64,000 nt of DNA from Agroathelia rolfsii (lineage: Eukaryota > Basidiomycota > Agaricomycetes > Amylocorticiales > Amylocorticiaceae): positions 3,011,001 to 3,075,000 of the forward strand of contig JABRWF010000005.1 in assembly GCA_018343915.1 (NCBI GenBank), written 5' to 3'. The notes beneath the pieces were generated by a model, which worked only from the letters and a program-made list of their open reading frames with translations, did not search any database and was not told the origin of the DNA. Position 1 is the stretch's first letter. Each line of letters opens with the position of its first letter. Shown in pieces: positions 1 through 64,000 of this stretch. The translations under genes and the position numbers were made by a program.

Positions 1-41
1 GAAGTAGAATGTAAGATAACAGACCCCTGACAAGAATGATT

Positions 42-1290
42 TCATGGAAACATACTAATATGGGGCGGAGGAACCAGTTCTGGCGCTCGACGGTGGGTGC
101 ATTGCGTTTCCATGCCCTTTTCGGCACAAGCCTGGCACGCACGATCTGTACACGCAACGCCTTTCCGCTGGCACGATGCACACGGCCTACAAGAAATTAG
201 ATTAAACGTAATCAAAAAGGCTGTTGAGTCAATCTAACCTAGAACCATCACATCTGATCTTGTCGCGCCTTTGAGTCAAGGTTAGCATTCTATCGTGACA
301 TCACGTCTATCAAACAAACCTGCAGTTCGTACAAGCCTTTTTTGTGAAAAAGAAGAAAGGAAAAGAAAAGGGAAACGATTAGCTATAGTGCAACAAAGCT
401 GAAGAAAAAAAAAACATACCGCCTTCACCCTTGTACCATGGCCACGCCCTTTGCGAGCTAGATTGACGCACTCAATATCTTGTTGAAGGCAGAAACTACA
501 TGGTCGAGCATCTTCGCATCTCTTATTGCCCTTCCGACAGGCTTCACAACGGAGCTTGACTTGCTTCGGACCGCGACCAACATGAATGCATTCTTCGCCT
601 CTGGAAACGCAGCGAGAACATGGCCTTAAATCCTCACACTACATTAATAATTAGCAAGAGCTCCAAGCAAGTATGATAATTGATATATTTGCCTTTTTGT
701 TATCCCGACGACAGCTCTGACAGGCTAACTTTGCACGTTCCGTACTCCTGGTAGGGTTTACCCTGTGCATGATGGTTTTGGGTGGTGGCGGCAATACACT
801 ATGTTGGGGATTCAGGGACATTTGCGTTACCGCTCCGTCAACACACTCGATCTGTTGCTCCGTGCATCGAAGACATGGCTTGCCACCGTCACAGCGTGCT
901 CGAACACGCCTGCACGGCTCACATCCATCTACGCATTGATCTGCAGAAAGCCCCTTTTTGCTGCATCCATTGCAGGGTCTTTATTTTGGTATAAGTAATA
1001 TATTTAACCCTAAGTTCGGGAAGTTGCATCCATCTCACCTTGCACCATCACATTTGGTTTTATCACGTCTAAGACAAGATTGTCAATAGCAGCTCGAGGA
1101 AAGAGGTCAACCAGGAAGGAGTGAGAAAAATTACCTGCAACTGGCACATGCCTGGTGCTACTTGTCAGCCAATCCGAAGGGAAAACGCACTGATCTTGCA
1201 TACACATACCTTCAAGGTCCTCCGGAGCACGGTGTGAAGTCCAGCAGAGGATGCCTGGTCGGAAACCGGGAATTGAGGCTCAGAATCCAT
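42..1290 (-). CDS. Protein of five tandem Zn2Cys6 clusters
   Basis: Reconstructed from eight exons (1290-1210, 1151-1135, 1068-1039, 978-693, 638-420, 336-320, 268-239, 186-42); lengths sum to 275 codons (274 aa). Five fungal binuclear zinc clusters follow one another with strict CX2CX6CX5CX2CX6-9C spacing: first cysteines at residues 29, 62, 129, 169 and 213, with an extra half-motif at 244-256. A basic core such as CRRDKTKC appears in most copies. Zn2Cys6 domains normally bind DNA as a single N-terminal copy followed by a large regulatory domain; here there is almost nothing but clusters, so a DNA- or nucleic-acid-binding role is inferred. The intron at 692-639 starts with GC. Two 17-nt and two 30-nt exons are duplicated. 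Divergent from the NAD(P)HX dehydratase gene, 190 bp away. No larger homologous domain is recognised. Confidence 0.8.
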
Positions 1291-1480
1291 TCGTCGATGG
1301 TGGTTCGGGATTCGGATTTGACGCGGTCACTACTTCCGCCGCCTGCCGTCAGACGCGGAGTTTCAACTGCACAAAGTGATGTCATACTTGTAATGTCATG
1401 CTTGTCATTACTTCCGAGTCGGTTCAGTTGCTGCCACTTTACTTGTTGGCTGAGTTGCTCTTTATTACAGTCACTTCACT

Positions 1481-2781
1481 ATGCCTGTCCCTCGTCATAT
1501 AATCGAGCAAATAAAACAAATTATTCCGCCCTTGAATGGAACTCTGCATAAGGGACAATCCGGTAAGTGTTTGATTCAACTATTCTTACATCTGTCCTGA
1601 CTTGAATCGTCACTGGTTAGGACGAGTTGGTGTATTGGGCGGTGCGAGGGAGTATGCACTTTCGCCAGGTACAAATGAATGGAACAATGACTAAAACACG
1701 TCGCAGCTACTCCGGCGCACCGTACTTTGCTGCCATATCCGCACTTCGGCTCGTATGTCGTTGAGCCAAATACTCCTGGTATATTATCTAAGCATTTACT
1801 AGGGCGCAGATCTTTCCCATGTGATATGCTCTCCAACTGCCGCTGGATCAATAAAATCTTACTCCCCAGACCTTATTGTACATCCCATTTTGGAGGAGGG
1901 AGCGTGAGTCGATGCTCAAGAAATCTTCATCAAAGTTAGAAACCTCATATCTCCTCTAGCGATGCCAGCAAGGTTAAAGATGATCTTTCATCCCTACTAT
2001 CTCGTCTCCACTGCCTGATTATTGGCCCTGGACTTGGCCGCGAGGATTATATGCTGAAATATGCCCGCGAAGCCTTACTACTCGCCAAATCTCAGGGAAT
2101 GTTTATTGTCATAGATGCTGACGGTCTATACATGATTGGGAAAGACCTATCATTGGTCAAAGGATATCGTCGAGCGGTCCTTACCCCAAACGTTGTAGAG
2201 TTCAAACGTCTGTCCGAGGCAGCAGGAATAGACAAAAATGCATCGCCGGATGAGCTAGCAGGTTTGGTATCGCGAGCCCTGGGCGGTGTTACGATCTTGC
2301 AAAAGGGTGCCAATGACATCATTGCGAACGATACAACGGGCGAGGCTGCTGATAAGGAACAAAGTAAGATCGACCCAAATGCCGATGATGACTCTCAGGA
2401 GAAGATTGATGTTGATGTGCCCGGTGGCCTGAAGCGCTGTGGTGGACAAGGTGACATTTTGAGTGGAAACACGGGAACCATGCTTGCCTGGGCAAAATGT
2501 TACGAAGATGGCGCGTATGGGTAAGATGATTTAGGCACTGATTAACCGTGCAATATGGGTTGATCAACAACGATTTCTATAGAGATCCCGACCTACCATC
2601 GTCTCGGATGCCCATTCTGGCAGCCACAGGCGCAAGTATGGTTACAAGAGCTGCCAGTCGACGTGCTTTTCTTAGGGAAGGCAGAGGTGTCATCACGGCG
2701 GACATGCTAGGAGAAATTGGTGGTGCATTTGGCAACATCTTCGGAGAGGATACACAGGGCAAAGATGAATCGAAGCTGTAG
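1481..2781 (+). CDS. NNRD: ATP-dependent (S)-NAD(P)H-hydrate dehydratase
   Basis: Repairs damaged, hydrated NADH and NADPH using ATP (YjeF C-terminal/CARKD family, ribokinase-like fold). Six exons: 1481-1562, 1621-1651, 1707-1752, 1803-1903, 1960-2520, 2583-2781; they total 340 codons (339 aa), the usual length. Family signatures are present: GRVGVLGG followed by SGAPYFAA in the N-terminal part, [12 protein letters not shown] in the middle, [10 protein letters not shown] and [12 protein letters not shown], and the phosphate-binding [12 protein letters not shown] with the catalytic aspartate near the C-terminus. An acidic insert of about 25 residues (around 2340-2410) lies before the GGQGD loop and is probably a surface loop. 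The first ATG after a pyrimidine-rich leader was chosen because it opens directly into the conserved [12 protein letters not shown] region. No clear mitochondrial presequence is seen, so a cytosolic form is likely. Confidence 0.93.
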
Positions 2782-2959
2782 CTTATCTTATCATTGAAAA
2801 AAAAATTACTGTATTACTAGACACACTTCCAGTCGCACGCGCATATATACTGAACAATCCTTCATATGTAAACCATGTATTCATCACCAAACCTTTATCA
2901 ACTTATTGCCTATGGATATTAGAGCGAAACACAACTCTCGTAAATTCGCATAGGGAGCT

Positions 2960-4369
2960 TTATCCTCTTGCGGTCAATTCGACAGTGTTTTTGACTGCTC
3001 CTAATAGCGCGGTCAATTGCAATTTCTCGCTTGCGCCTGCCGATAGGCGATGTCTGGCAGTGTATGTGGTAAATGCATGCCTTTTGACGGAGAGACAAAT
3101 AAACACTCACTCGATCGTTGCTAGATAATCGAGCAAATAGATGCGTGCGTGAGGTTTGAAATCAAGAGTTTCAATATATTCATAAGCGCCGGTGAGAAGA
3201 TCTTGCAAGGCCAAGCCCCGTTCCATTTTTAGTTTAGTTATCACTGTCGACAATTTGATTAGACACGCTCCAGCTAATGATAAAAGAAAAGAACATACTT
3301 TGATATGACGTCGTGAATTCGTCCGAAAGCATTGAGTTTACAATCCGCTCTATATCAGCAGGTTGTGGACTACCCGTGCAGTTATAAATTTCGGCTTCTC
3401 CAGTGGATTCGTATGCGGCATGGCAGGCTTGAAGGATGTTTAATGCTCTTCGCATGTCTCCTTTGGATAATTTGAGTAGAGCCCTCTTGCCCTCAGGAGT
3501 GATATTTACACTAGTAGTATCGTGTTAATCGAGTAAATCTACAGGGTATTGCCAAGAAGACGTACTGTTCCGCGTCGATTACTTCATCAACCCGTTTTTC
3601 AACCTCGGAAATAGGTAGTGGCGAGAATCGGAAACGAGTGCAACGACTTTGAATCGCAGGTGCAATTTTGTTCACATAGTTACAAATGATGCAGAAACGA
3701 ACGTTGCGCGTATATTGTTCGATGATCCGGCGCAATGCTGCCTGAGCAGCGTTTGTCATCATGTCCGCTTCGTCCAAGATGATGAGCTTGAATCCTTTGG
3801 AGAATAGTGTGCGTGTTTCTGCGAATTGCTTGATCTGCTCACGAACTACATCGATGCCACGATCATCAGACGCGTTGAGCTTGAAAAAAAAATACGGCTT
3901 TGATGTTAACGCGAGCCATGGGGTGTCAAGTGCGATGCAATGTACCTCTAGAATTTGCTTCTTATACTCGTTCCCATATATTCGACGCGCCACGGCAAGG
4001 ATAGTCGACGTTTTCCCAGTTCCAGGCGGGCCGTAGAAAAGAAGATGAGGTAACCTGCTTTTTTCAATGAACTTGTCGACTGGGACAATAGTTAGATATC
4101 AACATTGCTACCTTGATGAATGGACTGACTTGTAGTGGTGATATCCTTGTGTGAGACAACATCATTGAGTGTTACAGGCCGATACTTTTCAACCCTTATC
4201 TTCGGTCACCGAATCAATATTACATGGGTATAATTGTTATTCACCATGGCAGGTTGTTGCTATCATATGGTTCATTGCCGTTTGTGACTATGCTCTTGCC
4301 TTTGTTCTTGAACTCTGAGGGTAGAGTGAGCTCGGTGTCCATAGTCTGCATTTCTTCATCGCTGTCCAT
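2960..4369 (-). CDS. RFC3: Replication factor C subunit 3 (RFC5 of animals)
   Basis: AAA+ subunit of the clamp loader that places PCNA on DNA. Seven exons (4369-4245, 4194-4130, 4079-3946, 3879-3566, 3510-3299, 3243-3111, 3053-2960) give 359 codons (358 aa), the normal size. Motifs seen: PWVEKYRP near the N-terminus, Walker A GPPGTGKTST, Walker B LIILDEADMM, the sensor CIICNYVNKI and the arginine-finger SRC box (AIQSRCTRFRF). LNASDDRGIDVVREQI and the Walker B region match the RFC3/RFC5 type rather than RFC2 or RFC4. The start chosen is the ATG opening the MDSDEEMQ leader; a further in-frame open stretch upstream is treated as 5' UTR. Shares a 337-bp divergent promoter with the ubiquitin-S27a gene. 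Confidence 0.95.
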
Positions 4370-4706
4370 ATTGTATATACCGATAGAGATGGGTAAATTA
4401 GCTGTAAACTTGAATTTAGAGAAAGCCTGGCTGCCGCGAAGCCTTGAGTTTAAGCAGCAAGTCGCGTGACGGAGCGCGTTCGTGACAGAAGCGAATACTG
4501 TGACAAAGGCCGTCACTTCTCGGGCCGTCTACAACTTTCGAGACCAGACAAATCGGAGAATATATATTGTATCTCCGCTGACGCACGGACCATCAACAGA
4601 TCTTGGCCTGCTCAGGTCCAGTTTTTCACCTTACCAACGCTCAGCACTTGCTTTTGTCGACGACTCCATCGTTTATTTCGTTGGACAGACAGAGGCGTCC
4701 GTCAAG
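4370..4706. promoter_or_regulatory. Divergent promoter, RFC3 / ubiquitin-S27a
   Basis: This 337-bp gap separates the start codons of two housekeeping genes read in opposite directions. No TATA box is obvious. The side near the ubiquitin gene is CT-rich before its ATG, as often seen for fungal ribosomal-protein transcripts. Confidence 0.5.
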
Positions 4707-5408
<702 letters not shown>

Positions 5409-5715
5409 ATGACTGAAACTTGTGCTATGATTAAATACTGCGCTATCATGTCATTAGTAGGCGTATGATCATGAATCAAAGTTGTTGTAATGATATTTGT
5501 TATCGAGTTCGACATTCTCTTTGGAAAGAACGAGACTGCGAAAATTGTCGCTATGATCCGGATATTATCATATAGGGATACTTCGTTGGTCCTGAGCACA
5601 TGCTACATCCGTTATCTTCCCCGCATGCCTTGATGGATTGCGCAGTAATCCCTGTCGTTGAGGTAGACAAAAACAGGCGCTATGCATATCTCTGTTCTGC
5701 CTGCCACTGACCATC
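5409..5715. other. Intergenic, UBI3 to carboxypeptidase
   Basis: Holds the UBI3 3' end and the carboxypeptidase promoter. I see no further gene; short open frames here have no family resemblance. Confidence 0.5.
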
Positions 5716-7749
5716 ATGTTTATTTCTCGCGCTTTCCTGGGCTTGGTCGCCATCACGTCAGTTCTCGCTCGTCAGTCTATCTTTACGACCAATGCACAAT
5801 CAGGCTATGATGATGGCCTGTTTACATCCAAGGAAGACCTGTCTTTTGTCACCGAGTCCGAGTTCACAACACTCGTGCACCCTGTATTTCCTGCACATAG
5901 CGTCCGCGTAAAGAAATCCAAATTCTGTGACGAGACAGTGAATACATACACGGGCTACATTGATATCGAGGCTCGTCACATATTCTTCTATTTTTTTGAG
6001 AGCAGGAACGATCCTGCAACAGACGATGTGCTTTTTTGGACGAATGGAGGTACGCTGGCGTAGTATAAGACAGTCTGGAGGTTCTGAGGACCATTGCATT
6101 TCTAGGCCCTGGGTGTTCCTCTTCTCTTGGGCTATTCATGGAACTTGGCCCATGCAGAATTAGCGACAACAATGGCACCAGGTATCACCCAGAATCCTGG
6201 AACAACAACGCGAATGTCTTCTTTGTCGACCAGCCGATTGGTGTTGGGTTCTCCTATGCCGATCATGGTGAATTCGTTGTACGTGGTCGTAGTAATTCTA
6301 TCCTTGCAGACATGTACAAACATAGTTCTTTAGAGCACAACAGAAGACGCCGCTAGAGATATTGCCGCTTTCATTGCCATCTTCTTCGAGAACTTCAGTC
6401 AGTTCAAAGGTCGTCCTCTTCATATGGCAGGTGAATCATACGGTGGTCGTTATATTCCTCTGTTTGCTTCGGCTGTATACGATCAGAATGCACGTCTCAT
6501 ACAATCTGGAGCTACACCTATTAATCTTAAGTCGATTATGATTGGTGTGTTGAAAATCACTCTCTGATTCGAAAAATAATTGACAATCACCTCAGGAAAT
6601 GGCTTGACGGATTTCTTGTCTATGCAAGAGGCATACTATGAAATGGCCTGTACTTCTGCGGCTGTTGCTCCAGTGGTTGACATCGCGTGAGTTCCTGAAG
6701 TCAAAGGCGGTTTATTGTAAGCTGAAGTGAGCCATAGCTCATGTGTCCGGATGAAGCAAGCTGTTCGTTTTCTTATTTCTCGGACTCACATTGGTACATA
6801 TAGATCCCTAATGCTTCTTTAGCTTCCAAGATGCCTGAAATGGGCTAAGGTATGATATCATTATGGCGGTGATGGAAATGCTCTCATTCGTCATCATTGT
6901 TACAGAAATCCTGTTATGACACCTTTGATTCGATTACTTGCAATGCCGCCGTTACTTTCTGTGCCAACGAGATTTCAAGTCCGTTCTTCCTCACAGGTAA
7001 GCTGTTTAATTCTTTTTTCCAGTTAAATAGAGCACTGATCATTTACAAGGTATAAATCCATACGACATTAGCCAAGAATGCGAAGGAGATATTGCAGACA
7101 CGCTCTGCTATCCAGTGACCAAGTGTGTTGTCAAATTATATTTACTAAAGGACTGATATGCTTACGTAGTTGAAAAATAGATATATCACTAGCTACCTAG
7201 ACCGACCTTCAGTTCGCTCCAGTATCGGTGTTGATCCTAGCCTTGCATCGACCAACTTTTCGTCCTGCAATTGGCCAGTTAATGCTGCTTTCTCGACGAA
7301 TCTGGACGAAGAACATCCCACATATCTTTATGTTGCCGCCTTGCTCGAACGTGGTATCAAAGCTCTGATCTATGTTGGTGCATATGACTGGATTTGCAAT
7401 TGGGTATGCCTTGTGTTCGAAATTACCAATGACAACGCACTCACATAAGTCGTGGAATAGATTGGTAATAACGCATGGACGGAGGCACTTGAGTGGACAG
7501 GAGCAAGGGATTTCAAGGCACAAGAACTCAGAGAATGGTCTGTAAACGGTACCAAAGCTGGATTGACCCGTAGTGCCCATGGGTTGACTTTTGCTACTAT
7601 TGATGGTGCCGGACATATGGTAAATGTCCCGTGTATCTGACTTCTCCTTGGTGCTTGTCTGATGTTTACTTGTTTGGCAGGTTCCTTACGATAAGCCCAA
7701 AGAGTCTTTGGAACTGGTCAATCGATGGCTTGCTGACCAGGATCTTTGA
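5716..7749 (+). CDS. Serine carboxypeptidase (S10, CPY-like)
   Basis: Vacuolar or secreted peptidase removing C-terminal residues. Eleven exons (5716-6049, 6106-6278, 6334-6544, 6596-6686, 6738-6762, 6823-6849, 6906-6996, 7050-7122, 7181-7403, 7461-7619, 7681-7749) total 492 codons (491 aa). A signal peptide is clear (MFISRAFLGLVAITSVLA). The substrate-binding WTNGGPGCSSSLG, the nucleophile motif AGESYGG (Ser204), the Asp in AYDWICNW (Asp411) and the His in GAGHMVPY (His468) complete the triad. Cysteines in the middle (SCVRMKQA, PRCLKWAKKSC) match the disulfide-rich region of yeast CPY-type enzymes. Exons 5 and 6 are only 25 and 27 nt. The gene ends 117 bp from the converging PEX7 gene. Whether it is vacuolar or secreted cannot be decided from sequence. 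Confidence 0.93.
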
Positions 7750-7866
7750 AGCTTGAATATTTGTTTCATCAATTCAGTGTTATAAATGTTTATTTCATAC
7801 AGCTATCTCGATTGGTTTACACTTGATTCATCTCGTTAGAGTACACTTTGAATAAACAGTTTATTT

Positions 7867-9149
7867 TCATATGCGGAAGATATCCAGTTTACTGTCCCAT
7901 CCACAACTGGCTAATACGCCCTCTTCAAACAGAGACCAGCCGCATCCACCAACGAACTCGGTATGTTGGTCATGTATGTGAATTAATCTACCCGCCATCG
8001 GGTTCGCGCTCCAGCTAGAGATGAGCATAAGCATAAGATACCAGTTTTCTTTCTTTCTTGAATGATGATTATAGTGCTTACACTCGACATGTCATGTCAT
8101 AGCTTGCTGATGCTAGAATGTCGGCAGCATGAGGGCTCCATTGTATCTTGCGTACGGCATACTCATGGCCGGCAAGTCGTGCTTCACATAATCCACCGAC
8201 AGTTGGAGCTGTGTTAGGCCCTAGTTTTACCATGCGGCAATCCCAAACTTTGATATCTCGATCAACACCTGCGGTTGCTAATACAAACTGCCTGTACTTG
8301 TTCCAGTCAACGCTTAGGATCTCGGTGCCAGATGCGGGCACAGTCAGTGCCGCGGCCGCTGACGGGCTAAAGTTGGGTGTGTTTGGAGTTGATTGCTCGT
8401 ATGCAGGTGCGCGAAGATCAAATATCTTCATCGTACCGTCGGTTGAGCAGGTAGCCAGCAGATCAGGATGATGAGGAGAAAATGTGGCTTGATAGACACA
8501 AGCATGATGGGCCTGAAGCGTAGCTACAGAGCGTGGCCTATCGGGCACCCACTTCGGTTATACTAAATGAATGCGCATATAATATGATATTGACTTCTAA
8601 CGAACTTACAAGTTTGACTGTGCCATCCATAGATGCAGATGCAAAAGTATCCTTCTGCAAATTGGACCAGTCTACTGAGTATACTTCGCGGGTATGTTCA
8701 TGCCATGCTCGTATAGGTAAATTCTGTGATCACTCCACCTATCACTCAAGGGAAGCTCCAGCAAGGTAAAGCATGGGAAGCTTACATTGAGCATTATATC
8801 CCAAAGCTTGATGGATCCGTCTCCGGAGGCTGTCACGAGTTGATTCTCATGAACTTCTGACCAAGCAAGGTCGTAAAGGGCATCCTGCGTCTCGTAACTA
8901 TGATACAAGTCCTAAGTATGGCACATTAGAGCATGAGGCAATGGCCTACAATTTATCCAGGCGCGTATTAGGCTGACCGCCAGGACCAGGCGCAATGGAT
9001 GCTAGATGTAGTCGTCCATTGCCAATGAGCCCATAGTTTGCGGATGAAGCAATAGCAAGGCGATTGCTGTGGAAAGGAGACCAGGCAACAGAATAATGGG
9101 CGAATCCAGGTGTATGAAGCATGCCCACTGGCGGCCCAAGCGCACTCAT
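7867..9149 (-). CDS. PEX7: Peroxisomal PTS2 receptor PEX7 (WD40)
   Basis: Cytosolic receptor that recognises PTS2 nonapeptides and brings cargo to peroxisomes. Five exons (9149-8950, 8897-8786, 8723-8610, 8551-8082, 8014-7867) give 348 codons (347 aa), within the family range. The N-terminal TPGFAHYSVAWSPFHSNRLA and GNGRLHL, then FYETQDALYDLAWSEVHE, and the C-terminal DQHTEFVGGCGWS with ASCGWDSKLDIFRI are PEX7 hallmarks; several GH-WD repeat cores (SGDGSIKLWD, SMDGTVKLW, STDGTMKIFD) lie between. The alternative start, ATG at 9122 (MLHTPGF), would shorten it by nine residues. Only 102 bp separate the upstream ATG from that of the sirtuin gene on the other strand. Confidence 0.94.
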
Positions 9150-9251
9150 GGCATAAAGTTGAAGTTGTCTAGGATGATAGTCGACGTCTGGGTATAAGAG
9201 CTGTATGTGACATAACCGAAAGCCGGACACAACTTGCCATTACACGATCAC

Positions 9252-10839
9252 ATGCGCATCTCTGTCCCTACTATTCCTGCGCTCGCCAAAACCGCCTCAA
9301 TCCAACATATCTCGCCAGAATCTGCTATCGAAAAACTTGCTAATTTCCTTCGACATGGCAATGCGACACTGCTGACTGGTGCAGGTGTCAGCGTCGATTC
9401 CGGCGTACGAGCATACAGAGGGGAGGATGGACGATACATGAACCCGAATTATAAGTAAGCATACGATTATACCCTCAGCATGCTATAACTCATCACAGAA
9501 GTTTCAAAACCGAAGGCCCATATTTGTACGTCACTGCGTTCGAAGTAAACCGTTTACATGATTATTTATCATTGCACAGTATCATGAACTTGTCGATGAA
9601 TCAGCAAAGGGTTTTGCTTTTAGGTAAGTATATTGAACCGAGTCAGACTTACAGTAACTTATCCTGATAATTTGGAAGACAGAGATACTGGTATGACGCC
9701 TCGAGCAACATCCTAATTCAAGACACTGAACCGGGTTATACTGGCAAGGCTCCGTTCATACTTGGGATATCCTCCTGTTCGGGATACCTTGCCCAATACG
9801 GTATTTTTCACCTTTTATTGGCATTTATCTATCTCACATTGAGCCCTCTATGAAGACACATTATGCTCTCGCTGCTCTACAATATACATCTGTAATTTCT
9901 CGTCTGATTACTCAGAACGTAGATGGATTACATCATAAAGCACTCGCAGACGTCTGGTCCAGGCCAATCATGGACCAGCGAATGTTGGAACTTCATGGGA
10001 CTCTGCATGTAAGTTGTCATTTAACAAAGAAATCAATATCTGATGGAAAGAGAGGTGCATAGAGCGTCAGATGCAAACAGGGTCACTTGGTAGATCGCAA
10101 TACATTCCAAGACAGGCTTTCATTAGCCAACCCGAAATGGAAGGCATTGGTCGATGAGTTTGATCGCACTGGTACTGAGCTTCGAACAAACCCTGACGGC
10201 GATGTCGCATTGGAAGGCGTCAGTTATGATGATTTTATGGTTCCTGATTGTCCCTCGTGTTTGAACGAAGGACACCGAAACTCCGTTGTAAGCATGTTTG
10301 TATAATGTAATTAATTGTTTTTACATCTGACGTTTGACAGATCAAACCAGAAGTAATATTTTTCGGAGAGACAATTCCAGCGCTAGTGAAAGACAGGTCG
10401 TAAGTTTAGCTTCATCTTGTTTTCCTTGGATATCCGGATAAAACCTGTCTTGAATTTCCTCAAGTTTTACAGATATAGAAAGATGTGACCGACTATTTGT
10501 CGTTGGCACTACATTGGCAACTTACTCCGCTTTTCGTTTGGTGAAACACGCTCTAGAACTGGGCAAACCTGTTCTCTTGTTAAATGTTGGACCTACTCGA
10601 GCGGATGATCTTCCAGGCGTCGAGAAAATCGAGATATTGAGTGGCTCGGTATTACGGGAGGTTGTTCGTTCAGTACTGTAAGACCAAGAACCATTCTGCA
10701 TTACCCAATGACTGAACTTGATGGGAAAATCTGTAGGGGACGTAAAGCCGATGAACCTATCATTCGTCGCATGTTGAAGAGTGGAATTGTCAAACCTCCC
10801 AAAGACAGAGCCGATAGAGCCCCAAGGGCAGCTGGTTGA
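9252..10839 (+). CDS. Sirtuin, SIRT4-like (class II)
   Basis: NAD-dependent protein deacylase or ADP-ribosyltransferase; relatives are mitochondrial. Ten exons (9252-9454, 9516-9525, 9580-9623, 9679-9690, 9749-9800, 9856-10008, 10063-10287, 10341-10399, 10465-10677, 10737-10839) give 358 codons (357 aa). NAD-binding GAGVSVDSGVRAYRG, catalytic TQNVDGLHH and ELHGTLH, and FFGETIP, VVGTTLATYSAFRL and LLLNVGPTRADD are all present, in SIRT4 order (PIFYHELVDES, RQRYWLRSYLGYPPVRD). The second zinc pair is CPSC; the first appears as CKQGH, one cysteine plus a histidine, rather than CX2C. Exons 2 (10 nt) and 4 (12 nt) are microexons, without which the reading frame and motif are lost. An arginine/lysine-rich tail follows the fold. 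Confidence 0.92.
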
Positions 10840-11212
10840 AAACGATAATGCTCTACATATTATTCTTATACTTTACAGGTATGTTGCCGAATTTTGAGTA
10901 TGTGTAGACGGGAATGATACGATACATATAGATGAGAAAGTTCAAGCAATTGAATGAGATAATATAACAGAATTCAAACAAAGCATCAGGGAAATACAGT
11001 AAAGGGAGGGGATTAAGGGACTAAGCCACTCGTTACGAATTTAGTAAGTCAAAAATGATAGGAATCATCTAGCCACAGATGATGACACCGGGGCATCATG
11101 ATGGGCAGTGGGAAATTTCGTGGTGTCTCAGCACACAGAGGACAAGACAAAAAAAAAAAAAAAAAAGCAGTGACATGTGTAAGTGATTGGAAGCACAGCA
11201 TCCATCGCTTAC
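10840..11212. other. Intergenic with 18-nt A run
   Basis: Convergent 3' ends of the sirtuin and the orphan zinc-motif gene. A homopolymer of about 18 A lies at 11149-11166. No gene is seen. Confidence 0.5.
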
Positions 11213-12328
11213 CTACTGCAACCGATCTAAGGAGGCGTCGGAAACGAGGCTGTTGTCTTTGAAAGGGGTTGAAGCCTTCATCGAGGAAGCAAAAGGCGGA
11301 TTGTCCGGGGTCGTTATCGGTCTCCAGATGTGAGAATTGTTCACTTCAACGGGTTGCTGCATAGCGGGAATCGGGGCCGGAGCCATGTTCTCCTTTGCAA
11401 GGGGCACCGTGACGCTTATGTGCTCCCATTGCAATGAGCGAAGGGAGCACGAATGGTTGGTTTCGACAGGATTTTCGGATGCCTTGGATTCAACGTGTGT
11501 ATCCTGAGTCTGAGGTATATCCCATCGTGCAGGACGGAGCTCGGTCCAATCCCATTTACGCCAGTCTCCTGCATCACATGGGGGAAGTTGGTTACTAGGA
11601 CTGCGTCCGGTACGAGTCAGATATGCTTCCAAAGCAGGATCTGGGTCAGGCCTCGTGATCTGTGGGCGCATTCGCGCCTTAGGACCCAAGTTGGGGGCAT
11701 CCATCGATTGTGATTCTAGCTGCTCTGCAGGTTCAGGAGCCTCAGGTGTGCCGTCGTCGGAAACCAACGATGGCGTGGCAGATGAGGTTGATGTCTCAGG
11801 TTGGCTCTGCTGTGATGACACAATCATCAGTTTACCGCCTTATGATGATCACGATGATGGTAGTGGCGCGGCAGAGCTCACCTCGAATTGCAGTGTACGC
11901 GGCGCCAGCTTGCTGCCTTTAGCGGCCTTGCGCAGACATCGCCCTTTGTGTGTTTGCCAGTGAAACAAATCGTATGAGCTTTTAGGGGAAAGCTTGATTT
12001 TTTTGCCACATAGACGGCAGCCGACGAGAGTGGGTCCTTCGACGTCGGCCATGGGATCGTCACGAAGTTTTTGCTCCCTTGCTCGTTCAGCGGTCGAACG
12101 ACCCTTGCTATCAACATTGAAATGCCAAAATCAATTCGAGACATTTTAAAATAGCAGATCCAAATGAAGCTCACGTCGTTGCTGTAGTATCACATTTTTG
12201 AGCGGCGCCTGCTTTCTTGTCAGGTTTAATACTGATGATTATAATTGTAACAATTCCCTGATCAGTGCCATGTAAATAATTTATATGATTAAATGAAGGG
12301 GGGCTTACCTGAAAGTCGAATAGGACAT
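11213..12328 (-). CDS. Orphan protein with a C2HC zinc-type motif
   Basis: Four exons (12328-12309, 12231-12175, 12107-11882, 11809-11213) sum exactly to 300 codons (299 aa). Residues about 60-90 hold CRLCGKKIKLSPKSSYDLFH followed by WQTHKGRC, a CX2C...HX3HX3C arrangement typical of small zinc-binding modules that I have seen described only in basidiomycete hypothetical proteins. An alkaline helix (STAERAREQKLRDDP) precedes it. The C-terminal two thirds are Ser/Pro/Gln-rich and probably disordered. The last acceptor is a CAGCAG tandem, so two isoforms differing by one glutamine are possible. Function is unknown; DNA or RNA binding is a guess. No neighbour suggests a pathway. Confidence 0.65.
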
Positions 12329-12904
12329 ATAAGCTATTTTCTAGAGGCTAGATATGGGCGCGATTAAAAAATATGGCGTAGCTAGCAGGATAGCCGGTTG
12401 CGGCGAGGATGCAAGTCAAGTGAGAGGGCGAAGTGGGTAAATATTAATTTGTCGAGCGGTTTAACTAGAATGAAAATCTAAATAAGATGAGGGGGAGACA
12501 AAAAGAATTTTATGAAGAGGTGCCAGAGGGTGAGGGAGCCGAGCTGAAGTGGTTGTGGGTCCTTGTGGGTCCCTTTAACAGGCATTGTATTCCCTCCTCC
12601 CAAACGGGCGGTGGTTCCGGCCGGAAGCAACAACGTGTTTTGATCGGCGACGTGCCTTTTCCAGCCACCGCCACAGCAGCCACCATGTGGCTTTGTGCTT
12701 GGACTTTTCTTTCTTATTACTTTTCTCTCTGAGTACCGCCGCGGCCACTTGGCTTTTTTCATCTGCTTTCTTTTCCTTCTCTCTTTCTTCGATTCTTTTT
12801 TCGGACTCTCTGGCTCTTTCTGGAATAGAATAATAGACCTTCCCCCTATAGACCCTAGACAACAGTTCTGCTTTCTTTGTCTCAAATTTTTCAAGCGGCT
12901 TCCC
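12329..12904. other. Intergenic, divergent
   Basis: About 580 bp between two divergent genes, ending in a long pyrimidine-rich tract (about 12690-12800) just upstream of the F-box gene, suggestive of a core promoter or leader. The tract creates long spurious open frames on both strands; no gene is supported. Confidence 0.45.
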
Positions 12905-14380
12905 ATGCATCAAGCACTTCTCATCGACGAAATTCTTCGGCACACAGTGGCCTTTTCAGACAATGTGGAGCTTGCGGTACTAGCAAGGACCTGTCGTGCA
13001 TTCCATGAGCCGGCTCTCGATCGCCTTTGGAGTGTTCTCTACTCACCTGCACCTTTACTACGTTTGCTTCCTGTGACAAGTGAAAGTGCAGACGACTTGC
13101 AGGTGAGCATAATTATCTACATCCGTCTTATCTCTTATCTATCTGACCATCTACAGAATACTACGGCCAATATATCTAGATTCCAATTCTATGCAGCTCG
13201 CGTCCAAAACATCTACCAGACTAGACCTGCCTCTGTTGGCACACGTATCCTGCCCGACTCGGAGGCGTCATTCGTTTTGTTTCCAAGGTTGAAATCCATT
13301 CATATCACCCAGCCTGTCCGGGAGTCCAAAACTCTAACGCATCTGTGTGCTTCGTCTCACTTCCGGAGTCTAGAAGTGAATCTTGGCTTCAGAGAAGTGA
13401 TTGACCCCGATGTCGCCTCTTTCCTGGAGGATGCAGCAAGACGATCCATTCCTATCGAGCATATTGACCTACGAGGGTCTGGATCACTGCGGCTCTACAC
13501 CGCCGTCAGCTCCTTGACTTCGCTAGTCTCCCTGCGCTTACGGAGTGGGATAAAGCAGCAAATATCTCCCGAGGTTGTCCTCGCCATTTCACTCTTTCCC
13601 AAGCTGGAAACTTTTGAAATTCACGCAGGTCCCCTCGACCTAGAGTGCATAGAACCTATATCAGGCAGGCCCGTGTTTCCTTCCCTGCGTCATCTTCGAG
13701 TCTGGGGATGCCATGCCCTTGTTCCCTTCATTTTAACGCATTGTCAACTAAATACCCTTCAGACTATCGAGGTCAGAAGTCCTAATTCAGACGATCCAGT
13801 ACCTTACTGGGAAAATGTACTGCCCATGATTGCCGTTAAATCATCTAGTAGCGCCTCCTACATACATCTAGAAGATCGTAGCTGGACCTCTTCAATATCC
13901 TTCCCACTGGAGTTGCTCCAGCCGTTGTCTCTTTTGCAAACGCTTAAGATCGATCTTCCTTCGCCTCTGGACTTTAGCGACGCCGAAATCTCGAGGGTGT
14001 TCCGCTCGTGGCCTTCTTTGCGGGAGTTGAGTTTCACCGCACTAGAAGGTCTTGATCGCGTACCCCAAGCGACATTGAAAGGTTTCCGCACCCTAATTAA
14101 ACACTGCCCCCTTTTGGAGCGTCTTTCCATCCATGCCGATTTCTCGAAGCCTATCGAGGAGTCTTCGCCTTCGCCGCTCCTCGCCATTAAATCCGATACG
14201 ATGAACGTCCTTTTCATCGGTGGTAAAGGAGACATAACGCAGCCACAAAAATTGGCCCTGCTTTTTCGCAATATGTTCCCCGCTCTTACCTGTTTGGAGA
14301 CCATTATTGATGACACCTGCGAAAATACTTGGAAAGCTTTCAAAGATGAATTTTATAGACTAGAGACCCCCGCCCATTAA
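12905..14380 (+). CDS. F-box/LRR-type protein
   Basis: Two exons (12905-13102 and 13157-14380; the 54-nt intron is a multiple of three and could also be read through) give 473 aa. The N-terminus carries an F-box-like helix pair (LLIDEILRHTVAF, then LAVLARTCRAFHEPALDRLW), the adaptor that binds Skp1 in SCF ubiquitin ligases. The rest is leucine-rich with repeated L-x-x-L-x-L segments (SLRHLRVWGC, LQTIEVRSP, LLQTLKIDLPS, LRELSFTAL), which would form an irregular LRR substrate-recognition arc. This architecture is extremely expanded in mushroom-forming fungi and substrates are generally unknown. The first in-frame ATG after the pyrimidine tract that opens into the F-box was chosen; upstream sequence is also open. 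It precedes crtI by 377 bp, with no functional link evident. Confidence 0.75.
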   Translation: MHQALLIDEILRHTVAFSDNVELAVLARTCRAFHEPALDRLWSVLYSPAPLLRLLPVTSESADDLQVSIIIYIRLISYLSDHLQNTTANISRFQFYAARVQNIYQTRPASVGTRILPDSEASFVLFPRLKSIHITQPVRESKTLTHLCASSHFRSLEVNLGFREVIDPDVASFLEDAARRSIPIEHIDLRGSGSLRLYTAVSSLTSLVSLRLRSGIKQQISPEVVLAISLFPKLETFEIHAGPLDLECIEPISGRPVFPSLRHLRVWGCHALVPFILTHCQLNTLQTIEVRSPNSDDPVPYWENVLPMIAVKSSSSASYIHLEDRSWTSSISFPLELLQPLSLLQTLKIDLPSPLDFSDAEISRVFRSWPSLRELSFTALEGLDRVPQATLKGFRTLIKHCPLLERLSIHADFSKPIEESSPSPLLAIKSDTMNVLFIGGKGDITQPQKLALLFRNMFPALTCLETIIDDTCENTWKAFKDEFYRLETPAH

Positions 14381-14757
14381 CACGATAGATGATCTTTATA
14401 CATATACCACATAGATTACAGGACACCCCATAGATACCAAGTAATTAGCTTGGATGCGGCCTATATATTCTACCCTTAATGACTAAACATGCTTTTTTGT
14501 TTGGTTTTCTGTTCATATTTTGCGTCATTAATGTATAGCCTGGATTCGTCATGCCCATCGTAATCGCGTCTGTGCTTCCAAATCGGGGTATTTTGGTTGT
14601 ACGATCATGTGTATCTTGTGACGTCACGCGTTGAGATCGCGAGAGGCACCGATCAGGTGCAGAGTAATGTAATGTTCAAGTTAAAACCAACCGACGAGGC
14701 CATGGTATCATGCAACAGTCAAGCTAAACCGCTCTGCAATCTCTGTTCAGCTCTTCC
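14381..14757 (+). promoter_or_regulatory. crtI upstream region
   Basis: Between the F-box gene and crtI. It contains a perfect TGACGTCA (CRE/ATF-type palindrome, 14619-14626), a 15-bp inverted repeat GCACC-GATCA-GGTGC (14646-14660), and three GATC-core sequences (CGATCA at 14602 and 14650, GATCGC at 14635). All lie 100-155 bp before the start codon. GATC-core elements are the kind of site bound by fungal White Collar photoreceptors, and CRE sites by bZIP factors. Binding here is inference only. Confidence 0.4.
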
Positions 14758-17212
14758 ATGTCCTTTCAGCGTCCCAAAGCAGTTGTCATCGGTGCAGGCG
14801 TCGGCGGTGTAGCAGTCGCTACCAGACTGGCCAAAGCAGGCTATTCTGTTCATGTCTATGAGAAAAACGATTTTACAGGCGGTCGATGCTCTCTCATTCA
14901 CCATGACGGATACGTGAGCTACACAAAAATACCTTCGAGATGATATATAAGCTGACCAGCGGAGTGTTCGTTATACAGAGATTTGACCAGGGTCCATCAT
15001 TGTTGCTCCTACCCGACCTCTTCCGTGAGACGTTTGCAGACCTAGGCACATCGTTGTCCGAGGCTGGTGTTCATCTGGTCAAGTGCGACCCAAGCTATCG
15101 TGTGCATTTTCATGATGGGGACTCGTTTATGCTCTCGACGGATTTATCTGTCATGAAGAGAGAAATAGAGAAGATTGAAGGCAAAGACGGCTTTGAGAGG
15201 TGTGTGTACCGACATTTGACTGGGATTTATCTCATTTTTCAACTGCACGTTAGATATCTGAGTTGGCTTCAGGAAGCTCATAGGCATTATGAGCTGTCTG
15301 TTGAGCATGTTCTAAAGAAGAACTTTTCATCGTTTTTCTCTATGCTTCGACCATCGTTCTTGCCACACATTTTAGCCCTTCATCCTTTCGTATCTATTGT
15401 GAGTAGCACCTCTAAGAAATGCGGTCGAAATTGCTGACCTTCTTGAAAGTGGAGCCGAGCTTCAAAGTATTTCAAAACCGAGCGACTGCGCAGAGTCTTT
15501 ACATTCGGGGTATGTAAGTTCTACCTTGTATTGACTCGTACGCTGACACGACATTGCAGTCGATGTATATGGGTGTAAGCAATTTTTCGTGAAGTTAACG
15601 GAACATTTTACTGAATTCGTCAAAACTTCGATGATTAGATGAGGTTTGTTTCTAAAAAAAAAAAACTCATAAAATACATTTATTAAATTAACGTATCTTC
15701 AGCCCATTCGACGCCCCTGGAACATATTCATTATTGCAATATACGGAGTTGGCTGAAGGGATATGGTATCCCATCGGCGGATTTCATGCGGTACGCGAGA
15801 TCGCGGTTCCTTCCGCATATATCCAGCTAATATATTCCCCAAAACTCTAGGTCGTACAAGCCCTTGTGAATCTTGCTAAATCGCAGTCACTCGATCTTAC
15901 GTACCATCTCTCAACACCTGTCACTTCTATCAACCTATCGCCTACCGCTCCTGGGAAACAACGCGCAACCGGTGTTCACCTAGCAAATGGGCAGCATGTC
16001 GAAGCGGATGTCGTAATATGTAATGCAGATCTGGTCTACAGTTTTAAAGAGCTTTTGCCTAAAAGCGAATGGAGCGAAGCTTTAGATAAGAGGAGTGCTA
16101 GCTGCAGTAGTAAGTCATACTGCCTTCGTATTCTCTTTGTGACAGCGAAGACTAAAAATGTCTTAGGTGTTAGTTTTTACTGGTCTATGGATCGCCAAAT
16201 ACCTGAACTAGGTGCTCACAAGTAAGTTGTTTCTTTTATCGCTACTTTTCTTAACTCAACTGAGATCATACCAGCGTTTTCCTGGCGGAACACTACGAAT
16301 CGTCATTTTCTTCCATTTTTGCCTCGCAAGAGCTGCCTACTGAGCCGTCATTCTATGTAAACGTTCCTTCGCGCATAGACAAGAGCGCTGCTCCCGAAGG
16401 CAAGGATGCCGTAGTCGTCCTAGTACCCATAGGCCATCTCGGCGGCCCCCTCGGAGACGCGAACACGAAAGGAAGAATGACAGAAGTCGTGCAAATTGCA
16501 CGGGAGAAAGTGCTGGCAACGCTCGAGACCAGACTTAGGATGGGCCATGGTTCGTTTGAACAGCATATCGCCCACGAGATAGTCAATACACCGGAGACAT
16601 GTAAGTCTTCTCTTCACTATTAAAAAATCAATGGGCTTATTGTGGATTGCCGGATCTAGGGAAGGAGAAGTTCAATCTTGACAAGGGAGCCATCCTGGGC
16701 TTATCCCATAGTTTTTTGTAGGCACATTTCGCGGATTTTTGTAAAGAGGAAAAGCATTCTCAATCACCATTCTATAGCAACGTCCTCTCTTTCCGCCCAC
16801 AAACGCGACACCCCGATATCGATAGCTGCTATTTTGTCGGTGCATCTACCCATCCTGGCACAGGGTGAGCATTATGCGCCCATCCTTCCCTCATCGAGCC
16901 CTAAGTTCCTTTTTTCTCCTGGATAGGGTGCCTATATGCCTTGCAGGCGCCAAGATAACTGCTGCCCAAGTGCTTTCTGACTCCGGTCATCCACATGACC
17001 CAGTACTGTCATCATACTCTCCTTACAAGCCGGGGCGCCCTTCACGAGGACTCGATACTGTAGCGCCATTAGCTTCATGGAGATCCGTCATCAGAGTAGT
17101 GGTGGCTACCTTCGCGCTCTACGCTATCGTAGTTACGTTTGGTTTGATGAGCCCAACGGTTACTCCGATTAAGCCGAGTAAGGGGAGGGACCGAATAGGG
17201 ATATACATATAG
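14758..17212 (+). CDS. crtI: Phytoene desaturase
   Basis: FAD-dependent carotenoid desaturase converting phytoene to lycopene (or further). Thirteen exons (14758-14913, 14979-15199, 15254-15398, 15450-15509, 15560-15574, 15639-15643, 15703-15790, 15851-16109, 16167-16221, 16275-16600, 16660-16717, 16778-16864, 16927-17212) total 587 codons (586 aa), the fungal CrtI/AL-1 length. N-terminal dinucleotide fold VVIGAGVGGVAVATRLAKAG with YEKNDFTGGRC, then RFDQGPSLLLLPD, SPFDAPGTYSLLQYTE and WYPIGGFHA; near the end DSCYFVGASTHPGTGVPICLAGAK is the carotenoid-dehydrogenase signature. A C-terminal hydrophobic helix (VVVATFALYAIVVTFGL) would anchor it in the membrane, as in other fungal CrtI. Exon 5 is 15 nt and exon 6 only 5 nt (ATGAG). 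Tail-to-tail with crtYB. Confidence 0.96.
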
Positions 17213-17501
17213 TCTGACTTGTATGAGTTGTATTAATACTGTTTGGGTGTAATACGATGTAAGCCGTTGCAGTGCCAAACGACCAAGGTTCTGTCTCTCG
17301 AGTTCGTGATTTGTGGTAACAAGTGTGATTTCTTATTTTACAATATCAAATCTATTTCAGTTATGCGTTCATCTTGTCGTTTATTTTCACCCATCTGTAT
17401 TCAGTCATCATTTCTAGTCTGCAGTCAAGAAGTGATTGATTTATCCAGATAGGAGTCCAAGCATAAGCATTACATTTTAACATATAAGTACAGTATCTAT
17501 A

Positions 17502-19716
17502 TCACCTCTTTCCCGTTGCTTCCCAAGCCAAAGCCAGCCGGCGCTTCCACGGAACACGAACTCTTTCAACACCTCTACCATACTCTAGAAGTGTCTGCCC
17601 CACCTCCAGGTATTGTTCAATGGCTACATACAGTCCAGCGCGTGCACCGGGTGGCATCTGAGCGATGGCCGGTCCAGAGGAGGCGTACATCGCACGTGCA
17701 CATGCGACGAGGTGAGCTTGGTAGTCAAAGATGAGCGCCTCTAGCGCTGCGTCTATCGCAGCATCTCCTGTCTTGCCGCCCTCTACCAGCAAAGAGAACT
17801 CTTCGTCGCTCTCCTTGGGTATCGATGTGGCCTGCGGTGGGTGTCGATTGACATAATCGACAATATCAGCAGGTCCAAGTGCCCGTCCTGTTGCCTGGCG
17901 GAAGATGTACGGCGTGTGCTCGGCGAGCCAGCGCGCGGGGATGTAGCATCGCTGCCCTTGGCGAGCGTCGACACGGATATCGCGCGCAATATTGACCAGC
18001 TGGAGAGCACGGCCAACACGCTGGGCGTGATAAAGCACGTTCAAGGGCGCGGTGGTGGATATACGCGATTTAACACTTTGGGGACGATGCTCCAGGTCGG
18101 TGTCGGCGGTGAAATCTAGCTCTCCATCTTTGTCCTCATCGCTTATGCCTGGCCAGAGCAAGTGGACGCACATGCCTGCGACAGAGCCGGCGACGCATTG
18201 GCTATAGCGCATGAGATCTGCGTTGGTTTGGATGGGCCATTCGTGTGGTGCTGAATATTCCGTCTTTGCTTGGACGCTGTCTCCTGCAGATGGATGGCGG
18301 TGCGGGGTAAACTGAAGGTCGGTATGGAAGCCATCAATGAGCTGGTCGAAGTATTTGCGGGGGATACGTGCTGCCAGGGATGGATACAAAGCCGCGATGC
18401 TGGCGGTCTCGTCGTTCATCCCCTCAGACGATGTGGGCCCCTCGGTGGGGTGGTATGAGGGATTGTTCATGAGCTGTCGGATTCTCTGTAAGGCAATCTC
18501 TGCCTCTTTTGGTGAGGGTGCATCATCTATAAGATTGTCGCAAATCCGACAGAGGGCATAGCTTGTGGTCCTTGTTAGTCGGTGGACGGTGTATGCAAAA
18601 AGTTCTTGAGACTTACAGTTGAAGTAAACCTATCCTCTCTCTACCTTCGAAAAGCATGCTGGCAGCAAGGAAACTCTTACCATGCTCCTATACTATGATC
18701 AGCCAAACGAAATAATTGAGGATTGTTTGAATCAGAATTACCTTGTGTCTAAGAACATCATATGCCATGTCTAGTTCATCTAGACGTTCTCGAGGCCAAC
18801 GACTAGGGTTCACGAGCAAGGCCCTGAGGAGCATGTAAGCCCTGTCCAGGCCAATAGCATTCATGCAAGCTGACCTGATAGGGGATCCTACTACATCTAA
18901 TCCAAATGTGTCCCAGATCGCAAAGGCTTTGCTCGCTGCGACGAGCCCAAAAACGATCATGACATTTGTCACCAAGAAGAATATTGCCTCTTCAATCTCA
19001 AGGTTCGGCCACAGGTACCAGCCTAATTTAGTACCCGTAGAGATTGACCAAGTCCCGCGACGGAGGGATAATGTGTCCACAAGCCAGAGGTACAGGGTCG
19101 GTAGGAGTATTGGAAGAGCAGTGCATGTGAGCGGAAGCGAAACTAAGTGCGAAGACGCGAGGATCCATAGAAATAACATGAACGGGCCTGACCAAAGTAG
19201 TATCAGGCCTAAATAAGTGCCCACGCCTCCGGCATATGTTAATACAAGGCCTAAGATGCACACGGAAGCGAGGAAGGTTGTTCCGAGGTATTTATTCTGG
19301 GATGAAGTAGAATGCCTGGGCAAATGCAGGGGGTGTAGGACTGGCTTGGAAAGTACAAGGTAAAGTTGGGAGGTGATGTATGTTTGGATCACAAAGAAGA
19401 AAAGTTCTTCAATAGGAACGAAGAACAGAGTGGGACCCATGACGGCATGTGGTGGGTATGACCATATCTGAGTTCTGACCAGATAGGAATCCCAGGGGAT
19501 TGTGGAGACAAATGCGACCTGCCCGTGTCCGAGTCAGTGGTATATATGCGCGTGAGTTGACTTTGCAGGAAGCTGAGAGAAGGATTGAATGAATCATACC
19601 GTAACAAGGAAACTTGTGAGGAAAACATCCCGCGAGGTCCGTATGCGTCTAAACGTCCACCATAATATCAGAGCAGGTGGAATAGTGAAATAAATGTGAC
19701 TTTTAACGTGTTCCAT
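17502..19716 (-). CDS. crtYB: Bifunctional lycopene cyclase/phytoene synthase
   Basis: Makes phytoene from two geranylgeranyl diphosphates and cyclises lycopene to beta-carotene. Four exons (19716-19600, 19518-18742, 18675-18617, 18561-17502) total 671 codons (670 aa), close to known fungal fusions. The N-terminal half is a membrane protein with the two-repeat fungal cyclase: STIPWDSYLVRTQIWSYPP, VPIEELFFFVIQT, then EIEEAIFFLVTNVMIVFG. The C-terminal half is a squalene/phytoene synthase with aspartate-rich motifs CRICDNLIDDA and LVNIARDIRVDA. The start MEHVKSHIYFTIPPAL places a hydrophobic first helix as in relatives. It is divergent from the carotenoid oxygenase (509 bp between starts) and convergent with crtI, so these three genes form a compact pathway locus. 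Confidence 0.96.
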
Positions 19717-20225
19717 CGTGTTGAAAGCGGCAAAAAAACGTCAGTTAGGTTAGTGAACTGCATAGTAGGTTGCAACTCACACTTTGGCGTAATCCCAGCC
19801 CATGGGTGCTCAAGTGCAACGTTGGGATGCCCAATGCTGATGTCGAGTCTTTCATTGTACGTGCACATCGATGCCGTTGTGCGGCCATCCAGATCGAGAA
19901 ATGCTTCATACGTTCAAAGGCCGGAGATCGGCGCTCGGAGAAGCGCTCATAGATGACGCCATAATGCATGATGCCTTCACGGCGGAAGTACATTGTGTGT
20001 TCTCGGCTTGATCGGTACAAAGTTAATCGTTAATCGGAGCCACTTGTCAGCACATGACATGGAAGAATTTGGGCTTTGGGTTCTGGCTCTAGCTCCTCTC
20101 TTTCGTCACACGTTTGAAGTCATTCGTTATACCATTTGCCGTCAATAGTAGCGAGAGAAAATGCCAGTACTATACACTAACTTGCTTGGGACAGCAAACG
20201 CCCATCCAGACCCAGTAGTACCTTC
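19717..20225. promoter_or_regulatory. Shared divergent promoter, crtYB / carotenoid oxygenase
   Basis: The 509 bp between divergent start codons contain a run of GATC/ATCGAT-type sites within 150 bp (ATCGAT 19867, GATCGA 19892, GATCGG 19926 and 20010) and an ACGTCA half-site at 19738, close to the crtYB start. Similar cores occur upstream of crtI. Co-regulation, possibly by light, is inferred. An open frame on the minus strand (19745-20020) is probably leader or chance. Confidence 0.4.
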
Positions 20226-22526
20226 ATGCATCCATACCTTACTGGAAACCGTGCTCCCGTCACTCATGAGCTTCCCCTGACTCCTTGTCATGTGGCACAA
20301 GGCCACATACCTGAGGAAATGATAGGTGGTATCTACGTTCGCAATGGGAGCAATCCAGCACCGAAAGTAAACGTCGACAAGTCAAGAAATTACCACATGT
20401 AAGGGCGGCTAATGCAATCTATTTGCTCTTAGCTATCTATTAACCTGTACCCAACAATATGCTCAGGTTTGATGGAGATGGCATGCTCGCTGGTGTATAT
20501 TTTGATCCTATACAAGGGCCCATGTTTACTAGCCGCTGGATACAAACAGACGTCCTCAAAACCGCTCAAAAGCTTCAGCTTTCTCGTCCCGTTTTCCCCA
20601 GCATTACTACCCTCATCAACCCTAATGAGGACACACTATATCTTGTTTATTCCTTTCTGCGCACGATGGCTATATTTCTTCTCACATCGCTTGCCCAAGT
20701 CTTATCGTTTGCTCATCTTCACGGCCTTCGCCTACTCAGGCGAGTCAGCGTTGCCAACACCGCTATAATGTGGTGGGACCGCATGGCTTTGGCGACGTGT
20801 GAAAGCGGGCCTCCTATGAAGATTGCATTACCGGAACTTGAAACCAAGGGATGGTGGCCATTAGGTGAAGGTACACAGGAAGATCCTGGTTTAATCTCGC
20901 GAGGAGGCATCAAAGCATTCTTTGAAGAATGGACGACAGCTCATGTATGTATAATTTACTCTACTTCACAAATCTCGGCTTAAAATTCATGGTGCTTTCC
21001 CTAGCCTCATGTCGATCCTATCACGAACGAATTCATAGCATTCCACTCTTCATTTTCTGCGCCTTACATCTTTTACTCCGTTTTGCCCCCACACTCTTCC
21101 TCACACCAGAAGAAACTTCTAAGGGTGCCCATTCCAGGTCTCGAGGGGCCCCGGATGATGCATGACTTTGGCGTCAGTCTTCGTCACACGCTTATCCTGG
21201 ACTTTCCACTATCGCTCCAAATCTTCCCTTCGTTTTCACTCCACGCACCTTTCTTATCATCATGGAAAGACCTGACGAATTTCGCCAAACGCCCTCTCCT
21301 TGCTCTACCGTTAACTTGGCGCATCCGCCCAACTTTGACGTATTCTCCTCAAAGTGCCTCACGGATTGGTGTTCTACCGCGATACGAGCCGGAGCAAGTA
21401 AAATGGTATACCTTGGATAGGAAAGGTGGCTGTGTATTCCACACAGTCAATGCATGGGATGACGAAGACGAGACATGCAGGGGTAAAGATAAGGCAGTAA
21501 ACCTCCTCGTGAGTCGTATGGGTGGAGATAACCTAGTTTGGACTGCGGGGAATATCAATCCACCGACTGCCGCTATCGCTCATGATCGACCACATCAATA
21601 CGAAAAGCCTAACGTTGATTCGGAACAAGATGAATGTCTTTTGTATTACTGTACGTGGTGATCTTTTCGCTCTGACCTTGATCTGAATACTTGACCCGAC
21701 AGATCGTTTACCACTTCTCTGCGACCCTGGGACAGAACTACGCCCTAGCCATGCGTTCCCGTTATTCTCATTGCCCTTCGAGTTTTCGACGCTTCACCCC
21801 CAAAAAAGTATGCGAGATGCACGATGGGTGTGGGGCTGCTCCCTCTTCGGTGCTGGATCTGATCATGGCCCTTTCTCTAACACGGCAATGGAGAAGAATA
21901 CTTGTGAGTCTTTCCACGATCTAGAGAAGGCGTCGAATGAGGACAGCTCCCCGGATTCCCGCAGTAGTGCATACACTACGGCGCTCAGCTCAGGCTTCAA
22001 GATCGACTGCCTGGTCAAGGCCAACGTTCGTGCCCTCATCGAACGCGGGATACAGAGAAACCAAGGAGAATGTGCGCGACCCGTGGATACAAGGAGCCCC
22101 AGGGAAATCTGGGGGACGGCACGGCATGGTCACCACGCTGAGGATATCATCAAGGTGTTCAAGCTACCTCAGGGGTGGTATGCACAGGAAGTCACTTTTG
22201 TGCCTCGTCGACGAGCGTCTTCATCCACGTCGCCGCATACCAGCCACGAAGACACGACGGTATCAGAAGAGGACGAAGACGATGGATACCTTCTAACATA
22301 TGTTTTCGACGAGAATCAGCTCGACCAGCCTCTCTCGGACTCGGTGGACGGGAACGGGGAAGATGAATCGGCTGCGTTGGCTCGAGCTACATCGGAGCTC
22401 TGGATCATTGACGCACGCACGATGAACGAGGAGAGTGTGACACGGATCGCGCTCCCACAGCGCGTACCCTACGGTTTACATGGCGAGTGGTTTGCTCGCC
22501 ATCAGGTTGAAAGGCAATTTGTCTAA
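20226..22526 (+). CDS. Carotenoid oxygenase (retinal-forming type)
   Basis: Non-haem iron dioxygenase of the carotenoid cleavage family; by context the CarX/Cco1-like enzyme that cuts beta-carotene (or torulene) to retinal. Four exons (20226-20398, 20467-20944, 21005-21650, 21703-22526) total 707 codons (706 aa), near the length of fungal CarX. Seen: YLTGNRAPV, IPEEMIGGIYVRNGSNP, YHMFDGDGML, SVANTAIMWW, CESGPPMKI and RVPYGLHGEWF. Four histidines sit where the iron ligands are expected: His217 (TAHPHVD), His270 (MMHDFGVS), His363 (VFHTVNAW) and His692 (GLHGEWF). The start is the first ATG of the conserved frame; a short upstream exon cannot be excluded. A low-complexity acidic insert (about 22210-22290) lies in the C-terminal third. 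Cleavage site and substrate are inferred from the neighbours. Confidence 0.92.
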
Positions 22527-23640
22527 TGCCAGACGCTGAGGACGTCAACTTCGACGCAGTGACTCGGACTTGAGATCTACGTCTGCCTAATCATATTTTC
22601 AGAAACAGCCATAATTCTCTGTTGTACATTATCCTCTAATTTCCGCATTCGTGCGGACATGTATTAGTAATGATAAAAGAATACCACTGATAGTGTAGCC
22701 TCATGAATTAACGCGGTAATTACATCATACCTTTGAGCTCCAGATGCTCCAACATGCAATCTCTTGCCTAGAGCTCTGGTCCTCTTCGGGCCACAAATTT
22801 ACGCCTAAAGAAGAGATGGACGGCCAAAATCTAGAACACTGTTAATCTTTTTGCATTCCAACTAACTGATGACGAAAGTTGCTTGTTTTGCCTTATTTTG
22901 TTTTGTATTGATCCCGTGGATACCAGTAAAGTTGATAATATTGATCATGGGTTCGAGATTCTAGATTCTCGAGCTGCTTTAGATCTGCCACAACTGAATG
23001 ACGTGCCACCTTCTAATAAGCTTGGTTGATCTAAACTCCGGAGGTCTCCTATACGGCCAACGTTCTTCCTGCTGCCTAGTATGTATTGATATTGTTCGCT
23101 TTCATCGTGCATTGTTCGGCCTCAATCAATGCCTTGAAGTTTTGACGCCTAAACATCTAGAAATGCTGATAGAACATTTTTCAATTCTCAATTGCAAGTG
23201 CACGAGTCGCCTGTCAGCTGAACCTCTCTGAGGCGATCAAAAAAAAAAAACAAACAAAACAAAACTCAGAGTTGAAACAGCTTAAACGATCGCAGTGAAT
23301 ATCTTCCGAGGAGTCTTCTCCACTTTCCGATGGCTGCCTTATTGAATTTCCGGATGAACAACTTGACGCATATGGCTCACTCTTTATCGTCATTGACTGA
23401 CTTCTTCCGTTCATCGACGTCAGAATGGCTGCTTTGGGCATTCCATCGTCATTTATGTTGCTCTGTGGAATGTATGCAGACGTCACCTGCCTCCCACGAT
23501 GAATGACAGAAGCCATGTGTATAGCTTTCTCTGGGTCCTATTAAGAGGACAAACGTCGTCCTTTCTGACATTCATCATCACTTCCGACCCGTCTCTTTCA
23601 CACATCGAGCACAAGACCCAGTTTTACAGGCTCAATAACC
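22527..23640 (+). promoter_or_regulatory. Intergenic and opsin upstream region
   Basis: About 1.1 kb with no supported gene. It holds a near-palindrome of direct GATTCT units (22953-22973) and two ACGTCA-type half sites (CGACGTCA at 23415, AGACGTCA at 23478) 155-225 bp before the rhodopsin start. These half sites echo the CRE-like site upstream of crtI. Confidence 0.35.
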
Positions 23641-24888
23641 ATGTCTCTCGAGTCCTTACCTATCCTCTCCTCTATCAACTCCAACCCCTCAACTGCGCAG
23701 GAGGCACTCACAACCGGGACTTCAGACTGGTTATGGGCCGTCTTTGCCGTCATGTTGCTTTCTGACCTCATCTTTATTTTCTGGGCCTATCGGGTAAGTT
23801 CGGTTATGAGTAGCACTTGAACATGCCAATGTCTTATATTACGTCTTTGACTCATCCAGAGACCTATTGGCACGCGCGTCTTCCACCAAATTCCAATCTG
23901 GATTTTGACGACGGCCACGATTGCATACTTTGCTATGGCTTCCAATCTTGGTAATACGCCTATCCGTGCTGAGTTCTCGCGTGGCTGGGCTGGCGGTTCA
24001 CCCACGAGGGCGATTTGGGTAAGTAAAATATTATTACAACACGCTCCGATGATGCCGAGAAAGCTTAATATATGACGTCAATACACATAGTATGCGCGCT
24101 ATATTGACTGGACGATCACCACTCCACTGTTGTTGCTGGAGCTTTTGCTCGGGACCGGACTTCCACTCTCAGATATTGTTTCGGTCGTTTTCATGGATAT
24201 CGTTATGATCGTCTGCGGATTGATCGGTGCTCTAGTCGCATCTACCTACAAATGGGGTGAGTAGCTTTTGTCGGTGGTATTACTTGGAGTGTGGCTCATA
24301 TTCGTTCCAAAGGTTTCTTCACCTTTGGTTGTGCTGCACTGATCTACATCTGGTGGCACCTTATCGGCCCCGCTCGCTTCTCTGCTGGCAACCTCAGCGC
24401 GGATGCAGGAAGGGCCTACTCGAGTAGCGCCATGTACCTCAGTTTCATTTGGATGTTGTACCCGATCTGCTGGGGTCTCTCAGACGGAGGAAACGTCCTT
24501 CGTCCTTCGGGTGAAATGATTTTCTACGGTGGTAAGTATCCAATTCGGACGTATATACCTATCTGGGCTAATACATCTTCTTTTCGTCCAACTAGTTCTT
24601 GATATATTGGCCAAGCCCGTGTTCTGCTTCTGGCACGCCCATGCGCTACGCAAAGTGGCCTATGCTGGGTATGGCTTGCACAGTGGCAAGGCAAGTATTG
24701 GTGCCGGTAACGCTGCTGGTGGTGCAGGATATGGTGGCGGTATGGGATACACCAACGGTGCAGGAACTGGTGTGGCAGGAAATGGTGCAGGCTATGCTAA
24801 TGGTGCAGGGAACAGTGCAGGCTATACCAATGGTGCCCAAACCGCGGCCGCGCCCAACGCCACAGGTACCACTGGTGCACGCGTTTGA
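23641..24888 (+). CDS. Microbial (type I) rhodopsin, retinal-binding
   Basis: Seven-helix photoreceptor or light-driven proton pump of fungal membranes. Five exons (23641-23793, 23860-24018, 24091-24256, 24313-24531, 24596-24888) total 330 codons (329 aa). Helix C reads ARYIDWTITTPLLLLEL: Arg107, Asp110 (counterion/acceptor, Asp85 of bacteriorhodopsin), Thr114 and, at the donor position, Glu121 (Asp96). Helix F has WMLYPICW and helix G has LDILAKPVF with Asp235 and the Schiff-base Lys239, so unlike opsin-related chaperones (HSP30/YRO2 type) it can bind retinal. The acceptor/donor pair suggests outward proton pumping; this is inference. After helix G comes a C-terminal tail of about 80 residues rich in Gly, Asn and Ala. 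It lies downstream of the retinal-forming oxygenase on the same strand, like carX and carO of Fusarium. Confidence 0.95.
24690..24870 (+). repeat. Gly/Asn/Ala-rich degenerate repeat in opsin tail
   Basis: The coding strand repeats short units translating as GAGY, NGAG and GYTNGA-like elements. It is in frame with the rhodopsin and free of stops, so it is part of the protein rather than a decayed repeat. Confidence 0.7.
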
Positions 24889-25608
24889 ATGATTGCAACT
24901 CCATGAAGAAACCACGAAGGAATGAAACAATGATATCAAACGGAACTGATGAGGCCACGTTTTGTTAACACACTTGTATAATTTTTAATGACTTGTTTTT
25001 CTCACTTCATGTAAATTTTTGTCTTGTAAAGTATCAAATACTACTAGTTAATTCTACAACAACTTTCTATGATACTGTGACGTAAAAACGTTCTACCCAG
25101 TAGTGCGGAAGCAGTGATGAAATAGGAGTTGTAATACAAAAGCTGTAGGCTTAACCCAGTCGTAGTCTGGGCTTCAAGCGCTTCAAGCTCCGAAAGCTTT
25201 GTATATACATGGTCGATTAGTCTAACATGTTCGTTTGGAGTTTTTTTTGTACTGTGTTCGGGCGACCGGTACCAATGCCTACTGTACATGCCAGTGTGCT
25301 TACGCAGCATCCGTGCGTATGACAAATACTACAGTTCTATAATTCTACGGAAATTGTCAGACGGAACTCGATCATTCGAGAATAATTACAATCAGTATAA
25401 ATTGAAGCTGGAATCCACTGACTGTTACCGACAATATTCAAAATCAGCTAATCGTTTCCAGGAATCAGGCCATACCAGCCCAAGAAATTGGTCAAGATCA
25501 CACCGAGCACGAATAGTCACACCGTGACATAGCGTGTGCGTGACGGCGCGCAGTGACTAAAAGACTTCCGGGAGCGCGTCTGTTGGTGCATTTGACCTCT
25601 GTTATACG
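24889..25608. other. Intergenic, opsin to DNMT5
   Basis: 720 bp holding the opsin 3' end and the DNMT5 promoter. No gene or repeat is recognised. Confidence 0.5.
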
Positions 25609-28600
25609 ATGGCCAGGCCATCCAAGGCGCAATCTACTACTTCGAAACAAAAGACTCTTAAATGTTTCTTCTCAAGTGGCTCCGACTTGAAGAATAAGGG
25701 CAAAACCAAAAATGAAAGTCGCAGTGACGAGGAGCCCGAGGACATTGTTGACGATGATGACCAAGCCGAGGTGCCCAAGGGTGCAGCGCCTGACATGTCC
25801 AATCTGCCACCTATAAACAAGATACCAGAGATCTTCTCAGATCTTGTCTCCCATATACCCGAAATCAAAGATGTCGCCGAGTTGATTCAAGGGCGCAAAC
25901 TGCGCGTGGCGACCATGTGTTCTGGGACTGAGTCTCCTTTGTTGGCCCTTGATCTCATCTGCCAGTCTATCTTGGCACAACATGGAGTGAAGATGGAGAT
26001 AGACCATGTCTTCTCCTGCGAAATCGAGCCATTCAAACAGGCTTACATTGAGCGGAATTTCCATCCACCTTTGCTCTTTCGTGATGTCTGTGAGCTCGGA
26101 GACGGCTATGCGTAAGCAGGAGTTAATTAATTTTCAAATGGATGTTTCCCCTTATTATGATACTTAGAACGACTGCTTATGGTGCATTGGCCCAAGTGCC
26201 GGGAAACGTTGATCTTCTTGTTGCTGGGACATCATGCGTCGACTACTCTAACTTGAACAACGAAAAGCAAGACCTGGAGGCCAACGGAGAGTCTGGCCGT
26301 ACCTTCCGTGGCATGATGTCTTGGGTCACAGCCCATCGACCTCCAATTGTCATCCTCGAAAACGTCTGCTCCGCTCCTTGGCCACGGGTACAGGAGAAGT
26401 TCGAAATGGAAGGTTATAGCGCCACGTTTCTCCGTCTCGACACAAAGCAATTCTACATCCCTCATACTCGTACCCGCGTTTACCTGTTCGCGGTCAACAA
26501 ACGCTCCTCTTCGAAGATACCCGAAAAATGGGAGGAGCTGATTACAAATAAGCTTAAACGTCCCGCCTCAGCGAGTTTGGACTCTTTTCTGCTCGCATCA
26601 GACGATCCACGTATACAACAGTCGCGTGAAAAGCTTGTGCAGGAAATCGCACGGAGTGCAGACAGGAAGTCTGGCAGGACGGACTGGGCCAGGTGTCAAT
26701 CGCGTCATGAGCGTACTAGGCTCGAGATGGAACTTGGGGCTAAACGTCCTCTTACAGGGTGGGATGAAGGTACCGCATTATTTTGTTCAATTCTTTCAGC
26801 TAGCTCATGCTAGTTTACTCAGGTGGATCGTGCAAGTTGCCTGACTATGCTTGGAATGACTGGGGCCGAGGCCAGGTAGAACGAGTGTGGGACGAAATGG
26901 ATATTCTCTTCCTGCAAGCTGCCCAAGAAGGCGTTGATGCCTCGTACAAGACGTAAGAGAATTGTCACTTATAAACTACATGCGATCTAATGCCTTATTT
27001 TAGGCAAGTATGGAACCTGTCGCAAAACGTAGATAGGATCAACGTGCCGAAGTGGGGTATCTCTCCTTGCTTGACACCTTCAATGATTCCCTTCGTCACC
27101 AACCGTGGTGGACCCATGGTCGGACTGGAGGCGCTCTCCATGCAAGGTCTCCCCGTGGACAGATTGCTCCTGACGCGTGAAACAGAGGACAACTTGGCGG
27201 ATCTTGCTGGAAACGCGATGACATCTACAGTCGTCGGCGCCTGTATCCTAGCCGCTCTCGTCGCAGGTAAAGGTCTTATCAAGTCGGGAAATGATCAAGA
27301 AAGCTACGAGATCAAGAATCATGGGAAAGAGGAGATCCCCGACCAGGACGATGAGATGCTCGTTGACGGCAAAGCCGATCCTGCCACAATTCCGATTGAG
27401 GAGCATATCATTGGTGATGATCAACTTGTCTCACGAACGCTCAATTCTTCGCATTCGAGCGACTACTCCCTTTCGGATTTATTGCGTGAGGCTACGCGTT
27501 CCGTGCGTCTATGCACTTGCGAGGGACGCAAAGACGTTTTTGAGCGCCCCTTCCAACGCTGTGTAGACTGCGGCTTGACAGTCTGCAGGAGATGTGCCGG
27601 TCGTCCTGAACATAATCATCAACTCATCAATCTCGCTGCCAACCCTCGTCTCCATCCCCTAGACTTTGCCAAGATTCTCAAGGCTGCATTGCCTATGTCT
27701 TTGAACATCCCTGGCGTTTCTCGAGAACTGCTCGATGATATGAAGAAATCTCACAGCCTAGAGATTCCGGGCAAGCGGTGGTCCACTTGGTCCGCTGCTG
27801 TGGTTCGGGCTACGCAGATGGAGCTTCGTTTCGTTGAGCCGAAGCGCCAGGACATTTGGTCCGCCATGTATGAGTCTCCGACGGCCATCCTGGAGCTCAT
27901 CTTCCATCCGCAACAAACGAAGTGGAGGTTATATGCTAAGGCCGAGGCCCATGAACCCGCCAACTCCGAGATTCGCAGGCTCCTTCGTTCGCCAGTTGCG
28001 CGCTTCGTGTGCAAGGGTGCTTTACTCAAGGGGCAATGGGAGTTCGCTCTTCCGAGCACGACGACAGTGAACATCAAAATATCTGCTACAGGACCGCAGG
28101 TCGACTCTTGGGGAAAAAGGCTTGGGTTACAGGATTTAGGGCACAAAGAAAGCACCGTCGCCTCTCAACTTCGTATCGAAGTCCCTCAGGAAGATCGCAA
28201 GAAGTTCGACCGCGACATCGACGGCATCTACACGCTGTTGGATAAATGTGGTACCGCCAATAGCGCCTTGCATAAAAAGCAGAGTGCAGCGGACGATGCT
28301 CTCCCACCCCTTTTCATGCTCCTGGATCCTACTCGCACCGGCGACAGCAAGGATGATTCGTTCGTATTCTCCATCACCATCAAACGTCTCGAATTTGGAG
28401 AATCGAGGCCCATTGTCTGCCGTCTGGATTCTTCCTGGAGACAGTCGTCATCGGCAGAGACTCGAGAAGTTCCCTGTCATATTTCTTGTAAATGGGTTCT
28501 GGCAACGTCGGCGAAACTCGAGGTAGCTCATCTTTTTGGATGTACTCAGCTATTTACTAATCAAATTTTCTCTAGCCATCCAGTGGTCAAAGGGCAAACT

Positions 28601-31600
28601 TCTCTGTCCCGGGAGATTCCTTAAGCGTCTCCGCTTCGTACGACTCTTGCTCCAGCGCGACGGCTATGCTTTTGGCCGAGGTTGATCTGCGTTCTCAAGC
28701 TGGACCCGAGTGGCCCCGCGGACACTGGACGGAGGTCGACCGGATCAACGAGCGAGAGACTTACCGAGCACTAAGCTTCTTTACGGAGCGTATTCGCAAC
28801 ATTGACGATCGCTATCAAGAGTGGCAAGCGGTTGCTCAACCCTCAGATGCGGATAGCAAGTCTCTATGTAGATGTGAACGTTGTGCGCCTGCACCGCCGA
28901 CATTGCAATGGGCGAAACAGTCAAACAAGATCGTCCCTGTTGAAAACCAGTCGGAGGCCGGAGAATACGAACGCCGCTTGAAGCGACGCCCTCCTCCCTT
29001 TGTCACCCAACTCAAGCTCGACGAGGAGACCGGCATTGGGCATGTTCGTCTCGGTGTTAATGTTGCATCATTGCTGCACCGTGCTGCCTCACGTCTGCCC
29101 TCGAGGTCACTGAATACCCTTCGAACCCTAGCTTGGCGTCTCAACACGAACTTTGTTCCACTGGCGAAGCTGCCCCCACCCAAGTTCTATCTGAAGAGCA
29201 ACAAGCAGGACAGAGAGCACGAGCAGCCACCCCATTTCAAGATTCCTCTCCGTCATGAGCAGTTGCGATCGCTAGAATGGATGCTGAAGCAAGAGTCTGT
29301 CTCTGCGGCTCCGTTTATCGAAGAAGAAATTTCCGAGGCTATTCTCGAGCCTCTTGGATGGCGAGCCGAGGGTCGTGCGCAGCAGGAGATCAAGGTCAGG
29401 GGTGGCGTTCTTGCGGACCAAGTTGGATACGGCAAGACGGCTATTACTCTCGGTTTGGTCGATTGTGCTGCCAAAAATATCAAAACCGAGTTTAAGGAGA
29501 TGGACAAGGAGCTGAAGGGGAAGATCGCTGTACGAGCAACGTTAGTCGTCGTACCTCCTCACTTGACGAAACAATGGAAGTCGGAGGCGGAGAAATTCGC
29601 GGGAAATCACTTCAAAGTCGTTCTCATCTCGACGATGGCCAACATTCGTAAGCTGAGGATTTCGGACATCCAGAAGGCGGACCTTGTCATTGTAGCGTCG
29701 AATATTGTGAAGAGCAAAGTGTACCAGGATGTCCTTACTGCTTTCGCTGCAGGTGGCGACCTTCCTGCTCAGGATGGACGATACTTTAATGCCCGTTTCG
29801 ACAAGGTCCTCGAATCGCTTGCTACTCAAGTCGATAGGCTTCGTGATGAAGGGCCTGAGGCGGTCATGAAGCAGATTCTCGAAGCAAGAAAACGAGGTAA
29901 TGAATTTTCAGAAGAAAAAAGTTCTATAATATATAATTCTAACAATCAAATCATCAGAGGAAGATGGTCATTCCGAAGCCTTCGTTCCCACTAAGCGTCT
30001 CAAGGGCAAGCAATACCGTGATGCCGCCGATGCCGCAGAAGCTGCTGCTGCCACTGTCAAGAAGACTAATGAGCTTATCGACGCTGGTATCCGCAAGATG
30101 GCCAAGCTTCAGGTCAGCCCGCTGCGCAAGAATCGGGCTGAAGTCTTCATCCAAGTGTCTCCACCCAAGGGATACGAATCCCTAGAAGCCTCTTTCAGGA
30201 GATCGCCACCACGACCCCTGCATATGGACGTTGATCAAGACGACGAGGAGGATGATACCAAAATTGTCCGTGGCAAGAGGAGTACCAGGGCAAAGCGCCC
30301 CGTTTTCATAGATGATGAAGATGAGGGCGAAGATGAGGCTATGATGTCTACAGGCGATTCCGATGCGCACGTTGCGAAGAAGCGCAAGACTTCAAGGGCA
30401 TCGGGCAGAAGTGTTAAATCTTCGGATGATGAGGACTTTATCGTCGTTTCTGATGACAGTGACGAGGAGAAGGACAGCGATGATGTCTTTGAGGACAGCG
30501 AAGACGAAGATTTGAAACCACGCAAGCATTCGGCCGCCAAAGCCAAGCCGAGCAAGCCCGCTCGTAGTGCCAAAGGAAAGCAATCTCGTGCGACCGATAC
30601 CTCTGAAGCCGAAGAGAATGGCGATGTAGAGGACGAGAAGCCGAAGAAAAAGCGCAAGGCAGTGGCCAAACCGACTAAGCCTAAAACTCGCGTCGAATTG
30701 TCCGACCCATGGGGCCTCAAGTCTCGCGCTGTAAAGAGTGACTGGACAGAAATGACGTCCCCTTTGCTTGAGATGTTCCATTTCGCCCGCAAAGTCATCG
30801 ATGAGTACACGTATCTCGATGGCAGCACTCGTCTCATGCACACGAAAGTGAGCGCTGATCGCAAGTGGGTGCTTTCTGGTACGCCACCGGTAAATAGCTT
30901 CCCCGAAGTCAAGACCATCGCTGCATTCCTCGATATCCATCTCGGTGTTGATGACGATGGCGATGTTATCTCCAAAGACGACAAGGAGGAAAAAAAGAAG
31001 CGCCGAGAGCAAACAGGCGAGATTAAATTTGGGTTTTATCATTGCTAGTAATCTAACTGATTAATCTAGCGGTCGAGAAATTCCACTCTTTCCGTGAAGT
31101 TCACAGTCTGGAGTGGCATGCCCATCGTCGAGAGCTCGGCCAGCGCTTCCTAGACCAATTCGTTCGCCAGGTGGGCTTTCGTCCTCTCTAAACCATTACT
31201 CATGAGCTAATACCCTTTCCAAGAACATTGCCGAGATTGACGAAATCCCGTGGTCGGAGAAGATCGAGAAGAATGAGCTGCCGGCAGCCGAGCGTGCCAT
31301 CTATTTAGAACTAGAGCATTTCTTGCGAGGCCTTGACATGAAGATTCAGCGGAAAAAGAAGTCAGAGAGCGACAGAGACGTGCGACTAGCCAAGGCGCTT
31401 GGCGAGAGCAAGTAAGCCAGCAGCTTCATCATTCTAAGTAGGATATTGACTGATCCGCATCCAGATCTGCCGAGGAAGCGCTTTTGAAACGGTGCTCTCA
31501 CTTTGATTTGGAGACAACGGACGAGGAGAATGCTATGAAAGCCTGCGAGGTGATCGTCAAAGAACGCAAGAAGCAGCTTGAAGACTGTCGTCAAGACTTG

Positions 31601-32772
31601 CTCCAGCGGATCGAGGAGGCCTACAAAGAGGAGCTAGCCATCTCCAAGATACTTGGAAGTTCCGCGGAGGAATCCTTGTTCAAGGAATGGGTCCGAGTTT
31701 CATGGACTGAAGGTCATGATGACCACGATGCCACCGAAGCCATCCAGGAACTTCTGAAAGAAGCGGGCGTTGCCAAGGTCAAGGCCGCAGGAGGCGAGAC
31801 TCGTAACAAAAACGCGCGCAAGGATGACATGAGCGGCTCGATGAAAACACGGGTATGGGAGCACCGCGAGGCTACGCATGTTATCCGCCGCATCGCAAAG
31901 GAACTTACGGCGCGGTTAAGGTCTTTACGCTACTTCACCGCTGTTCGCGACCTCCAAAGCGAGAAGACGCCCGAAGTATCCTGCCCTGGCTGTGGAAGGA
32001 CCAAAATTCCCATCAATGAGGTCGCTGTGCTGTCTTCCTGTGGGCACATGGGCTGCTTGAGCTGCGTCACTCGCTGCGCCGGCCAGGAGCTTTGCGTGTA
32101 CGCGGAATCCGGCAAATGCAAGGCTCCTGCTAGGGTGACCAACATTGTCGAAGGCAAGTACCTCGGCGTCGACGACGAACGTGATGGTAAAGGGCGGCAT
32201 TTCGGGCGTAAATTGGAAAAAGTCGTGGAGCTCATCAAGTAAGTTGTGTCTCCTTCCGCAGTATTCAACCCAGGCTAATCGCACGACATATTTGTAGAAC
32301 CCGTATTCCCAAGAATGACCGGATCCTCGTGTTCGTCCAATTTGCCGATCTCACAGCCAAAGTCGCAGAGGCCTTTAAAGCGCACGGCATCTCCTTCCTC
32401 GAGATCAGGGGTACGGCAACACAAAAAGCTAACACGCTCGAAAAGTACCAAAACGATTCCAAGGAGCGCGTGCTTCTCCTGAACTACACGAACGAATCCG
32501 CCTCAGGGGCTAATCTCACAGGCGCAAACCATGCCATTTTCCTCAGTCCCTTGCTTACGACGTCCCAGGCCGAGTACGATGCGCAGGAAACGCAGGCAAT
32601 TGGTCGTTTGAGAAGATACGGGCAGAAGAAGCATGTCCACATCTGGCGATTCCTTTCGGCCAACACTATTGACGAGATCATTTACGAAGAGAGGACTGAC
32701 GGCAAGAAGAGGGAAGAGGAGGCAGCTAGAGCCGAGGATGATGAGGTCATGATTGTTGATGAAGACGAATAA
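25609..32772 (+). CDS. DNMT5: DNMT5-type DNA methyltransferase with RING and SNF2 ATPase
   Basis: Maintenance-type cytosine-5 methyltransferase fused to a remodeller, as characterised in Cryptococcus. Ten exons (25609-26111, 26168-26769, 26823-26952, 27004-28522, 28576-29896, 29958-31016, 31070-31170, 31224-31411, 31465-32238, 32298-32772) total 2224 codons (2223 aa). Order: PIP-box-like QKTLKCFF (residues 14-21); methyltransferase with CSGTESP (motif I, about 103), GTSCVDYSNLN (motif IV, the DNMT5 variant of PCQ) and ILENVCSAPW; a cysteine-rich CTCEG...CVDCGLTVCRRC module; SNF2 Walker A ADQVGYGKTA (about 1195) and VIDEYTYL/WVLSGTPP (about 1640-1665); RING CPGCG...SSCGHMGCLSC (about 1980); and helicase C ending ETQAIGRLRRYGQ. 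A long acidic/basic disordered insert lies between the Walker A and B regions (about 1430-1600). The 31017-31069 intron starts GC. No N-terminal chromodomain is seen. Confidence 0.93.
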
Positions 32773-33120
32773 AGTAATGAATATCTTTGTTGTGATCTAT
32801 TGAAGCATATAATGGGTGTCTCTTATCTAGGGATTTACACTGTTTTCCTATGCTGTGACGGTGCTTTTTGTTTTACGTACACTGCTATTATATCATATGT
32901 AATGGGTAATGATTTACGATACATTGGTCGGTTCCAATATAGCAGCAATGTGTGAGTGACCTGACCTCGAGCACACCCAAATCCTTGTCCTGAAGCAAGA
33001 ATGGGGTCTTCTTGTGGTACCTTTTGGCATTACCTGCCCACGTAGAAAACTACTGGCCTGAAAACAAGGAGCAATGCTGTCTTGATTCAGACGAATGATT
33101 CCAGACGCACATGCAAGCCC
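32773..33120. other. Intergenic, DNMT5 to CRIPT (convergent)
   Basis: Two 3' ends face each other across about 350 bp of AT-rich DNA. No gene is seen. Confidence 0.5.
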
Positions 33121-33682
33121 TCATTTGCTTGACATTACATAGCCGGATGTATCTAAGATCGCCTTGCCGCATATAGAGCAAATACCCTTTCTGTAAGCGC
33201 AACCTGTACATAAGGCAAGGAATTATGTAAGAACAAACCAGTCACAACTGCCCGAGGGCGTCAGCTTACCATGACAATATTTGGCTTTATTCTGCGTCGT
33301 TGGCTGTTTACAGTCTTTACATTTCGATTGATAGGGCTGAGTAAGTGATGAGTCAGAATTTGGAGACTATTATTCAAAGTGCTAGTGCTCACCTGGAACC
33401 GGTTCGAGCTCGTACCTGGTCGACCGAGCAACTTGTTTTCTCCAATCTTACGAGAGCCATCCTTTATGCTGGAGGAAGTAGACTTGAAGGGGTCTGGGGC
33501 GGCAACCTGCGTATACAAAGATAAGTATTGGCAAGACGTCAACGGGATTCCCAGATAGTATGCGATAGAAGCTAGAGCCGCGATTACGAACCTTGGACAG
33601 TTTCTATTACAGAAGATGAACAACCGAACGAATCAGTAACGTCTTGAGGGGAGCTCACCTTCTCGCACTTGGTGCAGACCAT
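33121..33682 (-). CDS. CRIPT: CRIPT, cysteine-rich PDZ-binding/minor spliceosome factor
   Basis: Small zinc protein, conserved across eukaryotes and implicated in splicing (with RNPC3 in the minor spliceosome) and in animals in PSD-95 binding. Five exons (33682-33659, 33603-33592, then three downstream) give 100 codons (99 aa), the normal size. It starts MVCTKCEKKLSKVAAPDPFK, continues RKIGENKLL, and has CX2C pairs CKDC, CHGC, CSIC in the usual order (YQSKCKDCKQ, KAKYCHGCAYRKGICSICGK), ending ILDTSGYVMSSK. Exon 2 is a 12-nt microexon encoding KLSK. The animal C-terminal PDZ ligand is not conserved here, as expected in fungi. Confidence 0.94.
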
Positions 33683-34071
33683 GTCAAAAGTGTGATTGTT
33701 GCTGAGAAGTTGGAGCTGGATTGGGCGAGTCGCTTTAGCCTGAGTGTAGTACCAGAGCGTGGCAATGGACAAGTGGTAAGCAACGTCATTTACTTCCGAC
33801 TTTTGTCTAATCAAATCTACATTTTGGGCATATAACACTCGGATTCAGTTCCTAGTCAGGATTGTCATCCACTACCATAGAAATATGGTCTGCAAGATTG
33901 TATTACTGCATATATATATAGTATGAATATGTTCCTAATACGAAGAAATTTTGAGTAAATAAAATTGTACGAATTGTAGATGGGGTACAAAGGATCTAAT
34001 GAATTTGGATGCATTGAAAGTTATGGCAAATAAATGCGAGAGAGCTAGATATCAACGCATTCTCTAAGCAG
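33683..34071. other. Intergenic, AT-rich
   Basis: About 390 bp, notably AT-rich (tatatatata around 33910), between the CRIPT promoter and the 3' end of the next minus-strand gene. No gene is seen. Confidence 0.5.
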
Positions 34072-34966
34072 TTATTTACTCTGTTGGGTTTCTTCGGCCA
34101 TCAAGTCAAGAGAAAATCCATCCTGCTCCAGTTTTTCTGTCAGAGTAATCAAGACAGGTTGGGCTCGTTCCCAGAATTGCTGCCATTGTGGCTGCTTAGG
34201 TGCAAGTCCACCATGCTCAAGGTATGTTTCTGTTAACGGCGGTAAGGCGTCCGCAATTGCAAATAGCTCTGCAAATTTGCTGCGTAAGGGAGAAGCTGGA
34301 GGGATGGCTGCGAAATCCTTGACAACGGTGGCGGTCAAGAGCGATATAGCGTTTCGCGCACGTTGCTCAAAAGAATCCTCCGCTGCTTCAACTGTCATGA
34401 AATCCTGAGAAAATTTTCAGCCTCTTTTGAACTAGAAACAAGCAGCATATGTTAAAGAGACGCACAAGTAAAAACTGTTCGGGGTTCTCTCTAGGAAGAC
34501 CTAGGAATAGGAAGATTTGGAAAGCTCGAGACCAAGCCCGTTGAAGCCGGTCTTCTGGTTCAAGGTGGCCCTGTGGTGCACTTGTCATGGTGACATACGC
34601 AGTGTAAGCCGAGCTTTCCAGTAGTTTGAGAAAGGCCTCTGATGGTATTTCGCCCTTCTCTGTGAGCTGGTCTGTAGCTTGCTCAGCTTGGGGAACATCA
34701 GCATCGTCGAAGCTGACGACGGGCTCATTGTCTTTGGTAGACTCTTCTTCAGGTTGAGGTTTTGGTGCATTAGCGTTGTAGAGGTCCGTGTATGAGACGT
34801 GCAGTGGACACGAGGTGTGCAAGCGCCGGGCGTGTGGTGTCAACACAGAAGAATTTGAATATCCAAGTTTGAATGAGTTAGTATGCATAGATGCGCGAAC
34901 AGGAAAGATAGAGCGTCTGAGGACAATGCCTCTATGAGATTGAATAACTTTGCTGATTCTATGCAT
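34072..34966 (-). CDS. Probable mitochondrial protein, unrecognised family
   Basis: Two exons (34966-34466 and 34404-34072) give 278 codons (277 aa). The N-terminus is rich in Arg, Ser and hydrophobics with almost no acid (MHRISKVIQSHRGIVLRRS), a typical mitochondrial targeting sequence, and a likely second cleavage region RRLHTSCPLH. An acidic linker follows (PEEESTKDNEP), then an alpha-helical domain (GEIPSEAFLKLLESSAYTAY; LQRAWSRAFQIFLFLGLP) and a C-terminal helical half (SFEQRARNAISLLTATVV; WQQFWERAQPVLITLTEKL). I do not recognise the family; no catalytic motif is seen. It could be a basidiomycete-specific mitochondrial protein. The next genes on either side give no hint. Confidence 0.7.
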
Positions 34967-35189
34967 TTTCAGTGTAATATTTGAACAGACGGTGAGTTTC
35001 CAAGTTTGCAGTCGTCGAAGTATTACTTGTAAGCAGCTACTTTAAGTTATAGTAACCGGAAGCAAATGACGCTTACATGACACTTGGCCATTTGCGTTCC
35101 ACTCATACCACCACGTTTGCAACGCTGGCCACGTCTGCTGGGTCTTGCTCTTAACATCAGTCTCAGAACCAATCCTTATCTTGAGCTAT

Positions 35190-38100
35190 ATGATAATCAT
35201 GCCAGCGTCATCTTCGCAAGATGTATCTACTCGGATTCTCTCCAGCCTTGACCAAACCACTACACAGAGCTTAACTTCATCCCTCACTACATCTTGGCTA
35301 TCCGAACTCAATGACTCTACCTACGAAACGAAGGTATTGCTATGATGTTATTCCTAGGTAGCTAAATGTAGTGACACACTTCTAGCGACAAATCCATGAC
35401 CGCATTCATTCTGACTTGCCCAACTTTACACGTCAATTCGAGTCTTCCAAGCTTGTCCAGACACGTTTAAGTGTTCTTTCAACCCATGTGGACAACTTGA
35501 ACCATGAAATATCTAATGATGAGGTCGTTCTTAACTCTACACTCGCTGTATGCTTATGTCTGATCCAAAGTCTTTAGACAGGTCTGATACCCGTCTTCGT
35601 CCGTACATTATCAGCACACCATGCCCTATCACAGGAGGCTGCAAATGCTTCATCGATTTCTACGGCATTATCTATCCTGAATACATGTTATAGAACAATT
35701 GGAGACTTTGGTGCACTTACAGACAAGGGAGAGCTACCACAGGCAATGAAGGTGTCCGCAGAAATCGAGAAATTGTTAGACGATCTGCCGGATTATTTCC
35801 AGAGGGCAAAAATTACTGCGGAACTGAGGGTTTGTTTTTTGGATTTGAATGAAATTGTGTGCACTCAACTTACGCATCTTCAGAGTAAATACCGTATTAT
35901 GTGCGACAGAGCGGAAGAGCAACTCTCAGATGCATACAAACGGGGCATATCCATATCTTCGACAGAATTTTCGATTAATCCGGCTGTGCAAGGTAGGCAG
36001 TCTTCTAAATATCCCCATTCCCGTAGCTCACCTCACCTAGTCCGAGGCTCGAAAACAATCCTGGAACTTCGCTCTATACTGAACTCGCTGCCACCTGCAT
36101 CCTTGGAGAGGCATCTCCAATCTCTCCGACGAGACCTCACCTCGCAATACATCGAGCCAATATCTTCTCAGTCGGCTACTGTAGCAATCTCTCCCCCCAA
36201 GCCCGCCTCCTCCTTGTCGAGTGGCACTGTACCAATGACCCTGAACCTATATCCCACCCCACCATCCGCCTCAACGCCTGAGCCTGAGCCATCAATCTCT
36301 ATCGCTAACTTATCCACTTTATTGCGCTTCCTTTCCAATTATTTCTTTCCTCTACTCCACCCCTCAACCTTGGATCATTTTCAAAAGGCTCTCATCAAAC
36401 CTCTCTCCTCTGCTGTACTGAACAACACATTGCTTCCCGCGTTGCCAACCGCCCTATCAAACGTACCCCCATTCCTCAAACTCTGTGAACAAGCCGTTAA
36501 ATTCGAAGGAGATGTTATTGAAGGCATTCTCGCTGCTAGTCGCGCTCAGGATTCGGATATTAGGCAATGGGTGACTGATGTACCGGGTCATGTAGAGCGC
36601 AAGCGCAGAATTGAGATTCTGGATAATGCCAGGGGTATCATTATGCGTGCTGCTACAAACGGTGCTGCCGGGGAGACTTTCACAGCGGAGAAGCCTGTCG
36701 AGAATCTGGCTACTGTCATGAACGGGGTTGTTCCAGAGGTGGGGAGTGCACCAGTTGAGGAAACCAGTTTCCCTCAAGCCAACAGTGCTCACGACGAGTC
36801 AAAGCCGGGAGTTGGGTTGGGTATTACACAAGTCAATGGAACTGACAAGGATTCGGTTGTCGATGAGGAGGAAATGGGCGAGATCCCGGACGAGGATGCG
36901 TGGGGACTTGATGATGACGAAGGTTTTGGAGAAGACACGCCTGAAGAGAAGAATGCCGCAAATTCCAATGGACACGCTCCGGAATCATCCAAGGCTGGCC
37001 CTTCAAACGGACATGCACACACATCTATCACACCGTCAAGGCCCAAGGCTGACGACTCTGCCGATGCCTGGGGCTTTGATGACCAAGAGGAGGCGGAGCC
37101 TGAGGAATCATGGCCTGAAGGAAATGTGAATGGCAACGCAGGAGAAGACGAAGTAGGCTGGGACGATGATCCATGGGGCGAGGCTGAGAACAATGCGGAA
37201 CCAACTGCGCCGTCCACCACAACCCACACAAAAGTACATGCTAATGGCCAATCAAACGGGTTCTATAACGGAGATGTGGCAGCTAACGGGCATCTATCTT
37301 CTAAGCTGACGGAGAAGAAGCCTACTGGTCTTCACGTCGATCCTGTACCCGTTGAGACATACTCCGTGTCAACCCGCGTGCGCGAGATTGTTGCGCTCGT
37401 CAAGAGTACATTAGACGAGGGACGTGCATTGGCTGACTCGCGTCTCTTCATTCGGTTCTTGTCATCGATGGCCCTCTCATCGGCCAATGGTCACCAATCG
37501 TCATTTACACAAGGTAGTCTTTTAACCGCCTCTGCTTCGTCGATACTAGACTTGTACCGGGCCCTGTATCCCGTGGCGTTTATGCAAGTCCTACAAGGCT
37601 CTTCAGCCAAGGCGATGCAATTTTCGAATGACTGTGGATATATTCACGCCGAAATGTCGAAGCTTGGCCCCAGTCCCAGCAGCAATGCATCGTGGGAGCG
37701 ATTTACCGACTCTACCGAGAGATTGAAAGTGTTGAGTGAAAGCTGGTACATTGATACAGTTGTGAGTAGAGTTCTTTTCTATCCGAAATAAACCCGAGAT
37801 TCTAACTAATGCTGATGGGATTACATAGGAACGCCAAAAAGAACACTTGAAGAAATTCGTAGACTTTGCGGATGGTCTGACTGATTCCGCCGATGATGAT
37901 CGTTTCAACGAGCTGGAGAGCACTTTTGCGCAAATCTTGAGAGATATCCGGGTTGTTGCTCAGCAATGGAAGGTAACGACATAACTTATATCCAGATTTA
38001 CCCAGACACGGAACTAACATGCTCGCTTTCTCGATATTCTAGAATGTACTCGCACGAAGTAAATATCTCTACACTATTGGAATACTCGTTGAGTCTGTCT

Positions 38101-38591
38101 TGTCCCGGATTCTCGACGATGTCCTAGCTCTGGATGACATACCCGAGGTGGAGTCACACCGGCTGAGCGAACTTTGCAAGATCTTGAGCGCACTTGAGGG
38201 GCTATTTGTCCAAGACCCAGACGAGGTATTTGTTGAATGCTCTCCTGGATCCTAGTTTTCAAGCATTGATCCATGTATTATGTTTACAGCCTTCACTCGT
38301 CGTAACATATGTCCCCTCATGGTTGAAGTATTCCTACCTGTCCGAGCTTCTTGTGAGTCGATTGAATAATTCGTTTTGTGATATGTTAATAATTATTTTT
38401 CTGTTATTCAGGAAGCCTCACTTGCGGACATCTCTTACCTCTTCAACGAAGGTGCACTTGTCGATTTTGAAGTCGACGAGCTCGTTAAACTTTTGCGTGC
38501 ACTGTTCGCCGACACGCCCCTGCGTGCCACGACAATCGAGAAGGTTATGCGGGGCCATCCCAAGTCGCCGATGGATGATAGTTCGCCTTGA
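35190..38591 (+). CDS. ZW10/Dsl1-type vesicle tethering protein
   Basis: Subunit of the ER tether (Dsl1/NRZ complex) that captures Golgi-derived COPI vesicles; in animals the same protein acts at kinetochores. Eight exons (35190-35333, 35386-35523, 35578-35829, 35884-37761, 37829-37972, 38043-38225, 38290-38352, 38412-38591) total 994 codons (993 aa). The N-terminal half is helical coiled-coil (EIEKLLDDLPDYFQRAKITA). A disordered acidic region (about residues 495-610) carries repeated tryptophans in acid (DAWGLDDDE, ADAWGFDD, EVGWDDDPWGE), resembling the coatomer-binding lasso of yeast Dsl1. The C-terminal domain (SYLFNEGALVDFEVDELVKL, LRALFADTPLR) matches ZW10. The start could also be the ATG nine bases downstream. 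Family call rests on the C-terminal domain and the lasso. Confidence 0.8.
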
Positions 38592-39334
38592 TTTTGTTGT
38601 TTCTAAGGATGTGTCTGTATTACTCTATTTTGTCTTATGTTTTTGTTTATTCTGCCGTCCTGGGATATTTGGAGAAGAGACTATATACATTGCCTATTCC
38701 TGTGGCGTGATGTTTATGAGAAGTGTACTTAGTTTTCGTCATATTCATGACAATGCTTCTTCAAATCAATGGTTGAGTTTGTGTACGCTGTTTTTCATTC
38801 CGAATTACGTTTCTGTGCTATCCACTGATGTCCATGCTATGAGCGTCGGACGTTCACTATGATCCTCAGCTATGCCACATTCCATTGTTTCGTTCATATA
38901 CCTACAAGTTCATAACCTGAAAACTACGCTGACTATATGGATATTATTAAATGTACTCATGTTTATGATTAGCATCGTGACGACGTTGACTTGAAACCAT
39001 CGGAACATCAGAACAAACACGGGGCCTTTAGCATCCTTAACCAGAAGTGTTATTATTATTCTCTTCTCCCCAACGTATAGCACGTCAACCCGCCGGGCGT
39101 TACGGGGTCAACGTCTACTCTCGGGCTATTCTTTGGCTTATGAGTACTATGGACCGCTTCAGAACAACTGCTGCCAGACATTTTGCATGGTTCGATCGAT
39201 CATATATTATCGACTGGTGAGATACAAGTCTACTTCTTTGTATAAGTACGAGAATCTCGCTCGAATGTTCCCTTCTCGGTATATATAGGGCGATAGCCAG
39301 TGCTCTTTGGGTTCTCTCACTTTTCATAAAAACC
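38592..39334. other. Intergenic, ZW10 to PAP2
   Basis: About 740 bp. A TATATATA stretch at about 39280-39287, 50 bp before the PAP2 start, may be its core promoter. A minus-strand open frame (39115-39336) shows no family resemblance. Confidence 0.45.
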
Positions 39335-40383
39335 ATGCCCGTTTACGAACGGGAATTTGATGTCAAGGACCCTCTAATAAGTCACCCACATGGCAAACAG
39401 CAGTAAGACCATGCACTACATTTGCTAAATGAAATCAATTAAGCACGATTGTTTATGATTTCGCAGAATCAGTGGACATACAAATGCCTATGTTTCCCTC
39501 TTTGTCCCTGCCGTGGTTTTCGTTGTGGGCGGGCTGATGCGGAAATCAACAATCAATGCTCATCATAGTCTTCTGGCTTTATGGGCATCAAGGTATTATA
39601 AAGCTCCGTGTCGAGGCGGAATGCAGGACTCAATTGATACAGAGGAATGTCTGCACTACTAACGGATTTTATTAAAAACCGTGTTGGTGAGAAATGCCAT
39701 TTGTGATCTGAAATAAGTGGCATGCTGAAATCTACATTTACGACTACAAGGGCGACTTAGACCAGATTTTCTTAGCAGGTGCAAATGGAGCGCTTCCAAG
39801 GCCGCATGCAAAGGGTGTGTTATTAGAAAGATGACATATTTTTAATATCATCACGCCTAATGAAATATTGATGGGCACAGAAATGTAGATGCCATCCTCG
39901 ACGGACGGCAGTCTTTCCCATCTGGACATTCATCAATTGCTTTCGCAGGTATGACTCTGTTGTCCCTGTACATAGCTGGCACTACGGGTGCTTGGAATCC
40001 AAATGCATCACGGAGCACACCTTCAATTTTGAGAAGCCGCCTTTTGCGGCTCACGCTCTCGATCGCTCCTTTGGTATGGGCCTTATGGGTGGCTATATCC
40101 CGAGTAGAAGATTATGTGAGTGGTTGCATCCAATATCTCCACCATGATAACATGGACGTGAGCTGAACCTGCGCAGAGACATCATAAAGAGGATGTCATT
40201 GTAGGTAGCCTCATTGGCATAACTACCTCGTTCATCTGTTACCTATTATACTTCCCCAACCCATTCACAACGCAGGAGATGGGGGAACCAAGGGCATCTC
40301 ACTCGGACAGTATAAATGGAAGGTTTTCAAATGACGGTACATATGAATTGGCTAGACTAGAAGAAGATATAGGACACGTTTGA
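39335..40383 (+). CDS. PAP2-family lipid phosphate phosphatase
   Basis: Membrane phosphatase acting on diacylglycerol pyrophosphate, phosphatidate or related lipids (yeast Dpp1/Lpp1 type). Six exons (39335-39402, 39467-39592, 39643-39686, 39751-39814, 39881-40115, 40177-40383) total 248 codons (247 aa), near family size. All three catalytic motifs are intact once spliced: KNRVGRLRP (K-X6-RP) spanning an exon junction, SFPSGHSS (PSGH), and SRVEDYRHHKEDV (SR-X5-H). DPLISHPHGKQQI at the N-terminus is also typical. Hydrophobic segments (VSLFVPAVVFVVGGL, LLSLYIAG, LSIAPLVWALWVAI, SLIGITTSFICYLLYF) are consistent with six helices. Exons are short, one of 44 nt. Confidence 0.92.
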
Positions 40384-40431
40384 TGCAAAGGGGGGAAATG
40401 TAAATAATGAATGGATACGGGCGTAGTTAAA

Positions 40432-42993
40432 TCATGTGTTGGATGCGGTGTTGTCGCGGACAAAGATCCATCGATCCCCCACACGCTGCATTCGCCCACC
40501 ACCTCCGGCCCGCGAGCTATCGGTACTTGAATCGACTTGAGCATTAGACACTGACTCGCTTGACACCTCTTCCTCTGTGGTCTCTCCAAGCACAATCGCA
40601 TCTGAGCCTGAGTATCCGTAATTCGAACCTTTGCGTTGATTTCCATTGCTATAACCGTGAGAGTGATGGCCTTCCTCGCTCCATACACTACCATTCTGCG
40701 TGGGCGCCAATCTATCCCCGGGCCAATTAGATTGATCCCACTGCTGCTGCTGCATTGAGGAAGATGATTGCTGCTGTACAGGTGCGTGTATGTCGGCAAC
40801 ATCTCCCCCACTTCCTGCGATCAACCCATTCTGCATCATGCCCCCCATCATAATGAACTGCAACAGCTCCTCCTGCGATGGCGGGTGCCCATGTGTTACT
40901 TGCCACATCTCGCCCAACGTTTTCCATGACTGTGCTGACGTATAGTCAAATGCAGATATGTCGAATTGCTCCAGCCCTAAGGCCTGCTGTTGCATTTGGG
41001 AAGAGGATTCTGACACCTTTTCCACATCTACAGATTTAAGCTTCGATGGTTCATGGATAGCAGGTACAGACGAAGGTTCATCACTCGACATAGACATTTG
41101 ATCAACATCGGCAATGCTGTTTTTTTCTATCTTCTCAACTGCAGAAGGTCCAGCGGATGTAGAAGAGTGGCCGAGGCGAGCACGCCGAGGGTCAATGGGG
41201 ATGGGGTTGGCACCAGGGGAAGGGGAATGCGCTTCTTCAGAAGTTGGTTGGCGTCTTTCACGGCCAAATTCATCTACGTCGGCGGATGGGGACTTTGAAG
41301 CTGCCGCATGAGCGCCATCATGAACAGGAGAATGACTAGGATTATAGTTTTGTGGATTTTGTGGCGCGAACCCTGATGCACGACGTGGGCTGGGCGAACG
41401 ACTTCGTCGTCCGTATGTGCGATCCCGATATCGGCCCCGATCATTCCACCTGTCTCGGCCATCCCCGCGGCCGCGCCCTCTATAGCCACCTCTCGGAAAT
41501 CCTCTAGGACCTGTCCTTTCATCATATCCACGTCCATAGTCGTGATCGCGAGAGGTTGATTCATCATATGGTCTTCGTCTGGGATCCCGGTGACCATCAG
41601 CGGCTAAAGGCCCCGTAGGAGAGCGAGGACTTCTGTGAGATTGGTCTACATTGGCAACCCCACTTGTTAGAGGGGGAAACGTTGGCTGAGAGTTAGCATT
41701 GCCGGCAGCCGGCTGAAAATTCGATTGGGCAAGGTGTTGCAGTAGCAGGGCCTGTGCGTCCAGTTGCGGTGGCTGCGTATTTAGTGTTGTTTGGATCCTG
41801 TGGCGCAATTTAGTATATATAAATCCAGAATGAAATGGAAGATATCGCATTACTTACCCAGAGCTGGTACTCGATACAGCTGCCTGCGTCAGAAGCGCGA
41901 GAAGTGTTGATTGTAGCGCGTCTTGTGGTCCTGGTGTAGCAGGGGTAATGGAGGGCGTTGTCGCAGCACGTGAGTCGGGAAACGGCGACGCAACGGCCTG
42001 AGGAATTTGAACTGCCAATGGCGGGGGATCTTTCACTTTCTCGGTCTCTAAGTACGCATATTTTGAAAGTACACTTTAGTTGGTCGCTCATGTGCACATG
42101 ACAAGAGAAAACATTATGGATTGCAGAAGAATATAACACAACGTATTGGAATAGAGATAAGCACCTTGGGCTGTTGGATTCTGTATCACCTCTTTTAGTC
42201 GCGCAATCACAGGCGACGAAAACGTGTTAGACTTTGTCCAAATATCCAGGATTTTCTGAGACTTTTCCTATACCAAATGATAACGTGATTAGATGCACGG
42301 TCTGGGTCGTTATAGTACAAAACAGGAGGGAACGCGCTGCAAATCATCACTTGTTTGCCGTTCACGCGGGCTCTAGTAATGCCTTGTATTAAATCGAAGG
42401 GCGGTTTATGACACATGCGGGTTGCAGTGATGAGCTGAACGTGATTGAACAGGAAAGTGCACAATGCAAATGATGCCATGTCAACTTGAATAAAGGTCTG
42501 GCAGTGCGCGATAGATGGTCGAGTATCTACGGATGACCAGGGGCAGCTGGTAGTGGAAAAACAAACCTTTGATTCTGTATTACCCTCAGTTACCATATCT
42601 TGAAATAAACCCTCCAAAACACCTTCAATCTTGAGCAGAAATGTGGCACAATTGCCCTTTTCTGAGTTGACACTGCCCGTGAGGTTTTTCTTGTTCGCTT
42701 TACTACGTGCAGCACGACACAATGCATCAAATACATAAAGGCTATTGTTTTTCTGCGTCGCTCCGAGTGACTTATGCGTTCTGTAAAGGATTGACACGAG
42801 TTGCGTGTCTTTCTGCAATAGATGGGTTTTTGCAAGTGAGCCCTCCTTGGAGTAAGTTGCTCGGGGCCAAATGTGGACTGACCTCCATAAGGTTTAGCGC
42901 AATTTCTATTAGCTTCTGTATCTTGGATGCTGACAGTCGCTTCGCCTGAACGACTTCTTTGAGCGTTGATTCAAACACCTGAGACATATCCAT
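40432..42993 (-). CDS. CID (RPR) domain protein, RNA polymerase II CTD binding
   Basis: The N-terminal CTD-interaction domain reads the phosphorylated C-terminal tail of RNA polymerase II. Five exons (42993-42883, 42812-42567, 42267-42165, 42047-41858, 41797-40432) total 672 codons (671 aa). The CID covers about residues 1-150: ESTLKEVVQAKRLSASKIQK, SILYRTHKSLGATQKNNSLY, VFDALCRAAR and EKSQKILDIWTKSNTF. The rest is disordered: Pro/Gln-rich, then an RG/RS-rich stretch (RGGYRGRGRGDGRDRW, SRSPSPRR), then Gln-rich to the end. Nrd1/Seb1/SCAF proteins share this plan but usually carry an RRM, which I do not see. A role in termination or 3' processing is inferred. The third intron is unusually long (299 nt). 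Divergent from PET117. Confidence 0.82.
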
Positions 42994-43324
42994 GAGCAGC
43001 GCGTTTTGACTAGCATCGCCTCAGATTACCTCCGTTGAGGTCATCCCGATGAGAACAGACAGGGACAGTGAAAGCCCAACTATTAGACTAAAGATACAGT
43101 AAATGAAGTTAAGACAAGACAGAGAATGTTAACCACAAGACGAGAAGGAAATGTAAAGCAGAGATGATGAACAGAGTCTTGATCTTGCTGGTGGTGGTCG
43201 GAGTTCAAGATATAGCAGAAGAGCGTTTGTGTCCGACTTCGCTTATTGCATACCCTCGTCAAACCCGTCATCACTCTACTCGTTGTCTATTCTGTTGCAT
43301 CTGGTACAGAATTGTGGAATAGAC
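42994..43324. promoter_or_regulatory. Divergent promoter, CID gene / PET117
   Basis: 331 bp between opposite start codons. No distinctive motif is recognised. Confidence 0.4.
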
Positions 43325-43634
43325 ATGTCTCGTGCCTCGAAATATACACTGATTGGTTCTATAATCTTTTCCACTTTTATGATATGGGGCGTTCACTTTC
43401 AGCAGACCCAGGAACGCGAGGTCTGACTGTAATTATGCCTTTCATGTGTCAGATGGCTGAGTGTGTTTCTAGAATATGTACCAAGGTGTCTTGCGAGACG
43501 ATGAACGGCGTCGAGAGAAGCTACGGAGACGTGAAGAAGAGTTACAAGAGTCCCAGCGGAAGCGAGCTCTGTACGAGAGCGTACAACATGTTACGCCTCA
43601 GACCAATAACGGCGACGTAGATGGACCCAGCTAA
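43325..43634 (+). CDS. PET117: Cytochrome c oxidase assembly protein PET117
   Basis: Small inner-membrane assembly factor that supports haem A synthesis and COX maturation with Cox15. Two exons (43325-43420, 43473-43634) give 86 codons (85 aa). The opening MSRASKYTLIGSIIFS with a single transmembrane segment (LIGSIIFSTFMIWGVHF) and QERE, then MYQGVLRDDERRREKLRRRE after the intron, match fungal PET117 closely. The remainder is a charged coiled coil ending in an unconserved tail. Exon 1 alone reads as a 32-residue peptide ending in a stop inside the intron, so simple ORF calling misses the gene. Confidence 0.93.
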
Positions 43635-43872
43635 CGATAATCAATCCAGCTGCTTCCCCCTGTCTAGTATAGCATGCTCATAATACGGTCTCGGAAGGAT
43701 TCAAATTGTACCTGGCCTTTTGCAGGTAGTCCCCGCATCAAGTATATGTGAGCGAATTGACTTAGGGGGCGGAATCTCACCCGCAATCTCAGTTCAAGTG
43801 ACGACAGATACATTTCATATGAATTCGAAGAGAAAATATGCACGAGATATGATATCATACCACAGTAGCCTA

Positions 43873-44832
43873 CTAACGATTCTTGCTCTCAGACTCATCC
43901 CAGCCCAACGTTAGCCATACAACCCACCTCCTTCTCTCCTTCTCGTCCTCATCCTCGGCTCGGGTCACGTCCCAGTCCCTTCGTTGAATTCCGCCTACTT
44001 CGTGCTCCTGAATGCTCAGTACGGCCAAAGGCGACTTCATGACACGTTCTAAGAATGCTTGCACCGTCCAGCGACCAGTGTGAAAACCTGCCACCAAATA
44101 TACGCGAGATTCCACACTCTTTGTGAGCGTCATACAGAGGGTCTTGATGAATGTAGCATGCGTCTCCGAATTCCACAGAGTATCTGCAGCTACGACGATG
44201 TCAAACATATTTGATGCAGCATCTTCCTGATTAGTGTTTTGTCCATTCGATGGTAAGGATGACAGAGCGTTTTGCAAGGGCGAGGTTTCTTCTCCCCAAG
44301 CATAACCAACTGCCTTGCAGCAGTTTTTAAGGCCACTGACGTGAATATTTTGCTCAAGGGTACGGATGATTAACGGATCCGGGTAATCACTGACAACCAC
44401 TCGCGCTCGGAATGACATGAGGCGCGAAATCAGTATAGATGGCAGCCCTGCGCCTGCTCCTAGCTCTAATATAGACAGGCAGCGATGATGATCTACCATA
44501 TCGTGCGGTTCCTTCCACGGGGGTAGTGCCTCGAGACGATCCAGATGATCTACTATGTGTAAAGCTGACACCCATACTGAGGACGCATGTAAAGACCAGT
44601 TTCCAGGGGCAGTGTCCGGAACTTTGAGTTTTATGGGGGCATTCAATGCGTGGCTTTCTGGGCCATCCGTATAGAACGCTTTAACTACTGTTCGTTTGGG
44701 CTGATATACGAAAATGTCATTAGCGGAAGAATGTGCGATTGGAGTATATCCGTATAGGGTATCTAGCGATCCCCCTAATATGTCAGCTTCATCTTCATAC
44801 ATTTGGTTCTGAGAACTCTCAATATACTGCAT
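43873..44832 (-). CDS. Lysine methyltransferase family 16 (EFM7/NNT1-like)
   Basis: Seven-beta-strand SAM-dependent methyltransferase; the closest recognisable type is yeast Efm7, which methylates the N-terminus and Lys2 of eEF1A. A single exon of 320 codons (319 aa), unusual here where most genes are split. SAM-binding motif I is LSILELGAGAGLPSILIS, followed by VVVSDYPDP (the acidic loop, with the DYPD characteristic of this group), then FDIVVAADTLWNSETH (post-II). The N-terminal region, FVYQPKRTVVKAFYTDGP and SVWVSALHIVDHL, fits the family's preamble. A second ATG (MYEDEADIL) ten codons in could be the real start. Substrate is inferred by family only. Confidence 0.82.
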   Translation of the reverse strand: MQYIESSQNQMYEDEADILGGSLDTLYGYTPIAHSSANDIFVYQPKRTVVKAFYTDGPESHALNAPIKLKVPDTAPGNWSLHASSVWVSALHIVDHLDRLEALPPWKEPHDMVDHHRCLSILELGAGAGLPSILISRLMSFRARVVVSDYPDPLIIRTLEQNIHVSGLKNCCKAVGYAWGEETSPLQNALSSLPSNGQNTNQEDAASNMFDIVVAADTLWNSETHATFIKTLCMTLTKSVESRVYLVAGFHTGRWTVQAFLERVMKSPLAVLSIQEHEVGGIQRRDWDVTRAEDEDEKERRRWVVWLTLGWDESESKNR

Positions 44833-45176
44833 TATAATGATGTGAATACGACTGTGCTGTCAGTAGTAATTGTGATTACGAATCCAAAGCCACTTACAAC
44901 GATGTAGTGATTCTGATAAACAGTTGACCTTGATGTTTGGTTCCGCTTGCTAGTAACATTAGCGCGGCGTGTCTTCGACTTCAAGTTCAAGTGCCAGTGA
45001 CTTCAATATCAACGTCGAACTTGAAGACGTTACCTCTATTGCTTTAATCACAGCTTCATTTATCTGGCTGAAGACTTTCAAATAAATTAGCCTGACTGTG
45101 CAACTACTGGCTGTATTGTACGGGTAAAGCCGACTCATGCGCCAGTGAATTGGCGAGACTACTGACAACTGGAGCT
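44833..45176. promoter_or_regulatory. Divergent promoter, methyltransferase / RED
   Basis: 344 bp between opposite start codons; no motif is recognised. Confidence 0.4.
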
Positions 45177-46742
45177 ATGAATCAAGTATGCCCGAGCTTC
45201 ATCGGCATCCTACTCCACAAGAGCATTAAAGTCTGCATGGTTGCTATAGGATGAATTTCGTCGCCTTTTAGATAAGCCATCCGCAGCCAAGCGGTCTTCC
45301 ACGAGTGGGTCTATACCAACAAAACAGTAAGTCTCTGTAAATTATAGTCGACAAGACACTCACGTTGTCGTGGTCATAGGAAGGCTGCTAAAACATCCTC
45401 AAATGAACCTGCGTTCAAGCCTCGAAATGTGAAGAAGAAACCCGAAGAAGAGAAATACCGAGACAGAGCGGCTGAGCGAAGGACTGGTGGTGCAAGCGAT
45501 TTCGCCGAGGTCCATCTCTTTACGGCCCGTTTACCACTCTCGGTCACTGATTAATCCATACCTAGGTTGAAGCTGTTTTGGCTGAATTCGAACAAAGGGC
45601 TGCAGACGCTGTAGATAAAGACGCTGTGTGTATTCATTCATAGGTCTCCTATGACTTGAATGGTCTGCTCACGACACTACATCCAGGTCGAGCGCCAGCG
45701 GGCGTATCTTGGTGGTGATGCTAATCACACTGTGTTAGTTAAAGGACTCGATTATTCCCTCCTGGAGGCTAATCGTGCTCGCGAAGCCAAAGTAGCGGGC
45801 ATGGAGGATGATGAGGCCCTTGAGCAAGCGTTTGCTGAAGGATCAACTACAGCTGCATCGCAGCCTAATGTGGCCGTTAAGCCGGCAAAAAAGTCGAAGG
45901 AGGAAATATTACAGGCTATCAAGGCAAAACAGGCCAACACAAACGCAGATTCGATCAAAGAGAAAGAAGAAAAAACTCTCAGCTTCAAACCCATTGGCAG
46001 CGGTTTTAAACCTATCGGTAGCGGTTTCCAACCCATCGGAGCTTCACACGATACGAAAAAGAAGAAAAAGAAAAAGACAAAGGATAGGGAGCCTGCTGCT
46101 GGTGCGAAAGATCGTCAACAAGAAAGGAGGGCCACTGTTGCAAAGGAGGCGTATTCATCAACACCAGCCTCAGCAAATCCTCAAGAAGATCCCATGGAAG
46201 CAGAACCACTTGATGATGATTTCAACATCTTTGCGGACGCTGGGGAGTATGAAGGAATAGAAGATATTTCTGATAACGAAGATGACGGGGATCGACCCAC
46301 AAATGTTCCCTCACATCATCAGCAGAATCACGGCGGCGGTTGGTTTGGAGATGCAGATTCGACGTTTGAGGATCATACAAAAGCTACTACAGGACCGAAA
46401 GAAACCACACTACCATCTGTTGTCGATGATTCTACCGCATCTTACTCAATTCAAGAGCAAGAGAAAATCCCTGAAAACCCCGAAGATGATGAAGAGATGG
46501 GTATTCCTACTCGCCTAGCGCCCCTAACTTCTTCGGCCATGCCGTCAATTCGCGATTTACTCGATGCTGACAAGGCCGCAGCAAAATCCCATCGCAAACG
46601 CAAGAAAAGAAAAGGTAACGCAGAAGGGGATGGCGAAGATGGAGGTGACTCCAACAGCAAAGAGAAGATCTCTGCGGAGGCTCGTGCGGAGAGGGACTAC
46701 AAGAGGCTCAAGAGCTTCACACAGAAAAAAGATGGCGCATAG
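45177..46742 (+). CDS. Spliceosomal protein RED (IK)
   Basis: Component of the precatalytic spliceosome (B complex), partner of Smu1. Five exons (45177-45185, 45250-45326, 45380-45509, 45566-45625, 45687-46742) total 444 codons (443 aa). The first coding exon is only nine nucleotides (MNQ), then DEFRRLLDKP. The RED N-terminal signature is present: EKYRDRAAERRTGGASDFAE and YLGGDANHTVLVKGLDYSLL, although the normally conserved HTHLVKGLD reads HTVLVKGLD. A short repeat (KPIGSGF, KPIGSGF, QPIGAS) and lysine-rich and acidic low-complexity stretches follow. The C-terminal PSIRDLLDADKAAAKSHRKR, then ERDYKRLKSFTQKK, resembles RED tails of fungi. Confidence 0.9.
45984..46038 (+). repeat. In-frame KPIGSGF-type tandem repeat
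   Basis: Three imperfect copies of an 8-codon unit lie side by side inside the RED gene, translating as KPIGSGF, KPIGSGF, QPIGAS. Nucleotide divergence between copies shows the repeat is old. Confidence 0.75.
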
Positions 46743-46862
46743 CTGTCGCGTTCTGTTGGTTGGAATGGTCTAATACACGTATATACTGTTTTACTATGCA
46801 TAAATGTAATATCCAGCGCAAGCATCAATAAATTAACATGAAGTCAAAAGCAACTGCGGAAA

Positions 46863-47449
46863 TTAGGATCCTTGAATTTTTACAAGCAGCCCTCTTCCTC
46901 GAGTATTGTAATTGGCGAAGCCGGACCTAGCGTCGGCTTCGTCTATTGAGCTGTTTTGTGTGCCGTAAGCCACGATACCATCTGTAAATACGAAAGAAAA
47001 GAAGAAAAAAAAAAAGGGGGGGGGGAAGGTACCTTTTCTTCATCTCGCTGGCCCAAGAAATCTCTTTCAAAGCGGGTGCATTGAGCGACGCACCGAGTAT
47101 ACCGAGGAAAAGCGCCGTTAATGTTTCAAAAGTGATCTGGAATCCAGATGAAGAATGGTTAAGTAATACTCAAGTTGGTGGTAAGCGTACTAACATCTGC
47201 GGGTAACGGTCCTCCCGGTCGACCAAGGGCCTTCAAGTGTGACAAATCTGGGTAGGTAGTCAGACTCAAAAATTACAAGCAACGGTTCTACGAGAGCCAA
47301 ATTACATTCATAAGCCGAGAAAGCAGCTTTGATAGTACATTTGCCAGCGAGCACTGGAGTTAAGCACATATGCACCCTAGAACAAGAGGCATAATCTAAC
47401 CATGGAGTACAAGGACTGTTGCGACAGTAAGTAGCACTTTGCCAATCAT
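46863..47449 (-). CDS. EMC5: ER membrane protein complex subunit 5
   Basis: Subunit of the EMC insertase, formerly annotated as a membrane magnesium transporter (MMGT). Five exons starting at 47449 total 105 codons (104 aa). Sequence: MIGKVLLTVATVLVLHAAFS (first transmembrane helix), AYEYLSHLKALGRPGGPLP, then ETLTALFLGILGASLNAPALKEISWASEMKK (second helix and the family's hallmark) and SSIDEADARSGFANYNTRGR. The last intron contains an (A)n(G)10 run on the plus strand (about 47005-47025). Using an acceptor 33 bases earlier in that intron gives another short open C-terminus (RWYRGLRHTKQLNRRSRR), but only the chosen one restores the conserved IDEADAR...FANY block. Confidence 0.9.
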
Positions 47450-47883
47450 ATTAGAAGAGTTGAAATGTAAGGCTGGAAGCTTGGAAAGTAATGCGAGATG
47501 ACCAAAACTAAGAAGCAGACTATTGAACACGGCTGTAACTTGTAATGTTCACGGCGAAACCTGTTAGCGTTACATAATCTGCTTTCGCTTGGGTTGTCTC
47601 AGTCGCTGGGGATAGCTACGTCATTAAACTTGACTCTGAATCTGTATCTGCCTCTAGGCAACGGCTTTTGTATTTCTGACCTCTGGATATATACTATCAC
47701 CTGTGCAATAATCACACTCGGCTCTTCGTTCGATTTTTTTTTTTTGCTATTACCATAATGTCTGTTTCTCTATAAAACCCCGTAAACAGTCAATTCTCAC
47801 TGTACTTTCTAGTGCTTTCAACTACACGTTGCTACCGACGTCACTTGCATACTGTACACTCTTGTTTACATCCGACCCAAGAG
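47450..47883. promoter_or_regulatory. Divergent promoter, EMC5 / sterol acyltransferase, with TATA box
   Basis: A TATAAAA at 47771-47777 lies 107 bp before the sterol acyltransferase start; a 12-nt T run precedes it. The EMC5 side shows no clear element. Confidence 0.5.
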
Positions 47884-50140
47884 ATGTCCTCTCCAGCGGG
47901 AACATCTTCAACTCCTAATACCACCATCAATGATAAGCCAACTGTCCTTGACAGTAGGAACCTGAATGGCCTGAATCCTCAGGATCATCCAAAACCGGGC
48001 CGCACCGCTAGCGGCGGCTTCAAGACGACGGATGGGACGATTTATGTTTCCAAACCATTTCGCTCCTCTACAGGCAAGAAATTGCGTGCCATGGTCACAT
48101 TTGCACCGCGGCAATCGCATTTCGACACCAATAACGCACAGTCTGGTATGAACGAATTTCGTGTAAGTCTCTCCAGGACACTGGTATCACAATGTCTAAG
48201 CATCGCGTCTGAATGGAAATACATAGGGGTTTTTTACTCTCTTTTGGATGTCCATCTTTATCTTCATGGTTGGAACGTATATCCGAAGCTTTGAGACTAC
48301 GGGTTCCATCCTGAACCTACAATTTGCTACCATGTTCTCTGATGATGCAATCACCCTTGCTTTAAGCGATGCGGTGCTTGTTGGAAGCACGTTTATCTGT
48401 GTGCCGTTTGCAAATATGCTAAGTAAGGGATGGATCGAATACCATTGGACGGGCGTCATCTTGCAGCATACATGGCAAACTCTTGTGCTTCTTGTGACCG
48501 TGTTATGGACATTTCACAGGTATACCGCTTATTCCAGTTTTCGCATAACAGTTCCTGATCGTCCTCGCATAGACATTGGCCGTGGGTCCAGTCTGGCTTT
48601 CTCACCTTACACTGCCTTGTGAGAATTCAAATGCTCCGTGTCCTTGGATATATTACTAACCAACTCATAGGTTATGCTCATGAAGATGCACTCCTACATG
48701 GCAGTAAATGGATCTATGCAATCCGCATCTACTCTAGCAAACGATCTTTTGGAGAAACTGCGGCAGGCGACGGCTGACGATGGATGGGATACCGCAGTAT
48801 CGAATGCTAAAGCCAATACTCTGCCTAGCTCGACTGTCTCTGGAACTACCACTCCCGGAACCGATTCCGAAATCCTGCCACAGGTTTCTGGCAATGGAAC
48901 GACTAAAACTGTAATGGACGCATCTGCGGCAGACTCGCTCCGCAAACGCTTGCTTACCGCTGCGGCTAGCTCTGGCAGCAGCACACCTGATATTGATGCC
49001 GTGCGGCTCCCTGGTATGAGCAAGGCTGTGGACACTGAAAACAATACACCAGGCAAGATGGTAGAAGACCGCCTCAGCTCAGATGTGCATATACTCGCCA
49101 ACCATCCGAACCCAGTTGTGTCAGCCATCGCCAGGGATTGGGATGAATTGAATAGCGAACTGGGAACAGGCAACGTTCGTTGGCCGAGCAACGTTACATT
49201 CCGCAATTTTGCAGTCTATCAACTGACACCCACTCTGGTGTACGAACTCGAGTATCCACGCACAGACAAGTATGATAGGTTTTATCTGTTTCCTTTCTGT
49301 TCATCTAATTTGGCGTCTCACAGGATTCGGCCTTTGTACATTTTCGAAAAGACTGTGGCATTTTTCGGAACATTTGCACTACTGTATTCTATCACAGAGA
49401 CATTTATCCTTCCCAAGACGCCGACGGCCCAGGACTCTTTCTTCCGCGCGTTGCTTGATTTGGCCATCCCATTTATGATTGCATATCTACTCCTATTCTA
49501 CATCATATTCGGTAACTGTGGTTATTGTATTTTTGAGAACCATATCGCTAAGAAATGACTCAGAATGTATATGCAATGCATTTGCAGAAATTTCTTAGTA
49601 AGCTCCCTTATGTGTCCTTGTTCCCCGCTACTGACTCATTCTTTACAGTTTTGCTGATCGACAATTTTACGAAGACTGGGTAAGTGGTGATATCACTCGC
49701 AATACCTCTTGCTAGGCTGAGCCCGTTCACTATTCTAGTGGAACTCGACGTCATGGGATGAATTCTCACGTAAATGGAACAAGCCCGTGCATAGCTTCTT
49801 GCTAAGACATGTCTACACCTCGACGGTGACGCATTACAAGATGTCCCGCACCAGCGCTACCTTTTTCACGTTCCTACTCAGCGCTTGTGCTCACGAACTT
49901 GTCATGGCCGTTGTGACGAAGAAGTTTAGGTTTTATCTGTTTTTTATGCAGGTTGGTTGACCGGAGAGATAATGGGACGTATGCTTGCTGATCCATTTCT
50001 TTTAGCTTATACAAATTCCTTTGATCGCGTTGAGCCGCATACCGGCCATCAAGAGCAATAAGTTATTGGGGAACATCGTCTTTTGGCTTGGGCTATATGC
50101 TGGATTCCCCTTGTTGTGTGTCTCGTATGTAGCATACTAG
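47884..50140 (+). CDS. ARE2: Sterol O-acyltransferase (ACAT, ARE1/ARE2-like)
   Basis: ER-membrane MBOAT enzyme that esterifies ergosterol with acyl-CoA for storage in lipid droplets. Nine exons (47884-48162, 48227-48519, 48573-48618, 48671-49269, 49324-49511, 49564-49597, 49649-49679, 49739-49951, 50006-50140) total 606 codons (605 aa). The family signatures are RQFYEDWWNSTSWDEFSRKW (FYXDWWN motif across an intron), and SACAHELVMAV with the catalytic His. Multiple hydrophobic helices flank them (WMSIFIFMVGTYI; LLDLAIPFMIAYLLLFYIIF). A Ser/Thr-rich loop of about 120 residues (about 48780-49060) separates helices. Gene length and exon phase are consistent throughout. A TATA box sits 107 bp upstream. 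Confidence 0.93.
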
Positions 50141-50475
50141 TAGCGTCCAGATTATACCCGACAACCAGCAGAAATGAGTTATGGACACGTAGATATTTTT
50201 ATAATTTATTCGACTTGAATGGAGCCTATGTGTGCGCTTGTGTGGCCATAATATATAGGAATGATAGTGCTTAGTACATGTGATCGACTGTCATCACGTG
50301 CGTGCTTCCGCCTGCTTAGCAAGGACCAGATCAGACAACGCTGGGCTACGCCATCTCCGGATGCTACATCAAGCACCGAAATGCCAATAAAATGGAGAAA
50401 ATCATTCAAAAATTACTAAACCACTTCGAAGTTTTTTAAAGCAAAAAAGTAATCGTCAATTCAACAACGAAAAAA
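50141..50475. other. Intergenic, sterol acyltransferase to tRNA
   Basis: About 335 bp, AT-rich towards the tRNA. No gene is seen. Confidence 0.5.
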
Positions 50476-50587
50476 GGGCCTGACCGGGAATTGAACCCGG
50501 GACCTCTCCCAAATACTGCTTACGTAATCGTCACGTAAGGACTTTTGAAAGCCCGAAGGGAGAATCATACTACTAGACCATCAGGCC
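50476..50587 (-). tRNA. tRNA-Pro(CGG) with a 40-nt intron
   Basis: The acceptor stem pairs GGCCTGA with TCAGGCC (discriminator C at 50476). B box GGTTCAATTCC and the T arm CCGGG/CCCGG are intact. The anticodon stem CTCCC/GGGAG closes a loop in which CGG is the anticodon; the loop is interrupted one base after the anticodon, the canonical intron position, by about 40 nt (50512-50551). Exons are 36 nt each. The intron contains a self-complementary CTTACGT...ACGTAAG hairpin, unusual for its stability. Confidence 0.93.
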
Positions 50588-51043
50588 TTGATGAAGACCT
50601 GATATCATAGTTATACATCGCCATGGAGAATGACCAGATGAGCTCAGCGATTTATAAAGTAATCAATACATTCAACCTGTGACAACGCTCAATCTCTGCC
50701 ATCGAATGAGAAATTCTACATCTTTCATCTTTATGAGAAACTAATAATGCCATTGAATCTCATATTTATCCTTGAAAATCCGAGACATCGTACGACAAGA
50801 CAATCATAGGACGAAAGGGATGGACTCGAATGCTATGATCCCGCCGTTTGTAAAGAAATAAGTTTTACAATTTCACAATTCATAACACTACTGATATTCA
50901 TTTCACTATAACTACCGAAACGCAATTGAAAGACCACCTTCAAGTTTGAGGTCTCGAGACATTCCTATCTAGCCCTACTCGATCTTTCGAGTTTCTAAAG
51001 AAAATGATTGGTCTCACAGAATAAACACTTGAGATAAAATGTC
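50588..51043. other. Intergenic, AT-rich
   Basis: About 455 bp with no gene, no tRNA and no repeat recognised. Confidence 0.5.
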
Positions 51044-51571
51044 CTAGAGGATTTCGCCAAGAAGATCAATCACTGTAGTGCCAACGGTGACGATGTTGTC
51101 ATTAATATCGCAAGTAAGCTCAACCGGAACACTGATCTGGCGTTCGTCTGGAGGTTTGGAAGCGGCCAGGTTGTCAGTCATCGACTGAATACTTTCTACG
51201 AGCCTTAACATACCGACGAAACGCTTCTTGTTCGCGGTGCTATCACATGGGAAATAGCCGCCAAAGGGTGTAGCCGTAGACGTCATCGTTGCTATCGTGT
51301 AGCTGGTCGTGCCCACCGGTGTTCAGCTCGCACTAGATGTGATCGTTGTTGTGGGCTCCTCCCAGCGTTTCAAGACATCGACCCAGTCGTCGTTGATGAT
51401 GCAGCTGATGGTGACAGGGACGGAGATCTGACGGTCAACCATTTTATATGAAGAGGATGGTTATTAGTCTAAGGCAAATAAAAATACTACTATGAAGCTT
51501 TTAAACGTACCAGCGGCCTGTGCGCCAGCGATGAAAGCGACAGCAGTAGCAACGATGGCAGAGGAACGCAT
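51044..51571 (-). pseudogene. Probable decayed tandem-module secreted protein
   Basis: Starts with a strong signal peptide (MRSSAIVATAVAFIAGAQAA) at 51571; a TATAAAA lies about 100 bp upstream (51669-51678 region), so a real promoter is present. Two related modules follow: RQISVPVTISCIINDDW, then RQISVPVELTCDINDN. Two lesions are visible. First, the intron before module 1 has no AG acceptor in the frame-keeping place (TTG where module 2 has CAG); the next AG shifts the frame. Second, an in-frame TGA separates the modules (51327-51325 region) in otherwise open sequence. Module 2 has an intact intron. Either the gene is decayed, or module 2 is a separate short gene. No known family is recognised; no function is proposed. 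Confidence 0.4.
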
Positions 51572-53437
51572 CGTGAGTTAGATGTAGAGGCTTATTGAAA
51601 CTCTGGGAGAGGTTGTAAGGAATAGACGGTTGGAACTCGACTGAAGAGACACCATCCCAATCGCCCTAGTTTTTATAGGCAAACGGTCTCTGCGAAATTG
51701 CAAAATGAGTCCCATAGAATGACGGGATATGGACGTGAAAATTTAGTAACTGAGGTCATACAGGTCAGGCCAGGGACAAAAGAAGCTCGCTGTTTGCGTA
51801 GTAGAGAATGCGATGCATCGTTGTCTTGCGCTTCCCCCGTGTATTCGATGATCTTGTGGCAGACCTGTCAAGATTACGCGCGTGTGAGGTTCCAGGCTAT
51901 CCACTCTCCCCAACCACTGGCTGTCTCCTGTTAGACGATAGATATTGTCATGGATAAGTGTTTAGTTTTATCTGTGTGCGCGCAACATCGTTTTCTAGAC
52001 GTGGTTTGATTCCCGGGTATTGACGTCGCTAGTCCGAAGCTACGCCCTGTCGTCTAGGACCGCACAGACAAATCCGCTTATAATACAGAATTTCTGGCCA
52101 TTTGAAGGGTGTCTTCAACTCCGAGGCAATATGAAGGGGTCTCGACTTTAGCAGTTCGCAAATCAAAATCACGACATCTATGACGCCTTTCCAGCTCCTG
52201 AGCTGGAGGATCATGAAACACGTCCAGGATATGTTATGGGTAGAGGGTATCAGTAGCGGCAGCGATGACTCGCATAAAAAAACCCTCCAGCGGCGTTTTC
52301 TCCGCAGGCCACTATCCTGGAACAGATTATTCAGGCAGTTGCAAGACATTGCAGACAGCTCTGGCGTGCGCCATCAACACAGCAACCCATCTCTGAAAGG
52401 TTTAGTACGGCCGATTAGACATCTCCGGTAAGCTGTTGGAAGATTCCAAATGTACAAGGTACACCTCAGAGTTCAATTCATTTAGAAAACAAGGCAGTAA
52501 AGGATTACAACACGATTTGAATGAACATCGGCAGGGTGCGAGACGAATTCCGATTCAGAGACGATTACTATCATGGCGTATGAGTAGTAGCTTATGCTTA
52601 TGTTCAGAGTGAGTACAAGCTCCTTCATGAAACTTTTAGGCGTCTTGATTTGCAGAGGCACCCAAGATTTGATTTCGAATTGGTTGAGAACGTTGAGGTA
52701 GTACTTGAAAAAGCATGCAACACCGAATTGACGTCAGCGTTTGAGTGTCGTAACAGAATTGGATGTCTGGAGTCTGTCGACTTAGCAACAACCAGCATTG
52801 TCCTTAGTGCTGCGGTACCAAATCTGATCGGTCATATTGCCAGTACCACAAAGCTCCTCTGACTTGTATTGTACCGCTTAAGAACTTCTTCCGTGTATCA
52901 GTCCGCATCACATTATGATTTAGTCAGTACAAAATGACGTGTGTTGTCGGAAATAACATAACCAGCATACGATCACACCGATATCTCGTGACAGGCCATC
53001 TGTCCAGTTATTCAGAACAGAACCCAGGCCGGATTGATGCATGATGGTATGAATCAGAGCGTCAACACATACCGATTTTGAACACAAACTTCTGGCCGCG
53101 CTATATGTATACGATCGATAACAGAATAATGTTTTAGTCATTTCAGTAAATAGCATCGATTTTTGTTTTCAAAAAAAGGTGTATACATCAGTGAAACAGA
53201 TGATATTATGATCATCAACTAGGGGTTACTTATGCTGAGACTAGGCATACTTCACGCAGACGAATACTCAGTACTCATTGCTAAATCAATTGCATAACTA
53301 TGTAGTAGATATTAAATATATGAATGATGTGTTGTACACTAGTATTCTGTTCTAAAGGTTTATCCAGAAATGGCGTAATTGAATGATAGTCAGTGAGTTC
53401 TAATGAAGAGTAGTCAAATAAGATCATGTAGTATATA
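51572..53437. other. Gene-poor interval
   Basis: About 1.9 kb without a supported gene. Open frames at 52029-52349 (-), 52180-52431 (+) and 52650-52862 (+) have no recognisable domains or convincing splice partners. A TGACGTCA occurs at 52729. No terminal inverted repeats or transposase remnants are seen. Confidence 0.4.
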
Positions 53438-56400
53438 TTAAAATAGCCCCTTCGAGTTCCAGTATTGCACCCAGGCCTTGGCATCTTCACTGCCTACGGG
53501 TTTCAGTATGCGAATGTTCTCGCTGATAGCCTGCATCTTGTCTGTCGAAAGTTGAGAACCTGTGGTCTCTGCTGTTTCTTCAGACTCTCTCGAGAGGAAG
53601 CTGCCGAAAAAGTCGAGAATTTTTACAGCGGGCTGTGGAGAGTATTTATGAGTTGGTATAGAAGACCCAGCGAGTTTACAGTACATACCATATTCTGTAG
53701 AGTTTGTTCGCTAGCTGCTTGTGCGGCTGTCTCCAGCTGAGCAAACCATTGAGAGAAGGGAACGAGGGGAAGATCCGCATCACCAGCAACGTTTGTTGTG
53801 TCTATGACTGCTTTACGAACAGCTGACATGATATTCGTCCATTTTGCCGGCCTTGGATGTACGATGTTCAATGCCAAAGGAGGGACGTTGGAGTAGAAGA
53901 GCGTATCCGTAATGGCATCCGATACTGCTGTAAATGGCACCCAGGCTGCGGTACCAGCCAAGTCTGGGAAGGAGCCCATGGCAACAGACGACTTGACAAG
54001 TAAAGCAACCCAATCTGTTGTCGCCCAATAGCCGCTAGAGACGGGCCCAGAGATCTGGCCGATACGGAATGAGGTGGCTTGTAGACCACTGTTCTCCAGT
54101 ACCTGCGCAATCGTCTCGTCAGATTGAAGCTTAGGATACGATGTTATCAAACACTTACTCGTTCGCAGACATATTTGCCTTCGCCGTATCCAGCACCTAC
54201 GGCATACTTGGCTTCGTGTTGCATCTCCTCAGGGTATGGACCCTTCTCCTTCGGCCATGATTGTGTAGTACCGATGGAAGAAGTGAACATGAATCGGATG
54301 GAATCAACGTTTTCAGAGGAGAGAGCAAGATTGACAAGTCGCCTTGTACCAAGCAGATGCGGCTCAAATGATGCCAAAGGAAGGTTGAAATCAAGCCTCC
54401 AGGCATTATGAATGATTGCGGTCACGCTTGTACGAATCTACAAAGTATGTGAGCTATGATTCAATAATGAATTGGCCTGTTGCACGTACCTCCTCATAGA
54501 GCGACGAATCCAAGCCGAGGTTCTCAGCCGCCGAATCACCCTCAACGAAGACAACCTTGTCGCCGTCCAGCAGGTCAACGGGGAGATGGCGATCAGCGAA
54601 GGCCTCGGTTTGCCTTTGCTTCGTCGACTTCCTGCCTGGCCGATTGAACGCATACACCCTCTTCACTCGCTCGTTCTGCAGGAGTGATGCCAATAGGAAT
54701 GAGCCGAGACCACCGGTGGTGCCAGTGAGCAAAATGACAGCAGGCGTGATGAGAGGCCCAGTTCGTTTCTGACCATCGAAACCTGCCGAAAGTCGTGCGA
54801 TGGTATCTTCGATCGCCTTGGTTTTTTCGGCGACCAAGTCCTCCGATGGGACATGTACATCGCCAGTGGACGCCAGCTGTGTAATATACTTGGCCAAATC
54901 GCTAATGGTGGCGTGCGAGAAGATGATGTTGAGCGGCAGTGTCTTGGCGAGCGAATCCGACGACTTGACTGCGGATTTGGAGTTCTGCAGTGCAGCAACG
55001 ATCTGATTCCTCAGGAATGTTGCACTCAAGCTATCAAAACCTTGGTCAAAAACGCTGCGGTTGAGGTTGAATTTACGACTTGAGGTCGACGGCAAAAGTG
55101 CCTCGACTTGGCTGGAAAGCCATATCGTTAGATCCTCCTCTGACCAGCTCTTGGGGGGCTCAACAACACCAGCCGCCTTCTCAGCAGATTCATACCTAAG
55201 TTAGGAGTTAACCCACTTGTTCGATTCTGAACCAAAAGATAAAAATCTTACAAAGCATCGATCTCTTCGGCGTAAGCGGCAATGGTGGCCTTCTTCTTGA
55301 TTGTGCCTTTGTCAGCCCTCAACATAGGCTTATTCTCCTTTGTTACCAAGACCATATGCTTGAAGATACGGCTAAAAGCAGGAGAAGCTGCCGTGGCGGC
55401 TGCAATAGTAGGCCAGACACTTTCCGCGAATGCAGAAGCATCTTGGTTGTATCTGGCGGGTTCGATGAGCACGCCGACCTGGTCGCGTCCGCGGCCAAAA
55501 AGAACGGCGTTCTGAATACGCTTGTCTGCGACAATAGCCTCTTCGATGGGTGCGGGGACGGTCTTCTCACCCGTGGAAAGAATCAGTACGTCGTCTTGAC
55601 GGCCAACACTGTAAAGAATAGTTGTGAGCGACAAATACAATATATTAGAAGTACAGCATACATTCTCCAAAGGTTTGGTTTAGTGGGATGTCTTTGCAGT
55701 AAATCAGAAGTCGCATATCCGCTAGTCTTCTTCTTCTTTCCGTCTACTTCGAGTTCGGTAGTGTAGTTGAAGACGGAAAGATTGTGTGTCTCGCACGGCT
55801 ATTTCAATGTTCATGAACATTGGTATGCTTGCTAATACGGCCAAAGTACAACTTACCAGGAATCGGAGCTCAAATGCCTTGGAGCTCTCTTCTGCGTTAT
55901 CATCCTCTTCCTGAGCAGCCCAGTCAATGTGCGTGCGCTTACTGAACTTCACATAATTCCAGTCTTTGGAATCATGGTCTTCTGATACCCATAAATGGGC
56001 CGGCATGTTGAACTGTCAAATACTCGTTGAGATTGAGAGACACGTCAACAGGATAAAGCGACATACCTCTGTGCCACCGTACAGACTTCTAACCTTCACC
56101 CCCTGGTTAACAAGGAACTGGCCCTTTTCGTATGCAAGAGGTCCACCACCAAAGCCAACAATCCGCATGTCGCGAAGGACAGAGAGCTTCTCTTCATTTG
56201 CTTCGGTTGCCCAGTCAGCTAGGAAGGTTGGTACGGTCATGATGCCCTCAGCATGGGTACTGTGCGCATTTTCGATGATGTTGTCCGATGTTGGGGCCAA
56301 AGGAAGCGCATAAGCAGATGCGATAGATATGAAGTCCCCTTTAAGTGTGGCGCTAGTAGGTGGAAGGATGCAAACACCAAGAGATGTGGCCAGACTACTC

Positions 56401-57329
56401 ATAAGTTCTATGAAGAACGCTATAGGAATCGTTAGCAAAAAATCGTTGGCACGCTTAATTCACAAAAAACATGACCCACCAAAGGCATGGAAGGGAGGTA
56501 GACCAAATGTACCAAGCCTTTCAAGAGGCGGATTAGCTGTAACTCGGTCCGTCATCGCTTCTATAAATCAGACAAATACTATCAGTATAGAATATAGAAG
56601 CAACTTAGTGTAACCTACCCATCTTGCAGCATAGCAAAAGTGTCTTGAAAGTTTCAGGAATTGGTTTGGGGAAGCCTGTGCTGCCACTACTATGCAAATA
56701 AACGGCGACATCTTCCAAAGACCGCTTCTTCGGAGGATAAGCCTCGAAAGAATCGTCGTTCAACTCACGGCCGAGGCGGGGGTAGATTGCATCCGGATGC
56801 GGAACGTATTCTATGCTTAGAGGAAAGTCTGAAGGACACTCTACCCGGATGGCATCAACAAGCGCATCCGTTGCGGTGTTTTCCGACCAGGGCGTGGTCA
56901 AGATGCGGTGACAATCAGTCTTTTGCAACATGCTGATCACTGCTGCTGCTGAATTGCGATGAGACATAGGGAATGGCTGCAGTATGTTCAGTAAAACTTA
57001 GGACGTGGTACCAAAACCAGCTAACTTACAGTCAATCCAGAACGAAGAACGCCCATAGTGACAGCATGATAAGCAAGAGTGCCGATGTTAGCCAAGATGG
57101 CGACAACTTCGTTGTCATTGCCAGAGAAAGGATTAGGCCGAATATGGTGAGCAACACGATGTGCCGCTCGTCCAAATTCAAAGTACGTCACTTCTGTTGG
57201 CTTGTCTTGTCCAGGAAAGGTAAAGGTAAAAAAGGGTTTGTCGCTGTTGCGCAACATGTTGAAGTCAAGAAGCTCATGAAGCAGTGCGTTCTCCCCGGAA
57301 GGAACAGAGCGAGAAGTAGTAGAGAACAT
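53438..57329 (-). CDS. NRPS-like reductase, adenylation-thiolation-reductase
   Basis: Activates a carboxylic acid as its adenylate, loads it on a phosphopantetheine carrier and reduces it to an aldehyde (or alcohol). Many short introns; total length about 1,000-1,100 aa. Adenylation motifs: VYLHSSGSTGFPKP (A3), VRSLYGGTE (A5), VGRQDDVL (A7), DKGTIKKKA (A10). Carrier: FDQGFDSLSATFLR with the phosphopantetheine Ser in DSL. Reductase: ILLTGTTGGLGSFLL (NADPH binding) and GYGEGKYVCE with the Tyr-X3-Lys dyad. The domain order matches fungal aryl-acid and L-aminoadipate-type reductases; lacking a condensation domain it makes no peptide. Substrate cannot be predicted. No accessory biosynthetic genes flank it. 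A TATAAAA lies at about 57453-57459, 125 bp upstream. Confidence 0.88.
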
Positions 57330-58731
57330 GCTTGATTATAGATGATGTATGGGTAGATTGTAGAGTAGGAGATTGTGACTGTGTCGATTTGAGGAGTGGT
57401 AGTGAATTCGCTTGTGAGATTGATGAGGCAAACGCCCACAGACACCCAGCACTTTTATACCCCTCCATGGCGAAAATGACCTTCTACAGTACTCCTAGGG
57501 CGGGTAGGATATCTGTCCCGCTCAGTAGTGACAAACTTCGTCATGTAGTTGCGGCACACGATGCCGTCGCGCAAAGACGACGTAAAGAAGATCTGAAGAA
57601 GCCATGGCTTCGACGGCGACGACGGTCGCGGACGGATTTGCGCATGCCGCGCTCTTTCCGTGCCGAGTACTAAGTTCATATTACCATCACGGTAGGCAAT
57701 TTGGAGTTAGAATCCAAACTTGAAGTTGCCAGCGTGTCCGGGACATTCGGGGCAATCTTAGGCTAAACAAAACACGAGTGCGTAGGTTTGATCATGAATT
57801 ATAGAGAGATAAAACACTGGTCCCCACGGACCACGCATCCCCAAACAGAGTTGAACATAAACATATCGATATTGGCTCTACTGGAGCGTATGGGCCCTAG
57901 TGCTGTTGCCATAATTTAGAGCAACAGAGTACCAGGAGCCAGCAGAGACTCCAATGTTTGTAGTAGAGAAAGATGTGAACAGATCACCGGCCTGTTGTGA
58001 TAGCCGAATTCCGATCACCGGCCAGATGGCTGTGCAAAATGACGTTGACTCGGAAATGCGGGTTGAAATCATGTTAACCGGTTTGCAGTCGTACAATCTG
58101 GGGAGTAAGCGGCGTATGCGGCACTGTCAGTCATGATTACGACTCGGACCTGGATACATTCGATAACAAGAGAATTACGCAGGACTTTTGAGCGAATACT
58201 ATGGCATTCTCCAAATAGCATTACCATGCAATCCGAGTCAATATAATGTGCTATGTCATAATCGCTCAATCATTGAAAACTCATAGCTCTAGCTCTTTTG
58301 CATTTCGGGGAAAGTGGTGGGAATAGAAAGTACCGATTGCGTAGAGAACACGTTCACATGGGGTGAAAGATAAGGGGTAACTATGTATGCTTATATGGAT
58401 GTATGCGTATAATCATGGTGAAAAAGAAGGAACAATATGAAAATGCAATCGATTTACCTTGAATTTGAGGGAGAAGATGACTGTAGAAAAAAGGACAACA
58501 AAAAGAGTTCGACAGCAGAAAATCAATTATAAATTGTATATCCAGAATCTTCGCAACATAAAGAAAACGGAATCGTTTAACCTAATGAAGAGAAAAAAAG
58601 ATAGAGTATATGCGTATGGTGCATGGACATGGAGTGGCGTGGGAGGGTATAAAATGGTGAAGAGAGCAGAAAACAAGCAAAGAAAAAATAGGAGCATAGA
58701 ACGTCGATGTCTCAAAAAGACAACAAGCCTT
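57330..58731. other. Gene-poor interval with TATA box for the reductase
   Basis: About 1.4 kb. On the minus strand a TATAAAA (57453-57459) is the probable core promoter of the A-T-R gene. The remainder, including the AT-rich 58370-58700, has no supported gene; it is the 3' side of the GAR gene. Confidence 0.5.
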
Positions 58732-61624
58732 CTACCGACTAGCCATATATACACTCAAGTCTTGCCAGCCTAGTTTACATTATACAGCGTTAGACAAATA
58801 AAATACCCAAACGGAGAAAAAGATATACTTACCACCGCCCACCCGACACATGACCTTCTTGGTGTCATCCGGCCCACTTCCCTTGTTGACTCGTGTCAAC
58901 GTCGTCAGTTTGCAGGTAATGACCTTCCTGCCCAGCTGATTCGAAAAGGCGTACTGAGCCCTGACCTCCTCGCCCTCGGCAGGCATCTTCCTCAGTGGCG
59001 GATCTACACGCTCAACGAGAAGCCCATGGGGGATCGAGTTGACAATCGCCGCCACCTCCATATCAAGCGGGTCCTTCGGATTCGTGGGGATATACACATG
59101 CACAGGTCCATGATCAAACGCAGGCGTGCTGGCGCCCGCACGAGAGCTTGGGCGCGAGCTTGTGCCTGAGACGGACGACGCTGTGCGCGAAATAGCATCG
59201 CGGAAGCTCGACGGTGGTGCCTTCTTCTGAGGTGTGAGCTTTCTAGAAGAGAACGCATCAGGCGTCTGGGCACGTCGTGCCGTATCCCGGAAGGCGTAGG
59301 AGTTGTCTACATAGCTAGACATGGCCGAAGAAGGTCGTGAAGCCGCAGAAACTTGTAAAATCGGTATCATCGATCGAGGCTCTCCGGCACGACTTGGAGG
59401 GCGGGGTGACGCTATGTATTCGTCACTAGATGGTGACATGGCACGGCGCGGAAGCGGTGGTGGTGATGAATCGTCGACACCACCCGAAACTTGCCTCATA
59501 AAAGTTCTGGAAGGCGTAGGGATGTGACTGGGTACAAAATTGCCACTTGGGGTTTGGGCACGAGATGGTGGCCGAGTCGGATAACGTGGGGTTGTGGGCG
59601 CAGCACGGGAAGCCGGGCGGCCAGGAGTGCCGTATCCCAATGGGCCTGTCCGAGATGGTGGCCGTGATGTTTGTGGCTTGTGGGATGCATTTGAGGTGTT
59701 GGAGGTCATTGCGGTGGAAACAGAAGAAGTGACAGGTGACCAAGGTCTGGAAGACGTGGCCATGGAGCTGCGCGAGAGGCTACGCTGATGAGGGGACGGC
59801 AATGGTGGAACAGGAGGTGCATCCGCAAACATGTTCATTGCATGAGGGCGCTTAGATGGTGTCGCCTTGAACGTGGTTATGGGATCTGCTTGTTCAACCT
59901 TTGTTGAGCTATTCCAACGTTGTTTGGCAGGTATACTGCGGACAGTGCTTGACTCTGAAACGCGGCGATTCTTGGGAGTTTCCGGGATACTAGCTTCACT
60001 CTCTGAGGAAGGCATATCCATGTGTGATGTTGGTTGGCCACCTTTGAATGGAAATAGGGAGGTGCGTTTTCTACGGAGTGTCGGTACCGGCTCGGATTGT
60101 GGTGTTCGAGTATTTCGAGGCTTCGTGCTTGCTGGTGTGGTTGGGGCAGGCGATTTGGAGCCCGTGAATCGTTTGGCGAGTTTCCGGAGAGGTGATATAG
60201 TGTTTGATAGTGCACTTGCGGCGCCATTCTTGGAGGTCTCGGAAGATGACACAACATCTCCATTACGAGTAGGCTGCGTGTGAGCGGTGCTCATAGATGC
60301 CACCGATTCAGTTTCACTCGGCATGAGCTCCTCATTGTGAATAATCCTTCTTACGCGTTCCATGTCGGTATCCGTACGTGATATTCGATCGACCAAGCTT
60401 TTCCATCTCTGTTGAAGTTCTGCAATGCGACGAAGTGCCTCACCGTTGTTGGTAGAACGGTCTTGCATGAGTTTCTCAGCCTCAAAAATTTTTCTACTCG
60501 TAGCCTTGAGGTAGTGGCTGCGGCATATCAGTCCCATAGAAACTTGGATCATTATCGAGGCACGTACTCTTTGTTGCGCTCATAGGAAGCCGAGGCTGTC
60601 GCGTATTGTTCAATTCGAGTGTTAACAAGATCATCGGTGGCATTCGAATCAGATGACCAGGAGGGTGTAATCCCAGGTGGATTGTGTTGCACAGACCAAA
60701 CAAACTCCTTTGAGGTAGAGAGATGTCAAGATCGAACAGATGTCAGATATAGACAAGTGTACGTACCTGCGCCTTGTTTACAAACTTCTCCAATGTCGTC
60801 ATGAGTCCATCTGCGTCTTGGACTAAATCTCTCAATCTTGAAAGTGCTTTATCCTCTTCGATCTCTGCTCGCAGTACATCAGACTCATCGACAACGCTAT
60901 TCCACTCCAGTTCTAAATCTTCGTATTTGCGACGGAGATTTGTTAAATCCGTCTTCTCCCCAAGCTCGGAAGGCATGGACAAAGACTGATCCGGAAACTT
61001 TGAACAAAACTGAATCAGGTCATACGCAGCCGTCATGTTACTTGCGCCACTCGACAGCTTCTCGTGAAGATCTGTGTTCAATTGCTGGATGGTATTGGGA
61101 AGATCACTCGAATTCGAGGCCGATGAAGCCCTATGTCGTAGCTCTTGTAATTCTGTAATATCTTACTGGTCAGTAGCAAATAAGGATGACCAAAGTTGAA
61201 CGCACCGAACATGCGAGTTTGAATATCGGATATTGCGTATTGCAATTCAGTAAGGATGTTTGACAGGGCCAGATACTTTAGCCCGAGTTCACTAGCTTTC
61301 GTCAGAACTACAAAAAATATCCTAAAAAACTACAAAACGCACTCATTGCCATTCACAGTATCCCTTGCCAATTGCTGTCTCGACTTATTGGTGATGGTAA
61401 GGTCCTCTTGGGTGTATAAGATGCCAAGGTGAATGTAGCTGATAACTTGAATATTCACCATCATTATAACCATTCAGGGAGCCTTGTGAGGAAGTTGCTG
61501 TGGAATATATGCTTGAACCCGACCGTGCCGGGGACTCTGATGGGGCGTCATTCAGGCTTAGTTTGGAGGCAGACCTCGAGAGAGCTTGGAGGGACAATGA
61601 AACGCTTTCCGCAATAGAAACCAT
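58732..61624 (-). CDS. GAR (GAS2) domain cytoskeletal protein
   Basis: Putative microtubule-associated protein. It opens MVSIAESVSLSLQALSRSAS at 61624; several short exons (61624 to about 60500) encode coiled coil (TDLTNLRRKYEDLELEWNSV; EAEKLMQDRSTNNGEAL; RIAELQQRWKSLVDRI). A long Ser/Pro/Arg/Thr-rich linker follows (about 60290-59120). The C-terminal 75 residues are a GAR domain: MEVAAIVNSIPHGLLVERV, AQYAFSNQLGRKVITCKL, TLTRVNKGSG, and across the last intron MCRVGGGWQDLSVYM, ending MASR. GAR domains bind microtubules in animal GAS2 and spectraplakins. No actin-binding CH domain is seen. Function in fungi is inferred from the domain only. Confidence 0.82.
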
Positions 61625-61983
61625 CAATCGTGCTTATGAGCGGGAATCGAATTCGCCTTCAGGGAGGTGATGCACAGCAGAAGAGAGCAGCACAAGCATA
61701 AGAAACACCTAGTGTCGTTTGCAGATGTATCCTCGTAGCTGACCGGTCTCAGGCTGAGATTGCAACGGCTCATTCCCCTGGAGGGTCGGCGCCGGTAACG
61801 TGACGTGACGTTTCACGTGGGGTGACGCCATTGTCACGCTGGGGCATGATGCCACATCATAACAGACTTGATGATCATTCGCTATATAGAATTTCAAAGG
61901 TGACGTATAATGATCCAAGTAAGATAGTAAATACATATACAACATGGCGTATGCACATCTCAGCCCCGCGGCCGTGTTAACAT
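61625..61983. other. Intergenic, Clr2 to GAR gene
   Basis: About 360 bp of promoter for the GAR gene and 3' sequence of the Clr2-like gene. It is rich in ACGT cores (61795-61830: TAACGTGACGTGACG and ACGTGG). No gene is seen. Confidence 0.45.
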
Positions 61984-64000
61984 TTACTCGCCCTTTGAGT
62001 TGTGATCTACCTCCATGGCATATTCACTACCTTCATTGGCATCCTCCTCTGCTTGACGTCTCTCTAGATCTTCCATCAGCGCCTGTCGGCCTCTTGCTTC
62101 TGCATCCCGCATCATCATTTGACGAGATCTCTTCCATTCCGTCGGCTCTACAGCATTATAAAACCCGCCTACAAGACCCTCCAATGCCCACAGATAATTC
62201 AGACTCTCAAGGGACATCTCAAATGCGTCCTTTTTCACCGATTCAAGCAGCGGATGGGCAAGAATCTGCGGATAGTAGCGACCACTCACAAACGACAGTG
62301 CGAGGTGAACTTCGGAATCGGCAGGTAGGATAGGACGAAATTTGTAGCCCGTTGGTGGAAGTGGTAGCTCGGAATAATTAAGTTTAACGGCGGACGAAAG
62401 ATTCGCATCAGTCAATCCACCACCCTACCATGAGAGTATTGTTAGATTACCCTGCGACGGTTATAGTGAAGAAAAACTTACTTGTGTCTCGGTCAATAAC
62501 TTTGTCTGAGAAGACTCCGGTGGAGGCTGAGACGCAGAATTAGCTTCTTGCGAGTCAACCCAGTCCTCGTCAGCAAGCTCGTAGAGCATGCCGCATACCC
62601 GAAGCTCCCGCATTCCTTCTGGAATGTAAAACCCAGATATTCTCAAAAACGTCCCCCTGTCACCCGCTCCGTGAGCTTGCGGCGAAAATGGAACCCCCTG
62701 CTTCTCTAACCAGGCAATCGTCGCGGGTGATGCTTCGGAGGGAGCGGCGATCAAACTCGTTCCCTGAGAAATGATCTGACTTCGAGCCAATTTCAACCGC
62801 ACTAAGTCATTCACCCAAATACGCTCAGAGCCCCACCAAAGCCCTTGATAGAACGTTTGTGTTCGAATCTGGTCGCCTAAGGAAAGCAACCATGAGCTAT
62901 CAAAAAAGCAGAGCTTCACAGAAGCACATGCCTACAGTTGAAACGTATTCCCACTCGTCTGTTGGGGACCAAAACCCAGATAAAACCGATGCAATTTGTA
63001 TGGCAATACCCCATGGTGCGGCTGCTACTAGTAAATGATCACCACCTTGGAATGCTTCGGCAGGAGAGAAATTTTTCAGACGCTCAGGATCGAGATTCAG
63101 ACTTCGCACAGATACGCTTTTGAGATATTTAATTGTTTCAGAACTGGGGACCCACCCCTGATAGGGCAACACTTGACTATCCTCGAATGTGGCGGCAGCA
63201 TTGCTGGCAATGAGTCGAACATGGTACAGGACTCGATGGCCAACACCCCAAGGTGGAGAGTTTCCAGTAAGGCTTGCTTGCGCATCCGGATCTGGCTTGA
63301 TGTCGTAGTCGAAAGGTTTGATGTGAACCTCCTCGATGATACCGGGCCAATACGGTATACAAATGTCCGGTGAAGGGCTTGTGATGATAGGATCCATTGT
63401 ACACCAAACGAGTTCGTGCTCCCGGTGGATGCGATGTCTTGCGAAATCGCTTTTCACGCAAGCAGCACGAACATCTTTCTCTCGCTCAGGGACTACGGCT
63501 GCTTGTTTCTCCACTGTTTCTCTTACGGGAACTTTAGGCTTAGTATGAATAGCGGCATAAGGATGGTGCTGTGCAGGGATTTTCTTCTTTTCCCTCTGTT
63601 GACGATTGAGGATTGGCGGCTTGGGCCGGCGTGCGGGACCAGAAGATGGTGGTAAACCAAGGTCTGACACCACTTCCGACTGTGTTTTGTGCGAGCAGTA
63701 CTTGCACTGGCATGGCGGCTCTAGATTGGGTTGCATCAGCCAGAGAGCATGGGGGAAAAATTCCCGTGTGGAACGAAATTTGTGTACGGTGTTTGAACCT
63801 GGATATTTTGATCTGTCAGCCACATCACCATCGCGGATCTTTGTCGACGCACCAAACAAATATGGGTCGTGTCTTGGCCCGGAAACGGGACCTTTGTTAT
63901 GGTCGAAAAGAAGATAACCATCGGGCCAGCTCTTCAACACGTAGGGAGACGCATTATGAGGACCTTTGGGGCACGTATGAACGGACTTATTCCAGTATGT
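61984..64000 (-). CDS. Clr2-like transcriptional silencing factor (partial)
   Basis: Runs off the right edge, so the N-terminus is missing. Residues upstream of the edge read WNKSVHTCPKGPHNAS, then LKSWPDGYLLFDHNKGPVS and RHDPYLFGAS, REFFPHALWLMQ and CQCKYCSHK: the Clr2 N-terminal signature with a CXCX2C zinc-type cluster. A disordered region follows, then a bromo-adjacent-homology-like or Clr2-C region (VGHRVLYHVRL; TFYQGLWWGSERIWVNDLVR). It ends with an acidic helical tail (EWKRSRQMMMRDAEARGRQA). In fission yeast Clr2 belongs to SHREC, the histone deacetylase complex of heterochromatin. Three or more introns (around 62420-62460 and 62900) join the open frames. The frame is open throughout, so a functional gene is likely. 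Confidence 0.8.

What the first reader, a model, noticed from the sequence alone, without database searches (positions are those of the whole stretch)
14758..24888. Complete retinal-rhodopsin gene cluster in a probable basidiomycete
Seen: crtI, crtYB, a carotenoid oxygenase with four candidate iron-ligand His, and a type I rhodopsin with the Schiff-base Lys, all within 10.1 kb with no other gene between them. Known: in Fusarium the same set (carB, carRA, carX, carO) is clustered and light-regulated; in Ustilago the counterparts are not described as one cluster. Inferred: the locus makes its own retinal and a light-driven pump or sensor. No hydroxylase or ketolase is present, so a retinal end product fits better than a pigment. 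Mushroom-forming fungi mostly lack carotenoid genes, so a clustered version in this lineage would be unusual.
Basis: partly seen in the sequence, partly recalled or inferred. Interest (0 to 1): 0.9.

Follow-up and report, generated by a model that had tools for sequence, protein, structure and literature searches.

The report
Fungal retinal-making and rhodopsin gene cluster
A basidiomycete fungus keeps side by side the three genes for making retinal and the gene for the light-absorbing protein that would use it, an arrangement best known from Fusarium, and the two copies of its genome carry versions of that protein that differ at a known colour-tuning position.

Summary
Window 14758-24888 encodes four intact, intron-rich genes and no other convincing gene: crtI (+), crtYB (-), a carotenoid oxygenase (+) and a type I rhodopsin (+) with the Schiff-base lysine (K239). 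The window has a collinear counterpart at about 90% identity on another contig of the same assembly, apparently a second haplotype. There all four genes are again intact, all 23 introns keep GT..AG ends, and dN/dS is 0.13-0.19. Rhodopsin, RPE65 and crtI were each found at no other locus in the held contigs. The gene set and the divergent crtYB/oxygenase pair match the Fusarium carX/carRA/carB/carO cluster. Best reading: GGPP to beta-carotene to retinal to a green-light-driven proton pump. No biochemistry or expression was tested; light control is unproven, and the origin of the oxygenase could not be placed. New here: the two rhodopsin alleles differ (A238S) at the A/TS colour switch, so they may absorb different colours. 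A new member of a known kind, in a lineage where my literature searches found none.

The parts
14758..17212 (+). crtI / carB-type phytoene desaturase, 580 aa, 13 exons: 14758-14913, 14979-15199, 15254-15398, 15468-15509, 15560-15574, 15639-15643 (5-nt microexon), 15703-15790, 15851-16109, 16167-16221, 16275-16600, 16660-16717, 16778-16864, 16927-17212
   Evidence: spliced model; TIGR02734 416 bits, cut-off 238; second haplotype intact, dN/dS 0.128; sole locus per haplotype in held contigs
17502..19803 (-). crtYB / carRA-type lycopene cyclase-phytoene synthase, 676 aa, 5 exons (minus): 19781-19803, 19600-19699, 18742-19518, 18617-18687, 17502-18561
   Evidence: SQS_PSY, two CarR stretches; Asp-rich stretches from residues 332 and 518; dN/dS 0.163; tree
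19804..20225 (.). shared 422-bp region between divergently transcribed crtYB and carotenoid oxygenase
   Evidence: follows from the gene models; haplotypes compared over 19806-20225, 9.3% mismatch
20226..22526 (+). carotenoid oxygenase (CarX/Cco1-like, RPE65 family), 706 aa, 4 exons: 20226-20398, 20467-20944, 21005-21650, 21703-22526; probable Fe ligands H217, H270, H363, H692
   Evidence: dN/dS 0.173; sole PF03055 locus per haplotype. Most homologues have about 13 residues before the query's first Met, so the start is less sure
22527..23640 (.). spacer upstream of the rhodopsin with three GACGTCA sites (22541, 23416, 23479), conserved in both haplotypes
   Evidence: motif chosen after looking
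23641..24888 (+). type I rhodopsin, 329 aa, 5 exons: 23641-23793, 23860-24018, 24091-24256, 24313-24531, 24596-24888; D110, E121, D217, E227, K239; Gly/Asn-rich C-tail
   Evidence: dN/dS 0.189; sole PF01036 locus per haplotype
24610..24615 (+). codons for A238 (A/TS colour-switch position; GCC here, TCC = Ser in the second haplotype) and K239 (retinal lysine)

Best explanation
A retinal-rhodopsin cluster of the Fusarium car type in a Peniophora-like (probably Russulales) basidiomycete. CrtYB condenses GGPP, made elsewhere, to phytoene and cyclises lycopene. CrtI desaturates phytoene to lycopene. The carotenoid oxygenase, transcribed divergently from crtYB, cleaves beta-carotene at the central bond to retinal. 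Retinal binds K239 of the rhodopsin, whose acceptor D110, donor E121 and release-site residues D217 and E227 fit an outward proton pump driven by green light. Shown: intact genes twice over, key residues, single-locus status in the held contigs, purifying selection, basidiomycete affinity of two genes. Inferred: substrate and product of each enzyme, pumping, co-regulation, and the order-level placement.
For: Families over cut-off. Second haplotype intact, 23 of 23 introns GT..AG (22; the crtYB first intron read from the aligned sequences). dN/dS 0.128, 0.163, 0.173, 0.189. H217, H270, H363 and H692 each His in 120 of 120 oxygenase homologues. Oxygenase relatives are often linked to crtYB: read by eye, in 7 of the 8 ascomycete species named in both lists with contig lengths the two hits share a contig length, with consecutive locus numbers in Hymenoscyphus and Xylographa and a 9.4-kb contig in Lachnellula suecica. 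That is a CarX-like setting, whereas Fusarium carotenoid genes not needed for retinal, carT included, are not linked (PMC5715946, passages). D85/E96/K216 pattern in 74 of 120 rhodopsin homologues. UmOps1 and UmOps2 of Ustilago are green-light proton pumps; the paper accepts Glu as donor (its text names UmOps2, its legend UmOps1) and gives Asp at the UmOps1 release site (PMC6467936, section 18). crtYB groups with Peniophora (100) and with red yeasts, apart from all 22 named ascomycetes sampled (99). Rhodopsin groups with an unnamed metagenome protein (94) and three Peniophora rows (87). Peniophora sp. CONT rhodopsin P0004 and crtYB P0241 both report contig length 243447; in 0 of 7 red-yeast species readable in both lists do they share one. 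Prenyl synthases exist in the held contigs.
Against: No expression or product data. None of the named proteins among the 120 best oxygenase hits is a basidiomycete's, not even Peniophora's, so the retinal step is the least anchored and its tree uninformative. Glu at the donor site also occurs in NOP-1, which has a slow photocycle. The LOV-motif pattern and PAS_9 searches found nothing in the held contigs; they are exon-limited and the contigs look incomplete, so this is weak, but light control gets no support. The crtYB branch to query plus Peniophora is long (1.24). The second Peniophora strain, CBMAI 1063, shows a rhodopsin but no crtYB among the 120 listed.
Confidence: 0.8

Rival explanations
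1. Same pathway, but the rhodopsin is a slow photosensor (NOP-1-like) rather than a pump.
For: The donor site is Glu, as in NOP-1 (PMC6467936); fungal rhodopsins include non-pumping ones such as OpsA (PMC5796164, passages).
Against: The release site has Asp (D217), where NOP-1 has Gly, and E227 is kept; the Ustilago pumps show that Glu as donor permits pumping.
Confidence: 0.25
2. The locus mainly makes carotenoid pigment for photoprotection; the oxygenase trims carotenoids or cleaves torulene like CarT, and the rhodopsin is incidental.
For: CrtI-type enzymes may desaturate further to torulene (recalled); Rhodotorula has crtX and crtBY close together in its carotenoid gene cluster, and the passages I read mention no opsin there (PMC5691792).
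Against: No second oxygenase locus in the held contigs; the lysine-bearing rhodopsin is adjacent and under constraint; oxygenase relatives are often crtYB-linked, unlike Fusarium carT.
Confidence: 0.12
3. The oxygenase acts on stilbenes or another non-carotenoid, and retinal comes from outside.
For: Neurospora CAO-1 is a resveratrol cleaver (PMC5133782, passages).
Against: The best solved-structure matches are carotenoid 9,10-dioxygenases (E 3e-30); the entry 5u8x, Carotenoid oxygenase 1 (I recall it as CAO-1), scores E 1.5e-5. crtI and crtYB lie next to it.
Confidence: 0.05
4. Assembly artefact, contaminant or chance adjacency.
Against: The whole window is collinear with a second contig at about 90% identity; chaperonin hits pair contigs C1/C2, C3/C8 and C6/C7 in the same manner; all four genes are intact in both copies.
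Confidence: 0.02

Closest known systems
Fusarium car cluster (carX, carRA, carB, carO)
   Same: Same four functions; oxygenase transcribed divergently from the cyclase/synthase gene (PMC5715946, passages)
   Different: Basidiomycete; here the rhodopsin flanks the oxygenase and crtI flanks crtYB, whereas in Fusarium carO is recalled to lie beyond carB. Light and CarS control unknown here
Rhodotorula CAR genes (crtX/CAR0, crtBY/CAR2, crtI/CAR1)
   Same: Basidiomycete carotenoid gene cluster with oxygenase and cyclase/synthase (PMC5691792, passages); PMC6780508 (passages) cites a CAR gene cluster paper
   Different: No rhodopsin mentioned in the passages read; crtX and crtBY convergent except in R. 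mucilaginosa, where they diverge with a transporter gene between. Rhodopsin and crtYB hits share a contig length in 0 of 7 red-yeast species
Ustilago maydis Cco1, Ops1, Ops2
   Same: Basidiomycete retinal-forming oxygenase (PMC5133782, passages) and green-light proton pumps with the Asp acceptor (PMC6467936, section 18)
   Different: Three putative photoactive opsins, against one rhodopsin locus here; the term 'cluster' does not occur in PMC6467936
Peniophora sp. CONT rhodopsin (P0004) and crtYB (P0241)
   Same: 67% and 48% identity; both report a contig of 243447 bases
   Different: No Peniophora oxygenase among the 120 listed hits; crtI not looked for; order and distance unknown

Membership tests
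Fusarium-type retinal-rhodopsin (car) cluster | CrtI-type phytoene desaturase | tested here: met
   TIGR02734 416 bits, cut-off 238
Fusarium-type retinal-rhodopsin (car) cluster | Fused lycopene cyclase-phytoene synthase | tested here: met
   SQS_PSY and two CarR stretches over cut-off; Pfam Lycopene_cyc below its cut-off
Fusarium-type retinal-rhodopsin (car) cluster | Carotenoid oxygenase with four His ligands, divergent from crtYB | tested here: met
Fusarium-type retinal-rhodopsin (car) cluster | Linked rhodopsin with Schiff-base Lys | tested here: met
   K239 in both haplotypes
Fusarium-type retinal-rhodopsin (car) cluster | Oxygenase makes retinal from beta-carotene | not testable with these tools
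   needs an enzyme assay
Fusarium-type retinal-rhodopsin (car) cluster | Genes co-induced by light | not testable with these tools
   no transcripts; LOV pattern and PAS_9 searches empty
CarO-like rhodopsin subclass | Trp or Glu at the BR G116 position | tested here: not met
   Ile (I141), placed with a recalled bacteriorhodopsin sequence; criterion from PMC6467936, which also reports Leu in UmOps1 and says the ascomycete classes may not fit basidiomycetes
Fungal opsin-related proteins (HSP30/ORP) | Schiff-base lysine absent | tested here: not met
   lysine present; of 120 homologues 97 have it and 23 do not
Light-driven outward proton pump | Asp acceptor, carboxylic donor, release pair, Lys in sequence | tested here: met
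   D110, E121, D217, E227, K239, judged against PMC6467936 section 18
Light-driven outward proton pump | Measured light-driven proton current | not testable with these tools
   needs electrophysiology

The most novel reading that the evidence does not exclude
The two haplotypes of one dikaryon or diploid carry rhodopsin alleles of different colour. They differ at A238S, the residue just before the retinal lysine (the A/TS switch), so haplotype A should absorb at longer and haplotype B at shorter wavelength. One mycelium would run two spectrally distinct pumps from one locus, fed by its own retinal cluster, a unit perhaps as old as the common ancestor of ascomycetes and basidiomycetes.
Probability: 0.3. 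Interest if true: 0.65.

Novelty: new member of a known kind. Interest (0 to 1): 0.5.

Why it matters
It puts a complete, self-sufficient retinal-rhodopsin gene unit into a Peniophora-like basidiomycete. If that placement is right, this is a mushroom-forming class in which several listed relatives, such as Trametes, Gloeophyllum and Postia, have opsins without the retinal lysine. It is a good place to ask what rhodopsins do in such fungi, and whether the car cluster is ancient or was assembled more than once. The allelic difference at a colour-tuning residue is a direct, cheap bench test.

Tried and rejected
Nearer ATG for crtYB: rejected because it is lost in the second haplotype, while the upstream exon is open in both and gives a start of the kind I recall for fungal homologues. 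Transfer of the cluster from ascomycetes: not supported for crtYB, which falls with basidiomycetes, nor for rhodopsin, whose listed named hits are basidiomycetes; undecided for the oxygenase, since the 37 other rows of its tree include no named basidiomycete and the root is a midpoint, and untested for crtI. Shared promoter words: two 7-mers and no 8-mer occur in all three upstream regions and are conserved in both haplotypes. Light-response motifs: GATCGA occurs once and GATCNNCGAT nowhere in those regions. GACGTCA is enriched there (5 overlapping starts at 4 places, mean 0.24, 0 of 2000 first-order Markov simulations reached 5), but it was one of five motifs counted and was picked after looking, so it is a lead only. 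WC-1 by LOV pattern and by PAS_9: nothing found, inconclusive. Structure prediction was not used: its rule asks for straight translations, and these proteins are spliced.

Literature: ten paper searches. Rhodopsin + carotenoid + Agaricomycetes and carotenoid gene cluster + opsin + Basidiomycota returned 0 papers. crtYB + Agaricomycetes returned one, a Xanthophyllomyces genome paper seen only as a listing. Peniophora + carotenoid returned 21, of which I saw 15 listed titles and abstract openings, none about this. The library is open-licence PMC only, so this does not show absence from print.
Full report
WHAT IS THERE. The window is C5:3011001-3075000 of an unnamed assembly of 37.67 Mb in 8 contigs. 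Spliced by hand, 14758-24888 holds crtI (+, 580 aa, 13 exons), crtYB (-, 676 aa, 5 exons), a carotenoid oxygenase (+, 706 aa, 4 exons) and a type I rhodopsin (+, 329 aa, 5 exons). Profiles agree (Pfam, NCBIfam). crtI and crtYB converge across 289 bp; crtYB and the oxygenase diverge across 422 bp; the rhodopsin follows the oxygenase after 1114 bp. Three ORFs checked in that last gap are broken or change frame in the second haplotype.

SECOND HAPLOTYPE. The whole window aligns collinearly, inverted, to C4:1261470-1325872 in three blocks of 90.1% (53 kb), 87.8% and 91.6% identity. Chaperonin (PF00118) hits fall in like-placed pairs on C1/C2 (two genes), C6/C7 (three) and C3/C8 (one), with one C3 gene unmatched. 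The assembly therefore looks like two haplotypes of a dikaryon or diploid, some contigs incomplete; a hybrid is not excluded. In the second copy all four reading frames are intact (578, 670, 706 and 333 aa). Introns number 12, 4, 3 and 4. One search printed GT..AG ends in both haplotypes for the 22 of the first models; the crtYB first intron, added, shows the same ends in both aligned sequences, making 23 of 23. dN/dS between the copies (Nei-Gojobori): crtI 0.128, crtYB 0.163, oxygenase 0.173, rhodopsin 0.189, with dS 0.19-0.24. These are genes under purifying selection.

GENOME CONTENT. In the held contigs there is one rhodopsin locus, one RPE65 locus and one crtI locus per haplotype. SQS_PSY has crtYB plus a C1/C2 pair that is probably squalene synthase. 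PF00348 prenyl synthases occur at three loci, one of them paired on C1/C2. Absence elsewhere is only as good as the held contigs and an exon-by-exon search.

ENZYME AND OPSIN RESIDUES. In the oxygenase H217, H270, H363 and H692 are each His in 120 of 120 homologues and in both haplotypes; so are H57 and H231. In the rhodopsin the positions equivalent to BR R82, D85, T89, D96, E194, E204, D212 and K216 are R107, D110, T114, E121, D217, E227, D235 and K239 (BR numbers assigned by motif, from recall). Of 120 homologues 74 share D85/E96/K216; 97 have the lysine and 23 do not. Best matches among solved structures are Acetabularia rhodopsin I (5awz, 153.9 bits; organism from PMC6467936), an entry named Opsin (7bmh) and 6gyh. 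Against Panzer et al. 2019 (PMC6467936; passages, section 18) the residue set fits a proton pump. BR T178 is Leu (L202), as the paper says for all Ustilago rhodopsins, and BR G116 is Ile (I141), so the CarO-like mark is missing; both placements used a recalled bacteriorhodopsin sequence.

RELATIVES. Rhodopsin: best an unnamed metagenome protein (73%), then among named ones Peniophora (62 and 67%) and Ramaria (60%). In the tree of 50 rows the query pair joins that metagenome protein (94) and then three Peniophora rows (87); the 17 rows without the lysine fall mainly in one clade of 15 (100) of Polyporales- and Gloeophyllales-type names plus one Pleurotus-named row, and 3 changes of lysine state are needed in all. 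Lysine-less opsins in fungi are published (PMC4915679, passages). crtYB: Peniophora sp. CONT 48%, next 42% (only the 7999 candidates sharing most words were scored). In its 46-row tree the query joins Peniophora (100), and a branch of 99 separates 16 rows (12 named basidiomycetes, the two query rows, two unnamed) from 30 (22 named ascomycetes, eight unnamed). Oxygenase: the 120 listed hits, of 1178, have 35-43% identity, and none of the named ones is a basidiomycete's; a long branch joins the query pair to the 37 other rows of its tree, which is midpoint-rooted and has no basidiomycete comparator, so it says nothing on descent.

LINKAGE ELSEWHERE, read by eye from the tables. Peniophora sp. 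CONT rhodopsin and crtYB both report contig length 243447, most simply one scaffold. Of seven red-yeast species with a contig length in both lists none shares one (strains and paralogues may differ, so a weak control). For oxygenase and crtYB, 7 of 8 ascomycete species in both lists share a contig length; Aureobasidium pullulans does not. Published: in Fusarium carX is divergent from carRA, and carX/carRA/carB are linked to carO (PMC5715946, passages); carO counterparts were clustered with car genes in 8 of 11 species (PMC5796164, passages); in Rhodotorula crtX and crtBY are close, with no opsin named in the passages (PMC5691792).

COLOUR SWITCH. Between haplotypes the rhodopsins differ at 23 aligned residues and by a 4-residue insertion in the tail. 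One difference, A238S (GCC/TCC, codon 24610-24612), is the residue before the retinal lysine. That position is the A/TS switch, and a polar residue near the Schiff base gives a blue shift (PMC8514524, passages); S254A in KR2 shifted absorption 21 nm to the red with unchanged transport (PMC6491443, passages). Among the 97 lysine-bearing homologues 89 have Ala, 7 Thr, 1 Asn and none Ser. A single-base assembly error is possible; reads were not seen.

REGULATION. Nothing here shows light control. The LOV pattern and PAS_9 searches were empty. GACGTCA sites lie upstream of crtI (14619) and of the rhodopsin (22541, 23416, 23479) and in rhodopsin intron 2 (24073), all conserved in both haplotypes; the enrichment is post hoc.

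VERDICT. Observation confirmed; interpretation supported at sequence level. A new member of the known car-type retinal-rhodopsin cluster, in a lineage where ten paper searches showed me no description, with a testable allelic colour difference.

Noticed in passing
window 26127-29991 (+): The gene after the rhodopsin has a C-5 DNA methylase part (26127-26810), a Cys-rich stretch and an SNF2 part (28576-29991): it looks like a DNMT5-type methyltransferase (name recalled).
   Followed up: partly
window 12644-14377 (+): A long uninterrupted ORF (578 codons) upstream of crtI that reads like an F-box/LRR protein but has no Pfam hit.
   Followed up: no
G000 C4:1261470-1325872 against the window: About 10% nucleotide divergence between the two haplotypes over 64 kb, which seems high for one individual; dikaryon, diploid or hybrid not resolved.
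   Followed up: partly
window 24610-24612 and its C4 counterpart: Rhodopsin alleles differ by Ala/Ser at the A/TS colour-switch position.
   Followed up: yes
window 15639-15643: crtI needs a 5-nt microexon; the introns on both sides keep GT..AG in the second haplotype.
   Followed up: yes
window about 24690-24888: Gly/Asn/Ala-rich repetitive rhodopsin C-tail whose length differs between haplotypes (329 against 333 aa).
   Followed up: no
window 14619, 22541, 23416, 23479, 24073: GACGTCA/TGACGTCA sites conserved in both haplotypes; enrichment found after looking.
   Followed up: partly
window 62903-64000 (-): ORF with a Clr2 transcription-silencing domain, a second chromatin-type gene in the window.
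   Followed up: no
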